Assembly (NCBI GenBank): GCA_002796345.1
Contig: PCXC01000038.1
Span: forward strand, 1 to 52,564
Direction: 5' to 3'
Origin: Deltaproteobacteria bacterium CG11_big_fil_rev_8_21_14_0_20_42_23
GTDB lineage: Bacteria > UBA10199 > 2-02-FULL-44-16
Length of the DNA stretch: 52,564 nucleotides
Position 1 is the first letter of the stretch. Each line of letters begins with the position of its first letter. A program made the translations under genes and the position numbers. The notes beneath the pieces were generated by a model, which saw only the letters and a program-made list of their open reading frames with translations, ran no database searches and had not been told where the DNA came from. Shown one piece after another: positions 1-52,564 of this stretch.

Positions 1-35
1 TTACTTTGCTTATTACTTCTTTCTCAAACCTAAAT

Positions 36-221
36 AGCACACATTTTTTGCCATTATGCCCATCCTGAGTGGAACGAAGGATCTCCTCTGACAATTTTGT
101 GTTTTGCCGCGATGACGATAATAATTGTAGAGACGTTTTGTCAAAACGTCTCTACGGTAATGGGATTAAAATTGTCAGAGGAGATTGCCACGTTTTTGTT
201 GTACAAAAACTCGCAATGACA
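36..221. repeat. Composite palindromic repeat, left-end copy
   Basis: Positions 36-71 match the reverse complement of 52477-52512 exactly over 36 bases. The similarity continues with small gaps through a GGATCTCCTCTGA segment. The far end, GCAATGACAG near 212-221, corresponds to the TGTCATCACGAGG segment at the other window end. Inner arms 82-98 and 168-184 are perfect 17-base inverted repeats. A further hairpin lies at 192-210 (8-bp arms GTTTTTGT/ACAAAAAC, 3-base loop). No convincing gene is present; the short open frame at 69-302 lies within the repeat. It looks like a non-coding, MITE-like or REP-like dispersed element. Confidence 0.8.
127..155. repeat. Perfect hairpin nested inside the left repeat
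   Basis: A 13-bp arm, GTAGAGACGTTTT, at 127-139 pairs perfectly with 143-155 around a 3-base loop. It sits inside the larger 82-184 inverted repeat. It resembles the widely dispersed GTAGAGACG...CGTCTCTAC palindromes known from many bacterial genomes, which suggests one repeat inserted into another. Confidence 0.75.
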
Positions 222-232
222 GAATTTGTAAT

Positions 233-1123
233 TCACTTCTTCGAAGACATCAAGCGGTACATCCAAATATATAAAGGTGAAGCAACGAAGATGGAGGAAT
301 AGGTTCCCACGATTGTTCCCACTGTGAGGGCAAAGGCAAAGTCGTGCAAAGTGCCGCCACCGCGGTAGAAGAGCACAAGCACTACAAATAAAACGGTAAG
401 GGAAGTAATGATCGTTCTTCCCAAAGTTGAATTGATGCTTGAGTTAATCACGTCTAAAACTGTTGAAGGAGAAATGTCAGCTTTGTTTTCACGAATGCGA
501 TCGAACACCACGATAGTGTCATTGACAGAATATCCAATCAACGTGAGGATGGCCGCCAAAATAGTAAGGTTGATCTCTTTTCCCATCCAAGCAAAAAGTC
601 CAAGCGTAATGGTAACATCATGAATCAAGGCAACAACCGCGCCTGGTGCAAAGTTGAAATCGAAGCGGAAGCCAATGTAGATGAGCATGATGAGCCATGA
701 AGTGAGAATGGTGAGCCATGCTTTTGTGCGAAGATCTTTTCCTACTTTTGGTCCAACGGTTACTTCTTGATCGAGCTGTACATTTTCTTCTCCAAATTGT
801 TTTGCAAGAGCAGCAGTGATGGGATCGCTAATGCTGGCGTGCTCTTCCGGTAATCCAACTTTAATACTCATTCGACGTTCTTCAGGATCTCCAAAGCGAA
901 CAACGTTCATGTCTCCTAAATTTAAGTCTTTAAGAGCATCTCTGATAGCTTGTTCATTTATGGCTTCTTTGAATTGGTATTCGAGTTTGGCTCCGCCTTT
1001 AAAGTCGATACCGTAGTTGAAGCCTTTTTTCACCATGGCAAAAATGGAGAAGGCAACTAAGGCTGAAGACATGAGCAAAAAAAGTACTCTGTATTTCATA
1101 AAGTCAAAATGGAAAGTTTTCAT
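233..1123 (-). CDS. secF: Protein-export membrane protein SecF
   Basis: SecF is the smaller partner of SecD. The SecDF complex uses the proton gradient to pull preproteins out of SecYEG on the periplasmic side of the inner membrane. The 296-residue product has a first membrane helix at about residues 9-30, then the FNYGIDFKGG motif that opens the periplasmic domain. The C-terminal membrane domain contains GYSVNDTIVVFDRIREN, the conserved helix of the SecD/SecF (RND-like) superfamily. I chose the ATG at 1121-1123, which overlaps the secD stop in a TAATG junction, rather than the in-frame upstream extension, which would run into secD. The overlap implies translational coupling. Length is normal for the family. 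Confidence 0.97.
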   Translation of the reverse strand: MKTFHFDFMKYRVLFLLMSSALVAFSIFAMVKKGFNYGIDFKGGAKLEYQFKEAINEQAIRDALKDLNLGDMNVVRFGDPEERRMSIKVGLPEEHASISDPITAALAKQFGEENVQLDQEVTVGPKVGKDLRTKAWLTILTSWLIMLIYIGFRFDFNFAPGAVVALIHDVTITLGLFAWMGKEINLTILAAILTLIGYSVNDTIVVFDRIRENKADISPSTVLDVINSSINSTLGRTIITSLTVLFVVLVLFYRGGGTLHDFAFALTVGTIVGTYSSIFVASPLYIWMYRLMSSKK

Positions 1124-2853
1124 TAGACACTCACCTTTGTAATTCGTTTTTTGATTAAGAAATAATCGTATGCCATGCGTGTGCACACGATGGCGGTATA
1201 CATACTGATGACAAGACCAATAATAAGAGTGACCGCAAAGCCTTTAATGGGGCCAGTTCCAAACTGATACAACACAATTCCCGTGATGAGTGTAGTGATG
1301 TTGGCATCGGTGATGGTGCGGATTGCGTTTCCATAACCAGCATTGATAGCGGCTTTGGCGAGGTTTCCTTTTTTCAGTTCTTCTCTGATGCGCTCAAAAA
1401 TAAGCACGTTCGCATCCACAGCCATACCAAGCGTGAGTACAATTCCCGCAATACCAGGAAGGGTGAGGGTGGCTTGGAAAAGCGCAAGTGCCGCCATAAT
1501 AAAAAGTAAATTAATAGCGAGGGCGACGTTGGCAATTAAACCTGAGCCACGATAATAAAGCACCATGAAGACAAAGACGCACAGTGCACCAAGCAGTGTG
1601 GCTGAAACTCCCTGTTTAATGGAATCTGCTCCAAGGCTTGGACCCACAATGGTTTTGGTTGCTTCTGTAAGTGTTGCGGGAAGAGCGCCTTCATTCAAAA
1701 CTAAAACAAGATCTTCGCATTGTTTTAAAATATCTCTAAAGTTGCCGCGACCCATTTCAATTTGAGCTCGGCCGCCAAGAATAGGCTCACGAATAAGTGG
1801 CGCCGAGTTTACAACTCCATCAAGCAAAATTGCTAACTGTTTTCCCACGTTGTTTTTTGTGAGATCGCCAAATTTTGTGGTGCCTTGAGCATCGAAAGTA
1901 ATGCTGACAAAAGGTTCATTGTTGTTGATGTTGGTTTGAGCACTCTTCAGCATTTGACCTGTTAATGCGGCTCTGCGGGTGAGAAGGTATGGCGTTCCAC
2001 CAAGCAGTTTGTGTGAAAGAGGATCATAGTTGAGGCTGAAGCTTATTTCGGTATCTTGCGGAAGTTTTTTTGCAAGCTGCTCGTTTATACTTTGCTTTGC
2101 TTCCAGTGAAAAATCATCTTCGGCAAGCTTGAGTGACTCTCGAGCTTCTTTGAGCATGGAAGCTAAGTCGGCGGCTTGCACACTTGCATCCACCAATTTG
2201 AATTCGAGCATGCCCGCGCGTTTAATCATGCCAATGGCGCGCTCGGGGTCTTTGATGCCGGGAAGTTCAACCGCAATGCGATCGTTGCCAAGGCGTTGGA
2301 TGGAAGGTTCGGCTACACCGTAGCGGTCGATTCTGTTGCGCACTTTTTCAAGTGCTTGCTTGATGATGTGATCGAGCAAGTAATCGCGATGGCTCTCATC
2401 CAAAACAAAACTTAAGTGATTGTTTTCATGTTTTTGGATGGCCAAAACGTTTGCAAAGTTTTTCTGAACGATTTCACGAGTGGCTTCAATGGCGTTGGCA
2501 TCGGATGCGAAGATTTCAATGCTTTGCGTTTTTACTTCTTGGCGGATTTCGCTGGTGACAACATTGTTTTTCCCAAGTTCAGCTTTGATGTCATCAACAA
2601 GCACATCAACTCTGTTTTCAATTGCTTTTGCCGTTTCCACTTCAAATTCGAGGTACAAACCGCCGCGGAGATCGAGCCCAAGGTTGATGCCTTTTTCAGG
2701 AAGCACATCATAATACCAAGGAAGCGATGTTCCAGATGCAAGTGCAGCTTCGCGTTTTTCGGACATTCCTAAAAAACTGGGCAAAACAACGTAAATTGAA
2801 ATGAGAATCAGACTACACAGAAGCGCGAGCTTCCATTTCCATGCGTTTGGCAT
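1123..2853 (-). CDS. secD: Protein translocase subunit SecD
   Basis: SecD forms the proton-driven SecDF accessory complex that helps complete preprotein translocation through SecYEG. The 576-residue product has an N-terminal membrane helix (about residues 7-28). The GINLGLDLRGG motif begins the large periplasmic P1 region, and the C-terminal six-helix domain contains TLGMAVDANVLIFERIREE, with the Asp conserved for proton use. It lies directly after yajC (21-base gap) and overlaps secF by one base, so yajC-secD-secF is a standard cotranscribed cluster. Nothing is missing relative to the family. Confidence 0.97.
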   Translation of the reverse strand: MPNAWKWKLALLCSLILISIYVVLPSFLGMSEKREAALASGTSLPWYYDVLPEKGINLGLDLRGGLYLEFEVETAKAIENRVDVLVDDIKAELGKNNVVTSEIRQEVKTQSIEIFASDANAIEATREIVQKNFANVLAIQKHENNHLSFVLDESHRDYLLDHIIKQALEKVRNRIDRYGVAEPSIQRLGNDRIAVELPGIKDPERAIGMIKRAGMLEFKLVDASVQAADLASMLKEARESLKLAEDDFSLEAKQSINEQLAKKLPQDTEISFSLNYDPLSHKLLGGTPYLLTRRAALTGQMLKSAQTNINNNEPFVSITFDAQGTTKFGDLTKNNVGKQLAILLDGVVNSAPLIREPILGGRAQIEMGRGNFRDILKQCEDLVLVLNEGALPATLTEATKTIVGPSLGADSIKQGVSATLLGALCVFVFMVLYYRGSGLIANVALAINLLFIMAALALFQATLTLPGIAGIVLTLGMAVDANVLIFERIREELKKGNLAKAAINAGYGNAIRTITDANITTLITGIVLYQFGTGPIKGFAVTLIIGLVISMYTAIVCTRMAYDYFLIKKRITKVSV

Positions 2854-2874
2854 AATTCCACCTAGGTTGAAAAG

Positions 2875-3204
2875 TTATTTCACAATTGTTGCGATCGCTT
2901 CACGGTTGAATTTCACCTGCACTTTATCGGCAATTTCAAGCGTGATGATGTTGTCGGCAATGCCATACACCGTTGCATGCATGCCGCCGCGAGTGATGAC
3001 TTTGTCACCTTTAGCAATAGCTGCGAGCAGTTCTTGATGTTGTTTTTGCTGTTTCTTTTGAGGACGGATAAGAAGAAAATAAAAAATGGCAAAAATGATT
3101 ACAAGCGGTGCAAATGAAGCGAGTGCGGAACCTTGTCCGGCTGCTCCATTTTGTCCAGGTGTTGCCATGGCATGCGCTGTTGAAATGAAAAGTTCTGAAA
3201 ACAT
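2875..3204 (-). CDS. yajC: Preprotein translocase subunit YajC
   Basis: YajC is a small single-span inner-membrane protein that copurifies with SecDF. The 109-residue product has an Ala/Gly-rich N-terminus, one membrane helix at about residues 30-48 (PLVIIFAIFYFLLIRPQKK), and a basic, Gln-rich start to the cytosolic part with the typical GDKVITRGG motif. The RPQ(K/Q) boundary after the helix is a family hallmark. The ATG at 3202-3204 is preceded by an AGGAGTG purine stretch on the minus strand. It sits between tgt and secD in the common tgt-yajC-secD-secF order. Confidence 0.95.
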   Translation of the reverse strand: MFSELFISTAHAMATPGQNGAAGQGSALASFAPLVIIFAIFYFLLIRPQKKQQKQHQELLAAIAKGDKVITRGGMHATVYGIADNIITLEIADKVQVKFNREAIATIVK

Positions 3205-3254
3205 AAGACACTCCTTCGTGGGTACCGGATTTTCTTGAGCAAAAAAACGAAGCG

Positions 3255-4454
<1,200 letters not shown>

Positions 4455-4461
4455 TTAAAGC

Positions 4462-5493
4462 CTAAACAATCAACATACAATCGCCAAAAGAGAAAAGGCG
4501 GTAGTCTTGTTTGATGGCTTCTTCGTAGCATTTGAACAGGAAGTCTTTTCCCACCAAAGCTGAGACCATCATGATGAGGGTGGATTTGGGCTGATGAAAG
4601 TTGGTGAGCAGGCCATCGATGACTTTAAATTCATAACCCGGCGTGATGAAAATATTTGTAGTCCATTGGCCATCGCGCAGTTTGTTATCTTCCCATGCAG
4701 ACTCCAAAGCACGAGTAGTGGTAGTTCCCACGGCGATAATTCTGCGGCCTTCGTGTTTGGCGCGCGTGATGAGTTCTGCTGTTTCAGAAGAGATGCTGAT
4801 TTTTTCGCCGTGCATTTTGTGTTCTTCAAGAGTGTCAACACGCACTGGCGCAAAGGTATCAATGCCAACGTGCAAAGTGATAGTGCATACTTCAACACCT
4901 TTTTGTTTTATTTCAGCCAGCAAGTTTTGGCTTAAGTGCAAGCCAGCAGTTGGAGCAGCGGCCGAGCCAAATTTTTCGGCAAAAGTAGTTTGATAGCGTT
5001 CGAAGTCAGCTTCAGTGTAAGCATCTTTTTCTGTGCGTTTGATGTAAGGCGGAAGAGGCGGCACTCCATGATTGTTCATGGCCAGCTTGAGGGCGTTGGA
5101 TCTGAATTCTACGAGCAAGTAAATATCTTCGCGGCCTTTTGCTATAGCGGTTGCCTGCATGCCAAAGAAAAATTTCTCGCCGGGCCGAATGTTTTTTGCC
5201 TTTTTGATGAGGCAGCGCCACACATTTGCAGTGTCGCTTGGCTCAACCACAAGCAGCTCAATCTTTTCTCTTCCTCCGCGCGTTCCAAACAAGCGCACCG
5301 GCGCTACTTTGGTGTTGTTGAGCACCAACACATCACCTTCACGCAAAAAAGCAGCAAGCTCACGCACATGATGATGCGCAAAAGTTTTCTGGGCACGAGA
5401 AAGCAGCATCATCTTACTGGCATCCCGTTCGGGAAGAGGAGCCTGAGCTACAAGCTCTTCAGGATAGCTGTAATTAAAGTCATTCACCTTCAT
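4462..5493 (-). CDS. queA: tRNA preQ1(34) S-adenosylmethionine ribosyltransferase-isomerase
   Basis: QueA transfers and isomerises the ribosyl group of S-adenosylmethionine onto preQ1 in tRNA, forming epoxyqueuosine. The 343-residue product shows family landmarks: an N-terminal FNYSYPEELVAQAPLPERDASKMM segment (split here for length: FNYSYPEELVAQ then APLPERDASKMM), VLNNTKVAPVRLFG, SAAAPTAGLHLS, HVGIDTFAPV, and the C-terminal LTNFHQPKSTLIMMVSAL and YRLFSFGDCMLI. Length and order are normal. It heads the queA-tgt-yajC-secD-secF series on the minus strand. Confidence 0.96.
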   Translation of the reverse strand: MKVNDFNYSYPEELVAQAPLPERDASKMMLLSRAQKTFAHHHVRELAAFLREGDVLVLNNTKVAPVRLFGTRGGREKIELLVVEPSDTANVWRCLIKKAKNIRPGEKFFFGMQATAIAKGREDIYLLVEFRSNALKLAMNNHGVPPLPPYIKRTEKDAYTEADFERYQTTFAEKFGSAAAPTAGLHLSQNLLAEIKQKGVEVCTITLHVGIDTFAPVRVDTLEEHKMHGEKISISSETAELITRAKHEGRRIIAVGTTTTRALESAWEDNKLRDGQWTTNIFITPGYEFKVIDGLLTNFHQPKSTLIMMVSALVGKDFLFKCYEEAIKQDYRLFSFGDCMLIV

Positions 5494-5550
5494 AGGCAGG
5501 CCTTGATAGTGGAAAGCGCCAAGAGTTCAAGGTGAAAGTGTCAAAAAATG

Positions 5551-6705
5551 CTACTTTGATGCTGAGAATAACGAAAGCCTTTTCAGCATTGCGTTGCCAT
5601 AGTAAAACTTCAGGATGTCTTTGTAACTGTAACCCGCTTCTGCCATACCTTTGGCGCCCCATTGGCACATGCCTACGCCGTGGCCAAAACCTCGGCCGGC
5701 GATGATCACTTCTGTGTCGCCCATGCCGATGTTGAACCAAGTACTTCTGATTTTAGTGTAGCCAAAGATTTGCCGAAGCTTGTCGGCTTTTACCATGATG
5801 AGACCGTTGTTGGTTGAAAGCAAAAGGTGATCGACGCGAAGTGAGTCTTCGTGTGTAATGACGGAAATGTCTTGAAGTGTTTTAAAGTCAAATCCATTTC
5901 GATGGAGGTTTTGGATGAAAGTATTTTTTGGAATGTTATATTCCCACGTGATGCGTGGAGTGCGTCTGCAAAAATTATCATTGGTGAAATAAGTTGCTTT
6001 TGCATTTTTCCAAACATGATCTGCACTTTCAGTTCGCCCTCCGCAAAGTGAGTGAAAATAAGTTCTTGCGGGCGATGTCTTTGAAAACAACACTTCATTT
6101 TCAGTGGCTTCGGTTGCTTTTTTTGCTCTCGCGTCAAGTTGAGATATGCCGTTGTAGACTTGATCCATCACGGTTGCGCGCAGATCGAAGAGTTTGTTCG
6201 GCGCGTGCTTTCGCACACTTTGTATACTTGCGTAGGCATAACTTCTGGCTGCCACTGCTTGGGCTTTCAGGGCCTCTATGGGCCAACTTGGCGACATCTC
6301 GCTTCCCAAAATGCCAATCAGATAACGTTCTAGGGAAGTGGTGTTGATGAGATCAAGATGGCCATTTTCCCTTTTCGCGATCGTTAGGTTTCCGGCGTAA
6401 GTTTTTTCCTTAACCGTAAACTGTGCTTCAGGATGGGAAAGGGTAAAAGTGTTCCCGTCAATTGATTGTCCGTTGATGCCGATGCCACGTGCGTTGGAGG
6501 TGATGAAGAGTTTTTTCAGGCGCAACGTTGTCTGTGTTCCAGATTCAGCTGTGATGTGAGCGCCGCTTTTATCCACTTCAAGGCTGATGGAGGGAAGATC
6601 TTCTTGAATCAGCACACGAATGTGACTTATTTTTTTTGCTGAGCTGGCAAAGGAAAAGCCTGGAAAAACAAGTGAAATCAAGAGGATGAGGATTATTTTT
6701 TTCAT
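5551..6705 (-). CDS. SpoIID/LytB-domain secreted protein (peptidoglycan-related)
   Basis: This 384-residue product belongs to the SpoIID/LytB-domain family. In spore formers SpoIID is a lytic transglycosylase acting on denuded peptidoglycan. In non-sporulating diderms the same domain occurs in exported proteins, usually of untested function. From the ATG at 6705 it has a clear signal peptide (MKKIILILLISLVFPGFSFA). Domain marks are YLIGILGSEMSPSWP, EALKAQAVAARSYA, LCGGRTESADHVWKN with a Glu, and the C-terminal GFGHGVGMCQWGAKGMA. An in-frame TTG at 6792 would bury the signal peptide, so I reject it. No strong ribosome site is visible before 6705. Confidence 0.85.
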   Translation of the reverse strand: MKKIILILLISLVFPGFSFASSAKKISHIRVLIQEDLPSISLEVDKSGAHITAESGTQTTLRLKKLFITSNARGIGINGQSIDGNTFTLSHPEAQFTVKEKTYAGNLTIAKRENGHLDLINTTSLERYLIGILGSEMSPSWPIEALKAQAVAARSYAYASIQSVRKHAPNKLFDLRATVMDQVYNGISQLDARAKKATEATENEVLFSKTSPARTYFHSLCGGRTESADHVWKNAKATYFTNDNFCRRTPRITWEYNIPKNTFIQNLHRNGFDFKTLQDISVITHEDSLRVDHLLLSTNNGLIMVKADKLRQIFGYTKIRSTWFNIGMGDTEVIIAGRGFGHGVGMCQWGAKGMAEAGYSYKDILKFYYGNAMLKRLSLFSASK

Positions 6706-6814
6706 GATTGGAGATAATTTTTCTTCTGAGAGCAAGTGCTCCTGTTTTTTTGAACGTATCCCTAGCAGAATTTTGACGAAAGAAAACAGCAAAAGAGGAT
6801 CAGCACTTCCCCAC

Positions 6815-6959
6815 TAGACCTCTTGCAGAACCGTCGCGAGCGGCCCAAGGACGAGGCGGGGTGGGGCCCCGAAACCGGAGCGTATAGGGAAATACGTGAG
6901 GATTTTGGGGTGCCCCAACGAAGGCATTGGGTCGCGCAGCAGGTTATGCAAGAGGTCTA
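6815..6959. repeat. MITE-like element A (145 bp, 18-bp terminal inverted repeats)
   Basis: The ends are TAGACCTCTTGCAGAACC (6815-6832) and, inverted, TAGACCTCTTGCATAACC (6942-6959), with one mismatch in 18. The interior is unusually GC-rich compared with the flanks and contains an open frame (6823-7023) that is part of the repeat, not a gene. A shortened copy lies at 18637-18707 in the opposite orientation. No transposase is encoded, so mobilisation in trans is inferred. It occupies most of the 314-base gap between the divergent SpoIID-like and diguanylate cyclase genes. Confidence 0.85.
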
Positions 6960-7019
6960 CTGTTTTAGACTGGACATCCCGGTAGAACCTGCATTACTCA
7001 AGGGAAAAGGAGCATTGTT

Positions 7020-8612
7020 GTGAATCAGAAGCCAGCGCACATTCCACATCGTCTTTCTGTGCCCGTTCGTGTTTTACTCATCACGGGAACGGCGGCGTTT
7101 GTCTTGTGGTTTTTTGGACTTTTTTTCTCGAATCAATTTGAAGCAAGTTCTTCGCAGGTGTTTGGCATTTCTCTTTCGCATTTTCTTTTTGTGCTTCAAG
7201 TTTTTTTGGTTTCTCTCACTGCAGCCATTGCGTCGTACCGATATTACGACAAGCCGCTCTCTCTTTTGCGCACCGCTGTTGATCATGCCAAAAAAGGTTC
7301 TCTTTACGAAAAAATAGAACTTCAAGGCGATGATGAATTAACCGATCTTGCCAGACAATTTAACGAAATGATGAAGCAGCTCGACACCCTCTACCGCCGG
7401 CAAGTTGAGGTGGAGAAAGATCTTGCCATTGCTGATGAAGCTTTGAAGTACAAGCGCAGTCTTGAAGAAAAAAATCTTGAAATTGAACACTCCAAAAAGA
7501 AGTTGGAATTTATTGTTAAAGACCTTTCGCTCATTCATGAGATTGGACAAAAGGTAAATTCTGTTACTGATCTTGATAAACTCTACGCTCATCTCACTTC
7601 CATCTTGAAACGCTATTTGCACATCGATGAATTCGCCATCATGGTTTACAACGATGGCAAAGAAGAAATGCAAGTGAAGGCGGCATATGGTTTTGTCAAT
7701 ATTAGCAAAGTGATGAAAACAACGTTTCAGCGTGGTGAAGGCATTTCAAGTTTAGCCGCTGAAATGGGAAGAAAAATTTATGTTGCCGATGTCAGCAAAG
7801 ATCCACGGTTCCTGCATTACAAGTTAGAAGATGAAGGAAAAGCAGGCTCATTTCTTTCCATTCCACTTGCGTTCAAAAAAGATATTTTAGGTGTGATTAA
7901 CTTTGCTCGTAGCCAAGTTCACGCCTTTAGCGCAAACGATGTGCGCATGTTGTCGCTGGTTGCAAGTCAGGTGGCACTGGCCATTATGAATGCTCGTCTT
8001 TATACGCAAACGCGAGAGCTTTCGGTAAAAGATGAACTTACCGGTGTCTACAACCGTCGTCATTTCCAGCGTATGCTGCATGTAGAATGGAAACGTGCTG
8101 TTCGTTTTCGCAGAGATCTTTCTGTGGTGATGGTAGATGTGGATCACTTCAAAGAATATAATGATAGTTTTGGTCATCTTCTTGGAGATGATGTCTTGAA
8201 AAAACTGGGAAATCTTTTTGTCAAAAATCTTCGTGAGGTAGATACCGTTGCTCGTTTTGGAGGCGAAGAATTTGTGCTCCTGCTCCCTGACACTGATAAA
8301 CACGGCGCTATAGCGGTGTCTGAAAAATTGCGCCGCTTGGTTGAAAAGCAACGCTTTTTTAGCGCTGGCCAAAAAGAAACAAGAACAGTTACCATTTCTT
8401 TGGGGCTTTCGACATATCCAGATGATGTGGGTGAAATTGAAGAGTTGGTAGATTTTGCCGATATTGCCTTATATCGCTCGAAGGAACGCGGAAGAAATCA
8501 AGTAACGTGTTACGCCCCACCCACACCACGCCCAGTGAAAGAGCTGGAAGGCATGACAAAAGACGGCACCGAAAAACCAAGCATAAAAGAGCGGCGCCGT
8601 TCGATGCAATAA
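7020..8612 (+). CDS. Membrane GAF-GGDEF diguanylate cyclase
   Basis: The product (530 residues) is predicted to make cyclic di-GMP. Two membrane helices (about residues 16-36 and 50-70) flank a short periplasmic loop. A HAMP-like linker (about 76-125), a coiled coil (about 125-165), a GAF sensor domain (about 170-325) and a GGDEF domain follow. The active-site loop is GGEEF at residues 414-418. An intact RxxD inhibitory site (REVD, 405-408) lies exactly five residues before it, so product feedback inhibition is expected. The start is GTG at 7020, with AAAGGAG eight bases upstream. The C-terminal tail of about 35 residues is basic and looks disordered. Element A lies in its upstream region. 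Confidence 0.94.
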   Translation: MNQKPAHIPHRLSVPVRVLLITGTAAFVLWFFGLFFSNQFEASSSQVFGISLSHFLFVLQVFLVSLTAAIASYRYYDKPLSLLRTAVDHAKKGSLYEKIELQGDDELTDLARQFNEMMKQLDTLYRRQVEVEKDLAIADEALKYKRSLEEKNLEIEHSKKKLEFIVKDLSLIHEIGQKVNSVTDLDKLYAHLTSILKRYLHIDEFAIMVYNDGKEEMQVKAAYGFVNISKVMKTTFQRGEGISSLAAEMGRKIYVADVSKDPRFLHYKLEDEGKAGSFLSIPLAFKKDILGVINFARSQVHAFSANDVRMLSLVASQVALAIMNARLYTQTRELSVKDELTGVYNRRHFQRMLHVEWKRAVRFRRDLSVVMVDVDHFKEYNDSFGHLLGDDVLKKLGNLFVKNLREVDTVARFGGEEFVLLLPDTDKHGAIAVSEKLRRLVEKQRFFSAGQKETRTVTISLGLSTYPDDVGEIEELVDFADIALYRSKERGRNQVTCYAPPTPRPVKELEGMTKDGTEKPSIKERRRSMQ

Positions 8613-8638
8613 ATGAGGACGCATCATAACTCCCCCAG

Positions 8639-8659
8639 CCCCTCTTAACTTAAGAGGGG
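8639..8659. repeat. Perfect 10-bp-arm hairpin at a convergent gene junction
   Basis: Arms CCCCTCTTAA (8639-8648) and TTAAGAGGGG (8650-8659) flank a single centre base. The right arm contains the stop codon of the uracil-DNA glycosylase gene. It lies between two convergent genes and could act as a bidirectional transcription end, although no long T-run follows. The wording resembles dispersed CTCCCC...GGGGAG repeats seen in other genomes. Confidence 0.6.
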
Positions 8660-9372
8660 AGAGTATTGTCATTCTTCAAAAATTCAATCACTTTAAGCAT
8701 GTCTTCCCAAACTGGTTTTTTCATGTTTGGATTTCGAAGTAAGAAAGCGGGATGATAGGTTGGCATTACGGTGATGCCGTCCCAGTCTTGAAAGTTTCCG
8801 CGAAGGCTTCCAATTTTTTCCTCCGTCTGCAAAACGCCACGTACTGCGGTTGCGCCAAGGCATACAATAACTTTTGGGGCGATGATGTCGATTTGCTTGC
8901 GCAAAAAAGGAATGCAAGTTTGCATTTCATCATCAGCAGGTGGGCGATTGTTTGGCGGGCGGCACTTATTGATATTTGCAATGTAGACATCGCTTCGTGC
9001 ATAACCCATGGCTTCAATGATCTTGGTGAGAAGTTTTCCTGCTCTTCCCACAAATGGTTCGCCTTGCATATCCTCATCTCTTCCGGGAGCTTCACCTACA
9101 AACATAAGATCGGCATTGGGATTTCCTACTCCAAACACTAAGTTTGTTCTGCCTTCGCACAGTCTGCACAGTTTGCAGTCTCCGATATTTTCACGAAGCT
9201 GCAAAAGTGCTTCGGTATTGCCTTTGAGAGCTGTTGGGTTTTCTTTCACTTTTATTTGAACGACATCTTTGGAGGAAAGAGTTTTTTTTGTTACAGGAAT
9301 ACTCGTTATTCCCATGAGGGTTTGGTATTGAAGTGTTTTTTCGAGTTCAGCTAAAAAGCTTTTTTTATCCAT
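8650..9372 (-). CDS. Family 4 uracil-DNA glycosylase
   Basis: This enzyme removes uracil from DNA, starting base-excision repair after cytosine deamination. The 240-residue product carries the iron-sulfur cysteines typical of family 4: [18 protein letters not shown], then [17 protein letters not shown] and TCIPF. The catalytic region is [20 protein letters not shown] and the C-terminal motif is [13 protein letters not shown]. About 60 N-terminal residues precede the domain, as is common in this family. It converges on the diguanylate cyclase gene and is divergent from the phospholipase-like gene. There is no obvious operon partner. Confidence 0.93.
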
Positions 9373-9450
9373 GTTTCCTCTTTAGTGTATTTTTTTTGCC
9401 ACTTTTAGATAGGCATTGATTTATCGAGAGAAGCCACCATAATAGCTGAC

Positions 9451-10368
9451 ATGCTAATTGCAATCCTTCTTTTTTCAGTGTGCTTTTTTTTTCTCGATTC
9501 TCCATCAGCTTATGCGTGGGGCCCGGGGATGCATGTAGAAACCGCACTTCGCGCCCTTGAAGTTTTGCCTCTCATTGCGCCGCATCTTGCAGCACTTATT
9601 TCCAGATACCCTGATGATTTTGTGTATGGATCAACAAGCCCCGATATTATTGTGGGAAAAAAATATGCAGGCTATCATTATCATTGTCACAATTGGCGAA
9701 TGGGGAAACTCATTTTGAGTGAAGCAAAAACGAAGCGTCAGCAAGCCGCGGCCTATGGCTATTTGCTGCATCTTGCCATTGATGTGGTGGCTCATAATTA
9801 TTTCGTCCCTTACAAAATGGTGCGTGCATATAAAACAAAATCATTATCTCATCTTTATTGGGAAATGCGTTTTGATTTGGGTGTTGGTGATGTGGCGTGG
9901 AAGCAGATGGGAAGAATTACAGAACATCAAATAGAAGAATTTGATGCTTTGCTTGAACGAGTCTTGAAAAAAACACTTTTTTCTTTTTCAACCAATAAAA
10001 CTATTTTCAACAGCATTCTTATTCTTCACAAAATAAAAGGCATGAAAGAAAGTTTAAGTTTGTATGCCAAAAAATCGAAGTGGGATTTAGAGGAAGGGAG
10101 AAGGCAACACTATCTCGAACTTTCGTGGAAAGCTGCTTTAGATTTTTTACAGCACCCTGAGGAAGCCAAGTGTTTTTCAATGGATCCCGCTGGTCTAGAA
10201 CGTATCGATTATTCTTCGCGCTTGCGTGCACGTTTGAAAAAAATGATAGCGCGTGGCTTAATTCAAGAAGCTGATGCTGAAAAGCTTGTCAAAAAATATG
10301 GCGCCGCACTTTTGCATGGTTTGTATGATCCAGATGCTAAGCTGCCGGATGTGACAGATGTTCTTTAA
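9451..10368 (+). CDS. Secreted zinc-dependent phospholipase C-like protein
   Basis: A 305-residue product with a signal peptide (residues 1-24, ending SPSAYA). Cleavage there would expose an N-terminal Trp (WGPGMHVETALRAL). In the zinc-dependent phospholipase C family the mature N-terminal Trp and nearby His ligate zinc, which fits this layout. Further probable ligands are SPDIIVGKK, YHYHCHNWR and GYLLHLAIDVVAHNYFVPY (His/Asp-rich helices of the fold). No C-terminal C2-like domain of the toxin type is visible, so this is the catalytic domain plus an undescribed C-terminal helical part. Substrate unknown; lipase activity is inferred from the family. No strong ribosome site precedes the ATG. 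Confidence 0.8.
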   Translation: MLIAILLFSVCFFFLDSPSAYAWGPGMHVETALRALEVLPLIAPHLAALISRYPDDFVYGSTSPDIIVGKKYAGYHYHCHNWRMGKLILSEAKTKRQQAAAYGYLLHLAIDVVAHNYFVPYKMVRAYKTKSLSHLYWEMRFDLGVGDVAWKQMGRITEHQIEEFDALLERVLKKTLFSFSTNKTIFNSILILHKIKGMKESLSLYAKKSKWDLEEGRRQHYLELSWKAALDFLQHPEEAKCFSMDPAGLERIDYSSRLRARLKKMIARGLIQEADAEKLVKKYGAALLHGLYDPDAKLPDVTDVL

Positions 10369-10488
10369 TGAGACAAAACCTTTTTTCCCATTGCACCATC
10401 GCCCCAGCGTACCACTGAACTATCTATTGCTTTTTTCACTCCACTCCATTATCAACGCGAAAATTATGCAGATTTCGGAAGCTTTATT

Positions 10489-11766
10489 ATGTTCTCATTT
10501 TACACAGAAGTCCTTAAGCTTGGAGTTACTGACCGTCATGGCAGATGGCTTGGGAAGCCTCATGACTTTATTGTAAACGTCTCCAACGCCTATCCTTATC
10601 TTACTCATATTGTGGTGAAGAAGGGTGCTTTTCCCTCTCGTTATGCCGTTGTTCCTTGGGCAAAAGTTCAATATGGAGCAAAAGGTTTTCACCTTAGAAG
10701 CACGTATGAGGAACTTTCTTTTTCAAAAGAGTATTATTCTCCCGATCACATTACGCTGCGCACCAGTATTGTAGATCAACAAGTCGTTGATACCTTCAAT
10801 CGAAAAGTGGTGCGTGTGAACGATGTGCATTTTTTAGTGCTCAACCATGAATTTCGTCTTGTTCATGTTGATGTTGGAGTGCGTGGAATTGTGCGCCGGC
10901 TAGGTTGGGAATCTTTTATTGATCGCATTGTAAAAGTTTTTTCTCCTTCTTCAAAATATCTTAACGAGCGAGGTTTTATTTCGTGGAAGTTTGTTCAACC
11001 GGTTTCCATTCAAGATGCTAGCGGTCGTATTAAGCTCAATGTGGAACAAGAAGCTCTTCAAGAAATTCCGCCATCTGATATTTCTGAAATGTTGATGGAG
11101 CTTGATGCTTACAATCGTCCTGCGATGTTGAAAATGCTTGATCTTGAGCATCAAGTGGAAATTTTAACAGAGTTGGAACTTAAGTGGCAGAAAGATTTCT
11201 TTGAAGATCTCGATATGAAAACAGCGGTGGATATTTTTGAAAATATGTCAGCTGATGATGCTACCGATTTATTTCGCGCGCTCTCAAAGCGAGGCCAGAA
11301 GCGGCTTTTATCGCACGTCTCAAAAGAAAGAGCAGAAGAGGTAGAAGAGTTGCTGGAACACGAAGATGATTCTGCTGGTGGTATTATGACAACAGAATTT
11401 ATCACGCTTGGCATTCATATGACGGTTGGTGAAGCCATTGAACATATTCGCGCAAGAGAAGAAGAGGTTGAAACCATTCACTGTAGTTACATTGTGGATG
11501 AAGAGCAAAAAATTTTGGGAAGTATTTTGGTTCGCGATCTCCTCTTTGAGCCAAATGAAAAAAAAGTAGAAGACTTGATGGAAACTATTGTGCCGTCAAT
11601 TCATATCGACGACTCCATTAAAGAAGTGGCGTTCACGTTTGATAAGTACAATTTTTTTGTAGCTCCTGTAGTTGATGATGAAAATATTTTGCAGGGAATT
11701 ATCACCAGTGACGACGTGTTGACGCACGTAATTGAAGAAGCATACGGCGAAAAGTCTGGGATATAA
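10489..11766 (+). CDS. Soluble MgtE-N/CBS magnesium-sensor-like protein with PRC-barrel N-terminus
   Basis: The product (425 residues) has two PRC-barrel-like repeats (about 8-75 and 88-150). An MgtE_N helical domain follows (about 192-295, superhelical motifs such as LMELDAYNRPAMLKML and IFENMSADDATDLF). A CBS pair (about 298-420) opens with GGIMTTEFITL, the wording seen in MgtE. In MgtE channels these cytosolic domains sense Mg2+ and gate a membrane pore; here no membrane helices follow. The stop is eight bases before an NRAMP-family transporter, so the protein probably regulates that transporter (inference). The ATG at 10489 has GGAAG seven bases upstream. It carries many acidic residues, as expected for Mg2+ binding. 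Confidence 0.85.
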   Translation: MFSFYTEVLKLGVTDRHGRWLGKPHDFIVNVSNAYPYLTHIVVKKGAFPSRYAVVPWAKVQYGAKGFHLRSTYEELSFSKEYYSPDHITLRTSIVDQQVVDTFNRKVVRVNDVHFLVLNHEFRLVHVDVGVRGIVRRLGWESFIDRIVKVFSPSSKYLNERGFISWKFVQPVSIQDASGRIKLNVEQEALQEIPPSDISEMLMELDAYNRPAMLKMLDLEHQVEILTELELKWQKDFFEDLDMKTAVDIFENMSADDATDLFRALSKRGQKRLLSHVSKERAEEVEELLEHEDDSAGGIMTTEFITLGIHMTVGEAIEHIRAREEEVETIHCSYIVDEEQKILGSILVRDLLFEPNEKKVEDLMETIVPSIHIDDSIKEVAFTFDKYNFFVAPVVDDENILQGIITSDDVLTHVIEEAYGEKSGI

Positions 11767-11774
11767 GTGAAAAT

Positions 11775-13040
11775 ATGGAACTTCGTGAACGTATAAAAAA
11801 AGTAAAACCACCTGCCGTAAAAGGGCTTTGGAAGAATCTCGCCATTTTCTTCGCAGTTCTTGGACCGGGAATTATCACTTCAAATGTAGATAATGATGCT
11901 GGCGGCATTGCAACCTACTCTATTGCTGGTGCGCATTATGGCTATGGTTTTGTGTGGGCAGTTTTACCAGTTATACTTTCCCTTATTGTGATTCAAGAGA
12001 TGAGTGCAAGAATGGGAGCTGTGACGGGAAAAGGGCTTGCAGACCTTATTCGCGAGCACTTTGGTTTGAAAATTACCTTTTATGTGATGCTGGCGCTGTT
12101 GGTTACAAACCTTGCAAACACCATGGCCGAATTTGCGGGAGTAGCAGCTTCACTCGATATTTTTGGAGTTTCGAAGTACATCTCTGTTCCTTCTTCAGCT
12201 TTTTTTATCTGGTGGCTGGTGGTGAAGGGAAGCTATCGTTCAGTGGAAAAAGTATTTTTAGGAGCCTGCCTTTTTTATATCACCTATGCTATTTCGGGTG
12301 TGATGGCCAATCCCGACTGGGGTGAAGTGGCGCATGCGGCTGTGCATCCACAAATTGAAATGAACTGGCCGTACTTGTATATGCTGATTGGTGTTATTGG
12401 TACCACCATTGCGCCGTGGCAGCAGTTTTATTTGCAGGCTTCCATTGTGGAAAAGGGAATTGATGTTGAGAACTATCGCCAATCCAGGTGGGATGTGTGG
12501 ATTGGCTGCATTATGGCCGGAGTGGTTGTCTTCTTTATTATTATCTCTTGTGCAGCAACGCTTTATCCTGCAGGGATCCAAATTGAAAATGGTGCCGAAG
12601 CAGCGCTTGCCCTCAAGCCGCTTGCAGGAAAGTACGCCTCGTGGCTTTTTTCTTTTGGTCTTTTCAATGCCTCTCTTTTTGCGGCTTCAGTTTTGCCTTT
12701 GGCAACAGCCTATTATGTGTGTGAAGGCCTTGGCTTTGAAGCTGGCGTCAACAAAAGTTTTAGCGAGGCTCCACAATTTTATGGTTTATACACAGCAATT
12801 ATTATCGTGAGCGCTGCAGTAGTGCTGGTGCCAAAGTTTCCGCTTGTCTTTATTATGGTTTTTTCGCAGGTTTTGAATGGTATTCTTCTTCCGTTCGTCC
12901 TCATCTTTATGTTGATTCTCATCAACAAGAAAAAGCTGATGGGTGAGTTTGCCAACGGTATCCTTGGCAACATAATTTCTTGGACAACCGCTCTGGGATT
13001 GATTTTGCTGACCCTCTTGATGTTCTTCTTCTTCTTTTAA
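11775..13040 (+). CDS. NRAMP-family divalent-metal transporter, NRMT (magnesium) type
   Basis: A 421-residue membrane protein with about eleven helices. The first helix reads GPGIITSNVDNDAGGIATY. The usual DPGN metal motif is DAGG (41-44), so the Asp remains but the Asn ligand is Gly. In helix 6 the usual Met-Pro-His is Ala-Pro-Trp (213-215, in GTTIAPWQQFYLQ), so the Met ligand that selects transition metals is lost. This combination is the pattern described for prokaryotic NRAMP-related magnesium transporters. With an MgtE/CBS sensor gene directly upstream, Mg2+ uptake is the best inference; Mn2+ transport is less likely. A HIS- or metal-binding tail is absent, and the C-terminus is a Phe-rich helix. 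Confidence 0.88.
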   Translation: MELRERIKKVKPPAVKGLWKNLAIFFAVLGPGIITSNVDNDAGGIATYSIAGAHYGYGFVWAVLPVILSLIVIQEMSARMGAVTGKGLADLIREHFGLKITFYVMLALLVTNLANTMAEFAGVAASLDIFGVSKYISVPSSAFFIWWLVVKGSYRSVEKVFLGACLFYITYAISGVMANPDWGEVAHAAVHPQIEMNWPYLYMLIGVIGTTIAPWQQFYLQASIVEKGIDVENYRQSRWDVWIGCIMAGVVVFFIIISCAATLYPAGIQIENGAEAALALKPLAGKYASWLFSFGLFNASLFAASVLPLATAYYVCEGLGFEAGVNKSFSEAPQFYGLYTAIIIVSAAVVLVPKFPLVFIMVFSQVLNGILLPFVLIFMLILINKKKLMGEFANGILGNIISWTTALGLILLTLLMFFFFF

Positions 13041-13137
13041 AAGACAATTCGAAAGCCAACAAAAGGCTTGAAATGACTTTGCAAAATAAGCAGAGCAGTG
13101 ATAGCTAAGCCACCTCTTGCACAAGGATAATTGCTTT

Positions 13138-14589
13138 ATGAAATCGCGTACGATTTTTCTTTTTTTCATCCTCCTTTTTTCATCTTCTTTTTTACAAGCC
13201 GATGAAAATGTTCTGACGCTTTCAGAAAATATAGTTACAGAGCGAGTGCTTGAAAAAAATCTTCAGGTAAAACAAATCCAACTCAATCCCTCCATTGCTG
13301 AAGAGCAAATTACACTTTCGAAGGCAAAGTTCGATGTAACTTTAGATGTGAATGCTGCTCATTCAAGAGATGAACTTGAGCGCTCGAGTGCTTTTTTTGG
13401 AAATCGTATCGACTCAACTCTTTTCAATCTTGATCTTAAAAAAGAATTTGCAACTGGAACCACCACTTCTCTTGGCTATTCGCATACGCGCAGCAAAACA
13501 TTTGGATCCACCATTATTTCTTCGACGCCTCTTTACGAAGGTGTTTTAGAGCTTCAGCTGTCGCAGTCACTTTGGAATAATGCGTGGGGAGCAAACTCAA
13601 GAAGAGTACTTGAAAGCTCGAAGCTCTCTTCTGCGTCAGTTGATTTTGCAAGCAAGCGATCAGTTCAAGAAGTTTTGCTTGGGGTTTTAGATGCGTATTG
13701 GAATTGGAATGTAAGTCAGCAGCAATGCAAAGCCAAAAAAGAATCTCTGGATCAGGCGAAACATTTTTTAAGCATTGTTCGCAAGAAAGAACATTTAGGT
13801 GCGGTTGAAGAAACTGATGTGCTTGCGATACAAGCAAATGTGCTTTTAAGAACATCTGCACTTTTAGAATCTGAAAATATACGCGATGCTTTTGAAGCAG
13901 AATTAAGAACAGCGTTAGATATAGATGATGATGTTACGCTTTTGTTCAGTGCAGAAAAAAGTGAAAAGAAAAAAATCTCCTACACGCAAGATCTTTTAGA
14001 ATCAGCTTTAGCGGAGAGACCCGATTTTCAAGCTCAAAAAAAGAATGTGGAACGTTTGGGAGTAGATTTTGCTGTTGCCAAAAATAGGAGATATCCAAAC
14101 CTTGAACTTGTGGGCACGCTTGCCGAAAATGATATTGATGCAAGCGTTTCAGAAAGTTTTCAAACTGATCATCCCAAGTGGTCGCTTGGTGTGAACTTCT
14201 CTTTTCCGCTGCAAAATAGAAAAGCGCGTGCACTTTACACACAATCGAAACTCCAAAAGATGCAGGCTGTGTTTGAATTAAGACGTCTCAAACTTTCTAT
14301 TGATCATGAACTTCAACAACTTTCAGATGCATTGCATCGTAAAGCCCAGCAGGTGGAAAAATTGGAAGAAGCAAAACATCTCCATGCTCGAAAGCTTTGG
14401 CAAGAAACCGAAAAATATCAAATGGGAAGATCTAGTTCCGAACGCATTATCAACTTTCAAGATGATCTTATAGAAGCTGAAGATAGAGTTTTAAATATGT
14501 GGAAAGAATACAAAAATACCGAAATGAAATTTGAGCTTGCAAAAGGCACGCTTGGTTCTGCGGCCTTTCAAAAAAGCGTCCAGGAATAA
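13138..14589 (+). CDS. TolC-family outer-membrane efflux protein
   Basis: TolC proteins form trimeric outer-membrane channels with a long periplasmic helical barrel that dock to inner-membrane pumps. The 483-residue product begins MKSRTIFLFFILLFSSSFLQA, a signal peptide. It then shows two similar halves rich in heptad-type helices (for example SLDQAKHFLSIVRKKEHLGAVEETD and LEEAKHLHARKLWQETEKYQMG, each read as a helix pair), typical of the family. I chose the ATG at 13138 with AAGGAT upstream; an in-frame TTG at 13117 lies before the signal peptide. The stop is six bases before the RND pump gene, so the two form an operon. No adaptor gene accompanies them. Confidence 0.9.
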   Translation: MKSRTIFLFFILLFSSSFLQADENVLTLSENIVTERVLEKNLQVKQIQLNPSIAEEQITLSKAKFDVTLDVNAAHSRDELERSSAFFGNRIDSTLFNLDLKKEFATGTTTSLGYSHTRSKTFGSTIISSTPLYEGVLELQLSQSLWNNAWGANSRRVLESSKLSSASVDFASKRSVQEVLLGVLDAYWNWNVSQQQCKAKKESLDQAKHFLSIVRKKEHLGAVEETDVLAIQANVLLRTSALLESENIRDAFEAELRTALDIDDDVTLLFSAEKSEKKKISYTQDLLESALAERPDFQAQKKNVERLGVDFAVAKNRRYPNLELVGTLAENDIDASVSESFQTDHPKWSLGVNFSFPLQNRKARALYTQSKLQKMQAVFELRRLKLSIDHELQQLSDALHRKAQQVEKLEEAKHLHARKLWQETEKYQMGRSSSERIINFQDDLIEAEDRVLNMWKEYKNTEMKFELAKGTLGSAAFQKSVQE

Positions 14590-14595
14590 TTTTTT

Positions 14596-17500
14596 ATGAA
14601 ACGACTTCTTTCATTTTTTCTTTCTCGTCCACTTTTAGTAAATTTGGGAACGATTATTGTTTTGATAGCAGGATTTATGTCGCTCTCTCGCTTAAACCGA
14701 GATGTCTTTCCAAATATTAGTTTAGATAAAGTTTATGTAAGTGCCGTCTATCCTGGATCAGCGCCGGAAGAAGTTGAAAAGCTTATTACCATCCCCATAG
14801 AAAAAGAGTTAAAAGAAGTTGATGATATTCTTCAAATGACTTCGGTTTCGGTTGAAGGAAGAACTGCGATTGTTTTAGAAATTGATCCAGATACAAATGA
14901 TATATCAAGAGTGGTAAATGATATTCAACGCGCGGTAGATAAAGTTCCAGATTTTCCTCAAGACCTCAAAGACAAGCCTCTTGTGACCGAGCTGAAAACA
15001 AAAGACACGCCCATTATTGAAGTTTCTCTTTCGGGAGAAATGAGTGAGCTCGATTTACAAGTGCATGCAAAGGCGCTTGAAGATCGCTTTTTAGACCTTC
15101 CTCTCGTTTCAAAGGTAGTGAGAAAGGGATGGAGAGACCGAGAATATTGGGTTGAGGTAGATCCACAGAAAGCGGCCGATTATTATATTTCATTGGGCGA
15201 AATTATTTCTTCTCTTGCAGATCACAATGTGAATGTTGCGGGTGGAAGTGTTATCGATAATCACGTTGAAGCGCTTGTGCGCACCAATGGCGAGTTTGCG
15301 GGCGTGATGGATATTAACAATATGATTCTCCGCTCCAGCATTGGTGGAGGAACGTTAAAGGTTGAAGATCTTGCCAAGGTGACAGATACCTTTGAACGAG
15401 AAGAAACTATTTCACGCACCGATGGTACTCGTGCAATTAACTTGGTTGTGATCAAAAGAGAAAAAGCAGATGCCATTGACTTGGTAAAAGAAATTCGCAG
15501 CACTGTTGCTGACTATGAATCAACACTTCAAGATTCCCAACTTAGCATTAGTCTTATTAACGATTTTTCATATTACGTAAAACGCCGGCTGAATGTGATG
15601 GTGAGCAATGGCTGGGTTGGTATGCTTTTGGTCATTGTGTGTTTGTTTGCTTTTTTATCTTCTCGTATTGCTTTTGTAACTACTATTGGAATTCCCATCG
15701 CATTTCTCACTACTTTTATTTTTATGTATTTCAATGGCATCACCATTAATCTCATTACCATGTTTGGGCTTATCATGGTGTTGGGAATGCTGGTTGATGA
15801 TGCTATTATTATTGCCGAAAATGTTCATCGACACATGGAAGAGGGGAAGTCCGCTAAAGATGCGGCTTTGGTGGGAACGCTTGAAGTGTGGAAGCCTGTT
15901 TTAAGTTCTATTCTCACGACCTGTGCCGCGTTTACTCCACTTATGTTTATGGGTGGAATCATGGGGAAATTTTCTCGATACATTCCTCTCGTGGTCATTT
16001 TGGCTTTAGCAGCATCTCTTTTTGAAGCCTTCATTGTTCTTCCTTCTCACTTAGCAGAGATGGAACGTATTCCCAAAAAAACGCATCCTCGTCTTACGCA
16101 TATTCGTAATTGGCTTGAGCAAAAAATTCAGACCATTACCGAAACATACCTTAAGCTTTTACATTGGGTTCTTCGAAAACGTTATCTTTTTTTAGGAATC
16201 ATTTCTCTTGTTATGGTCATTACACTCTATCAAGCCTACCAACTTCGCTACATTGCTTTTCCTCAGCGTGGAGTAGAGGCTTTCTTTGTTCGTGCTGAGA
16301 CGGCACCGGGGACTTCACTTGAGCGAACAGCAGAATTAATGACGCCGGTTGAAAAAATGATAGCACGATTACCAAAATCTGAAGTGGATAATTTTGTTTT
16401 ACTTGTTGGCGTACATCAAGAAGATCCTAACGATCCAGAAGCTAAACGCGCCAGCAATTTGGCTCAGATTACTGTTTTTCTTAAGCCCATTGCAGATAGA
16501 AATTTAGATGCTGACCAGTTGATACAACTGCTCGAGCAAGACAAAAAAGAAGTGGCTGGCCTTGAAAAACTTTTATTCGAAAAAGTTCGAGTGGGCCCAC
16601 CGGTGGGAAAACCAGTTGAGATACGTATTGAAGGGGAAGAGATGGAAACCCTTCAAGTTATTTCAGCTGAAGTACAAGAGTTTTTGAAAGGCCTAAAAGG
16701 TCTTAGTGCTCTCACCGATAGTTATGATGAGGGAAAAGAAGAAATCACCTTTAGACTTGATGAACAAAAATTAGCACAGGCAGGAATTAGCTTAAGAGAT
16801 TTTGGTCAAGCTGTGAAAGCTTCTCTAGACGGCATTGTAGCAACCACCATTAAAAAGTCAGAAGAAGAAATTGATGTGCGCGTACGCTTTCCCTACGAGC
16901 GACGCTACGATTTGAATGTTTTGGAGGAAGTCACTATTCCAAATGCAGAAGGAAAATTAATTCCACTCACCAGTGTTTCACGATTCGAAAAAAAACCTGG
17001 AGTACTGAGCCTTGGACATTTCGACAGAAAAAGAGTGATTGTTGTTTCCGCCAACGTTGATGAAGAAAATGCAACTTCACTTTCAGTTATAAGCGAAGTG
17101 AAAAAAGCATTCCGAGATTTAGATCAACGGCATAAGGGCTACCACATTGCATTTGGCGGTGAGTATGAAAAAAATCTTCAAAGCTTCAAAGATTTTGGCT
17201 TTGCGCTTATTATAGCCTGCATGGTTATCTTTTTCATTTTGTGTGTTCAGTTTAAGTCGATGTTGCAGCCTTTGGTGATTATGTTTGCTATTCCTTTTGG
17301 AGTGGTTGGTGCCACGTGGGCTTTTGTTGTACACGGTGAACCAAAAAGCTTTTTTGCCATGTTGGGAGTTATTGGCTTGTCGGGTGTTGTGGTGAATGAT
17401 TCCATTGTCTTTGTCGATTTTATTAATCGTATGCGTGAAGAGGGAAAAGATATTCTTACAGCAGCTTATGAAGCGGGAAGGTATCGCTTGCGCGCAGTTA

Positions 17501-17700
17501 TTTTAACTACAGTCACAACTGTTCTTGGTCTGCTTCCGGTAGCCTATGGTTTTATGGGAAATGATCCTTTTTTAAAACCTATGGCACTAGCGTTTGGTTG
17601 GGGCTTGCTTGTAGCTACCGTTTCAACTTTACTTGTGACGCCAACCTTGTATGTGGTGATCGAAGAAATAAAATCCAAGCTTCACAAACGGTTTTTTTAA
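14596..17700 (+). CDS. RND-family inner-membrane efflux transporter (HAE1/AcrB-like)
   Basis: This 1034-residue proton-driven pump has the AcrB plan: helix 1 (about 10-30), a large periplasmic domain, six helices, a second periplasmic domain and the last helices. The proton-relay residues are visible as VDDAIIIAEN (Asp401-Asp402) in helix 4. FMGGIMGKFSRYIPLV and the C-terminal GVVVNDSIVFVDFINRM are also typical. Length is close to AcrB (about 1050). Substrate cannot be read from sequence. It follows tolC by six bases. A periplasmic adaptor (membrane-fusion protein), usually encoded beside these pumps, is not in the window, so it must be supplied elsewhere or be dispensable. Confidence 0.93.
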   Translation: MKRLLSFFLSRPLLVNLGTIIVLIAGFMSLSRLNRDVFPNISLDKVYVSAVYPGSAPEEVEKLITIPIEKELKEVDDILQMTSVSVEGRTAIVLEIDPDTNDISRVVNDIQRAVDKVPDFPQDLKDKPLVTELKTKDTPIIEVSLSGEMSELDLQVHAKALEDRFLDLPLVSKVVRKGWRDREYWVEVDPQKAADYYISLGEIISSLADHNVNVAGGSVIDNHVEALVRTNGEFAGVMDINNMILRSSIGGGTLKVEDLAKVTDTFEREETISRTDGTRAINLVVIKREKADAIDLVKEIRSTVADYESTLQDSQLSISLINDFSYYVKRRLNVMVSNGWVGMLLVIVCLFAFLSSRIAFVTTIGIPIAFLTTFIFMYFNGITINLITMFGLIMVLGMLVDDAIIIAENVHRHMEEGKSAKDAALVGTLEVWKPVLSSILTTCAAFTPLMFMGGIMGKFSRYIPLVVILALAASLFEAFIVLPSHLAEMERIPKKTHPRLTHIRNWLEQKIQTITETYLKLLHWVLRKRYLFLGIISLVMVITLYQAYQLRYIAFPQRGVEAFFVRAETAPGTSLERTAELMTPVEKMIARLPKSEVDNFVLLVGVHQEDPNDPEAKRASNLAQITVFLKPIADRNLDADQLIQLLEQDKKEVAGLEKLLFEKVRVGPPVGKPVEIRIEGEEMETLQVISAEVQEFLKGLKGLSALTDSYDEGKEEITFRLDEQKLAQAGISLRDFGQAVKASLDGIVATTIKKSEEEIDVRVRFPYERRYDLNVLEEVTIPNAEGKLIPLTSVSRFEKKPGVLSLGHFDRKRVIVVSANVDEENATSLSVISEVKKAFRDLDQRHKGYHIAFGGEYEKNLQSFKDFGFALIIACMVIFFILCVQFKSMLQPLVIMFAIPFGVVGATWAFVVHGEPKSFFAMLGVIGLSGVVVNDSIVFVDFINRMREEGKDILTAAYEAGRYRLRAVILTTVTTVLGLLPVAYGFMGNDPFLKPMALAFGWGLLVATVSTLLVTPTLYVVIEEIKSKLHKRFF

Positions 17701-17717
17701 ACAAAAATTGAGGAAAC

Positions 17718-18632
17718 ATGAAAAAGCATTTAAAAAATTTTATTGGAATGAGTTGCGGAGCCTTAATTTTTGGCGTTGCCTATTCATGGTTTTTGCTTCC
17801 CTTCAAAATTGCACCAGGCGGAGTTGGAGGCTTGGCGCAAATTTTTTATCATCTTTTTGGTCTTCCTGCTGGTGCGGTGATGGTGGGGTTGAATATTCCA
17901 CTTTTCATCATGGCGCATTTGCTGATTGGGCGCATGTTTAGTGTAGGTTCCATTTTTGGTTTGATTATGGGAGCTCTCTTCATCGATCTTTTTTCCATTC
18001 AAAATGTCTATCGCATGGGTTTGTTTACGGATGTGCTTGAAAAATACAATGTGGGAAAAGAAATCTCTCAGTGGGCTATGACGAATGATCCCCTTTTGGC
18101 AGCAATTGCAGGTTCAATTTTGCTGGGCATTGGAGTGGGAATAATTTTTCGTTTTCGGGGCACCACGGGAGGCAGTGATATTCCCGTGATGATTATGAAA
18201 AAATATTTCAACACTTCCATTACCATGGGCTATCTCATGGTGGATGCTTTTGTTATTTTGTTGGTGGGTATTGTGTTTAGCGATCCCAATATTGTTATTT
18301 GGGGATTTTTCTCGCTCTTTATTTCGTCACATATGTGCGATTTAGCCGCGGAAGGAAGCCCCAATGTGAAGGGTGCTTTCATTGTTTCAGGTAAGCATGA
18401 ACAGATTAAATTAAAAATTTTCGAACAACTCGATCGAGGTATTACCGTTTTACATGGTGAAGGTGGTTACAAAGGAGAACCGAAAAAAATTCTCTACGTT
18501 GCCATCAATAGACGTCAAATTTCACATTTGCGCGACATCGTAAAAGAAATCGACCCAGCTGCATTCGTGATTTTGCACGATGTAAACGATGTCATGGGCT
18601 ACGGCTTCAAGTCTCGAGCTCTTGAGTTTTAA
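17718..18632 (+). CDS. YitT-family membrane protein (DUF161 + DUF2179)
   Basis: A 304-residue integral membrane protein of the YitT family. Glycine-rich helices in the first two thirds (PFKIAPGGVGGLAQIFYHLF, GIIFRFRGTTGGSDIPVMIM) match DUF161. The C-terminal cytosolic part (about 220-300; GITVLHGEGGYKG, then VINRRQ-like AINRRQISHLRDIVKEID) matches DUF2179, a small ligand-binding-like domain. The biochemical role of the family is not established. The ATG follows GAGGAAAC and lies 18 bases after the RND gene, so cotranscription is likely. The shortened MITE B begins five bases after its stop. Confidence 0.9.
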   Translation: MKKHLKNFIGMSCGALIFGVAYSWFLLPFKIAPGGVGGLAQIFYHLFGLPAGAVMVGLNIPLFIMAHLLIGRMFSVGSIFGLIMGALFIDLFSIQNVYRMGLFTDVLEKYNVGKEISQWAMTNDPLLAAIAGSILLGIGVGIIFRFRGTTGGSDIPVMIMKKYFNTSITMGYLMVDAFVILLVGIVFSDPNIVIWGFFSLFISSHMCDLAAEGSPNVKGAFIVSGKHEQIKLKIFEQLDRGITVLHGEGGYKGEPKKILYVAINRRQISHLRDIVKEIDPAAFVILHDVNDVMGYGFKSRALEF

Positions 18633-18636
18633 AATA

Positions 18637-18707
18637 GACCTCTTGCATAACCTACTGCGCAACCCAATGACTTCGTTTGGCTGCTCGTTACGGTTATGCA
18701 AGAGGTC
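18637..18707. repeat. MITE-like element B (71 bp, perfect 16-bp terminal inverted repeats)
   Basis: Ends GACCTCTTGCATAACC (18637-18652) and GGTTATGCAAGAGGTC (18692-18707) are perfect inverted repeats. Read on the minus strand, the inside matches both ends of element A (6815-6959): CGAGC.GCC at one side and ACGAAG.CATTGGGT.GCGCAG at the other. B is therefore a copy of A in reverse orientation lacking about 74 internal bases. It follows the yitT stop and could also serve as a transcription-end hairpin. Confidence 0.88.
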
Positions 18708-18796
18708 CAATGTAGAGCTTATCCTAAAACAACCGAGAAGGAGTCTTGAACTTAACCGTTATCCATGGTTTAATGGCATTCCAAAGCGGAGGAGTT

Positions 18797-19051
18797 ATGA
18801 ATGAAAAAATGAACTGGGAAGGAATGGTTAAAAATTATCCTGATGAATGGGTTGCTCTTGCAGATTACGAAGAAAAAGATGCTGTTGAGATTATAGGAAC
18901 GGTGATTGCGCATAATCCGAACAAAAAAGCCTTTCATGAAAAAGTCAGAGAACTGATGCCAAAATACCGGGACATAGCTGTTCGATTCACTGGTCAACTC
19001 ATCAAAAATTCAGAGGTTCCACTCTTATGGCAGATTACCCATACCGATTAG
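18797..19051 (+). CDS. Small DUF5678-like protein upstream of a retropepsin gene
   Basis: An 84-residue soluble product. Its core, WVALADYEEKDAVEIIGT, resembles the short DUF5678-type domain (a Trp-Val-Ala-hydroxyl segment followed by a hydrophobic strand and a helix), often encoded beside retropepsin-like proteases; function unknown. The ATG at 18797 follows AGGAG closely (two bases), with the upstream GCGGAG giving better spacing; ATG 18809 is an alternative start. The gene overlaps the retropepsin gene by 25 bases in another frame, implying coupled translation. It may act as a partner or substrate of that protease, which is an inference from pairing only. Confidence 0.7.
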   Translation: MNEKMNWEGMVKNYPDEWVALADYEEKDAVEIIGTVIAHNPNKKAFHEKVRELMPKYRDIAVRFTGQLIKNSEVPLLWQITHTD

Positions 19052-19410
19052 ATGGTGAGTTGATAATCGTTTCTGTCAAACTCCAAAGCAAACTCAATAC
19101 CTATAATGGAAAATTTGTACTGGATACTGGTTCATCTGCCCTCATTATTGATCATGAAATTGCCTTTGATTTGGGTTATTCCGCAAGAGATGGAATTGGT
19201 TTTTCATCAGTTCGCTCTGTTGTCGGTAAAGAACAAGGCTATCGTCTTGTGCTCGAAAGCTTCGAGACTCTAGGTGAAAAAATGACTGCTGTAGAAGTTC
19301 GTTGCCACGACCTAAAAGAGCAAGGAGTTGAAGGATTAGTTGGCATGACTTTTTTGAAACAATTTGATTGGTGTGTGCATCCCAATCGACAGGTAATTTC
19401 AGTGAAATGA
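19027..19410 (+). CDS. Retropepsin-like aspartic protease
   Basis: A 127-residue single-domain protein of the retroviral-type aspartyl protease fold. It carries the active-site motif LDTGSSALII (about residues 36-45), a flap-like region, and the second family motif VEGLVGMTFLKQFDW (Gly-x-x-Gly-hydrophobic). Such proteins act as homodimers, each chain giving one catalytic Asp. There is no signal peptide or membrane helix, so it is probably cytosolic. The start at ATG 19027 overlaps the upstream 84-residue gene by 25 bases, so the two form a module. Substrate unknown. Confidence 0.82.
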   Translation: MADYPYRLDGELIIVSVKLQSKLNTYNGKFVLDTGSSALIIDHEIAFDLGYSARDGIGFSSVRSVVGKEQGYRLVLESFETLGEKMTAVEVRCHDLKEQGVEGLVGMTFLKQFDWCVHPNRQVISVK

Positions 19411-19452
19411 AAATGAGAGTGTGGCTCCGGCTTTAAAAGAATAACGCATGTT

Positions 19453-20388
19453 TTAACACGGGATTTGTGGGCGGGCTCTGTGTTTGCGGAGGATGAGTTT
19501 TTTTACCTCTTCATGCTGCAAGAACATTACGCCAATTAAAATACCAAATGCGCCAATGAGTTCTGCTCTTCCTGGCAAGTTTCCCAAAAAAAGATAGTCA
19601 AAGAGCACTGCGAAAAACGGCACCACATAGGTAACCGACACCGTTCGCACGGATCCCCATTCCTTCAAGAGATGAAAAAAGAAAATCCAAGCAAGTGCAG
19701 TGGAAAAAAAGCTTAAATACAAAAGGCTCGCCAATGTTTTTCCGTGAAGGAATAAAGAGTGAAACTGAGGCTTTCCCTCAAAGAGAAGTGTGGCACAACA
19801 CATAAAAAGAAAGCTTCCAATGTGTTGATAATAAAGGCTTGAAAGCATGTGGATGTCTTTGCGCCGCGAAAGAAAAAATCGGTTCATCACTGTACCGATG
19901 CCATAGCAAATGGCCATGCCCACGATGGCCATTATTCCCAAAAGTTCGGTATTGTTCCCGGATGCGTTTAGCTGCGGAGAAAAAAGCGTGTACATTCCAA
20001 CAAAGCCAATCAAAAGGCCAAACAGTTTTCGTTTTGAAAAAAGTTCATCCCCTTTGAAGAAGATCAGGCTGACAAGATAAGTCCACAGCGGAACGGTTCC
20101 GTTGAGAATACCTGCCAAGCCTGGAGAAACAAAACGTTCGCCCCAAAACAGAAGGAGAAACGGAATGCCTTGAAAGAAAAGAGAGGCTAAAAGTAATTTG
20201 AAACGAAGGTCTTTTGGAATGCTGGGCTTTTTCTTCTGAAAGCAAAAGAGTAAAGTTAAAAAAAGAAAAGACAGGCCCACCCGCAAAGTTGCAGCTAGAA
20301 AGGGTTGGACGTCGGCAATTAAAAATTTGATTGCCAAAAACGAGCCGCCCCAAAAGCAAGCAAGAAAAAGAAAGCGAAGGAAATTCAT
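19453..20388 (-). CDS. EamA/DMT-superfamily transporter
   Basis: A 311-residue membrane protein with ten predicted helices arranged as two EamA repeats (about 1-140 and 145-295), the signature of the drug/metabolite transporter superfamily (RhaT/YdcZ-like). Typical wording is GGSFLAIKFLI near the N-terminus, PGLAGILNGTVPLWTYLV in repeat one and GRAELIGAFGILIGVMFL near the end. Substrate is not predictable; relatives export amino acids or metabolites. It lies 31 bases downstream of the aminotransferase gene on the same strand and may be cotranscribed with it. Confidence 0.88.
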   Translation of the reverse strand: MNFLRFLFLACFWGGSFLAIKFLIADVQPFLAATLRVGLSFLFLTLLFCFQKKKPSIPKDLRFKLLLASLFFQGIPFLLLFWGERFVSPGLAGILNGTVPLWTYLVSLIFFKGDELFSKRKLFGLLIGFVGMYTLFSPQLNASGNNTELLGIMAIVGMAICYGIGTVMNRFFLSRRKDIHMLSSLYYQHIGSFLFMCCATLLFEGKPQFHSLFLHGKTLASLLYLSFFSTALAWIFFFHLLKEWGSVRTVSVTYVVPFFAVLFDYLFLGNLPGRAELIGAFGILIGVMFLQHEEVKKLILRKHRARPQIPC

Positions 20389-20419
20389 GGTAAAGTCCTG
20401 ACGGGAAGTGTTTCTCTGC

Positions 20420-21619
20420 TTACTTCAAATGCAAAAGTGCTGTTTTTAAACGCCTCACACCTTCTACAATTTTTTCTTCTGCGCAAGCGTAGGAAAGCCG
20501 CAAATAGTTTTGGGCTCCAAAAGCATCTCCAGAAACGGTTGCAATGTGCGCTTCTTCCAAAAGATATTCGGCAAGTTCATCGCTGGTGTGTATGCTTGCT
20601 CCGGATTCAGTTTTTTTACCCAGATATGCGCCAATGCAGGGAAACACATAGAAGGCGCCTTGAGGCGTTGCGCATTCGATTTCTGGGATATCTCGAAGCA
20701 ACGAAAGAATAAGATCTCTTCGTTTCGAAAAAGTTTTTCGCATCTTTTCCACTTCATCTTGCGGTCCGTTGAGGGCTTCAACGCAGGCTTCTTGCACAAA
20801 CGAGGTAATGTTGCTGGACTGCTGACTCTGCAGTGAAGACACTTTGTCAATGAGGTGCTTTGGGCCGGCAGCATATCCCATTCGCCAGCCGGTCATGGCA
20901 TAGGCTTTTGAAACTCCATTAATCACAATGGTGATTTCTTGTGCCGCTGTAGAAAGTGAAGCGGGAGAAACAAAAGTGAAGTTGTCATACAGAAGGTGTT
21001 CATAAATTTCATCCGAAAGGACAGCAACGTTATGCTTGATGGCCACATCCATGATGGCGCTGAGGTCTTCTTTTGTGTAAGCGGCTCCAGTTGGGTTTGA
21101 AGGACTGCACAGCACAAGCATTTTTGTTTTTGCTGTGATAGCGCGTTCAAATTCACCGGCTTGGAGTGAAAAATTATTTTCTTTTTGTGTTTCCACAATC
21201 ACCGGAACACCGTCACAGAGCTTGATTTGCTCCGGATACGAAACCCAATAGGGTGCAGGAACAATAACTTCATCGCCAGGATTTAAGAGCGCCATGAACA
21301 CATTGTAGAGCGCTTGCTTTGCGCCACAACTGACCACAATTTGGCTTGGGTCGTAGATGATATTGTTGTCACGTTTGAGTTTTTCGCAAATGGCAGCTCG
21401 AAGTTCTGGAATGCCAGGCGTTGGAGTGTACTTTGTGAATCCGCGCTGAAGTGAGGCGATGCACGCTTTTTTAATATTTTCGGGGGTATCAAAGTCTGGT
21501 TCGCCAGTTGAAAAACTGATCACGTCAACACCTTTAGATTTGAGTTCCTTCGCTTTTGCAGCCATGGCAAGGGTTGCAGAAGCCTCAAGTTTTTGGGCAC
21601 GAGTGGAAAGCTGAAGCAT
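20420..21619 (-). CDS. Class I/II PLP-dependent aminotransferase (aspartate aminotransferase-like)
   Basis: A 399-residue fold-type I aminotransferase. The start MLQLSTRAQKLEASATLAM and the ISFSTGEPDFDTP segment match the bacterial Ib aspartate/prephenate aminotransferases. The PLP-binding Lys is in NGVSKAYAMTGWRMGYAAGP. LCSPSNPTGAAY carries the substrate-site Asn, and NYLRLSYA near the end carries the carboxylate-binding Arg. Aspartate is the likely main amino donor, though substrate range is not fixed by sequence. The ATG follows GGAGG with five-base spacing. coaD lies 14 bases upstream, so rsmD-coaD-aminotransferase-eamA may be one operon. Confidence 0.92.
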   Translation of the reverse strand: MLQLSTRAQKLEASATLAMAAKAKELKSKGVDVISFSTGEPDFDTPENIKKACIASLQRGFTKYTPTPGIPELRAAICEKLKRDNNIIYDPSQIVVSCGAKQALYNVFMALLNPGDEVIVPAPYWVSYPEQIKLCDGVPVIVETQKENNFSLQAGEFERAITAKTKMLVLCSPSNPTGAAYTKEDLSAIMDVAIKHNVAVLSDEIYEHLLYDNFTFVSPASLSTAAQEITIVINGVSKAYAMTGWRMGYAAGPKHLIDKVSSLQSQQSSNITSFVQEACVEALNGPQDEVEKMRKTFSKRRDLILSLLRDIPEIECATPQGAFYVFPCIGAYLGKKTESGASIHTSDELAEYLLEEAHIATVSGDAFGAQNYLRLSYACAEEKIVEGVRRLKTALLHLK

Positions 21620-21633
21620 ACGACCTCCGGATA

Positions 21634-22116
21634 TTATTTTCGCAATTTTTCTTTGAGGGTGTTTTCAACAAGAGGGTGAACCATTTGTTCTGCAGATCCA
21701 CCAACAGTGATGATCTCCTTGATAATGCTGGAGCTTATATGAGCATATTTTCCCTCTGTCATCATAAAAAGGGTTTCCAGTTCTGGCCACAAGGTTTTGT
21801 TGGCCAGCGCCATTTGTGATTCGTATTCGTAGTCGCTCATGTTGCGAATGCCTCTTAAGACAAACGATGTTTTTTTCGACTGAGCATAATGCACAAGTAA
21901 ACCTTCAAAGGAATCCACTTCAACCCTTGAATTTCCTTCGAAAATTTTTTTGAGCAAACTCAGTCTTTCGTCAACACTTAGCGTTGGCGTTTTACTCATG
22001 TTGATGGCAACGGCGATGATAATTTTGTCGAATAATTTTAGGCCTCGATTGATAATGTTGAGGTGTCCTTCTGTGGGAGGATCAAAGCTTCCGGCACAAA
22101 TAGCGATGCGATTCAT
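21634..22116 (-). CDS. coaD: Phosphopantetheine adenylyltransferase
   Basis: CoaD joins AMP from ATP to 4'-phosphopantetheine, giving dephospho-CoA, the penultimate step of coenzyme A synthesis. The 160-residue length is standard for the hexameric bacterial enzyme. The nucleotidyltransferase motif GSFDPPTEGHLNII is at the N-terminus. The RGIRNMSDYEYE segment and the ISSS(I)IKEI motif near the C-terminus are also present. The start overlaps the rsmD stop as ATGA, the usual rsmD-coaD coupling. Confidence 0.97.
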   Translation of the reverse strand: MNRIAICAGSFDPPTEGHLNIINRGLKLFDKIIIAVAINMSKTPTLSVDERLSLLKKIFEGNSRVEVDSFEGLLVHYAQSKKTSFVLRGIRNMSDYEYESQMALANKTLWPELETLFMMTEGKYAHISSSIIKEIITVGGSAEQMVHPLVENTLKEKLRK

Positions 22117-22682
22117 ACGTCTTCCTCCTTTTGGGGGCAGAGGGCTAAAAAGCTGATCAGCGTTTGACCATAGCGTCGTTCGTCGGTCAAGACCAAACCC
22201 AGTTTGTCGGCTTCAATGGGCTCTTTGGGATGATGTTCGGCTACGATAATGCTTTCTTCGTGGATCAAGCTGCTTTTTGCGAGCTTTGCCAACGTGGGAT
22301 TGAGAAGGTTTTTAAGGTAGGGAGGATCAACGAAAATGAGGTCGAAGCTTTTTTTCTTTTTCTCAAGTTGCGTGATGGCACTTTGAACAGAGGTAGGAAT
22401 GACAAGGTTTTCCGGCTGAAGTGAACATTTTGCAATGTTTTCGGAAATGGCCTTCAGGGCCAGTTTTCCATTCTCTACAAAAGTGCAATGAGCGGCATCG
22501 CGTGACAGGGCTTCAATGCCCATGGAGCCCGAGCCGGCGAAGAGATCTAACACTTGCATGTCGCTGATATTGAACAAGATATTGAAAATAGCTTCTTTCA
22601 CCTGGTCTAAAACTGGCCGAGTGGAAAATGTTTTTGGCGCAACAAGCTTTGTTTTTTTGAACCTGCCAGCAATCACTCTCAT
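22113..22682 (-). CDS. rsmD: 16S rRNA (guanine966-N2)-methyltransferase
   Basis: RsmD methylates G966 of 16S rRNA, using S-adenosylmethionine. The 189-residue product starts MRVIAGRFKKTKL, and TRPVLDQVKEAIFNIL then matches the family N-terminus. The cofactor motif is LDLFAGSGSMGIEALSR and the catalytic motif is FVDPPYLKN (DPPY). I chose ATG 22682 because AGGAG stands eight bases before it. The longer frame from 22757 adds a hydrophobic stretch foreign to the family. It overlaps coaD by four bases and is divergent from the SHOCT-protein gene. Confidence 0.95.
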   Translation of the reverse strand: MRVIAGRFKKTKLVAPKTFSTRPVLDQVKEAIFNILFNISDMQVLDLFAGSGSMGIEALSRDAAHCTFVENGKLALKAISENIAKCSLQPENLVIPTSVQSAITQLEKKKKSFDLIFVDPPYLKNLLNPTLAKLAKSSLIHEESIIVAEHHPKEPIEADKLGLVLTDERRYGQTLISFLALCPQKEEDV

Positions 22683-22797
22683 GCGCTGGCTCCTAATGAA
22701 GAAAAAAAAGAGTGCAAGGAGAAAAGAGTTTTTGAGCTTGCTTGCACTACAAGGCAAATCTTGCTAGAAGCGCCCCACTTAAATTGAGGGAGGAAAA

Positions 22798-23634
22798 ATG
22801 AAAAAAGGAATTTTGTTGGCGTTAAGCTTTATCTGTTTGTGCAGTTCTGCATATGCGGCAAAAACTACCTACATTGTTACCAACAACAAATACAACTACG
22901 TAAAGCTGAAAGAAATTTCGGTGAAAGAAGCCGAGTTGCGGGCCATGACACATCCCAAAAAACTCGATGAGGAAGTGTTGCAAAAAGCTTTGGCCACCAT
23001 TCGTCTTTCAAAGCGGCACTTGTTGGTGGAAAAAATAGTAAAGCAAGAAGTGTTTGATGAAACTGCGCTTTCTTTTTTAGTTCCCAATCTCTTGAAAGCC
23101 TTCGAGCAAGCATCTCCCACGGAAGAAGTAGTGTTTTCCCACCTTACAAAAGATCCAGATTTTATTTTTCGAAAAGATTTGCTCACGGTTGCTTCCACTT
23201 GGTTGGAAGGCGACAAGCTTCACATCAGCTTCAATAAACTGTTTGCGCGTGTGTTAGGTGATGCAGACAATCGCGGAAGCAGAAAAAAAGCGGCGGCCCA
23301 AGCCAAAGGTGTTCGTATTCAATTAGAGCTTCGTCCAGGGCAAACTCTTTCAACAGATGATAACGATGAATTAATTATCGATCTTGCCTATCAAGCAACT
23401 CCAGAAGAAATGACGGCGTGGGAAAAGGCAAATGCTGCAGAAGATGCTGAACATAAAGCCAGTGAAACTTCTTCAAGTAAAAATGAAAAACCCATAAAGT
23501 CAGATGCAGCAAGTGTTTCCGAATCATCTTCAGTGAAAGAACGTTTAAAAACGTTAGAGTCCCTCAAAAAAGAAGGGCTGATTAATGATGAAGAATACAA
23601 GAAAAAACGCGAAGAGATTTTGAAGTCGTTGTAA
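22798..23634 (+). CDS. Secreted protein with C-terminal SHOCT domain
   Basis: A 278-residue product not assigned to a characterised family. Residues 1-20 (MKKGILLALSFICLCSSAYA) form a signal peptide. The middle is soluble and mixed alpha/beta. A Ser/Glu/Lys-rich linker (about 205-245) precedes a SHOCT motif at the C-terminus (RLKTLESLKKEGLINDEEY, then KKKREEIL). SHOCT is a short helical module that often mediates oligomerisation. The ATG is preceded by GGGAGG. The stop is seven bases before tlyA, so the two genes are probably cotranscribed. Function unknown; periplasmic location inferred. Confidence 0.75.
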   Translation: MKKGILLALSFICLCSSAYAAKTTYIVTNNKYNYVKLKEISVKEAELRAMTHPKKLDEEVLQKALATIRLSKRHLLVEKIVKQEVFDETALSFLVPNLLKAFEQASPTEEVVFSHLTKDPDFIFRKDLLTVASTWLEGDKLHISFNKLFARVLGDADNRGSRKKAAAQAKGVRIQLELRPGQTLSTDDNDELIIDLAYQATPEEMTAWEKANAAEDAEHKASETSSSKNEKPIKSDAASVSESSSVKERLKTLESLKKEGLINDEEYKKKREEILKSL

Positions 23635-23641
23635 TGTAAAT

Positions 23642-24376
23642 ATGAAAAAAAAGCGATTGGATGAAGTGTTGATAGAACGAGGGCTTGCTTCAGATAAAAA
23701 AGAAGCAAGCTTTCTTGTTATGGATAAACGCGTTTTATCTGGTGATACGGTTTTGCACAAAGCTGGTGAATTGGTTCCGGCAGATTTGCCCCTTCGTTTA
23801 CGCGGTGAAAAAAAACAATATGTCAGCCGTGCTGGAAAAAAACTAGAAACCGCACTTCATCATTTTAATGTTGATGTGAGTGGACTTGTAGCCCTTGATG
23901 TGGGTGCATCTACGGGTGGCTTCACCGATTGCCTTTTGCAGCACGGCGTTGCAAAGGTATTTGCGCTTGATGTTGGCTACGGTCAACTGGATATGAAGCT
24001 ACAGCACGATGAACGCGTTGTGGTGTTTGATCGCACAAACTTAAAAACGTTTTCACCCGAAGCCTTAGGCGAAAAAGTTGATCTGGTGGTGATGGATGTT
24101 TCCTTTATTTCGGCACGTTCACTCTTGCCGTATTTACCAGCATTTTTAAAACCTTCCGCTCACGTGATCATTTTAGTAAAGCCGCAGTTTGAACTTCCCG
24201 CAGAAAAAGTGGGCGATGGTGGTATTGTAAAAGATGTCAACGCTCAGCAAGAAGCAGTGCAGCTTGTGTCTGAGGCTGGTGCAACTTTAGGGTGGACTAC
24301 GGTTGGGCAGGTGCCATCTGAGATTCAGGGGGCAAAGGGGAATCAGGAGCACCTGATATTCTTTTGTGCCTCTTAG
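23642..24376 (+). CDS. TlyA-family rRNA 2'-O-methyltransferase (S4 + FtsJ)
   Basis: TlyA proteins 2'-O-methylate ribosomal RNA cytidines; the family is also called hemolysin A. The 244-residue product has an S4 RNA-binding domain (about 3-60, RLDEVLIERGLA...), the linker YVSRAGKKLETAL, and an FtsJ-like domain with VALDVGASTGGFTDCLL, VVMDVSFISARSLLP and LVKPQFEL. The C-terminus GAKGNQEHLIF corresponds to the family end motif GxxGNxE. Its last 80 bases overlap the convergent 548-residue gene, yet the family motif lies in this overlap, so the tlyA end is real. Confidence 0.93.
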   Translation: MKKKRLDEVLIERGLASDKKEASFLVMDKRVLSGDTVLHKAGELVPADLPLRLRGEKKQYVSRAGKKLETALHHFNVDVSGLVALDVGASTGGFTDCLLQHGVAKVFALDVGYGQLDMKLQHDERVVVFDRTNLKTFSPEALGEKVDLVVMDVSFISARSLLPYLPAFLKPSAHVIILVKPQFELPAEKVGDGGIVKDVNAQQEAVQLVSEAGATLGWTTVGQVPSEIQGAKGNQEHLIFFCAS

Positions 24377-25943
24377 GATATCTCTCTTCCAAAATCTGAC
24401 ATGCAGCAAGGCTAAGGGTTACTGTTCTGGCATGAAGCTTTCTCTCAGAAACGCTTATCTGATCTGCCGGAATTTCAAGAATGCTGGCAATAAGTTGGGC
24501 TAATTCTTGCGCTGCGAAGATCCGAACGCATGGAGCTCTAAGGTTTGCGATGAATGTTCCGTGTGATCCCATTGTAAGCGTTGTTTCCGCTCTCGCATAG
24601 TTGATAGCGAGAGAAATTGCTCCGTTTGTTCTGTCTTTTTGATCTAGCGTGCTTAAGAACATGTGAGCGAGCGGCAAGTGAAGTGGATGTTTTCTGCGTG
24701 TTTTGTGATCAATAGAACCTGGAAGGTCTCGTTGTGCAGCAGCCATCTCAGCGTAGTTAAGATAACGGTCAGCGCCGTGAGTTCTATGAAGTGCACTAAA
24801 TAATGCTGCTGCCTTTGCCCGTAAGATACGTGATTTAAGAAGTTCTCTTATAGCTCTATAGTCTCTCTCTGAAAGATGATCTTCAAGATCCATCGCCAGA
24901 AGAATGGCAGTATTCGCCTCTTCAAACTTATTTCCAGCGGATCGAAAAAGATCTAAGGCCTTTTCATAGAGTGAATGCCTTTGGTGTTGTGTGAGAGAAT
25001 CAAGAAAGTAGGCTGCTTCCCTGATAGCGCTAGCTTCTAGGTTCAGGTTGCCTGTGGTTTGTGCAAGCGCCAAAGCTTGTTGGTAGAGTTCTTGTGCTCT
25101 TTGGGCATCATGCTTCAAGTATAGCCTTGCTTCTTTTAAGCGACTTCCAACAAGTTGCTCAATAGATTTTCTTTTAAGTTCAGGTGTCTTCTTTCCTTTT
25201 GCAATTTGTCGAACAGTTCCAAGAAGGTAACCTCCATCTAAAAAAAGTTGTGCAAAGAGTTCTGGATATGCTTCCGAAGTTGTACCGTTTCTTGGCTGAG
25301 CATATGCTAACAAAAGCTTCGAAAGGGGATCTCTAGAATTTTCTAAGTCGAGACTACCTGATTCAACACTTCTAATCTTTGCTATAGCATTCGCCCAAGC
25401 GTCTTCAGCTTCATAGGGAGGTGGTAAGTGTGTAAGAAAAAGCAACGCAATGGATCGCTCAGAAATATTTGCATATCTGTCATTTCTATTAAGGGTAACC
25501 GTGTCGAAAAGCTGCGGAGGCAGTTGTGTGAGAAGAAGTTTGTGATGAGCAGCAAGTCTGTCAAAGTTATGCGCTTGTCCTTGAGCTAGATCGAGATAAT
25601 CTGCGAGCTTACCAAGGTATTGGGCTGGAGAGACTGATGTAGCTGGGCTCATAGCAGTTGCAAACATTGTATTTAAAGGATGATGAGCATATGGAATTCC
25701 ACTCAAAAATCTGGCGAGCCCCGGCGCCGTAACGCTCTGATGAAAAAGGGCCAGTGCACCACGGTTTTCAGCGCCGTGGTAAGGGCGAAAAGCATCCAGT
25801 ACTGCACTGGGATTTTCACGAAGAGTGTTTGCTGCCGCTTGTGCCAAAGAAGTGCCAGCAGCCGGAACATTCATGGCTCCCGTTGCCAGCATGGCGTAGC
25901 TCGTAAGTCCAGCGAGAGAAAAATATGTTGGTGATGCACTCAT
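24297..25943 (-). CDS. Unrecognised 548-residue protein with TPR-like helical repeats
   Basis: I do not recognise this protein as a whole. The N-terminal 110 residues are rich in Ala and small residues (GLTSYAMLATGAMNVPAAGTS begins it, split: GLTSYAMLATG, AMNVPAAGTS) with one weakly hydrophobic helix but no clear signal peptide. The centre (about 260-365) shows TPR-type helical pairs, for example RAQELYQQALALAQTTGNL and LYEKALDLFRSAGNKFEEA. The C-terminus is Pro-rich and lies over the 3' end of tlyA by 80 bases in antisense. Codon use looks similar to its neighbours. It is divergent from the TPR lipoprotein gene. Function unknown; a protein-interaction scaffold is possible. Confidence 0.7.
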   Translation of the reverse strand: MSASPTYFSLAGLTSYAMLATGAMNVPAAGTSLAQAAANTLRENPSAVLDAFRPYHGAENRGALALFHQSVTAPGLARFLSGIPYAHHPLNTMFATAMSPATSVSPAQYLGKLADYLDLAQGQAHNFDRLAAHHKLLLTQLPPQLFDTVTLNRNDRYANISERSIALLFLTHLPPPYEAEDAWANAIAKIRSVESGSLDLENSRDPLSKLLLAYAQPRNGTTSEAYPELFAQLFLDGGYLLGTVRQIAKGKKTPELKRKSIEQLVGSRLKEARLYLKHDAQRAQELYQQALALAQTTGNLNLEASAIREAAYFLDSLTQHQRHSLYEKALDLFRSAGNKFEEANTAILLAMDLEDHLSERDYRAIRELLKSRILRAKAAALFSALHRTHGADRYLNYAEMAAAQRDLPGSIDHKTRRKHPLHLPLAHMFLSTLDQKDRTNGAISLAINYARAETTLTMGSHGTFIANLRAPCVRIFAAQELAQLIASILEIPADQISVSERKLHARTVTLSLAACQILEERYPKRHKRISGAPDSPLPPESQMAPAQP

Positions 25944-26102
25944 AAGTTGCCAGGCTTTCTAAAGAGAAAGGTGTAAAAATCAAGAAGTATTCTCATCACG
26001 TAGAGTATCGGCCGTTTTTTGGAAAAGTTGCGTGATGAAGCCTTGCTGTTCTTTGGCGGCGATGGTAGGTTCCTGCAATTCTTTTCGAATCTTGGAGGTT
26101 TT

Positions 26103-27710
26103 GTGCGTTTTTCAGTGTGTTTGTGCGTTTTTTTAAGCCTTTTTCTCTCATGCGCGGGCAAAAAACAGTCTGTTTCTCCTGCCAGCATGCCAGCCGAAAA
26201 AAGTGATCCTTACTTCAATTTTGTCAAAATGGGTTTAGAAGAGCTTGAAGGAAACAAAAATCCATCTCCGTCGCTAGACGTGTTGAACAAAACCATAGCG
26301 GAGCATCCACGATATGCTTTTTTACATTTTCTGAAGGCGCAAACCCTTGCCAGAAAAGGTGATCTGACCGAGGCCATTATTTCCTGCAAAAAAGCATTGA
26401 GTTTAGACCGTGGTTTGCAAAATGCCCAGGTGTTTTTGGCGCAGCTCTACATCGGCAATCAGCAGTACCGGCAGGCGGTGTCACTTTTGGAAGGCATTCT
26501 TGCTGAAGATCCCACGCGCGAGGAAGTGTACCCATTGCTTGCGCATCAGTATGTTGCTCTTGGCGAAACGAAACAGGCCATCAAAACCATGGAAAAGCTT
26601 TTGCAGCAACAGCCCGAATCGGTTTTGGCCCATCTTTATATCGCTTCGGTTTATGAGCGAGAGCTGAAGGATTATACAAAAGCGCTGGAAGCTTATGAAA
26701 AGGCGTATCAGCTTGATCCCGAGAACACGAATATTTTGCACACGATGGCGCGCCTCTATTTAAGTGTGGAGAATTGGCAAGAAGCACTAAAGCGTTACGA
26801 AAAAATTGAAGAGATGAATCCCAATGATCTTTCCGCTTCACTTCGTATTGCGCTTATTTATTATGAAGCCGGAAAGTTTGAAGAGGCAACCAAAAAGTTT
26901 CAGTTTTTGCTCAAGAAAAATCCAAATTCGGACAATGTGCAATTTTATTTGGGAGTGCTTTATCAAAGCATAGAAAAATATCCCGAAGCAGAAGAAGTGC
27001 TGCTGAGCATTTCTTCACGTTCAGAATTTTTTAAGGAAGCGCGTATTCGTTTGGTTTCACAATATCGTGCTTTAGAGCAAGATGAAAAAGCGTTGAAGCT
27101 TTTATCGGCTTCGGAAAAAGAATTACCAGATGCAAGTGAGTTTTACGAACTCCACGCGGCGCTTTTGGAACAAGAACAGAAATTGAAGGAAGCCCTTGCT
27201 GTGCTTGAGTCTGCCAAAGTGCATCTTCCACAAAGTGAAAACATTTTTCTTATGTTGGGCATGATGTATGAGCGGCTTGGGAAAAGAGACATGGCCTTGT
27301 CAAGCATGCGAAAGGTCATTGAAATTAATCCTCAAAACACAACTGCGCTAAACTATGTGGGATATACGCTTGCAGAAAGTTCACAAAATCTTGAAGAGGC
27401 AAAAAATCTTATTGAACGAGCGTTAACGCTTAAGCCAAATGACGCCTATATCACCGATAGTTTGGCTTGGGTGTACTTCAAACAAGGTGAGCTGGAAAAT
27501 GCCTATAAGCTTTTGATGAAGGCATTAAAAATAGCTTCATATGAGCCTACTATTTTGTATCACTTGGGTGAAGTGAGTTTGGCTCAAGAGCAGAAAGATC
27601 AAGCCCTTGAATATTTCCAGCAAGCACTTAAAGCGTGGGAAACAAAGCCAGAGCAAGATATTTTAGAAGTAGAAAAAATTAAAAATCGTATTTCAGAATT
27701 GGAAAAATAA
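26103..27710 (+). CDS. TPR-repeat lipoprotein
   Basis: A 535-residue lipoprotein made almost wholly of tetratricopeptide repeats. From GTG 26103 the start reads MRFSVCLCVFLSLFLSCAGK, a short lipoprotein signal with the lipid-accepting Cys at residue 17. TTGGAGG stands four bases before that GTG. The in-frame TTG at 26019 has no such site and adds a non-signal extension, so I reject it. At least ten TPR units follow (for example ALEAYEKAYQLDPENTNIL and LSSMRKVIEINPQNTTALNY), with the last at about 475-520. Such proteins are docking scaffolds at the envelope. It is followed 28 bases later by a LolB-like lipoprotein gene, the apparent start of a long operon. Confidence 0.88.
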   Translation: MRFSVCLCVFLSLFLSCAGKKQSVSPASMPAEKSDPYFNFVKMGLEELEGNKNPSPSLDVLNKTIAEHPRYAFLHFLKAQTLARKGDLTEAIISCKKALSLDRGLQNAQVFLAQLYIGNQQYRQAVSLLEGILAEDPTREEVYPLLAHQYVALGETKQAIKTMEKLLQQQPESVLAHLYIASVYERELKDYTKALEAYEKAYQLDPENTNILHTMARLYLSVENWQEALKRYEKIEEMNPNDLSASLRIALIYYEAGKFEEATKKFQFLLKKNPNSDNVQFYLGVLYQSIEKYPEAEEVLLSISSRSEFFKEARIRLVSQYRALEQDEKALKLLSASEKELPDASEFYELHAALLEQEQKLKEALAVLESAKVHLPQSENIFLMLGMMYERLGKRDMALSSMRKVIEINPQNTTALNYVGYTLAESSQNLEEAKNLIERALTLKPNDAYITDSLAWVYFKQGELENAYKLLMKALKIASYEPTILYHLGEVSLAQEQKDQALEYFQQALKAWETKPEQDILEVEKIKNRISELEK

Positions 27711-27738
27711 TTTTTTTCCAAAACATGAGGAGAGAGCA

Positions 27739-28404
27739 ATGAAGAATATGTTTCGTTTTTTTTCCATTTGTTTTCTTCTTTTTTTTCTTTCGTGTGCGGC
27801 AAAATCTTCTCATCCTGCAAAAATCACCTCTTCGCAAAGTGAGGGCCTAAAGGCTTTAGTTCGTTTTACCGTTGAAGATGGAAACGGTGGTGGAGTGAGT
27901 AGTTTGGCTGTTCTTGCACAGAAGCCAGATTTATTTCGTGTGGATATGCTTGATGAAGTGGCTGATCGTATCTATGCCTTGGGCAATGATGGCAAGAATG
28001 TTTGGTTTTGGGATCAGGCAAAGAAAAAGAGCGGGCGTTTTCAAGCTTCGCGAGAAAAAATGCAAAAATATTTTCAGCTCAATCTGTCTCCCGCACAACT
28101 TGTCTCGGTGTTTTTTGGAGAAGTGCCACACGATGTTCTGAGTAAGCAATTCAAAGATACGCAAGGCAGAGTGCGAGAAGCAAGGCTTTACAAAGATGAA
28201 CAAACTCTTGTGGATGAGAAGCCCTATTTGATTCTCTTTTTTGATGAGCATTCAGCTGAAGGTGATCGTGATTTTCCTCACTTGATTCAGCTTTCTTTTT
28301 TAGAAGAAAATGAAGTGGTGGAAATGAGTTTGGAATATGAAACGTTTGAATGGACAAGGAAAATTGATGCTCGTCTTTTTTCTTTAGATTCGATACAAAA
28401 CTAA
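27739..28404 (+). CDS. LolB/DUF4292-like lipoprotein
   Basis: A 221-residue lipoprotein: MKNMFRFFSICFLLFFLSCA with lipobox Cys at residue 19. The rest (SLAVLAQKPDLFRVDMLDEV, NDGKNVWFWDQAKKKSGRF, LSPAQLVSVFFGEVP) has the pattern of the LolA/LolB-type half-barrel: strands around a short helix, with the text form seen in DUF4292 proteins. A role in handling lipids or lipoproteins at the outer membrane is possible but unproved. GAGGAGAG precedes the ATG. Its stop is one base before the peptide-binding protein gene, showing tight coupling. Confidence 0.75.
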   Translation: MKNMFRFFSICFLLFFLSCAAKSSHPAKITSSQSEGLKALVRFTVEDGNGGGVSSLAVLAQKPDLFRVDMLDEVADRIYALGNDGKNVWFWDQAKKKSGRFQASREKMQKYFQLNLSPAQLVSVFFGEVPHDVLSKQFKDTQGRVREARLYKDEQTLVDEKPYLILFFDEHSAEGDRDFPHLIQLSFLEENEVVEMSLEYETFEWTRKIDARLFSLDSIQN

Positions 28405-28405
28405 C

Positions 28406-29998
28406 ATGAAAAAAATATTTCCTTCTTTGCTGCTTTGTTTTTTTCTTCTCACAACGCTCTCTTGCACTTATCGCGTTACGCGTGATTCCAGCACGCTCTT
28501 AATAGCGCTTCCCGCCGATCCTGAAATTTTAAATCCTCTTATTAGTCGAGATGCTTATTCTTCCACGGTGCTTTCTCGTATTTATGAATCGTTGTTAGAG
28601 CGAGACAATAAAACGCTTGCGTTTAAGCCAATGCTCGCAAGCCGCTGGGAAATTGGTGAAGATCAAAAAACCTACACGTTCCATCTTCGCCAAGATGTAA
28701 AATGGCAAGATGGTTTTCCCTTTACCGCAGACGATGTTCTGTACAGTTTCGAGCGTGTTCGTGACCCTAAAGTTGATGCAGCTTCTTTGCGTGTTTATTA
28801 TCAAGACGTAGAATCAGTCAAAAAAATAGACAGCTATACCATTCAGGCTAAGTACAAAACACCATACTTTAAAGCCTTGGAAATGATAGGTGGTCTTCCC
28901 GTTTTGCCAAAACATCTTTTTGATACGGGAACTGATTTTAATCAGCATCCCGCAAATCGTTCTCCCATAGGCACTGGCGCTTATCGTTTTCAAGAATGGA
29001 AAAGTGGACAAAAAATTACGTTAACACGCAATGAACATTATTGGGGAAAGAAGCCTGACGTCACTTCTGTTATTTATCAAATTATTCCTGATGCTACTGT
29101 GTCTTTTCAAATGCTTAAAAAAGGAAGTCTCGATTTTTCTTCGCTTCGTTCGCTTCAATGGGCAAAGCAAACAAGCGAAGAATCTTTCACGTCTCGTTAC
29201 GATAAGTACAAATACTACACACCAAATTTTTCCTACATTGGATGGAATTTGAGAAAACCGTATTTCTCGGATAAGCGCGTGCGGCAAGCACTTGCGATGA
29301 TGCTAGACCGAGAAAAAATTCTCGAAAAACAACTTTTTGGTTTAGGTGAAATTGTTTCAGGCCCGTTTTATCGCTTTGGCCCTGCATATAATGAAACCGT
29401 TACGCCTTATCCTTTCAATCCCGAGCGAGCAAAACAACTCTTAGATGAAGCAGGGTGGAAAGATCACAACGGTGATGGCATTCGAGATAAAGATGGAGTG
29501 CCGTTTCGTTTTCGTTTTCTTATTTCGAATGGTTCAAAGTTTGCAAAAAGTATAGGTCTTTTTTTGCGAGAAGAATTAGGAAAAGTGGGAATTGAAGTAA
29601 GCATTGAGCAGCTTGAGTTTGCGAGCATTTTGAAAAAAGTTCAAGAACACGATTTCGATTCTATTACACTCGCATTTTCTCTTCCTTTTGATCAAGACCC
29701 TTATCAGTTGTGGCATTCTTCTCAAATAAAAGAAGGTTCAAATGTGATTGGGTTTCAAAACAAAGAAATAGATCGTCTCATTGAATCGGCGCGTCCTGAG
29801 CTTGATGCAGAAAAAAGAGCAGAAATTTATAAACGCATGCATGCCATTTTGCACGAAGAACAGCCGTTTTTCTTTTTGTTCACCAATCCTTCGTTGGTTG
29901 CCATTTCAAAACGTTTTTCGAATGTTCACGTCTATAAAGCAGGGTTTGATTCTCTCGAATGGCAAGCTCCACATGGTGAAGAAATTCTAGAGTGGTAA
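28406..29998 (+). CDS. Oligopeptide ABC transporter substrate-binding lipoprotein
   Basis: A 530-residue family 5 extracellular solute-binding protein (OppA/DppA type). The signal MKKIFPSLLLCFFLLTTLSC ends in a lipobox Cys (residue 20). The family signature is read as DPEILNPLISRDAYSSTVLS, then YTFHLRQDVKWQDGFPFTADDVLYS split over residues 90-115. RSPIGTGAYRF and the C-terminal YKRMHAILHEEQPFFFLF follow the usual order. It captures peptides or related compounds in the periplasm for the permeases downstream. It is placed directly after the LolB-like gene; a 7-bp-arm stem-loop lies between it and the first permease gene. Confidence 0.93.
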   Translation: MKKIFPSLLLCFFLLTTLSCTYRVTRDSSTLLIALPADPEILNPLISRDAYSSTVLSRIYESLLERDNKTLAFKPMLASRWEIGEDQKTYTFHLRQDVKWQDGFPFTADDVLYSFERVRDPKVDAASLRVYYQDVESVKKIDSYTIQAKYKTPYFKALEMIGGLPVLPKHLFDTGTDFNQHPANRSPIGTGAYRFQEWKSGQKITLTRNEHYWGKKPDVTSVIYQIIPDATVSFQMLKKGSLDFSSLRSLQWAKQTSEESFTSRYDKYKYYTPNFSYIGWNLRKPYFSDKRVRQALAMMLDREKILEKQLFGLGEIVSGPFYRFGPAYNETVTPYPFNPERAKQLLDEAGWKDHNGDGIRDKDGVPFRFRFLISNGSKFAKSIGLFLREELGKVGIEVSIEQLEFASILKKVQEHDFDSITLAFSLPFDQDPYQLWHSSQIKEGSNVIGFQNKEIDRLIESARPELDAEKRAEIYKRMHAILHEEQPFFFLFTNPSLVAISKRFSNVHVYKAGFDSLEWQAPHGEEILEW

Positions 29999-30012
29999 GT
30001 TTGAGTCGCAAG

Positions 30013-30034
30013 TTGCAAGACTTGATTCTTGCAA
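30013..30034. other. Stem-loop between binding-protein and permease genes
   Basis: TTGCAAG (30013-30019) and CTTGCAA (30028-30034) form a perfect 7-bp stem with an eight-base loop. No T-run follows, so it is more likely an mRNA-stability or processing element than a terminator; this is an inference from its place in the operon. Confidence 0.4.
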
Positions 30035-30063
30035 AGACGTGAAAAATATGATTTTTGAGGCCA

Positions 30064-31068
30064 ATGCTTGCATATCTTTTGAAACGCTTTTTTCTTTTGA
30101 TTCCAACTTTTTTCGGAATTACCCTCATTACTTTTTTTATTGTCCAACTCGCTCCAGGTGATCCTGCAAGTTTAAAAGCACAAGCCGGTAATCAGATGAT
30201 TGCCTCTGATGCGGTTCATCAGCAAATTGTTGAAGATACCAAAAAACTATACGGTCTCGACAAACCCTTGCCTGTTCAGTATCTGCTGTGGGTGAGCCGA
30301 GTTGTTCGTTTTGATTTTGGTACTTCATTTCGAGATCATCGTCCGGTTATGGATAAAATCAGCGATGCTCTTCCTATAACGCTCACCTTGAATGTGCTGA
30401 CTATTTTTCTTATTTACCTCATTTCACTTCCGCTTGGGACGTATGCAGCCTTAAAGCCCAATTCGCTTTTCGATCGTGTTTCGGCGCTTATTTTATTTGT
30501 GCTGTATTCGCTTCCCAGCTTTTGGGTGGCCATGATGTTGGTTGTCTTATTTGCAGGCGATGTGTTTAACTGGTTTCCGCTTGTGGGATTTATTTCCGAT
30601 GGTGCCGACCAACTTAGTTTTTTTGGAAGAATTGGCAATGTTTTGTGGCATCTGGTGTTGCCGCTTGTGTGTCTCACTTATGGCGGTTTTTCTTTTTTGG
30701 CACGCTTCGCCAGAGTTTCGGTGCTGGAAGTGATCAGCCAAGATTACATTCGTACCGCAAGAGCAAAGGGGCTTTCAGAATGGAAAGTGGTGATGAAACA
30801 TGGTTTCCGAAATGCTCTCATTCCTTTGCTGACCCTGATGAGTACTTTGCTGCCAGCTCTTTTGGGAGGAAGTGTTATTATCGAACAAATTTTTTCCCTT
30901 CCCGGAATGGGACGCCTTGGATTTGAATCGGTGCTTGCAAGAGATTATCCGGTTGTGCTTGCCATTGCTACTATTAGCGCCTTTCTCACGCTCGTCAGTA
31001 TTCTCATCACAGATTTGCTTTACGTTTTTGTTGATCCGCGAATTTCTTTTTCAAGAAGAAGGGTGTAG
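30064..31068 (+). CDS. Oligopeptide ABC transporter permease (DppB/OppB type)
   Basis: A 334-residue inner-membrane permease with about six helices. The start MLAYLLKRFFLLIPTFFGIT, then FFIVQLAPGDPAS, is the standard N-terminus of DppB/OppB proteins. The cytosolic coupling (EAA) loop is DYIRTARAKGLSEWKVVMKH followed by GFRNALIP, which contacts the ATPases. The C-terminus LLYVFVDPRIS is also typical. I chose ATG 30064 (GAGG a few bases before) over TTG 30055. The next permease starts six bases after its stop. Confidence 0.94.
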   Translation: MLAYLLKRFFLLIPTFFGITLITFFIVQLAPGDPASLKAQAGNQMIASDAVHQQIVEDTKKLYGLDKPLPVQYLLWVSRVVRFDFGTSFRDHRPVMDKISDALPITLTLNVLTIFLIYLISLPLGTYAALKPNSLFDRVSALILFVLYSLPSFWVAMMLVVLFAGDVFNWFPLVGFISDGADQLSFFGRIGNVLWHLVLPLVCLTYGGFSFLARFARVSVLEVISQDYIRTARAKGLSEWKVVMKHGFRNALIPLLTLMSTLLPALLGGSVIIEQIFSLPGMGRLGFESVLARDYPVVLAIATISAFLTLVSILITDLLYVFVDPRISFSRRRV

Positions 31069-31073
31069 AGGCG

Positions 31074-32066
31074 ATGAAAGGATTTTCAAAACGATACAGC
31101 GCGGTGATCTGGAAACAGTTTCGTTATCATCGTCTTGCTTATGTATGTTGGTATTTCATTCTTTTTCTTTTTTGCGTTGCTTTGTTTGCGCCCGTGTTGG
31201 CCAATGACAAACCGCTCGTCTGGAAACATGCAGGAGAGCTCTCTTTCCCGGCTTTTTCATTTGAAAACAAATATAAAACCATCGACTTTAAAGAGATGAA
31301 AAAAAGTTCCGAAGAAGGGTGGATGATTTTTCCTCCCATTCCTTACAGCCCTACAAATTATAATCTCGATCACATTTTGGAAGCTCCGAATGCCTTGCAT
31401 TTGTTAGGAACAGATGGCGATGGCAGAGATGTTGCGGCCCAACTTATTTGGGGCGCGCGCGTTTCGCTTTCGGTTGGCTTTGTTGCCGTTGGGCTTTCGG
31501 TGTTGATTGGTGTTTTTTTGGGAGCTCTTGCGGGTTTTTATGGTGGAGTGGTTGATGTGGTTATTTCCAGGCTTATTGAAGTGATGATTTGTTTTCCCAC
31601 TTTTTTTCTTATCCTTGCTGTGCTTGCATTTGTGGGGCCTTCTATTTTCAACATTATGCTGGTAATTGGAGTTACAGGTTGGACAGGTATTGCACGTTTA
31701 ATTCGTGCGGAAATTTTCAAATTTCGTGAACGCGATTTTATTTTGGCAGCACATGCACTTGGGGCTAGCGATTTTAGAGTGGTCCTTCGACATTTGCTTC
31801 CCAATGCTTTTGCTCCCGTGCTGGTTTCGGCAAGTTTTGGAATTGCGGGAGCCATTCTGGCCGAAGCCGGGCTTTCTTTTTTGGGTTTTGGAGTTCCGCC
31901 GCAAGTGCCAAGTTGGGGAAGTATTCTTTCGCAAGCGCAAGAATATATGGATGTGGCTTGGTGGCTTACGCTTATTCCAGGCGTTGCCATTTTTATTACC
32001 GTTACAGCTTACAATCTTGTGGGCGAAGGATTAAGGGATGCACTTGATCCAAAGTTGAAGCAATAA
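31074..32066 (+). CDS. Oligopeptide ABC transporter permease (DppC/OppC type)
   Basis: A 330-residue partner permease. Family features: a first helix at about 22-45; an unusually long periplasmic stretch (about 46-105, containing ILEAPNALHLLGTDGDGRDV, the conserved G-T-D-x-x-G-R-D segment); the coupling loop with FILAAHALGASDFRVVLRHL followed by LPN; and the end GEGLRDALDPKL. The 60-residue insert between the first helix and the GTD motif is longer than in E. coli DppC, a form found in delta-type proteobacteria. It is in the same operon as the binding protein and ATPases. Confidence 0.93.
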   Translation: MKGFSKRYSAVIWKQFRYHRLAYVCWYFILFLFCVALFAPVLANDKPLVWKHAGELSFPAFSFENKYKTIDFKEMKKSSEEGWMIFPPIPYSPTNYNLDHILEAPNALHLLGTDGDGRDVAAQLIWGARVSLSVGFVAVGLSVLIGVFLGALAGFYGGVVDVVISRLIEVMICFPTFFLILAVLAFVGPSIFNIMLVIGVTGWTGIARLIRAEIFKFRERDFILAAHALGASDFRVVLRHLLPNAFAPVLVSASFGIAGAILAEAGLSFLGFGVPPQVPSWGSILSQAQEYMDVAWWLTLIPGVAIFITVTAYNLVGEGLRDALDPKLKQ

Positions 32067-32078
32067 AGAGGAGAACTC

Positions 32079-33068
32079 ATGAATGTGCTTGAAGTAAAAA
32101 ACCTCGCAAGCCACTTTTTCACTCGAGAAGGTGTGGTGAAAGCTGTTGATGGTGTTTCTTTTTCGCTTGGCGCTGGTGAATCTCTTGGTTTGGTTGGAGA
32201 AAGTGGTTGCGGCAAAAGCATGCTGGCGTTGTCTTTGCTGAGGCTGCTTGATTCGCCTGGAAAAATTGTGTCTGGTGAAATGCTTCTAGCTAATCCCGCT
32301 GGCAATGAACAGGTGGATTTACTAAAACTTTCCACATCAGCAATGAGAGCAGTGAGAGGGCGTCGCATCGCCATGATTTTTCAAGAGCCCATGACATCGC
32401 TCAATCCAGTTTACACCATCGGAGATCAAATTATCGAAGCCGTTTCTCTCCACGAACATCTTTCAAAGCGAGAAATGAAAAAGAAGGCCATTGAAATGTT
32501 AAAGTTGGTGGGAATTCCCGCCGCTGAAAAACGCGTGGACGATTATCCACATCAATTATCTGGTGGCATGCGTCAACGTGTCATGATTTCTATAGCGCTT
32601 TCTTGTAAGCCAGATATTTTGATTGCTGATGAACCTACGACAGCACTTGATGTGACCATTCAAGCCCAGATTTTGGAATTGATTTTGGAGCTCAAAGAAA
32701 AATTGGGAATGGCGCTGATCCTTATTTCACACGATCTTGGTGTTATTGCGGAAGTGGCTGAACGAGTTTTAATTATGTATGCAGGAAAAATTGTGGAAGA
32801 AGGAAAAACCAGCGAAATTTTTGATCGTCCGTTGCATCCTTATACCCAAGGCTTAATGAACACACTTCCAGAACGAGCAGATTTGCGGCACAAAGGACAT
32901 TTGCCCACTATTCCAGGACACGTTCCAAGTCTTATTCACTTGCCGCTTGGATGTTCTTTTCAAGAACGTTGTGCTTATGTGCAAACTGATTGTCGCCAGC
33001 AGCCTATTCCTGATGACCCTTGTCATACGGGAAGGCTTGTAAGATGTTTGCATGTGCCAGGAATTTAG
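32079..33068 (+). CDS. Oligopeptide ABC transporter ATP-binding protein (DppD/OppD type)
   Basis: A 329-residue ATPase. Walker A is GESGCGKSM (about 41-49), the Q-loop is IFQEPMTSLNPV, the signature is LSGGMRQRV, Walker B is ILIADEPTTALD and the switch His is in LISHDLG. The C-terminal oligopeptide-transporter domain (PYTQGLMNTLPE; PGHVPSLIHLPLGCSF; a CAYVQTDC cysteine cluster) matches the DppD/OppD iron-sulfur-type tail. GAGGAG stands just before the ATG at 32079. It works as a heterodimer with the next gene's product. Confidence 0.95.
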   Translation: MNVLEVKNLASHFFTREGVVKAVDGVSFSLGAGESLGLVGESGCGKSMLALSLLRLLDSPGKIVSGEMLLANPAGNEQVDLLKLSTSAMRAVRGRRIAMIFQEPMTSLNPVYTIGDQIIEAVSLHEHLSKREMKKKAIEMLKLVGIPAAEKRVDDYPHQLSGGMRQRVMISIALSCKPDILIADEPTTALDVTIQAQILELILELKEKLGMALILISHDLGVIAEVAERVLIMYAGKIVEEGKTSEIFDRPLHPYTQGLMNTLPERADLRHKGHLPTIPGHVPSLIHLPLGCSFQERCAYVQTDCRQQPIPDDPCHTGRLVRCLHVPGI

Positions 33069-33094
33069 ATTAGGAAAAGAGTTTTGGAAAAAAC

Positions 33095-34093
33095 ATGAAA
33101 CCCATTCTTGAAATAAAAAATCTTGTAAAACATTTTCCCGTAAAAGGCGGAATCTTTTCACGTTCCCATGAATTTGTGCATGCAGTAGATGGAGTGAGTT
33201 TCGATATCTTGCCTGGCGAAACGTTTGGCTTGGTGGGAGAAAGTGGTTGCGGCAAATCTACAGTGGCTCAGCTTTTGCTTCGATTGCTTGAACCAGATGC
33301 GGGAAGTATTTTTTTTGACGGTCACGACATTTCACACCTTTCGCACAAGCAGATGAAGCCGTTGCGAAGAGAGATGCAGATTATTTTTCAAGATCCGTAT
33401 GCTTCTTTAAATCCACGCATGATGGTGCAAGAAATTTTGATGGAGCCGTTTCTGATTCACAAGATTGGGAATCGTGCCGAAAGAGAAAAACGCGTTGCAG
33501 AACTTTTAGACAAAGTTGGTCTTCCCGAAAGTGCCGCTTCACGCTATCCCCACGAGTTTTCTGGTGGGCAACGCCAACGCATTGGTATTGCACGAGCCAT
33601 TGCCTTGAAGCCAAAGTTGATTGTAGCCGATGAACCTGTTTCAGCTTTAGATGTTTCCATCCGCGGAGAAATTATCAACCTTCTTCTCGACTTGCAGAAA
33701 GAAGAGGGGCTTTCGTATCTTTTTATTTCGCATGATCTTCGCCTTGTAGAGCATATTAGTCATCGCATTGCGGTGATGTATTTGGGGAAAATTGTGGAAA
33801 CCTTTCCAGCGGAAGCCTTGGGAACGGCGAAGCATCCTTATACGCATGCGCTTGTTTCAGCTGTGCCAAAAGCAAATCCGAACGAGAAGAAAAAAAGAAT
33901 TTTGCTTTCTGGCGATGTGCCTTCTCCGTTGCATCCTCCATCTGCGTGTTCCTTTCATCCTCGATGTAAGTGGGCTAAAGAAGTTTGTTCTCAAGTAACG
34001 CCAGTTTTTGAAGCGTATCAACAAAACCAGTTTGCAGCTTGCCATTTTAAAGAAACTATACCTCCTCTTTCGGAGGAATTGTTTAAAGGATGA
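33095..34093 (+). CDS. Oligopeptide ABC transporter ATP-binding protein (DppF/OppF type)
   Basis: A 332-residue ATPase, the second motor of the importer. VKHFPVKGGIFSRSHEFVHA near the start is the OppF/DppF signature. Walker A is GESGCGKST, the Q-loop IFQDPYASLNPRM, the signature FSGGQRQRI, Walker B LIVADEPVSALD and the His switch FISHDL. The C-terminal tail again has the cysteine cluster (ACSFHPRCKWAKEVC). The stop overlaps the next start as ATGA, so the 171-residue protein is translationally coupled. Confidence 0.95.
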   Translation: MKPILEIKNLVKHFPVKGGIFSRSHEFVHAVDGVSFDILPGETFGLVGESGCGKSTVAQLLLRLLEPDAGSIFFDGHDISHLSHKQMKPLRREMQIIFQDPYASLNPRMMVQEILMEPFLIHKIGNRAEREKRVAELLDKVGLPESAASRYPHEFSGGQRQRIGIARAIALKPKLIVADEPVSALDVSIRGEIINLLLDLQKEEGLSYLFISHDLRLVEHISHRIAVMYLGKIVETFPAEALGTAKHPYTHALVSAVPKANPNEKKKRILLSGDVPSPLHPPSACSFHPRCKWAKEVCSQVTPVFEAYQQNQFAACHFKETIPPLSEELFKG

Positions 34094-34605
34094 TGTTTAT
34101 GATTCGTAAAACTGCTCTCATTGTTTCCATGTTCATGTTTGTTTCTCTTTTGACCTCGCCAGTGTTTGCCAAAAAGAGAAGTAAGGTCATGACGGTTGAT
34201 GCAGGTGTTCCGCTTGAGCGTTATGGTTTTGCCGTGGATGCAAGTTATGACCCCAGGCTCGATAATCTTGTTCCGGGATATCGAGTGATTAATGTGGCGG
34301 TGGTGAATAATTCGTTCAACATTATCCGACTCGATTCAGCAAAGGATAAGTGGTACGTGAAAATGAGGGGAGAGAGAAAACAAGTTGAGGCTCTCATTAA
34401 CCTCAGAGATTTAGACCTTGAAGCTTGGAGCCAAGTTCCTGAAGCGGCAAAACCTCTTCTTTCCTATCCGCTTGCCATTCCTATTGGAGCGCGACTTGTG
34501 ATTGATATATTTGTCCCTGAAAAAGTGGATCTCTCTTCTTTGAGTATTTTGGGCATGCATATAGCTTACTTAGGACAGCCTGTTGAAGTAAGGCTTGAGA
34601 AGTAA
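34090..34605 (+). CDS. Uncharacterised small secreted protein at the end of the peptide-importer operon
   Basis: A 171-residue product with a signal peptide (about residues 1-26, ending SPVFA). The mature part is mainly beta: YGFAVDASYDPRLDNLVPGY, INVAVVNNSFNIIRLDSAKD, and a final IDIFVPEKVDLSSLSILGMH. It looks like one immunoglobulin-like or DUF4352-like sandwich, but I cannot assign a family. It overlaps the DppF-type gene by four bases, so it is made with the importer; a periplasmic helper role is inferred from that alone. Confidence 0.7.
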   Translation: MMFMIRKTALIVSMFMFVSLLTSPVFAKKRSKVMTVDAGVPLERYGFAVDASYDPRLDNLVPGYRVINVAVVNNSFNIIRLDSAKDKWYVKMRGERKQVEALINLRDLDLEAWSQVPEAAKPLLSYPLAIPIGARLVIDIFVPEKVDLSSLSILGMHIAYLGQPVEVRLEK

Positions 34606-34860
34606 TTTTTTTTACAGCCTGTGCCAGAAATGCGTCTTTTTTTGCTCTTCCGGGTGAAAACTTATCTTTTAAAGAATTTTCAATTTTTCCCATTAATTCC
34701 TTGTAATTCATCAAGTTAACAAAGTTTTCTCATTTTCCCTTCCTTCCCCCTTCTTTCTGGAGGGTTTTTTTAAACCCTTTTCAATCTTTGGGTGAAAAAA
34801 CATCCGTTTTCAAGTGTTTGAATATATTATGTTATTTTAGAAAATAGCTTGTTTAGGTTA
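34606..34860. other. AT-rich intergenic region with a weak terminator hairpin
   Basis: About 255 bases between the importer operon and the protease promoter contain no gene. One hairpin is visible at 34761-34778: AGGGTTT and AAACCCT arms, a TTTT loop and a short T-run after it (34778-34781). It may end the importer transcript. The last 50 bases before the promoter (34805-34860) are very AT-rich, as is usual for activator or IHF binding upstream of sigma-54 promoters. Confidence 0.55.
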
Positions 34861-34876
34861 TGGCACACTCATTGCT
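34861..34876 (+). promoter_or_regulatory. Sigma-54 (RpoN) promoter upstream of the M30-like protease gene
   Basis: The sequence TGGCACACTCATTGCT fits the -24/-12 consensus TGGCAC-N5-TTGC exactly, with the GG and GC dinucleotides ten bases apart. The expected transcription start, about twelve bases beyond the GC, is near 34887, leaving a short leader containing GGGGAG just before ATG 34905. No enhancer-binding activator gene is in the window. Confidence 0.82.
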
Positions 34877-34904
34877 CTCTTAGGGTTATTCGGGGAGCAA
34901 GAAT

Positions 34905-36575
34905 ATGTCGTTTTCAAGCCTACGGGCTCACATTAACCCTTTCGTACTTCTCCTGCTGTTTTTATCGGTTTCGGCTTGCGGTGGATCTTCGGGCTCTGCG
35001 AGCAGTAGTTCAAAAAACACTACTACGGGAGGAGTTGGGGTTTCGAATACGGTTTCATCTCCAGGAGAAATGACGGTTGGAGATATGTATTCATTGCAGC
35101 TTACAAGCGGTGATACCGAGGAAGTAAGTTTTGACGGCGTAGATTCTAGCGCCCAGTTTATTATGATTGTGGGAAATACCAAAGAAGGGGGAACGGGCTC
35201 TTTGGTTCAAGCTTCAAATGATCTTTCGCTTGCTGATCTTTCTTCAAAATCCCTTATTCCTGAGCTTGATGAAGAGAGCGACACAAGTGTGGATGATGAT
35301 GGAGATGAAGAAACCGAATACGGTGCATCAGCAGTGTTTGATGCCTGGCTGAGAGCGGCCGAGTCGGATGTTGCTCTTGAGGAAGGGTGGCTTGATCCTT
35401 CGCCAACGCTTGGAAAAGGTGTGAGCAAATCTGTGATTGTGGGAGACAGTGAAACGTTTCGAGTCCTTTCAAGTTTAAGTTCAGTTACTGCTTATGTGGA
35501 AGTTGATGCTACCGCAAAATATGTTGGAGACAACATTATCTTTTATCTCGATGACAGAGCGGATGATTCACATTTATCTGCCTCAGACATCATCACCTTG
35601 GGTGACATGTATGATGATATGGCCGGAACTGAGTTCAGCATTTTAGGAGACGCCTCCGATGTGGATGGCGATGGGAAGGTGGCGATCCTTGCAACCTTCC
35701 AGCTGAATATTCTTTCGGAAGCTGCTTCAGGTATTATTACAGGATACAACTTTAGTGCCGATGTGCATCCGCGTTCTGGAAGTAACCCGGCCTCAAATGA
35801 ACGTGAAATTGTGTATCAAATCATGTGCGATCCCAACGGAGATTATGGCCCCACCATTAGCAAAAGCTTTTGCCTCAGCAATTTATTGCCGGCGGTGTTT
35901 CCGCATGAGCTCCAGCATTCTATCAATTATAACCAACACGTTTTCGTGAGTGGTGGAAGTATAGAACAAAGCTGGCTCAATGAAGCCATTTCACATTTTA
36001 TGGAAGATTATTTTGGATACGGAAATGAAAACCCATCTCGTTACGCGTTGTACCTGAATAACACGGCTACTACTGGTATCGTCACCACTTCATCTCCAAG
36101 TCTTTATGAGCGTGGTGGTGGCTATCTCTTTTTGCGTTTCTTGTACGAGCAATCAGGGAAAAGTACTACTTTCTTACAAAGCCTTGAACAAACTTCACTG
36201 CGAGGCACAGAAAATATTGAAGCGGCCTTTGGTGGTGCAGCAGATTTTGATCAATTTTCAGAATTCTTCGGACGATGGAGTGTGGCGCTTGCAATGACCA
36301 ATGCTGGAGTGACAAGAGATAGCCGATACATTTTTGAAGATCGTACATACAATTCAACAACGGGAAATTGGGAAGGTGTTTGTCTTTCCTGTGATGCTGA
36401 TGATAATCGAGGAACAACATTGACGGGAGTAAGAACGTATTCTCACACTTCATATTCCTCAGCTAGTCTTGATTCTTCTGCAGCCAAATTTTATACCATT
36501 TCATCACCACCAAGCACGCTTTCTTTTTCGGGTACTTCAGATAACGATTACATTTTGTTGATCCGCACGGAATAA
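34905..36575 (+). CDS. M30 (hyicolysin-like) secreted metalloprotease lipoprotein
   Basis: A 556-residue lipoprotein. The signal peptide ends in LFLSVSACGG with the lipid-anchoring Cys at residue 25, then a Gly/Ser/Thr-rich linker. The catalytic zinc motif is FPHELQHSINYNQH with HELQH at residues 334-338, and the third ligand is probably Glu360 in WLNEAISHFMEDYFG. This layout matches the M30 hyicolysin peptidases. An acidic segment (about 120-145, DEESDTSVDDDGDEE) and a DVDGDGKV calcium-loop-like motif suggest metal binding. A sigma-54 promoter lies 29 bases upstream of the start, so expression is probably under environmental or developmental control. Likely a surface or secreted protease. 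Confidence 0.85.
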   Translation: MSFSSLRAHINPFVLLLLFLSVSACGGSSGSASSSSKNTTTGGVGVSNTVSSPGEMTVGDMYSLQLTSGDTEEVSFDGVDSSAQFIMIVGNTKEGGTGSLVQASNDLSLADLSSKSLIPELDEESDTSVDDDGDEETEYGASAVFDAWLRAAESDVALEEGWLDPSPTLGKGVSKSVIVGDSETFRVLSSLSSVTAYVEVDATAKYVGDNIIFYLDDRADDSHLSASDIITLGDMYDDMAGTEFSILGDASDVDGDGKVAILATFQLNILSEAASGIITGYNFSADVHPRSGSNPASNEREIVYQIMCDPNGDYGPTISKSFCLSNLLPAVFPHELQHSINYNQHVFVSGGSIEQSWLNEAISHFMEDYFGYGNENPSRYALYLNNTATTGIVTTSSPSLYERGGGYLFLRFLYEQSGKSTTFLQSLEQTSLRGTENIEAAFGGAADFDQFSEFFGRWSVALAMTNAGVTRDSRYIFEDRTYNSTTGNWEGVCLSCDADDNRGTTLTGVRTYSHTSYSSASLDSSAAKFYTISSPPSTLSFSGTSDNDYILLIRTE

Positions 36576-36622
36576 TCTTTCTTCTTTACGCTCTGCTCCT
36601 CCTTGATTATAAGCCCTAAAAT

Positions 36623-37414
36623 ATGCATCCCATCCTTTTTCACATTCCCTTTTTAGGAAATTTTGCACTTCACAGTTATGGTTTAATGATTGCCACCGGT
36701 GTGTTCATGGCACTTTTGTGGGCCAAGCATGATGCAAAAGTCCGTGGGCAAAATCCCGATACGGTAGTTGATTTTGTTTTCTATCTTCTTTTTTCGGGAA
36801 TGATTGGCGCCAGACTTCATTATGTTTTGGTTTCGGATTGGGAAAGCTTTTCGGCCAATCCACTTTTCTTCTTTCAGATTTGGAAGGGTGGGCTTTCGTT
36901 TTATGGTGGCGTCATTACAGCGTTTGCGGCCTCGTTTCTTTTTTTCAAACGAAAAAAAGTTTCAGCTTCGGCGTATCTTGACATCATTGCTCCGGGCATT
37001 GCTTTGGGCCATGTGTTTGGACGTATCGGTTGCTTTCTTGCGGGCTGCTGTTATGGGCGCGAACTTGATCATGCGGCTTGGTATGGGGTTGTCTTTCCGG
37101 ATACAGCGTCCACAATTGCACCTCCAAATGTTCCTCTGTATCCCACACAGCTGATGGAATCTGGCGCAGAACTTCTTCTTTTTGTCTTTCTCCTTTTACT
37201 GCGAAAGCGTCAGAAGTTTTCGGGTCAGATTTTTGCCTCTTACATTGCAGTCTATTCTCTTGTGCGTTTTGTGCTGGAATATTTCCGAGGCGATCTTATT
37301 CGCGGATTTGTTTTTGGTGGTATGTTCTCAACGTCTCAGTTTTTGAGCCTTCTCTTGTTTTTCGTTTCGCTTTTCTATATTTTGTTTCACCTAAAAAGGG
37401 AGAAAAAAAGATGA
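36623..37414 (+). CDS. lgt: Prolipoprotein diacylglyceryl transferase
   Basis: Lgt adds diacylglycerol from phosphatidylglycerol to the lipobox Cys of prolipoproteins, the first step of lipoprotein maturation at the inner membrane. The 263-residue protein has about seven helices. Motifs are GMIGARLHYVL, IWKGGLSFYGGV, and GRIGCFLAGCCYGRE with Arg134 corresponding to the essential Arg of the family; RFVLEYFRGD lies near the end. The E. coli Asn in GRxGNF is Cys here, a variant common outside the gamma-proteobacteria. The stop overlaps the next lipoprotein start (ATGA). Confidence 0.94.
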   Translation: MHPILFHIPFLGNFALHSYGLMIATGVFMALLWAKHDAKVRGQNPDTVVDFVFYLLFSGMIGARLHYVLVSDWESFSANPLFFFQIWKGGLSFYGGVITAFAASFLFFKRKKVSASAYLDIIAPGIALGHVFGRIGCFLAGCCYGRELDHAAWYGVVFPDTASTIAPPNVPLYPTQLMESGAELLLFVFLLLLRKRQKFSGQIFASYIAVYSLVRFVLEYFRGDLIRGFVFGGMFSTSQFLSLLLFFVSLFYILFHLKREKKR

Positions 37415-37929
37415 TATCTTTTTCGCGTTTGAAGTCACCTGTTCATGGATCTGCATTTCTTTTTCTTTTTTGTATTTTGCTTTCTTCACTGCAGCTTGCA
37501 TGTTCAAAGCCGTTGGTTCAAGCTCGCGTGAGTGAAAAAATTGTTTATTTTGATGATGAAATGAAGTCCACTCCCAACGAAGCCTACTATGCTATTCGTG
37601 ATAGTTTGAGCACTTTTGGTTATGGGATTGAATCTGAAGATCTTCCAAAAGGCCTTATTGTTACCACTTGGGTTCCCACAAAATCTGATTCACATTATGT
37701 TGCTCCATTTGAACACAGAGACTATGCGGTGAATGGTGCCTACCACCAACTTCGCATTTACGTTGAACCAGACGAAAATAAAGTAAAAGTAAAAATTGGT
37801 TCCAGGGTAAAAAGTCTTGTCTCAACCTTGAAATCATCAGGCTATGAAGAGAAAAGAATTCTTTCCGATCTCAAAAAACGACTTCGAAAAGGTGAGCCTG
37901 AAATTACAAACCTTGGCATTACAGAATAA
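37411..37929 (+). CDS. Uncharacterised lipoprotein between lgt and lspA
   Basis: A 172-residue lipoprotein that starts at ATG 37411, overlapping the lgt stop; an open frame extending back to 37078 is only a shadow of lgt. A long signal with LSSLQLACSK (Cys at residue 31) is followed by a soluble domain containing EAYYAIRDSLSTFGYGI and GLIVTTWVPTKSDSHYV, with no family I can name. Its place between the two lipoprotein-processing enzymes suggests it is simply coexpressed. AAAGGGAG precedes the start. Confidence 0.75.
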   Translation: MISFSRLKSPVHGSAFLFLFCILLSSLQLACSKPLVQARVSEKIVYFDDEMKSTPNEAYYAIRDSLSTFGYGIESEDLPKGLIVTTWVPTKSDSHYVAPFEHRDYAVNGAYHQLRIYVEPDENKVKVKIGSRVKSLVSTLKSSGYEEKRILSDLKKRLRKGEPEITNLGITE

Positions 37930-37958
37930 AGTCCTTTTTGCTTCTGGAAAAAACAAAC

Positions 37959-38480
37959 ATGAAAACAAAAACTCGCATCACTTTTTTCCTTGCGCCGATG
38001 ATCTATTTTCTTGATCAATTCACAAAAAACCTTGTGCTTCATTTTCTCACTCTTGGTGAGAGAATCAGTATCATTCCTGGTTATTTTGATCTTGTTTCTT
38101 TTCGAAATACTGGCGCTGCTTTTGGAATTTTTTCTGAAGTTGAAGATCCTTATCGTTCTCTTTTCTTTTATGGGATTGGAATTGTGGCGCTTGTGGCATT
38201 GGCCTTTTTTTATCGCTCTTTGCAAAACAATGAAAAGCTGATGCCAACTACTTTGGCGCTTATTTTGGGTGGTTTGCTTGGAAATTTTACCGATCGCATC
38301 CGGCTTGGAAGCGTTGTTGATTTTCTTTCTTTTCATTACCAAGATCACGTGGCGGATTTTTCACTGTTCGGCAAAACCTTTTTCTTTGCCTTGGAATGGC
38401 CTGCGTTTAATGTTGCCGATGCGGCCATTAGCACGGCAATGATTTTGCTTCTCATTTCGATGTGGAAAAAACCAGCCTAA
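37959..38480 (+). CDS. lspA: Lipoprotein signal peptidase II
   Basis: LspA cleaves the signal peptide of diacylglyceryl-modified prolipoproteins, just before the lipidated Cys. The 173-residue protein has four helices. Motifs are FLDQFTKNLV, SFRNTGAAFG, GGLLGNFTDRIRLGSVVDFL with the first catalytic Asp, and AFNVADAAISTAM with the second. I chose ATG 37959 over TTG 37938 because it begins the helical N-terminus. It stands between two lgt genes, so lipoprotein maturation is encoded as a unit. Confidence 0.95.
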   Translation: MKTKTRITFFLAPMIYFLDQFTKNLVLHFLTLGERISIIPGYFDLVSFRNTGAAFGIFSEVEDPYRSLFFYGIGIVALVALAFFYRSLQNNEKLMPTTLALILGGLLGNFTDRIRLGSVVDFLSFHYQDHVADFSLFGKTFFFALEWPAFNVADAAISTAMILLLISMWKKPA

Positions 38481-38504
38481 CGTTTTTACCTTTGGGGGAC
38501 AAAG

Positions 38505-39302
38505 ATGAGACCAATTCTTTTTGAACTTTTTGGAATGGCTGTTCCCGCATTCTTTTTTACTATTATGGTGGGATCGCTTGTTGCCATTTTTTATGCTGCG
38601 CATGAAGCCAAAAAAGAAAACTTGAGCCCGGTGATGGTGATTGATCTTGGAATTATCGCCATTCTTTCTGCGGTGCTCGGCGCGCGTATTTTTCATATTT
38701 TGGTTGAATATCCTTCCTATTATTGGGCTGATCCCATTCGCGTTTTCTATTTTTGGCAAGGTGGATTTGTTTCTATCGGTGCCTATATTGGCGCTGCCGT
38801 TGCGTGCGTTTGGTACATGAAGTTTAAAAAAGTTGTAGCCTGGCGCTACGTCGATTTGTTGGTAAAAGTTTTGCCCATTGTCATCTTTTGCGTGCGAGCA
38901 GGCTGTTTGCTGGTAGGCTGCTGTTATGGAAAGCCAACTGATTTTTGGCTTCACCTTACTTTTCACGATCCCGCTTCAACGGCATATTATTATCACCCCA
39001 ATATTCCACTACACGCGACACAAATTTATTTTATGTTCAGCGCCGTTGTGCTTTTTTTCCTTTTGCACTTTGTCTACAAAAAGAAAAAATTTATGGGGCA
39101 AGTGACTTCAGTTTTTCTTATGTATTACGGAATCTCTCGCTTTTTGATCGAATTTTTACGTGGAGACGACGACAGAGGTTTGTTTAGTTTCTTTGGAGTT
39201 ACTCTTTCCACGGGTCAAATTTCGATGTTATGTGCTTTTTTTGCAGGAGTTATTTTGTGGAAAGTGATGAAAAAGAAATCACTTCCTTCAAATGTGTTGT
39301 AG
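38505..39302 (+). CDS. Second, divergent Lgt-family protein
   Basis: A 265-residue paralogue of Lgt directly after lspA. Conserved marks are the RAGCLLVGCCYGKPTDFW motif (Arg131) and RFLIEFLRGDDDRG near the end. The loop that reads GGLSFYGG in the first copy is GGFVSIGAY here, a change at a position conserved in authentic Lgt. It may be a second diacylglyceryl transferase with other substrates or an enzyme with a different acceptor. It starts 24 bases after the lspA stop; GGGGGAC precedes the ATG. Tandem Lgt paralogues are known in other deltaproteobacteria, but functions are mostly untested. Confidence 0.85.
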   Translation: MRPILFELFGMAVPAFFFTIMVGSLVAIFYAAHEAKKENLSPVMVIDLGIIAILSAVLGARIFHILVEYPSYYWADPIRVFYFWQGGFVSIGAYIGAAVACVWYMKFKKVVAWRYVDLLVKVLPIVIFCVRAGCLLVGCCYGKPTDFWLHLTFHDPASTAYYYHPNIPLHATQIYFMFSAVVLFFLLHFVYKKKKFMGQVTSVFLMYYGISRFLIEFLRGDDDRGLFSFFGVTLSTGQISMLCAFFAGVILWKVMKKKSLPSNVL

Positions 39303-39325
39303 CTGAAGCGTGAAAGGGAAGAGGA

Positions 39326-39994
39326 ATGCGAAAAAAAATCATGCTTGAATTATGCATAGCTCTTCTTTTGTTGCTTATTCCGTCACATCTTTTTTTTCGT
39401 CTTCGCTTTATTCCTCTTGTTCATGAGTTGTTGCCAGCTCTTGTTGCTTTTTTGTTATTTTATATTCCACTTTTCTTTTTGAAAAAAACAAAAACGCATG
39501 TTTCATTTTTTGATCCTACGCTAAAAAAGTTTTTCTCCTCAGTTCTTCTTTTTCTTCTTGTTTCAGTTCTTGTGTTTCCACTTTTTGGAATTCTGGCTCA
39601 TTTTTGGATGAAAATTTTCTATCATGTTTCATCGTTTCACTTTGCTGCATTTACTGCTGAAATGTGGCAGTTGGCTTTGTTTCAAGTTGTTGTTATAGCG
39701 CTCCCAGAAGAATTTTTCTTTCGAGGCTATCTGCAAGAACGCATGAATCTTCTATTTCCTTCAAAGCCTTGGAAAATATTTGGAGTACATTTAGGAAAAT
39801 CTTGGCTGCTGACAGCATTTGTATTTGCTTTGGCGCATTCTCTTATTGTTGTTCAGTGGTGGCATTTTTCCATTTTCTTCCCCGCACTTTTGTTTGGCTA
39901 TCTTCGTGAAAAGACCGGCAGCATCACCGCCGCGGTGTTTTTCCATGCAGCGTGTAATGTTTTTATGGTTTGGTTTATGAGTTGTTATTCCTAG
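39326..39994 (+). CDS. CPBP (CAAX-type) intramembrane glutamic protease
   Basis: A 222-residue membrane protein with about six helices. The catalytic CPBP motif EExxxR is ALPEEFFFRGYLQERMN (about residues 126-142). A His-bearing helix FALAHSLIVVQWWHF and the last motif AAVFFHAACNVFMVW supply the other active-site residues. Related proteins process prenylated or sorted peptides, or protect against bacteriocins. The substrate here is unknown, and I see no protein with a MYXO-CTERM-type tail in the window. It is 24 bases after the second lgt and probably belongs to the same operon. Confidence 0.85.
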   Translation: MRKKIMLELCIALLLLLIPSHLFFRLRFIPLVHELLPALVAFLLFYIPLFFLKKTKTHVSFFDPTLKKFFSSVLLFLLVSVLVFPLFGILAHFWMKIFYHVSSFHFAAFTAEMWQLALFQVVVIALPEEFFFRGYLQERMNLLFPSKPWKIFGVHLGKSWLLTAFVFALAHSLIVVQWWHFSIFFPALLFGYLREKTGSITAAVFFHAACNVFMVWFMSCYS

Positions 39995-40023
39995 TTATGG
40001 GCAGCGGGAATAATGTCTTGATA

Positions 40024-40093
40024 TTGACGATAAAAACGTCAAAAAAAGGCAAATGCAAATAAGGCTTTACATTTGACATGTCAAATGTAAAGC
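40024..40093 (+). promoter_or_regulatory. Two inverted repeats (probable operators) upstream of the DUF4143 ATPase gene
   Basis: At 40064-40093 a perfect 30-base palindrome has the half-site GCTTTACATTTGACA. Forty bases earlier TTGACG and CGTCAA (40024-40029 and 40037-40042) flank a seven-base spacer. The palindrome ends seven bases before ATG 40101 and contains TTGACA and TTTACA, so it overlaps probable promoter or leader sequence. Either a repressor binds here, or the transcript folds and hides the ribosome site. No regulator gene is adjacent. Confidence 0.65.
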
Positions 40094-40100
40094 TGTCTTT

Positions 40101-41258
40101 ATGAAAGACTTTCACCGCAATGTAGAAAAAACCATTATTGATGACCTTCAAAAGAAGTTTGTCTTTCTTTCTGGTCCGCGTCAGGTGGGGAAGACCACTC
40201 TTGCAAAGCGCATTTTAAAAGGAAAAAAGGGGAAGTATTATCTGTATGACGATGCGGATGATCGTCGCATTATTTTAGAAAAAAAATATACCTCACAAAA
40301 GTGGGTTTGTCTGGATGAATTTCACAAGTTTGCTCGTTGGAAAAATCATATTAAAGGAGTCTTTGATAAACACCATGAAACCCTTCATCTTCTTCTCACA
40401 GGAAGTGCAAGACTTGATGTGTTTCAAAAATCAGGTGACAGTCTTTTTGGACGTTATTACCCTTATCATCTGCATCCCTTTAGTTTGGGAGAGCTTCACT
40501 CGTCATCACGCCCAACAGTTCCAGAAGATTTTTTAATTGCCCACGAACCGTTGAAACATACAAGCGAACTTTTACGTTTTGGTGGATTTCCCGAACCTTT
40601 TTCTCTTCAGTCAGTGAAAGAGCACAGGCGTTGGTCGAATACGAGACGGCAACTCCTTATTCAACAAGACTTGCGAGAAATTTCTCAAATTGAACTTATT
40701 AGTCTTGTTGAACAGCTCATGCTATTACTTCCTCATCGTATTGGTTCCCTCTTTAGCCAACGCTCACTGGCAGAGAATATCCAAGTAAGTGCTCCGACTA
40801 TTCAAAATTGGATGAGAGTATTTGAACAATTATTTTTAGTATTCAAAATAAAACCATACTCTCGAAATATTGTTCGTTCTCTTCACAAACAAGCAAAATA
40901 TTTTCTTTATGATTGGTCGCAAATTGAAGATGCCGGCGCAAGGTTTGAAAATTTTGTTGCTAGTCATTTGTTGAAAGCGGTGCAAGTTTGGAACGATCTT
41001 GGTGAGGGAAATTTTGGGCTTCATTTCTTGCGAGATCGTAATGGACGTGAAGTAGATTTTCTTCTCACCAACGACAACAAGCCTTTTCTCCTTCTTGAAA
41101 CGAAACTTGCCGAAACTCAATTTTCCGAATCCTTGCATTATTTTTCAAAGCATCTCAATGTCCCCGCGGTTCAGTTACTCCAAAAGAATAATGTGGTAAA
41201 AATGGATGGGAACTGCATGGTTATAAGCGCAAACAGATGGTTAGGTCACCTGCCTTAA
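40101..41258 (+). CDS. AAA-type ATPase with DUF4143 domain
   Basis: A 385-residue protein of the AAA_14-DUF4143 family. Walker A is GPRQVGKTT (25-33), Walker B is WVCLDEFHK, sensor-type TGSARLDVFQKSGDSLFGRY follows, and HPFSLGEL closes the ATPase. The DUF4143 part (about 190-385) ends with a nuclease-like core: FENFVASHLL, RDRNGREVDFLL and FLLLETKL (PD-(D/E)xK pattern E-VD...E-K). The family is widespread, often stand-alone, with no settled role. The gene has its own upstream palindrome and is followed by a strong terminator, so it is a separate transcription unit. Confidence 0.88.
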   Translation: MKDFHRNVEKTIIDDLQKKFVFLSGPRQVGKTTLAKRILKGKKGKYYLYDDADDRRIILEKKYTSQKWVCLDEFHKFARWKNHIKGVFDKHHETLHLLLTGSARLDVFQKSGDSLFGRYYPYHLHPFSLGELHSSSRPTVPEDFLIAHEPLKHTSELLRFGGFPEPFSLQSVKEHRRWSNTRRQLLIQQDLREISQIELISLVEQLMLLLPHRIGSLFSQRSLAENIQVSAPTIQNWMRVFEQLFLVFKIKPYSRNIVRSLHKQAKYFLYDWSQIEDAGARFENFVASHLLKAVQVWNDLGEGNFGLHFLRDRNGREVDFLLTNDNKPFLLLETKLAETQFSESLHYFSKHLNVPAVQLLQKNNVVKMDGNCMVISANRWLGHLP

Positions 41259-41259
41259 G

Positions 41260-41284
41260 CCCGGGAGCTTGCCCCCGAGTTTTT
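41260..41284 (+). terminator. Rho-independent terminator after the DUF4143 ATPase gene
   Basis: A GC-rich imperfect stem (CCCGGGAGC, loop TT, GCCCCCGAG) is followed by TTTTT. It begins two bases after the stop and lies before the convergent dinB gene, so it may also stop transcription from the other side less well. Confidence 0.7.
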
Positions 41285-41287
41285 GAT

Positions 41288-42568
41288 CTACGAAGCCAGT
41301 TTTTTATTGAGCATGGTTTCGTTGAAAAGTGGGATTCTGAGACGTGGTTTTTTTGAACTTTGCTTTTCGTGTGCTTGTAAACTTCCCGCCAAAAACACTT
41401 TATTTCGTCCATGTTTTTTACAAATCTTATCGATAAGCTCGAAGAGTTTTTCTTCGTGCTCATTTTTTTTCGCCGAGGAAAACAGCTCTAGTTGTGATGC
41501 AGATGTTTCTTTCAGCTGAGCGAGGGTGACACCTGTGGTGCGATAGGAAACTCCTGGTGTGAAGAGAAGGCCAAAAAGTTCTTTCAGCACATGCGTGAGG
41601 TCGAGCGGATTATGTGTTGGCGAGTGAAGTTTTGCTTCAAGCGATTTCCACTCAAACTGAGCTGTTTTGAGAGAGAGAACAATTTTTTGAGCAAACAGTT
41701 TAAGCTTCCTGGCTTTTGTGCATGCCGATTCAAGATTGGCCATGGCGTGCGCGCGAACAAGATGTTCATCCGAAGAGGGAGGGGTGAATGTTCTGCTTTT
41801 TTGAATTGAAAGCTGAGGCCGAGCATTTCCCGAACTCACTATCGAAACATATTCCCCTCGAAGTTCTCTCCAGATTTCTTCACCTTTTTTCCCAAGAAGG
41901 CGCTTAATTTTTTCTTGTGGTTTTTGTACAAAGTCGAATGCCGTTTTTATTTTAGCTTTTTTTAAAAGTGCACACGACTGGAAACCCAGACCCCATACGG
42001 CTTCGATGGAAGTGCGCTTGAGTAAAAGCGCGATATGTTTTCCTTCTACCACGGTAATGCCATGAGGTTTTTTATACTTCGAGCAAAGCTTCGCCAGACC
42101 TTTCGAAAGAGAAAGACCGATGGAAACGCTGATATCAAGTTCATCTTGAATGCGTTGTTGTATGGTTTCTGCAATTTTGCGGTAACTTGCTTGATGCAGT
42201 CTTCGCATGCCGGTGAGATCGATGAAGGCTTCGTCTATTGAGTACGCTTCTACTTGTGGTGAAAAGCTGTGCAAAATACGAAGCATGCGCTGAGAGAAAA
42301 GGGTGTAATTTTCTGCGTTGGAAGGAATGAGAATGCATTCTGGGCAAAGCCTTGTGGCTTCAGAAAGGGGCATGCCTCTTTTGATGCCGAAGGCCTTGGC
42401 CTCGTAGCTCATGGCGGTGGCGATGCCTCGTTCGGCGCCAGTGATAACAGGCTTTCCTTTGAGGTCTGGATTCATGGCCTGTTCTACCGCCACAAAAAAG
42501 GCATCGGCATCAACATGGGCAATAGCTTGTGGCCAAGAAGAAAGCAGATTTCCGATGTGGTGTTTCAT
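41288..42568 (-). CDS. dinB: Y-family translesion DNA polymerase (Pol IV)
   Basis: A 426-residue error-prone polymerase. Catalytic carboxylates are Asp20 in AHVDADAFF and the Asp-Glu pair in YSIDEAFIDL (near residue 115). SYEAKAFGIKRGMPLSEA and SVSIGLSLSKGLAKL match the palm/fingers. The helix-hairpin-helix thumb part (VWGLGFQSC) and little-finger domain follow, and the C-terminal tail QAHEKQSSKKPRLRIPLF is basic. It lies 28 bases downstream of lexA on the same strand, a classic SOS arrangement. dinB is used here for the DinB/UmuC family in general; a UmuC-like role in damage mutagenesis is possible. Confidence 0.93.
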   Translation of the reverse strand: MKHHIGNLLSSWPQAIAHVDADAFFVAVEQAMNPDLKGKPVITGAERGIATAMSYEAKAFGIKRGMPLSEATRLCPECILIPSNAENYTLFSQRMLRILHSFSPQVEAYSIDEAFIDLTGMRRLHQASYRKIAETIQQRIQDELDISVSIGLSLSKGLAKLCSKYKKPHGITVVEGKHIALLLKRTSIEAVWGLGFQSCALLKKAKIKTAFDFVQKPQEKIKRLLGKKGEEIWRELRGEYVSIVSSGNARPQLSIQKSRTFTPPSSDEHLVRAHAMANLESACTKARKLKLFAQKIVLSLKTAQFEWKSLEAKLHSPTHNPLDLTHVLKELFGLLFTPGVSYRTTGVTLAQLKETSASQLELFSSAKKNEHEEKLFELIDKICKKHGRNKVFLAGSLQAHEKQSSKKPRLRIPLFNETMLNKKLAS

Positions 42569-42596
42569 GGCATCCCCCGATGTGTGAAGTGTTTTC

Positions 42597-43184
42597 CTAA
42601 TATTTTCTGACCACGGCCTTTAAGACTCCTGCAACAATCAACTCTTCCCTTGGATAAATATCGGGATATTTGGGATTGGCCGCAACCAGACGAACGTTTT
42701 TGCCTTGTTTGTAGTAATGTTTGAGCGTCCACTCTCGATCTACATTGGCCAGCACAATGGCGCCGTTGTAAGGTGAACGCGCGCGTTCAATAATCACCAA
42801 ATCATCTTCTAAAATACCAGCTTGGATCATGGAATCTCCACTTACCTTTAACAAAAAAGTGGATTCGGGTTTTTCGATGAGGTATTCGTCGAGGGAGAGA
42901 GTGTCTACCAATTCCTCTTCGGCCGGAGTGGGAAAACCAGCTTGAACATAGCCCAAAAGAGGAATGCCAAAGCGTTCACTTTTTGGATAGAGACGTCCGG
43001 AGTCATCTTTTTCGATGAAGCCTTCTTGAATAAGCTTTTGCGCAAGGCGATAGGCTGCGTTTTTGGAGTGAAAGCCTAAAATGCGCGCCATTTCAGAATA
43101 GCTGGGCATGCGCCGGTTCATGCGGTGAAATCGTCGTAAAATTGACAGGGTTTGTTCATCAATTGCCTTTACCTTTGGCGCCAT
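42597..43184 (-). CDS. lexA: LexA/UmuD-family SOS repressor
   Basis: A 195-residue repressor that self-cleaves when RecA filaments form. The N-terminal winged helix (MPSYSEMARILGFHSKNAAY, residues 26-45) binds the operator. The cleavage site is Ala82-Gly83 in YVQAGFP. The catalytic Ser118 is in SGDSM and the Lys155 in WTLKHY. I chose ATG 43184 because AAGGAGG stands six bases before it; an upstream in-frame extension to 43256 would cover the operator. With dinB behind it and the palindrome in front, it is an autoregulated SOS unit. The catalytic half reads rather like UmuD, but the DNA-binding half shows it is a true LexA type. Confidence 0.93.
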   Translation of the reverse strand: MAPKVKAIDEQTLSILRRFHRMNRRMPSYSEMARILGFHSKNAAYRLAQKLIQEGFIEKDDSGRLYPKSERFGIPLLGYVQAGFPTPAEEELVDTLSLDEYLIEKPESTFLLKVSGDSMIQAGILEDDLVIIERARSPYNGAIVLANVDREWTLKHYYKQGKNVRLVAANPKYPDIYPREELIVAGVLKAVVRKY

Positions 43185-43231
43185 CGTCTTCCTCCTTCTT
43201 CCTTTCGCTTCCGTTTCGCACTGTTCAAAGT

Positions 43232-43251
43232 AAGTGAACGGTCGTTCACTT
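43232..43251. promoter_or_regulatory. LexA operator (GAAC-N4-GTTC type)
   Basis: Perfect 9-bp arms AAGTGAACG and CGTTCACTT around GT; the core GAACGGTCGTTC matches the GAAC-N4-GTTC LexA box known from Gram-positive and some other bacteria. It lies 48 bases before the lexA start. On the minus strand a TTGACA directly precedes it, so the operator sits between the -35 and the -10 region, as expected for autorepression. A lone GTTC half-site is at 43223. Confidence 0.82.
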
Positions 43252-43276
43252 GTCAATAAAGAAAAAGAAAAATCAT

Positions 43277-43292
43277 TGGCACGGACATTGCT
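43277..43292 (+). promoter_or_regulatory. Sigma-54 (RpoN) promoter upstream of a tiny secreted protein gene
   Basis: TGGCACGGACATTGCT matches TGGCAC-N5-TTGC exactly, including the G after the -24 element. The expected start is near 43304, about 27 bases before ATG 43331. It shares one 146-base intergenic region with the divergent lexA operator. Confidence 0.82.
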
Positions 43293-43330
43293 ACTAAAGG
43301 TGATGTGTTCTTTTTACGAAAGGGAGTGTC

Positions 43331-43636
43331 ATGAAGGCGAAAATTATTTTTGGAGTTTCGTTTCTTTTGTTCATTTTTTCCATTTCATTGGTATGCATGG
43401 TATCAGATGAGAAGGACAGCGATAACGATTCAGGTGGATTCGAATCTGGAATAGAAACAGATTTCGCTTTTAAAAGTGCCGACGATCTTCTTCAAGAGTA
43501 TTTATGGAAAAATTTCTCCATGCCGATTTACCTCAATCACTATAGTCCGGGAAGGCAGGAAGAAAGTTTTCGCGTGGGGCCAAATATTCGCATTAGGCAT
43601 CAAGGTTTGATGGCGGAGTTGCAGTTGAAGTTTTAA
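43331..43636 (+). CDS. Tiny secreted protein of unknown function
   Basis: A 101-residue product. Residues 1-22 (MKAKIIFGVSFLLFIFSISL) form a signal peptide or single anchor. A Cys at residue 22 could be a lipobox, but ISLVCM is a poor match. The next 25 residues are acidic (DEKDSDNDSGGFESGIETD). The C-terminal half ends in alternating strand-like sequence closing in Phe (LMAELQLKF), which suggests a small beta-rich or outer-membrane-associated part. AAAGGGAG precedes the ATG. A sigma-54 promoter stands upstream. I know no family. Confidence 0.75.
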   Translation: MKAKIIFGVSFLLFIFSISLVCMVSDEKDSDNDSGGFESGIETDFAFKSADDLLQEYLWKNFSMPIYLNHYSPGRQEESFRVGPNIRIRHQGLMAELQLKF

Positions 43637-43699
43637 CGCCGTTGGTTTGCCGCGAATTTCACTTGCACTTTTTCCTGAAACATCATTCATTCCCTGCCC

Positions 43700-44806
43700 A
43701 TGAACGAAACCATTGTTATAATTGGTGGCGGTATTATTGGCCTCAATATCGCGCACGCCCTTGTCCAATCTGGGAATGCTGGCGATATCTATCTTATTGA
43801 GGAAGAAGAATATTTGGGCCACCACACTACCGGGCGCAACAGTGAAGTGCTGCATGCCGGCATTGCCTATCCTCCACATTCTCTGAAAGCCAAATTGTGC
43901 ATCGAAGGAAACAGGCTTTCTCGCGAATTTTTTTCCCGTTACAACGTTCCGTTCAAAGAAAGTGGAAAGTGGCTTGCTGCAACAAGCGAAGCAGAAGTGG
44001 AAGCGCTTTCTCGCGTGATGGAAAACGCAAAAGAAAGTGGTGCCGCTCCATTTCGCTATGGGACGGCAAAGCAAATAAGCACGCATGTTCCAGAGATGCG
44101 TGAAGATTTACCGTTGGTGATGTATCAGCCTTCAACGGCAATGATTGATGTTTCATCGTATGTGCAAACGCTTGATCGTGTTTTATCTGCTACCGGGAAA
44201 GTGCATATTATCAAGCCTTGCAAGGTAACGGGCATAGATGAAAAACAAGGCTTGCTTGAAACCACTCGCGGCGAAATGCCATTTGATGTGCTTGTTAACT
44301 CGGCAGGACTTCATGCTGATGACGTGTACAAAATGTGCGGTGGTCCAAGACAATTTCAAATAAAGCCATTCCGCGGTGAGTATTATCGTTGGAAAAATTC
44401 AAAGCTTACCGCGGTGCTCTATCCTGTTCCGCGAAGTTTTGTGGCGAAGGGAAGCGGCGATAATACGCTTGTTTCCAGCCTGGGTATTCATGTGCATTGC
44501 AATGTTGCAGGCGAAGTGTTGTTGGGGCCGTCGCAAGAAGAAGTGAGTGAAAAGCACGATTATGGTTTTTCCTTGTCGCCGCAGCATTTTGTGGAAGCGA
44601 TGATTCCCTACTTGAAAAAACCACCAACGCTGGACGAAATTGAACCTTCCTACGCAGGCAATCGGCCAAAACTTTTTGAGGATGGAAAAGCAGTTGGCGA
44701 TTTCACTCTTTTCCGTGAAGGCAATGTTGTGCATTTGCTGGGCATGGAATCTCCGGGCTTAACTGCAGCTCCCGCTCTTGGGAAGTATGTGGCAGGTCTC
44801 CTTTAA
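43700..44806 (+). CDS. FAD-dependent L-2-hydroxyglutarate oxidase-like enzyme
   Basis: A 368-residue flavoprotein of the DAO/LhgO group. The FAD-binding motif is IVIIGGGIIGLNIAHAL (residues 5-21). TTGRNSEVLHAGIAYP then matches LhgO/L2HGDH proteins, where the His may bind flavin. VNSAGLHADDVYKM and RPKLFEDGKAVGDFTLF fit the substrate domain. The probable reaction is oxidation of L-2-hydroxyglutarate to 2-oxoglutarate, passing electrons to oxygen or the quinone pool; other 2-hydroxyacid substrates cannot be excluded. It is 64 bases after the tiny protein and 95 before the desaturase, with no clear operon. Confidence 0.87.
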   Translation: MNETIVIIGGGIIGLNIAHALVQSGNAGDIYLIEEEEYLGHHTTGRNSEVLHAGIAYPPHSLKAKLCIEGNRLSREFFSRYNVPFKESGKWLAATSEAEVEALSRVMENAKESGAAPFRYGTAKQISTHVPEMREDLPLVMYQPSTAMIDVSSYVQTLDRVLSATGKVHIIKPCKVTGIDEKQGLLETTRGEMPFDVLVNSAGLHADDVYKMCGGPRQFQIKPFRGEYYRWKNSKLTAVLYPVPRSFVAKGSGDNTLVSSLGIHVHCNVAGEVLLGPSQEEVSEKHDYGFSLSPQHFVEAMIPYLKKPPTLDEIEPSYAGNRPKLFEDGKAVGDFTLFREGNVVHLLGMESPGLTAAPALGKYVAGLL

Positions 44807-44901
44807 GTGCCCATTTTACAAGCTTTTCCCGACGATTCAAAAAAACACTCTACTTTTTTTCTCAAAAAGTGTACGTAGACCCTCAGCAATAAGGAGGAAA
44901 A

Positions 44902-46065
44902 ATGAAAAAATATAAAATTGAAAAATATCATTGGCGCAATGTTTTTTTCTTCAGCCTTAGTCCTGTGTTTGCAATCGTTGGGCTTGTTCTCTATTTCGTG
45001 CACTTTGGCAGTCCGCCATGGCAAACTTGGCTTTTGTTTGGCATCTACATTTGTATCACCAGTCTTTCCATTACGGCAGGATATCACCGCGCGCTTTCGC
45101 ATAAATCCTACGATATTGCTCTTTTGCCAAAATTATTTTTTCTGCTGTTTGGAGCTGCGAGTTACCAAAGCTCTGCTTTGTGGTGGAGTGCTGAGCATCG
45201 CCTTCATCATCGTTACGAAGATACCGACAAAGATCCATACGGTATCAACAAAGGTTTTTGGTATGCGCATATTGGATGGCTTTTAGAAAAACGTGAAGAT
45301 GCAAGTTGTGATGTGGTTAAAGATCTTGCGAAAGATAAATGGGTAATGTGGCAGCATAAGTTTATTTGGGTTGTTTCGTTTTTCTCCGGCTTTATTTTGC
45401 CAACGCTTATTGCGTTTACCTGGGGCGATCCTCTAGGAGGCTTGTTGTTTGCGGGTCTCACGCGGATGGTGATTAACCATCATGCAACGTTTTGCATCAA
45501 TTCGCTTTGCCATTTTGTGGGAAAGCAATCTTTTTCGGATGAAATTACAGCAAAAGATTCATGGATCAGTGCGCTTATTACGTTTGGAGAAGGGTATCAC
45601 AATTTTCATCACAAGTTTCAATACGATTATCGCAACGCTATTCGTGCCTATCAGTGGGACCCTACGAAGTGGCTCATCAACATCATGGCGTGGTGTGGCT
45701 TGGCGAAAAATTTGAAAAAAGTGGATGAGAAAAAAATTCTGGAAGCCAGCATTCAAGCAGATGAAGTGTATTTTTTAGATCGTGTAAAAGCTTATTCTCA
45801 CACTGTTCATGAGCGAGCAGAAAAAATGTTGCATGAATCAAAGTGCAGGCTTTGCCAAGCTCAAGAAAAGTTGGTTACACTGAAACAAGAATATGCAGAG
45901 TTGAAACGAAATTACAAAGAGCTTAAAGAAAAACAGTTTCTTCATGCCAAGGTAAAACTTCAAGAAATGAAAAAAGAAATGAAGCTAGCTCAAAAAGAAT
46001 TTAAAGAAGCTCTTTTACATTGGCGAGATCTTGTAAACGCAACGCCGGTTGTGCTCGAATCTTGA
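44902..46065 (+). CDS. Fatty-acid (acyl-CoA delta-9 type) desaturase with coiled-coil C-terminus
   Basis: A 387-residue di-iron membrane desaturase. Four helices surround the three His boxes: HRALSH (62-67), HRLHH (99-103) and HNFHH (233-237), as in acyl-CoA/lipid delta-9 desaturases. The catalytic part ends near residue 270. A long Glu/Lys-rich coiled coil follows to the end (about 285-380; ERAEKMLHESKCRL, LVTLKQEYAELKRNYKELKE). That tail is not needed for the reaction and is unusual. It may tether the enzyme or organise complexes. AAGGAGG stands just before the ATG. Role: membrane-fluidity control; regulation not visible. Confidence 0.9.
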   Translation: MKKYKIEKYHWRNVFFFSLSPVFAIVGLVLYFVHFGSPPWQTWLLFGIYICITSLSITAGYHRALSHKSYDIALLPKLFFLLFGAASYQSSALWWSAEHRLHHRYEDTDKDPYGINKGFWYAHIGWLLEKREDASCDVVKDLAKDKWVMWQHKFIWVVSFFSGFILPTLIAFTWGDPLGGLLFAGLTRMVINHHATFCINSLCHFVGKQSFSDEITAKDSWISALITFGEGYHNFHHKFQYDYRNAIRAYQWDPTKWLINIMAWCGLAKNLKKVDEKKILEASIQADEVYFLDRVKAYSHTVHERAEKMLHESKCRLCQAQEKLVTLKQEYAELKRNYKELKEKQFLHAKVKLQEMKKEMKLAQKEFKEALLHWRDLVNATPVVLES

Positions 46066-46111
46066 CGTGCTGCTCCGTTTTCATAAGAATGCTTTCATGT
46101 GCGGAAGAAAT

Positions 46112-47347
46112 GTGAAAAAACTAAGCTTCTTTCTCCTCTTGATAAGTGCATTTTCGTTTTTTCTTTCGGAGCCTCTTTTTGCTGAAAGTAAAATTTCTCC
46201 CCAATTCAAAAATCGACATTACAAAGATTTGGAATGGAATATTTTTCCCGTTCCCATTTTTAAAACTTCCCCTTCAGAAGGTGAAACCTATGGCGTGTTG
46301 CCCGTTGTGTTTGGCACCGATCCCGAGGGAAATTTAAAGTCTTTTGTTGCTCTCGCAGGAATGTACAACGAGGTGACGGGTTTTGATGGTTTTGTGGCAG
46401 CTTACGTTTATCCCGATAAAGATACAGCGTTTGATGTGTTTGCCGAAATTGCAGAACATTTTTCAAAAGAATTAACCGTTCACTTTCAACGCGGGCCAAA
46501 ACGAAAGGGCGCTTTTGTTTTGGAAAATGAGCTTGGTTACATTCAATATCCCTTCGAACGTTTTTATGGTTTTGGTCCTTACTCTTTGCAGGCTAATGAA
46601 AGTAATTTTGTTTCTGAAAAATTTACGGCTCAAGCCTTGCTAGGGTATCATCTTACGCGCGACATCGTCTTTGCCTATCAAGCACAATTTGAAGGATGGA
46701 AAATCCAGCAAAAAGCGCTTGGTTCATTACCAGACACCTTGCAACTTTTTCCAAACGATGCCGAAGTAAGAAACTCATCACATCTTTTGAATACTTTTTT
46801 GTTTACTTACGACACTCACGAAGATCCGGTTTTTCCTGAGCATGGCGAAAAACTTTCGCTAGAATATTTGTTTGCGCACAAGAGATTTGGAAGTGATTCT
46901 TCTTTTCATGGCTATGATTTGAATTCCAAGATAACAAGGTCAGTACAGAATGGAAAATACACGACGGTTCTTGGATTTAAGTTTTCTCAACGCTTTGGAA
47001 AAACAATTCCGTTTTATCTGCAAAGTCAGCTTGGTGGTTTTGAAACCTTACGCGCTTTTGTAGAAAGACGATTTGTTGCGAGAAATCGATTTACTTTTGA
47101 TCTTGAGGAACGCATTGAGTTGGCAAGTTGGAATATCATGGCAACAAATGTGGAAATATCGCTCGATCCCTTCTTTTCGATTGGGCAAGTGTTTGACACA
47201 TTTTCTCAAGTTGAAACAAGTGCTCTTCAGCCCGTCGGCGGCATAGGCCTTCGTATCAAGGCCAAGCCGTCAGTGGTGGGAAGATTAGACATTGGTTATG
47301 GAAGAGAAGGGGTGGCTGCCAGTGCGACGATTGATTATCCTTTTTAG
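46112..47347 (+). CDS. Omp85/D15-type outer-membrane barrel protein
   Basis: A 411-residue protein with a signal peptide (MKKLSFFLLLISAFSFFLSE, ending LFA). Alternating aromatic strands cover most of the length, and the terminal residue is Phe (ATIDYPF), the mark of BAM-assembled barrels. The sequence PVFPEHGEKLSLEYLF and SQLGGFETLRAF match the surface-antigen D15 barrel of the Omp85 superfamily. There is no room for POTRA domains, so it is a short, barrel-only relative. I prefer GTG 46112, which has GGAAG before it; ATG 46097 is the other choice. It overlaps the next gene. Confidence 0.8.
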   Translation: MKKLSFFLLLISAFSFFLSEPLFAESKISPQFKNRHYKDLEWNIFPVPIFKTSPSEGETYGVLPVVFGTDPEGNLKSFVALAGMYNEVTGFDGFVAAYVYPDKDTAFDVFAEIAEHFSKELTVHFQRGPKRKGAFVLENELGYIQYPFERFYGFGPYSLQANESNFVSEKFTAQALLGYHLTRDIVFAYQAQFEGWKIQQKALGSLPDTLQLFPNDAEVRNSSHLLNTFLFTYDTHEDPVFPEHGEKLSLEYLFAHKRFGSDSSFHGYDLNSKITRSVQNGKYTTVLGFKFSQRFGKTIPFYLQSQLGGFETLRAFVERRFVARNRFTFDLEERIELASWNIMATNVEISLDPFFSIGQVFDTFSQVETSALQPVGGIGLRIKAKPSVVGRLDIGYGREGVAASATIDYPF

Positions 47348-48776
47348 TACCCTGTGTTTTTTTGCATCACATTTTTTTTCTTTTGTGCAAGCTGAAGAAA
47401 AAAGCACAACGCTTTTTCTCGCTTTAGATGGTGTTTCGTTTTCCCTTATCAAAGAGATGAAAGCGGAAGGAAAATTTTCTTCGTTCTCGGATCCATCACT
47501 TATTATTTCTCCGTTCCCCTCCACTACCACTTCAGGTTTTACGGGATTGCTAAAACCATATGGTGTGAGCAAAGCCTCTGGGTATGATGAACGTTCTTTT
47601 GATTATACTGCTAACAAAGTAGAAGGAAATTTGCTTTCGGCGTATCAAAAATCGCCAGCCAATTATCTTACGTTTTTCGATTACAACCGGCATAGTTTTT
47701 TTTCACAGTTTATTATGTATGCCATTCCTGGTTTCAGTGTGAAGCGTGACATAGAACGAATACCAAACATTCTTTTTTCAGAGCCAGAGCGCGATCAGTT
47801 TGTGGTGTATATTGGTGGCACTGATGGTGCTGCTCATATTTTGGGAAAGCGGCGAGTAAAATCGATTCTTTCAATGGTAGATAAATATTTGCAAAGGCTG
47901 CAACGAAGATACAAAAAGAAAACCGGAAAACATTTGGAGTTTGTTCTTTTTTCTGATCATGGGTTTGACTTCAAACCACTTAAAGCTATTTCAACTTCCA
48001 AAATTAAACATCATTTGGAAAAACATCAGTTTAAATTGAGTGAGCACCTTTTAAGTGAAAATGATGTTGTCTTGGTTCATTGGGGAAACATTAGTGGTGC
48101 AAGTTTTTATACAAAACCAGATAAAGTGGGAACCATTTCTGAAGTGCTTTCTCGTATTTCGGGTGTAGATATAGTGAGCTACAAAAAAGGGAATGACATT
48201 TTCTTCCTTCGCTTTGATGGACGGCAAATGCAGAAGGCTCAAGTGCGTGCGGATGGTGATTATTTTTCTTATGTTCCTCTTTTGGGAGATCCTCTTTCAT
48301 ATCAAAGTGTCTATACCGAATTGAAAAAGAGTGGAAAGTTGCGTGCGGATGGTTTTGCGCATTGGAAGCATATTGCAAACGCTACTTTCTCTCACCAATA
48401 TCCTTCTGCACAAAAAAGAGTACACGATGCATTTTTCAAACTGGTTGATAATCCAGCAACTATTTTATGCTCTACAAAACAAGAGTTTGAATTTGGCGAC
48501 AGTGTTACCAGGCTCACAGCAAAGTTGCATGGAGGATTAAAGGGAACGCATGGTGGACTTTTTTGGGATGCAAGTAATGCCTTTGTCATGACTACCGATG
48601 CTTCAATTCAATTGCCCGATGCAGCTTTATATCCCACGGCGTTAACAGCATTTGCCAAAGACATTGAAGAGCAACTTGAGTATCAACAAGAGAAACTGAG
48701 AGAAGAAAAGAAACAAGAAGAATTAATGGTGGAAGAAAAAAAACAAAAAAATTACGGAAGCGCAGTTACACATTAA
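47322..48776 (+). CDS. Secreted alkaline-phosphatase-superfamily phosphodiesterase/phosphatase
   Basis: A 484-residue exported protein. From GTG 47322 the start MRRLIILFSTLCFFASHFFS is a signal peptide; GAAGGGG stands eleven bases before. In-frame ATG 47298 is possible. Metal and catalytic sites of the type I phosphodiesterase/nucleotide pyrophosphatase group are visible: FLALDGVSF (Asp), SPFPSTTTSGFTG (Thr nucleophile), GGTDGAAHILG (Asp, His) and LFSDHGFDF (Asp-His). The last 30 residues are a charged, Glu/Lys-rich helix. It overlaps the barrel gene by 26 bases, so the two are made together. The substrate is unknown. Confidence 0.82.
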   Translation: MRRLIILFSTLCFFASHFFSFVQAEEKSTTLFLALDGVSFSLIKEMKAEGKFSSFSDPSLIISPFPSTTTSGFTGLLKPYGVSKASGYDERSFDYTANKVEGNLLSAYQKSPANYLTFFDYNRHSFFSQFIMYAIPGFSVKRDIERIPNILFSEPERDQFVVYIGGTDGAAHILGKRRVKSILSMVDKYLQRLQRRYKKKTGKHLEFVLFSDHGFDFKPLKAISTSKIKHHLEKHQFKLSEHLLSENDVVLVHWGNISGASFYTKPDKVGTISEVLSRISGVDIVSYKKGNDIFFLRFDGRQMQKAQVRADGDYFSYVPLLGDPLSYQSVYTELKKSGKLRADGFAHWKHIANATFSHQYPSAQKRVHDAFFKLVDNPATILCSTKQEFEFGDSVTRLTAKLHGGLKGTHGGLFWDASNAFVMTTDASIQLPDAALYPTALTAFAKDIEEQLEYQQEKLREEKKQEELMVEEKKQKNYGSAVTH

Positions 48777-49863
48777 ACAGAAAATGCATGATGTCGCCGT
48801 CTTTTACGCGGTATTCTTTTCCTTCGGTGCGCATGAGTCCCATTTCTTTCACTTTTTGCTCACTGCCAGCTTTGACGAGGTCGGTGTAGTGATACACTTC
48901 AGCTCTGATGAAGCCTTTTTCAAAGTCACTGTGAATAGCGCCTGCAGCTTGTGGGGCCGTTGCTGTTTTCGATACCGTCCAGGCGCGAGTTTCTTTTACG
49001 CCGGCGGTGAAATAGGTTTGGAGATTGAGAAGATCATACCCGGTTTTGATGAGGCGGTGTAAACCCGATTCTTCAAGGTCTAAACTTGCAAGAAATTCCT
49101 TTTTATCTTCTTCGCTCAGTTCGGTGAGTTCTTGTTCGATACTTGCACACACAGAAACTGTTTTGGAACCTTCAGCTTCGGCAAAGGCTTGTACTTCCTT
49201 GATGGTAGCGGAAGGATTGTTGATGTCGTTTTCTCCCACATTCAAGACATACATCACAGGTTTGCCTGTAAGCAGTTGAAAACTTTTCAAGATGAGAGCT
49301 TCGTCTTCACTTTTAAGCTCAACTGTTCGTGCAGCTTTTCCGGCGCTGAGCAAAGGTTCAATTCTTTCCAGAAGTGCAATTTCAGCCAAGGTTTGTTTGT
49401 CGGCTCCCTTTGCTTTTTTCTTGATGCGATAAAGGCGATTGGTCACATTTTCAAAATCAGCAAGCGTCAGTTCGAGTGAAATGACTTCGATGTCGCGCAA
49501 AGGATTCACTTCGCCGTAAGTATGCACCACGTCTGCATTGGAGAAGCAGCGCACAACATGGGCGATGGCATCCACTTCGCGAATATTGCCCAAGAATTTA
49601 TTTCCAAGCCCTTCGCCTTTATGGGCTCCTTCTACTAAACCTGCAATATCCACAAATTCTACCGTGGTAGGGATGATGGTTTTGGTTTTTACAATTTCAG
49701 CGATGACATTCAATCTTTCATCCGGCACAGGAACAATACCTTTGTGGTGATCGATGGTACAAAAAGGATAGTTGGCAGAAGGCACGCCGGCCTTTGTCAT
49801 TGCATTGAACAAGGTTGATTTTCCAACATTGGGAAGCCCAACAATACCGCAGTTAAAACCCAC
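48766..49863 (-). CDS. ychF: Redox-regulated ATPase/GTPase YchF (OLA1 type)
   Basis: A 365-residue TRAFAC-class P-loop ATPase that binds ribosomes. G1 is GLPNVGKST, followed by ANYPFCTIDHHKGIV; the DIAGLVEGAHKGEGLGNKF switch-II region is typical of the family. The TGS domain (about 280-365) ends in RVKDGDIMHFLFNV. The start is GTG (49861-49863) with AGGAGG six bases upstream; this site directly follows the T-run of the upstream terminator. The 3' end overlaps the convergent phosphatase gene by 11 bases. Confidence 0.97.
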   Translation of the reverse strand: MGFNCGIVGLPNVGKSTLFNAMTKAGVPSANYPFCTIDHHKGIVPVPDERLNVIAEIVKTKTIIPTTVEFVDIAGLVEGAHKGEGLGNKFLGNIREVDAIAHVVRCFSNADVVHTYGEVNPLRDIEVISLELTLADFENVTNRLYRIKKKAKGADKQTLAEIALLERIEPLLSAGKAARTVELKSEDEALILKSFQLLTGKPVMYVLNVGENDINNPSATIKEVQAFAEAEGSKTVSVCASIEQELTELSEEDKKEFLASLDLEESGLHRLIKTGYDLLNLQTYFTAGVKETRAWTVSKTATAPQAAGAIHSDFEKGFIRAEVYHYTDLVKAGSEQKVKEMGLMRTEGKEYRVKDGDIMHFLFNV

Positions 49864-49874
49864 AACTACCTCCT

Positions 49875-49902
49875 AAAAAAAGCGCCCTCATAAAGAGAGC
49901 GC
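49875..49902 (-). terminator. Rho-independent terminator between the YugP-type gene and ychF
   Basis: On the minus strand GCGCTCTC and GAGGGCGC form a stem with one mismatch and a five-base loop, followed by seven T. The T-run abuts the AGGAGG site of ychF. Confidence 0.8.
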
Positions 49903-49939
49903 AGCATATAAACGAAAAAAAGGAGACTGCAAACATTTT

Positions 49940-50641
49940 TCACCTTCGGCTTCGTAAGATGAGATAAATCAAATTGAGCACCGCGGTGGCGGCAGCTGCA
50001 ACATAGGTGAGGGCTGCAGCGTTTAAAACAGCCGCAACACCATCGGCTTCCGCTTGATGAACAAGGCCTAGCTCGGAGAGTAGTTTTTTGGCACGCTTGC
50101 TGGCATCAAATTCCACAGGAACGGTAATCAGCTGGAAGACCACAACAACCGCAAAGAAAATAATCCCAATTTTAATAAAACTAAGGGAATTTAAAACAAA
50201 GCCGATCAAGATAAGCCAATATGAAAAGTTACTTCCAAGCTGAGCCGCGGGAGCAATGGTGTTGCGAAATTCAAGCAGCTTGTAGCCTTGGGCATGTTGA
50301 ATGGCATGGCCAACTTCGTGTGCTGCTATTCCGTAAGCCGCAACAGACCGCGCGCCATACACTTGCGGAGAGAGGCGAACTGTTTTTGTTTTGGGATCGT
50401 AGTGATCATCTAAGCCTTCGCCATCGCCACCAAAGAAGCTTTTTTTCCCGGTTGGTTCAAGGTCACAGCGAATGCCAGCATAATCCATAATACGTTTCGC
50501 CACTTCTGCACCTGTAAGCCCTCCGTGGGCTGGAACTTGCTTGTATTTTTTAAAGGCACTTTTTACTTTGGATGAGGCAAACAAAGACAAGGCCAGTGAA
50601 ACCAGCATCACGATGAGGTATGAGGGATCGATATAAAACAT
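49940..50641 (-). CDS. YugP-type zinc metallopeptidase (membrane)
   Basis: A 233-residue membrane peptidase of the YugP/DUF2268-like group. The N-terminal helix (MFYIDPSYLIVMLVSLALSL) starts at ATG 50641, preceded by AAAGGAG eight bases earlier. The longer frame up to 50788 adds no family sequence. The catalytic motif is AAHEVGHAIQHAQGY (HExxH). SPQVYGARSVAAYGIAAHE is the usual context. Two more helices flank FDASKRAKKLL, and a final helix ends the protein. Likely an inner-membrane protease; substrates unknown. Confidence 0.9.
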   Translation of the reverse strand: MFYIDPSYLIVMLVSLALSLFASSKVKSAFKKYKQVPAHGGLTGAEVAKRIMDYAGIRCDLEPTGKKSFFGGDGEGLDDHYDPKTKTVRLSPQVYGARSVAAYGIAAHEVGHAIQHAQGYKLLEFRNTIAPAAQLGSNFSYWLILIGFVLNSLSFIKIGIIFFAVVVVFQLITVPVEFDASKRAKKLLSELGLVHQAEADGVAAVLNAAALTYVAAAATAVLNLIYLILRSRR

Positions 50642-50866
50642 ATTGTGTGCTCCTTTGTTTGTAGTGGGAAGCCATATGGAGGCTCTTCTCAAAAAGTCTA
50701 TTCGTGATTTAATATAATAGACAAAGAGTGCAAGAGGCCAATGTGGAGCTGTATTTCTCTTCTGCCTAGGGAGATACTCCGCTTGCACAATTTGGGGATA
50801 TAGACTACGAGGGCCGTGACTTTGTATCTTTGAACTAAAAACCAGTAACTAGTAACTGCTTTTAAC
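50642..50866. other. Divergent intergenic region with a repeat relic
   Basis: 225 bases between the YugP-type gene and the RNase gene. At 50729-50750 the text TGCAAGAGGCCAATGTGGAG resembles 18697-18720, which is the right end of MITE B plus its flank. The 3' part contains the near-repeat CCAGTAACTAGTAACT just before the RNase start. I see no clear promoter box or gene. Confidence 0.5.
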
Positions 50867-52375
50867 ATGGCAAATGAACTGATTATCAACGTTACCCTTG
50901 GCGAAACCCGTGTGGCTCGTTTGGAAAATGGCGTGGTGACCGAGCTTTTTATAGAGCGCGTTCATCAAGGCCACCTTGTAGGCAATATCTACAAGGGAAA
51001 AGTGGTGCGCGTGCTTCCCGGCATGCAGGCTGCGTTTGTGGACATCGGTCTGGAGCGGACGGCTTTTGTGCATGCTCATGATTTGATCAGCGAAGACAAC
51101 ATGGATGACAAAGGCCGCAAAGACCTTGATGACGATATCGACCCTCGAAAAAAGAAAAAAACGAAAGTGTATTCCTCTATTGATAAGCTGCTGAAAGAGG
51201 GAAATGAAATTTTGGTTCAAGTAGAAAAAGAACCAATCGGCACCAAAGGCGCCCGCATTACCTGCCATATCAGTCTTCCCGGCCGATACCTTGTCTACAT
51301 GCCAAGTGTAAAACACTACGGAGCTTCGCGAAGAATAGAAGATGCCGAAGAGCGAACGCGGCTAAAGAACATCATCAAAAAATGTAGCAAAGATCACGTT
51401 GGTGGATTTATTGCTCGCACCGTTTGCGAAGGAGCAAGTGAAGCCGAAATTCAAGCTGACATTGAATACTTAACAAAGCTATGGGCAGAGATTGAAGTGT
51501 CGGCAACAAAAGTAAAAAGTCCATCACTTGTTCGCTCTGAACTTGGCGTGCTCGATAGAGTTGCTAGAGATCACTTTACTCCCGATATTGACCGCGTCGT
51601 TTTGGATTCGGAAGTGGCGCTCAATACCATTGAAGCTTTTATTTCGCAGTATATGCCAGACGCCAAAAGTGCATTGGAATTATATAGCGGAAGCGAACCT
51701 GTGTTCGATGCTTTTGGCATTGAGATTGAGATCACCAGAGCGCTTGGCCAAAAAGTTTGGCTGAAAAGTGGTGGCTATGTCATCATCGAGCAAACGGAAG
51801 CGCTTACGGCTATCGATGTAAACACTGGCCGTTTTGTGGGCAAGCGTGATGTGGAAGACACTATCGTGAAAACCAATCTGGAAGCGGTGAAGGAGATTGT
51901 CTATCAACTTCGTCTTCGCGATATTGGCGGAATTATTATTCTCGATTTCATTGACATGCAACGTGAAGCCAACCGACAAAAAGTGTATCACGCGTTGAAG
52001 GAAGCGCTTAGCCAAGACAAAGCCAGAACAAGTGTGACTAAAATTTCTGAGCTTGGTTTGGTGGAGATGACCAGAAAACGTACGCGAGAAGATTTGCGCC
52101 GCCAGCTCACAAACCCTTGCACCTATTGCGAAGGAAAAGGATATCTCAAAAGTGCAGCAACGCTTTGCTACGAAATTTTTCGCGAAATAAGAAGAGAAGT
52201 AGATCATATTGCGGGAAAACAGATTGTAGTTATTTGTCACCCTAAAGTAGCGCAAGCTCTCTACGATGACGAGCGTGAACAGTTAGATGACTTGGAAAAA
52301 AGAATTGGTCGCAGAATTTCCATTAGCGGCATGATCGATTACCACTTCGAACAGTTTGACGTTGAGGGGAAGTAA
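50867..52375 (+). CDS. rng: Ribonuclease E/G family endoribonuclease
   Basis: A 502-residue RNase G-type enzyme that starts mRNA decay and processes rRNA and tRNA. The start MANELIINVTLGETRVARLE and then GNIYKGKVVRVLPGMQAAFVDIG mark the S1 domain (about 36-120). The catalytic DNase I-like part has TAIDVNTGRFVGK and IGGIIILDFIDMQ, holding the Mg-binding Asp residues. The zinc-link C-x-x-C is in NPCTYCEGKGY. It lacks the long degradosome scaffold of E. coli RNase E, so it is the short G type. The start at ATG 50867 is supported by family alignment. Confidence 0.95.
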   Translation: MANELIINVTLGETRVARLENGVVTELFIERVHQGHLVGNIYKGKVVRVLPGMQAAFVDIGLERTAFVHAHDLISEDNMDDKGRKDLDDDIDPRKKKKTKVYSSIDKLLKEGNEILVQVEKEPIGTKGARITCHISLPGRYLVYMPSVKHYGASRRIEDAEERTRLKNIIKKCSKDHVGGFIARTVCEGASEAEIQADIEYLTKLWAEIEVSATKVKSPSLVRSELGVLDRVARDHFTPDIDRVVLDSEVALNTIEAFISQYMPDAKSALELYSGSEPVFDAFGIEIEITRALGQKVWLKSGGYVIIEQTEALTAIDVNTGRFVGKRDVEDTIVKTNLEAVKEIVYQLRLRDIGGIIILDFIDMQREANRQKVYHALKEALSQDKARTSVTKISELGLVEMTRKRTREDLRRQLTNPCTYCEGKGYLKSAATLCYEIFREIRREVDHIAGKQIVVICHPKVAQALYDDEREQLDDLEKRIGRRISISGMIDYHFEQFDVEGK

Positions 52376-52382
52376 GTTCCCT

Positions 52383-52512
52383 CTTTGTCATCACGAGGAG
52401 CATAGCGACGTGGCCTGCCTGCCGGTCAGGCAAGGTGATCTCCTTGTTCAATTGCTCAGAGGAGATCCTTCTGTTTCACTCAGGATGGGCATAATGGCAA
52501 AAAATGTGTGCT
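52383..52512. repeat. Composite palindromic repeat, right-end copy (inverted)
   Basis: It carries the TGTCATCACGAGGAGCATAG segment, an inner hairpin (TGCCTG/CAGGCA at 52416-52432), a CAGAGGAGATCC segment and, at 52477-52512, the 36 bases identical to 36-71 in reverse complement. It corresponds to the left-end copy with another middle part. No gene is present between the RNase stop and the window end. Confidence 0.8.
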
Positions 52513-52564
52513 CGAGTTACCACTATCCTAAATAAATTCAAATAGTTGTTGATACTAAATTCAA

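Follow-up and report, generated by a model that had tools for sequence, protein, structure and literature searches.

Does an exact sigma-54 consensus in front of a predicted surface protease gene act as a promoter, and if so, what would bring it into action? The question arises at a locus within the window, by which we mean the whole 52,564-nucleotide stretch of DNA analyzed here. A sequence-only reading had placed a sigma-54 promoter ahead of an M30-like lipoprotein protease at this locus and had argued for a dedicated activator. The promoter and the gene that follows it comprise these features:

34861..34876, + strand: sigma-54 core promoter, −24/−12 element; exact consensus, kept before 36 of 49 homologous genes
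34887, + strand: predicted transcription start, placed from the −12 position
34892..34897, + strand: Shine-Dalgarno sequence GGGGAG, read from the sequence
34905..36575, + strand: M30-like metalloprotease lipoprotein, 556 aa (HELQH 334-338, E360, lipobox Cys25)

The core element, TGGCACACTCATTGCT, matches the sigma-54 consensus TGGCACRNNNNTTGCW perfectly. The TGGCAC-N5-TTGC site with ten bases between GG and GC is indeed present, as TGGCAC-ACTCA-TTGC at 34861-34875 of the + strand (GG at 34862-34863, GC at 34874-34875). The proposed spacing to a ribosome site is found as well, with the ATG at 34905 lying 28 bases beyond the 3′ end of TGGCACACTCATTGCT and a predicted leader of 18 nt that contains GGGGAG, and the region described as AT-rich (34606-34860) is 69% A+T compared with 57% in the window. 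Perfect matches to the consensus occur twice in the window, at 34861-34876 and 43277-43292. Matches with up to two mismatches number 20 against 20.6 expected by chance and so show no excess, for which reason the case for a promoter is built on the exact match together with its conservation. No sigma-70-like site was found on the + strand of 34400-35000, and an Rfam search of the window returned no match.

Conservation was assessed in 60 genomes, the genome of origin and 59 others, 39 of which (the genome of origin included) carry homologs of the protease. Where relatives carry a name they are ‘Deltaproteobacteria’ MAGs, apart from a few entered as Bdellovibrio, Nitrospira or just bacterium, and their group is presumably GTDB UBA10199. 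When up to two mismatches were allowed and GG and GC had to be kept, the −24/−12 element was seen before 36 of the 49 distinct homologs, exactly in 19, with one mismatch in 12 and with two in 5; shuffles of the same 36 regions gave 0 exact matches and a mean of 0.7, at most 3, with two or fewer mismatches. Among the other 13 homologs, eight are cut by a contig end (L111, which shows a site, is among them), three are fragments or frame-broken (the gene of one, L030, appears again as L183 with site and palindrome), one has 49 bp upstream and one is siteless, L116 being the one complete homolog without a sigma-54 site.

The machinery that such a promoter would need is encoded alongside it. The sequence-only reading, which would have fallen had the genome lacked RpoN, suggested looking for RpoN and for enhancer-binding proteins; the genome (2.03 Mb, 81 contigs) encodes one RpoN (PF04552, E 1.8e-65), so that this ground for giving the promoter up does not apply, and eight strong PF00158 sigma-54 activators (E 2e-38 or better). 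RpoN was detected in 56 of the 60 genomes. The exact pattern TGGCAC-N5-TTGC occurs at 13 sites in the genome of origin compared with 2 for the reversed pattern, and TGGCAY-N5-TTGCTYT occurs 532 times in 46 genomes of the class compared with 5 reversed (14 genomes of other groups: 19 compared with 4). On conservation, genome counts and shuffles, a chance match was rejected. The DNA before the protease gene is thus very probably a real sigma-54 promoter, and the reading of 34861-34876 as such is supported.

The identity assigned to the gene product also stood up. A Pfam search of the protein at E 0.01 returned no family; the best solved relative by sequence was lugdulysin, an M30 zinc peptidase (E 9.4e-8). 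An AlphaFold2 model built from 27 homologs had a mean pLDDT of 84, and a fold search with this model again gave lugdulysin as the top match (E 2.3e-14, TM 0.69 by target length). Residues H334, E335, H338 and E360 are invariant in 27 sequences and include a complete HExxH motif; E360 is probably the glutamate that serves as third zinc ligand. The lipobox SACG, with a Cys25 invariant in 27 aligned homologs, marks a lipoprotein signal peptide, in keeping with the earlier assignment. Like lugdulysin, the Staphylococcus lugdunensis M30 zinc metallopeptidase (PDB 7bb8/7bb9), the protein conserves HExxH and a downstream Glu; unlike it, the protein is a lipoprotein with extra N- and C-terminal parts, at about 20% identity. 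Because Arg403 aligns to the Y-to-F site of 7bb9 and replaces the Tyr of family M30, we call the protein M30-like rather than M30.

We then considered what might activate the promoter. The upstream region contains three further features:

34748..34764, + strand: terminator-like hairpin followed by a T run, overlapping the first palindrome; 1 found, 0.8 expected from shuffles
34762..34777, + strand: palindrome GGGT-N8-ACCC (GGGTTTTTTTAAACCC), a candidate enhancer at which an activator may bind; 15 of 36 homologs have an exact copy
34790..34805, + strand: a further copy of the palindrome, GGGTGAAAAAACATCC, imperfect at one base

A dyad scan for palindromic four-base arms in the 186 bp upstream recovered GGGT-N8-ACCC in 14 homologs, compared with 0.0 expected. 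Within 300 bp upstream, exact copies were present in 15 of the 36 homologs (200 shuffles: mean 0.115, max 2) and copies with at most one mismatch in 26 (shuffle mean 1.98, max 6). The distance to the −24 element fell between 89 and 125 bp in 14 of the 15 exact copies, and one family member, L033, likewise carries an imperfect copy, spaced as at 34790-34805. Palindrome and promoter in combination occurred 32 times in 22 of the 60 genomes (two of the 32 being overlapping matches at one promoter) and never in the reversed control, which makes GGGT-N8-ACCC a candidate dedicated enhancer. By our own count the protease lies downstream of 14 of these 32 sites, 12 identified by BLAST and two matched by place. 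The others mostly precede lipoproteins or other exported proteins, as judged by eye, with exceptions such as a response regulator, and in several homologs the combination is also found between divergent genes. The conserved palindrome makes the proposed dedicated activator likelier.

Two other accounts of this region have to be weighed. It is highly improbable that the element at 34861-34876 is a chance or relic match and that another promoter drives the protease gene. Two genomes of the class (G034 and G039, family f20) do keep sigma-54-like sites and strong activators with no RpoN detected, which could reflect a gap or a real loss; at the protease locus of G034 (L049), the expected transcript start coincides with the start codon. 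Preservation of the element before most homologous genes, the excess over reversed patterns across the class and the lack of a sigma-70-like site on the + strand around the gene all run against this account. The palindrome, for its part, might form all or part of a terminator for the upstream gene rather than an activator site, and the exact copy in the window does overlap a terminator-like hairpin with a T run. We consider this unlikely: the upstream gene is divergent in several palindrome-bearing homologs, where its orientation defeats the terminator reading, the spacing to the −24 element is held within the narrow range given above, and the stem has four fixed pairs enclosing a loop rich in A and T.

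Within the loci scanned in the genome of origin, no exact palindrome was found near activator genes. On one contig (L149:4202-11791, C81), three tandem NtrC-type activators lie beside a kinase, together with ORFs that by eye resemble STAS, anti-sigma kinase and PP2C phosphatase proteins. Tandem activators of this type recur in many genomes of the class and are more widely spread than the type found on C34, and one of the three is perhaps the activator of the palindrome. The diverged homolog L116 adjoins an activator related to the one on C34, an activator for which most of the class shows no clear ortholog. The C34 protein (L131:1182-2225) is PspF-like without a receiver domain, and an exact sigma-54 site before its own gene suggests a sigma-54 cascade or self-control. 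A further activator-like PF00158 protein (L022, C48), read by eye, has AAVSGA in place of GAFTGA in its loop and may therefore not act on sigma-54.

The promoter and the leader share a second property, which would bear on how the protease is expressed:

34862..34909, + strand: predicted hairpin in RNA begun upstream, from folding and opening energies

The 5′ arm of this hairpin is the core promoter itself (TTGCTC, 34872-34877) and the 3′ arm is the Shine-Dalgarno and start region (GAGCAA, 34895-34900). The computed energy for opening the start region is 14.4 kcal/mol in RNA that contains the promoter compared with 3.3 in the sigma-54 RNA, such that the start site is buried about 11 kcal/mol deeper in the upstream-begun RNA; by energy calculation, then, the ribosome site is hidden in the long RNA and free in the gene's own. 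For the window gene, z against a shuffled left arm was 2.2-2.6. Across homologs the mean difference in opening energy was 6.6, compared with 1.2 in a control set of 41 window genes (MWU p 9e-12), although the control values are not independent because each of the 41 genes was cut at six points, and two homologs entered this comparison and the arm swap below with a wrong start codon. With the −24/−12 bases fixed and the left arm shuffled around them, z exceeded 2 in 18 of 33 homologs, a set with script-chosen start codons, the two wrong ones put right, that leaves out L115, L049 and L052; the same test on 14 group means gave p 0.0004, the family labels behind these means being partly our own mapping of named contigs to handles. 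Homologs' own arms also paired better than swapped ones (−17.2 compared with −13.7; 0 of 20,000 permutations, with relatedness not removed).

The effect seems to belong to the leader of this protease and is not supported as a general feature of the regulon, since no clear hairpin was seen at other sigma-54 promoters of the same genome (p 0.12; z > 2 in 3 of 18) and no clear excess at other sigma-54 genes of the class (z > 2 in 3 of 26). Little strict covariation of the hairpin pairs was found within clades, where the pairs hardly change.

A leader hairpin that hides the ribosome site in read-through mRNA, and not in mRNA from the gene's own promoter, occurs in IS10 transposase and in phage T4 gene e. 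As in those systems, both arms here are present in upstream-initiated RNA and the gene's own transcript would lack the 5′ arm; unlike in those systems, the 5′ arm is a sigma-54 core promoter element and the gene is a chromosomal one for a surface protease. Among the open-access papers searched, none joined a sigma-54 promoter, a Shine-Dalgarno sequence, a hairpin and read-through.

These elements suggest the following sequence of events. RpoN polymerase would sit in a closed complex on 34861-34876 until an NtrC-type activator, bound to the GGGT-N8-ACCC palindrome or palindromes some 70-100 bp before the −24 element, opens the complex. RNA would then begin near 34887 with a short leader and a free Shine-Dalgarno sequence. 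The promoter DNA is missing from this transcript and is complementary to the Shine-Dalgarno and start region. A messenger started further upstream, such as one reading through from the oligopeptide-ABC operon that precedes the protease gene on the same strand, would therefore fold and hide the start codon, and the protease would be made only when sigma-54 fires. We are confident in the overall explanation, in which 34861-34876 works as a sigma-54 (RpoN) promoter for an M30-like surface lipoprotease, with a probable activator site at the palindrome(s) and a leader complementary to the promoter.

The role of the hairpin is where this explanation divides. The promoter sequence may mask the translation start in any messenger begun further upstream, from which we infer that only sigma-54-initiated mRNA is well translated; insulation from read-through is our own reading of what the leader hairpin would do. 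In its full form, the −24/−12 element acts as an antisense arm that blocks the start, so that the protease comes only from RpoN-initiated mRNA, and a class-wide activator of GGGT-N8-ACCC ties the protease to other surface lipoproteins; this we hold tentatively, at somewhat below even odds. There is an even chance that the promoter and activator site are ordinary and that the hairpin is a by-product without a role, arising because the −12 region is rich in pyrimidines and the Shine-Dalgarno sequence opposite it is rich in purines. Such a by-product would fit the other sigma-54 genes of the class, whose mean difference is positive with no excess over shuffled left arms, and also pairs that are mostly constant within clades, as descent alone would leave them. 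Fitting it less well are the better pairing of homologs' own arms than swapped ones and the excess that persists when all of the arm except the −24/−12 bases is shuffled.

Sigma-54 promoters have been described as controllers of the bacterial exterior (Francke et al. 2011, PMC3162934). With the systems surveyed there, the present locus shares the −24/−12 consensus, RpoN, NtrC-type activators and cell-surface targets that include lipoproteins; it differs from them in that the surface proteins are themselves the targets, in its uncultured class, and in the conserved GGGT-N8-ACCC site and the leader hairpin formed with the promoter. Sigma-54 control of surface proteins is thus already known, and what is new here is the candidate class-wide enhancer and the predicted hairpin with the promoter as its antisense arm. 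Together they offer a testable sigma-54 regulon of surface proteins, complete with a candidate enhancer, in bacteria that seem to be represented by metagenomes alone. Should the hairpin have the proposed function, a core promoter element would double as an RNA regulatory element, expression would depend strictly on sigma-54 even within a transcribed region, and the −24/−12 bases of such genes would be conserved under two constraints instead of one.

For the wider regulon, we assembled 21 promoters from the genome of origin: 12 of the 13 exact TGGCAC-N5-TTGC sites (the one on C37 was dropped as lying inside an ORF), five more, and four picked by eye from 34 two-mismatch matches after 15 had been viewed. 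Among the products encoded behind these sites are lipoproteins and large exported proteins. A plain hydrophobicity rule gave no enrichment of note for exported proteins (14/21 compared with 23/41 window genes); a stricter rule, devised afterwards, gave 13/21 compared with 13/41 (p 0.02), and a lipobox rule, also devised afterwards, 7/21 compared with 2/41 (p 0.005), with one of the seven lipobox products (C77) looking by eye like an ordinary signal peptide. Upstream of 5 of the 21 promoters (C17, C51, C57, C68, C80) lies TCTC-N5-GAGA, perhaps the site of a second, different activator. Another sigma-54 site (L138:3587-6700, C66) precedes a short pilin-like ORF (T4SS_pilin 18.7 bits, cut-off 26.6), and an 850-aa ORF at the same locus is perhaps VirB4-like, by eye.

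The genes that follow the protease concern lipoprotein processing:

36623..37414, + strand: lgt, prolipoprotein diacylglyceryl transferase (PF01790)
37938..38480, + strand: lspA, lipoprotein signal peptidase (PF01252)
38505..39302, + strand: second lgt (PF01790)
39326..39994, + strand: myxosortase-like intramembrane protease (NF040914 Mrt_core, 121.7 bits, cut-off 100)

With a small lipoprotein gene between the first lgt and lspA, 36623-39994 forms a lipoprotein-anchoring cluster, and its last gene scores as a myxosortase core protease. In many relatives an ORF of about 260 aa follows the protease, which we read as lgt from its sequence, without a domain search. Regulon and anchoring context fit, and do not prove, a sigma-54 programme for surface proteins.

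In myxobacteria, lipidation followed by cleavage of C-terminal signals has been proposed (PMC11980579). The locus resembles myxosortase/MYXO-CTERM sorting in its myxosortase-like neighbor and two lgt genes, and in the C-terminal tails of several regulon proteins, which read GG(G)CSL and in some cases run on into a hydrophobic stretch; unlike the MYXO-CTERM targets, the protease is an N-terminal lipoprotein and is not C-terminally sorted. None of the open-access papers searched linked sigma-54 with myxosortase. Products behind sigma-54 sites at L134, L139, L143, L133 and L148 carry GGxCxL-type tails that resemble sorting signals, and in some of the GGxCxL-tailed products of the genome of origin a hydrophobic stretch and a basic end can be seen by eye. 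JDVT-CTERM scored 14.7 and 14.9 bits, below its cut-off of 27, in two of six proteins scanned. The second exact sigma-54 site of the window, TGGCACGGACATTGCT at 43277-43292, precedes a 101-aa ORF (43331-43636) that has a hydrophobic N-terminus and no family match and is divergent from a LexA-like gene.
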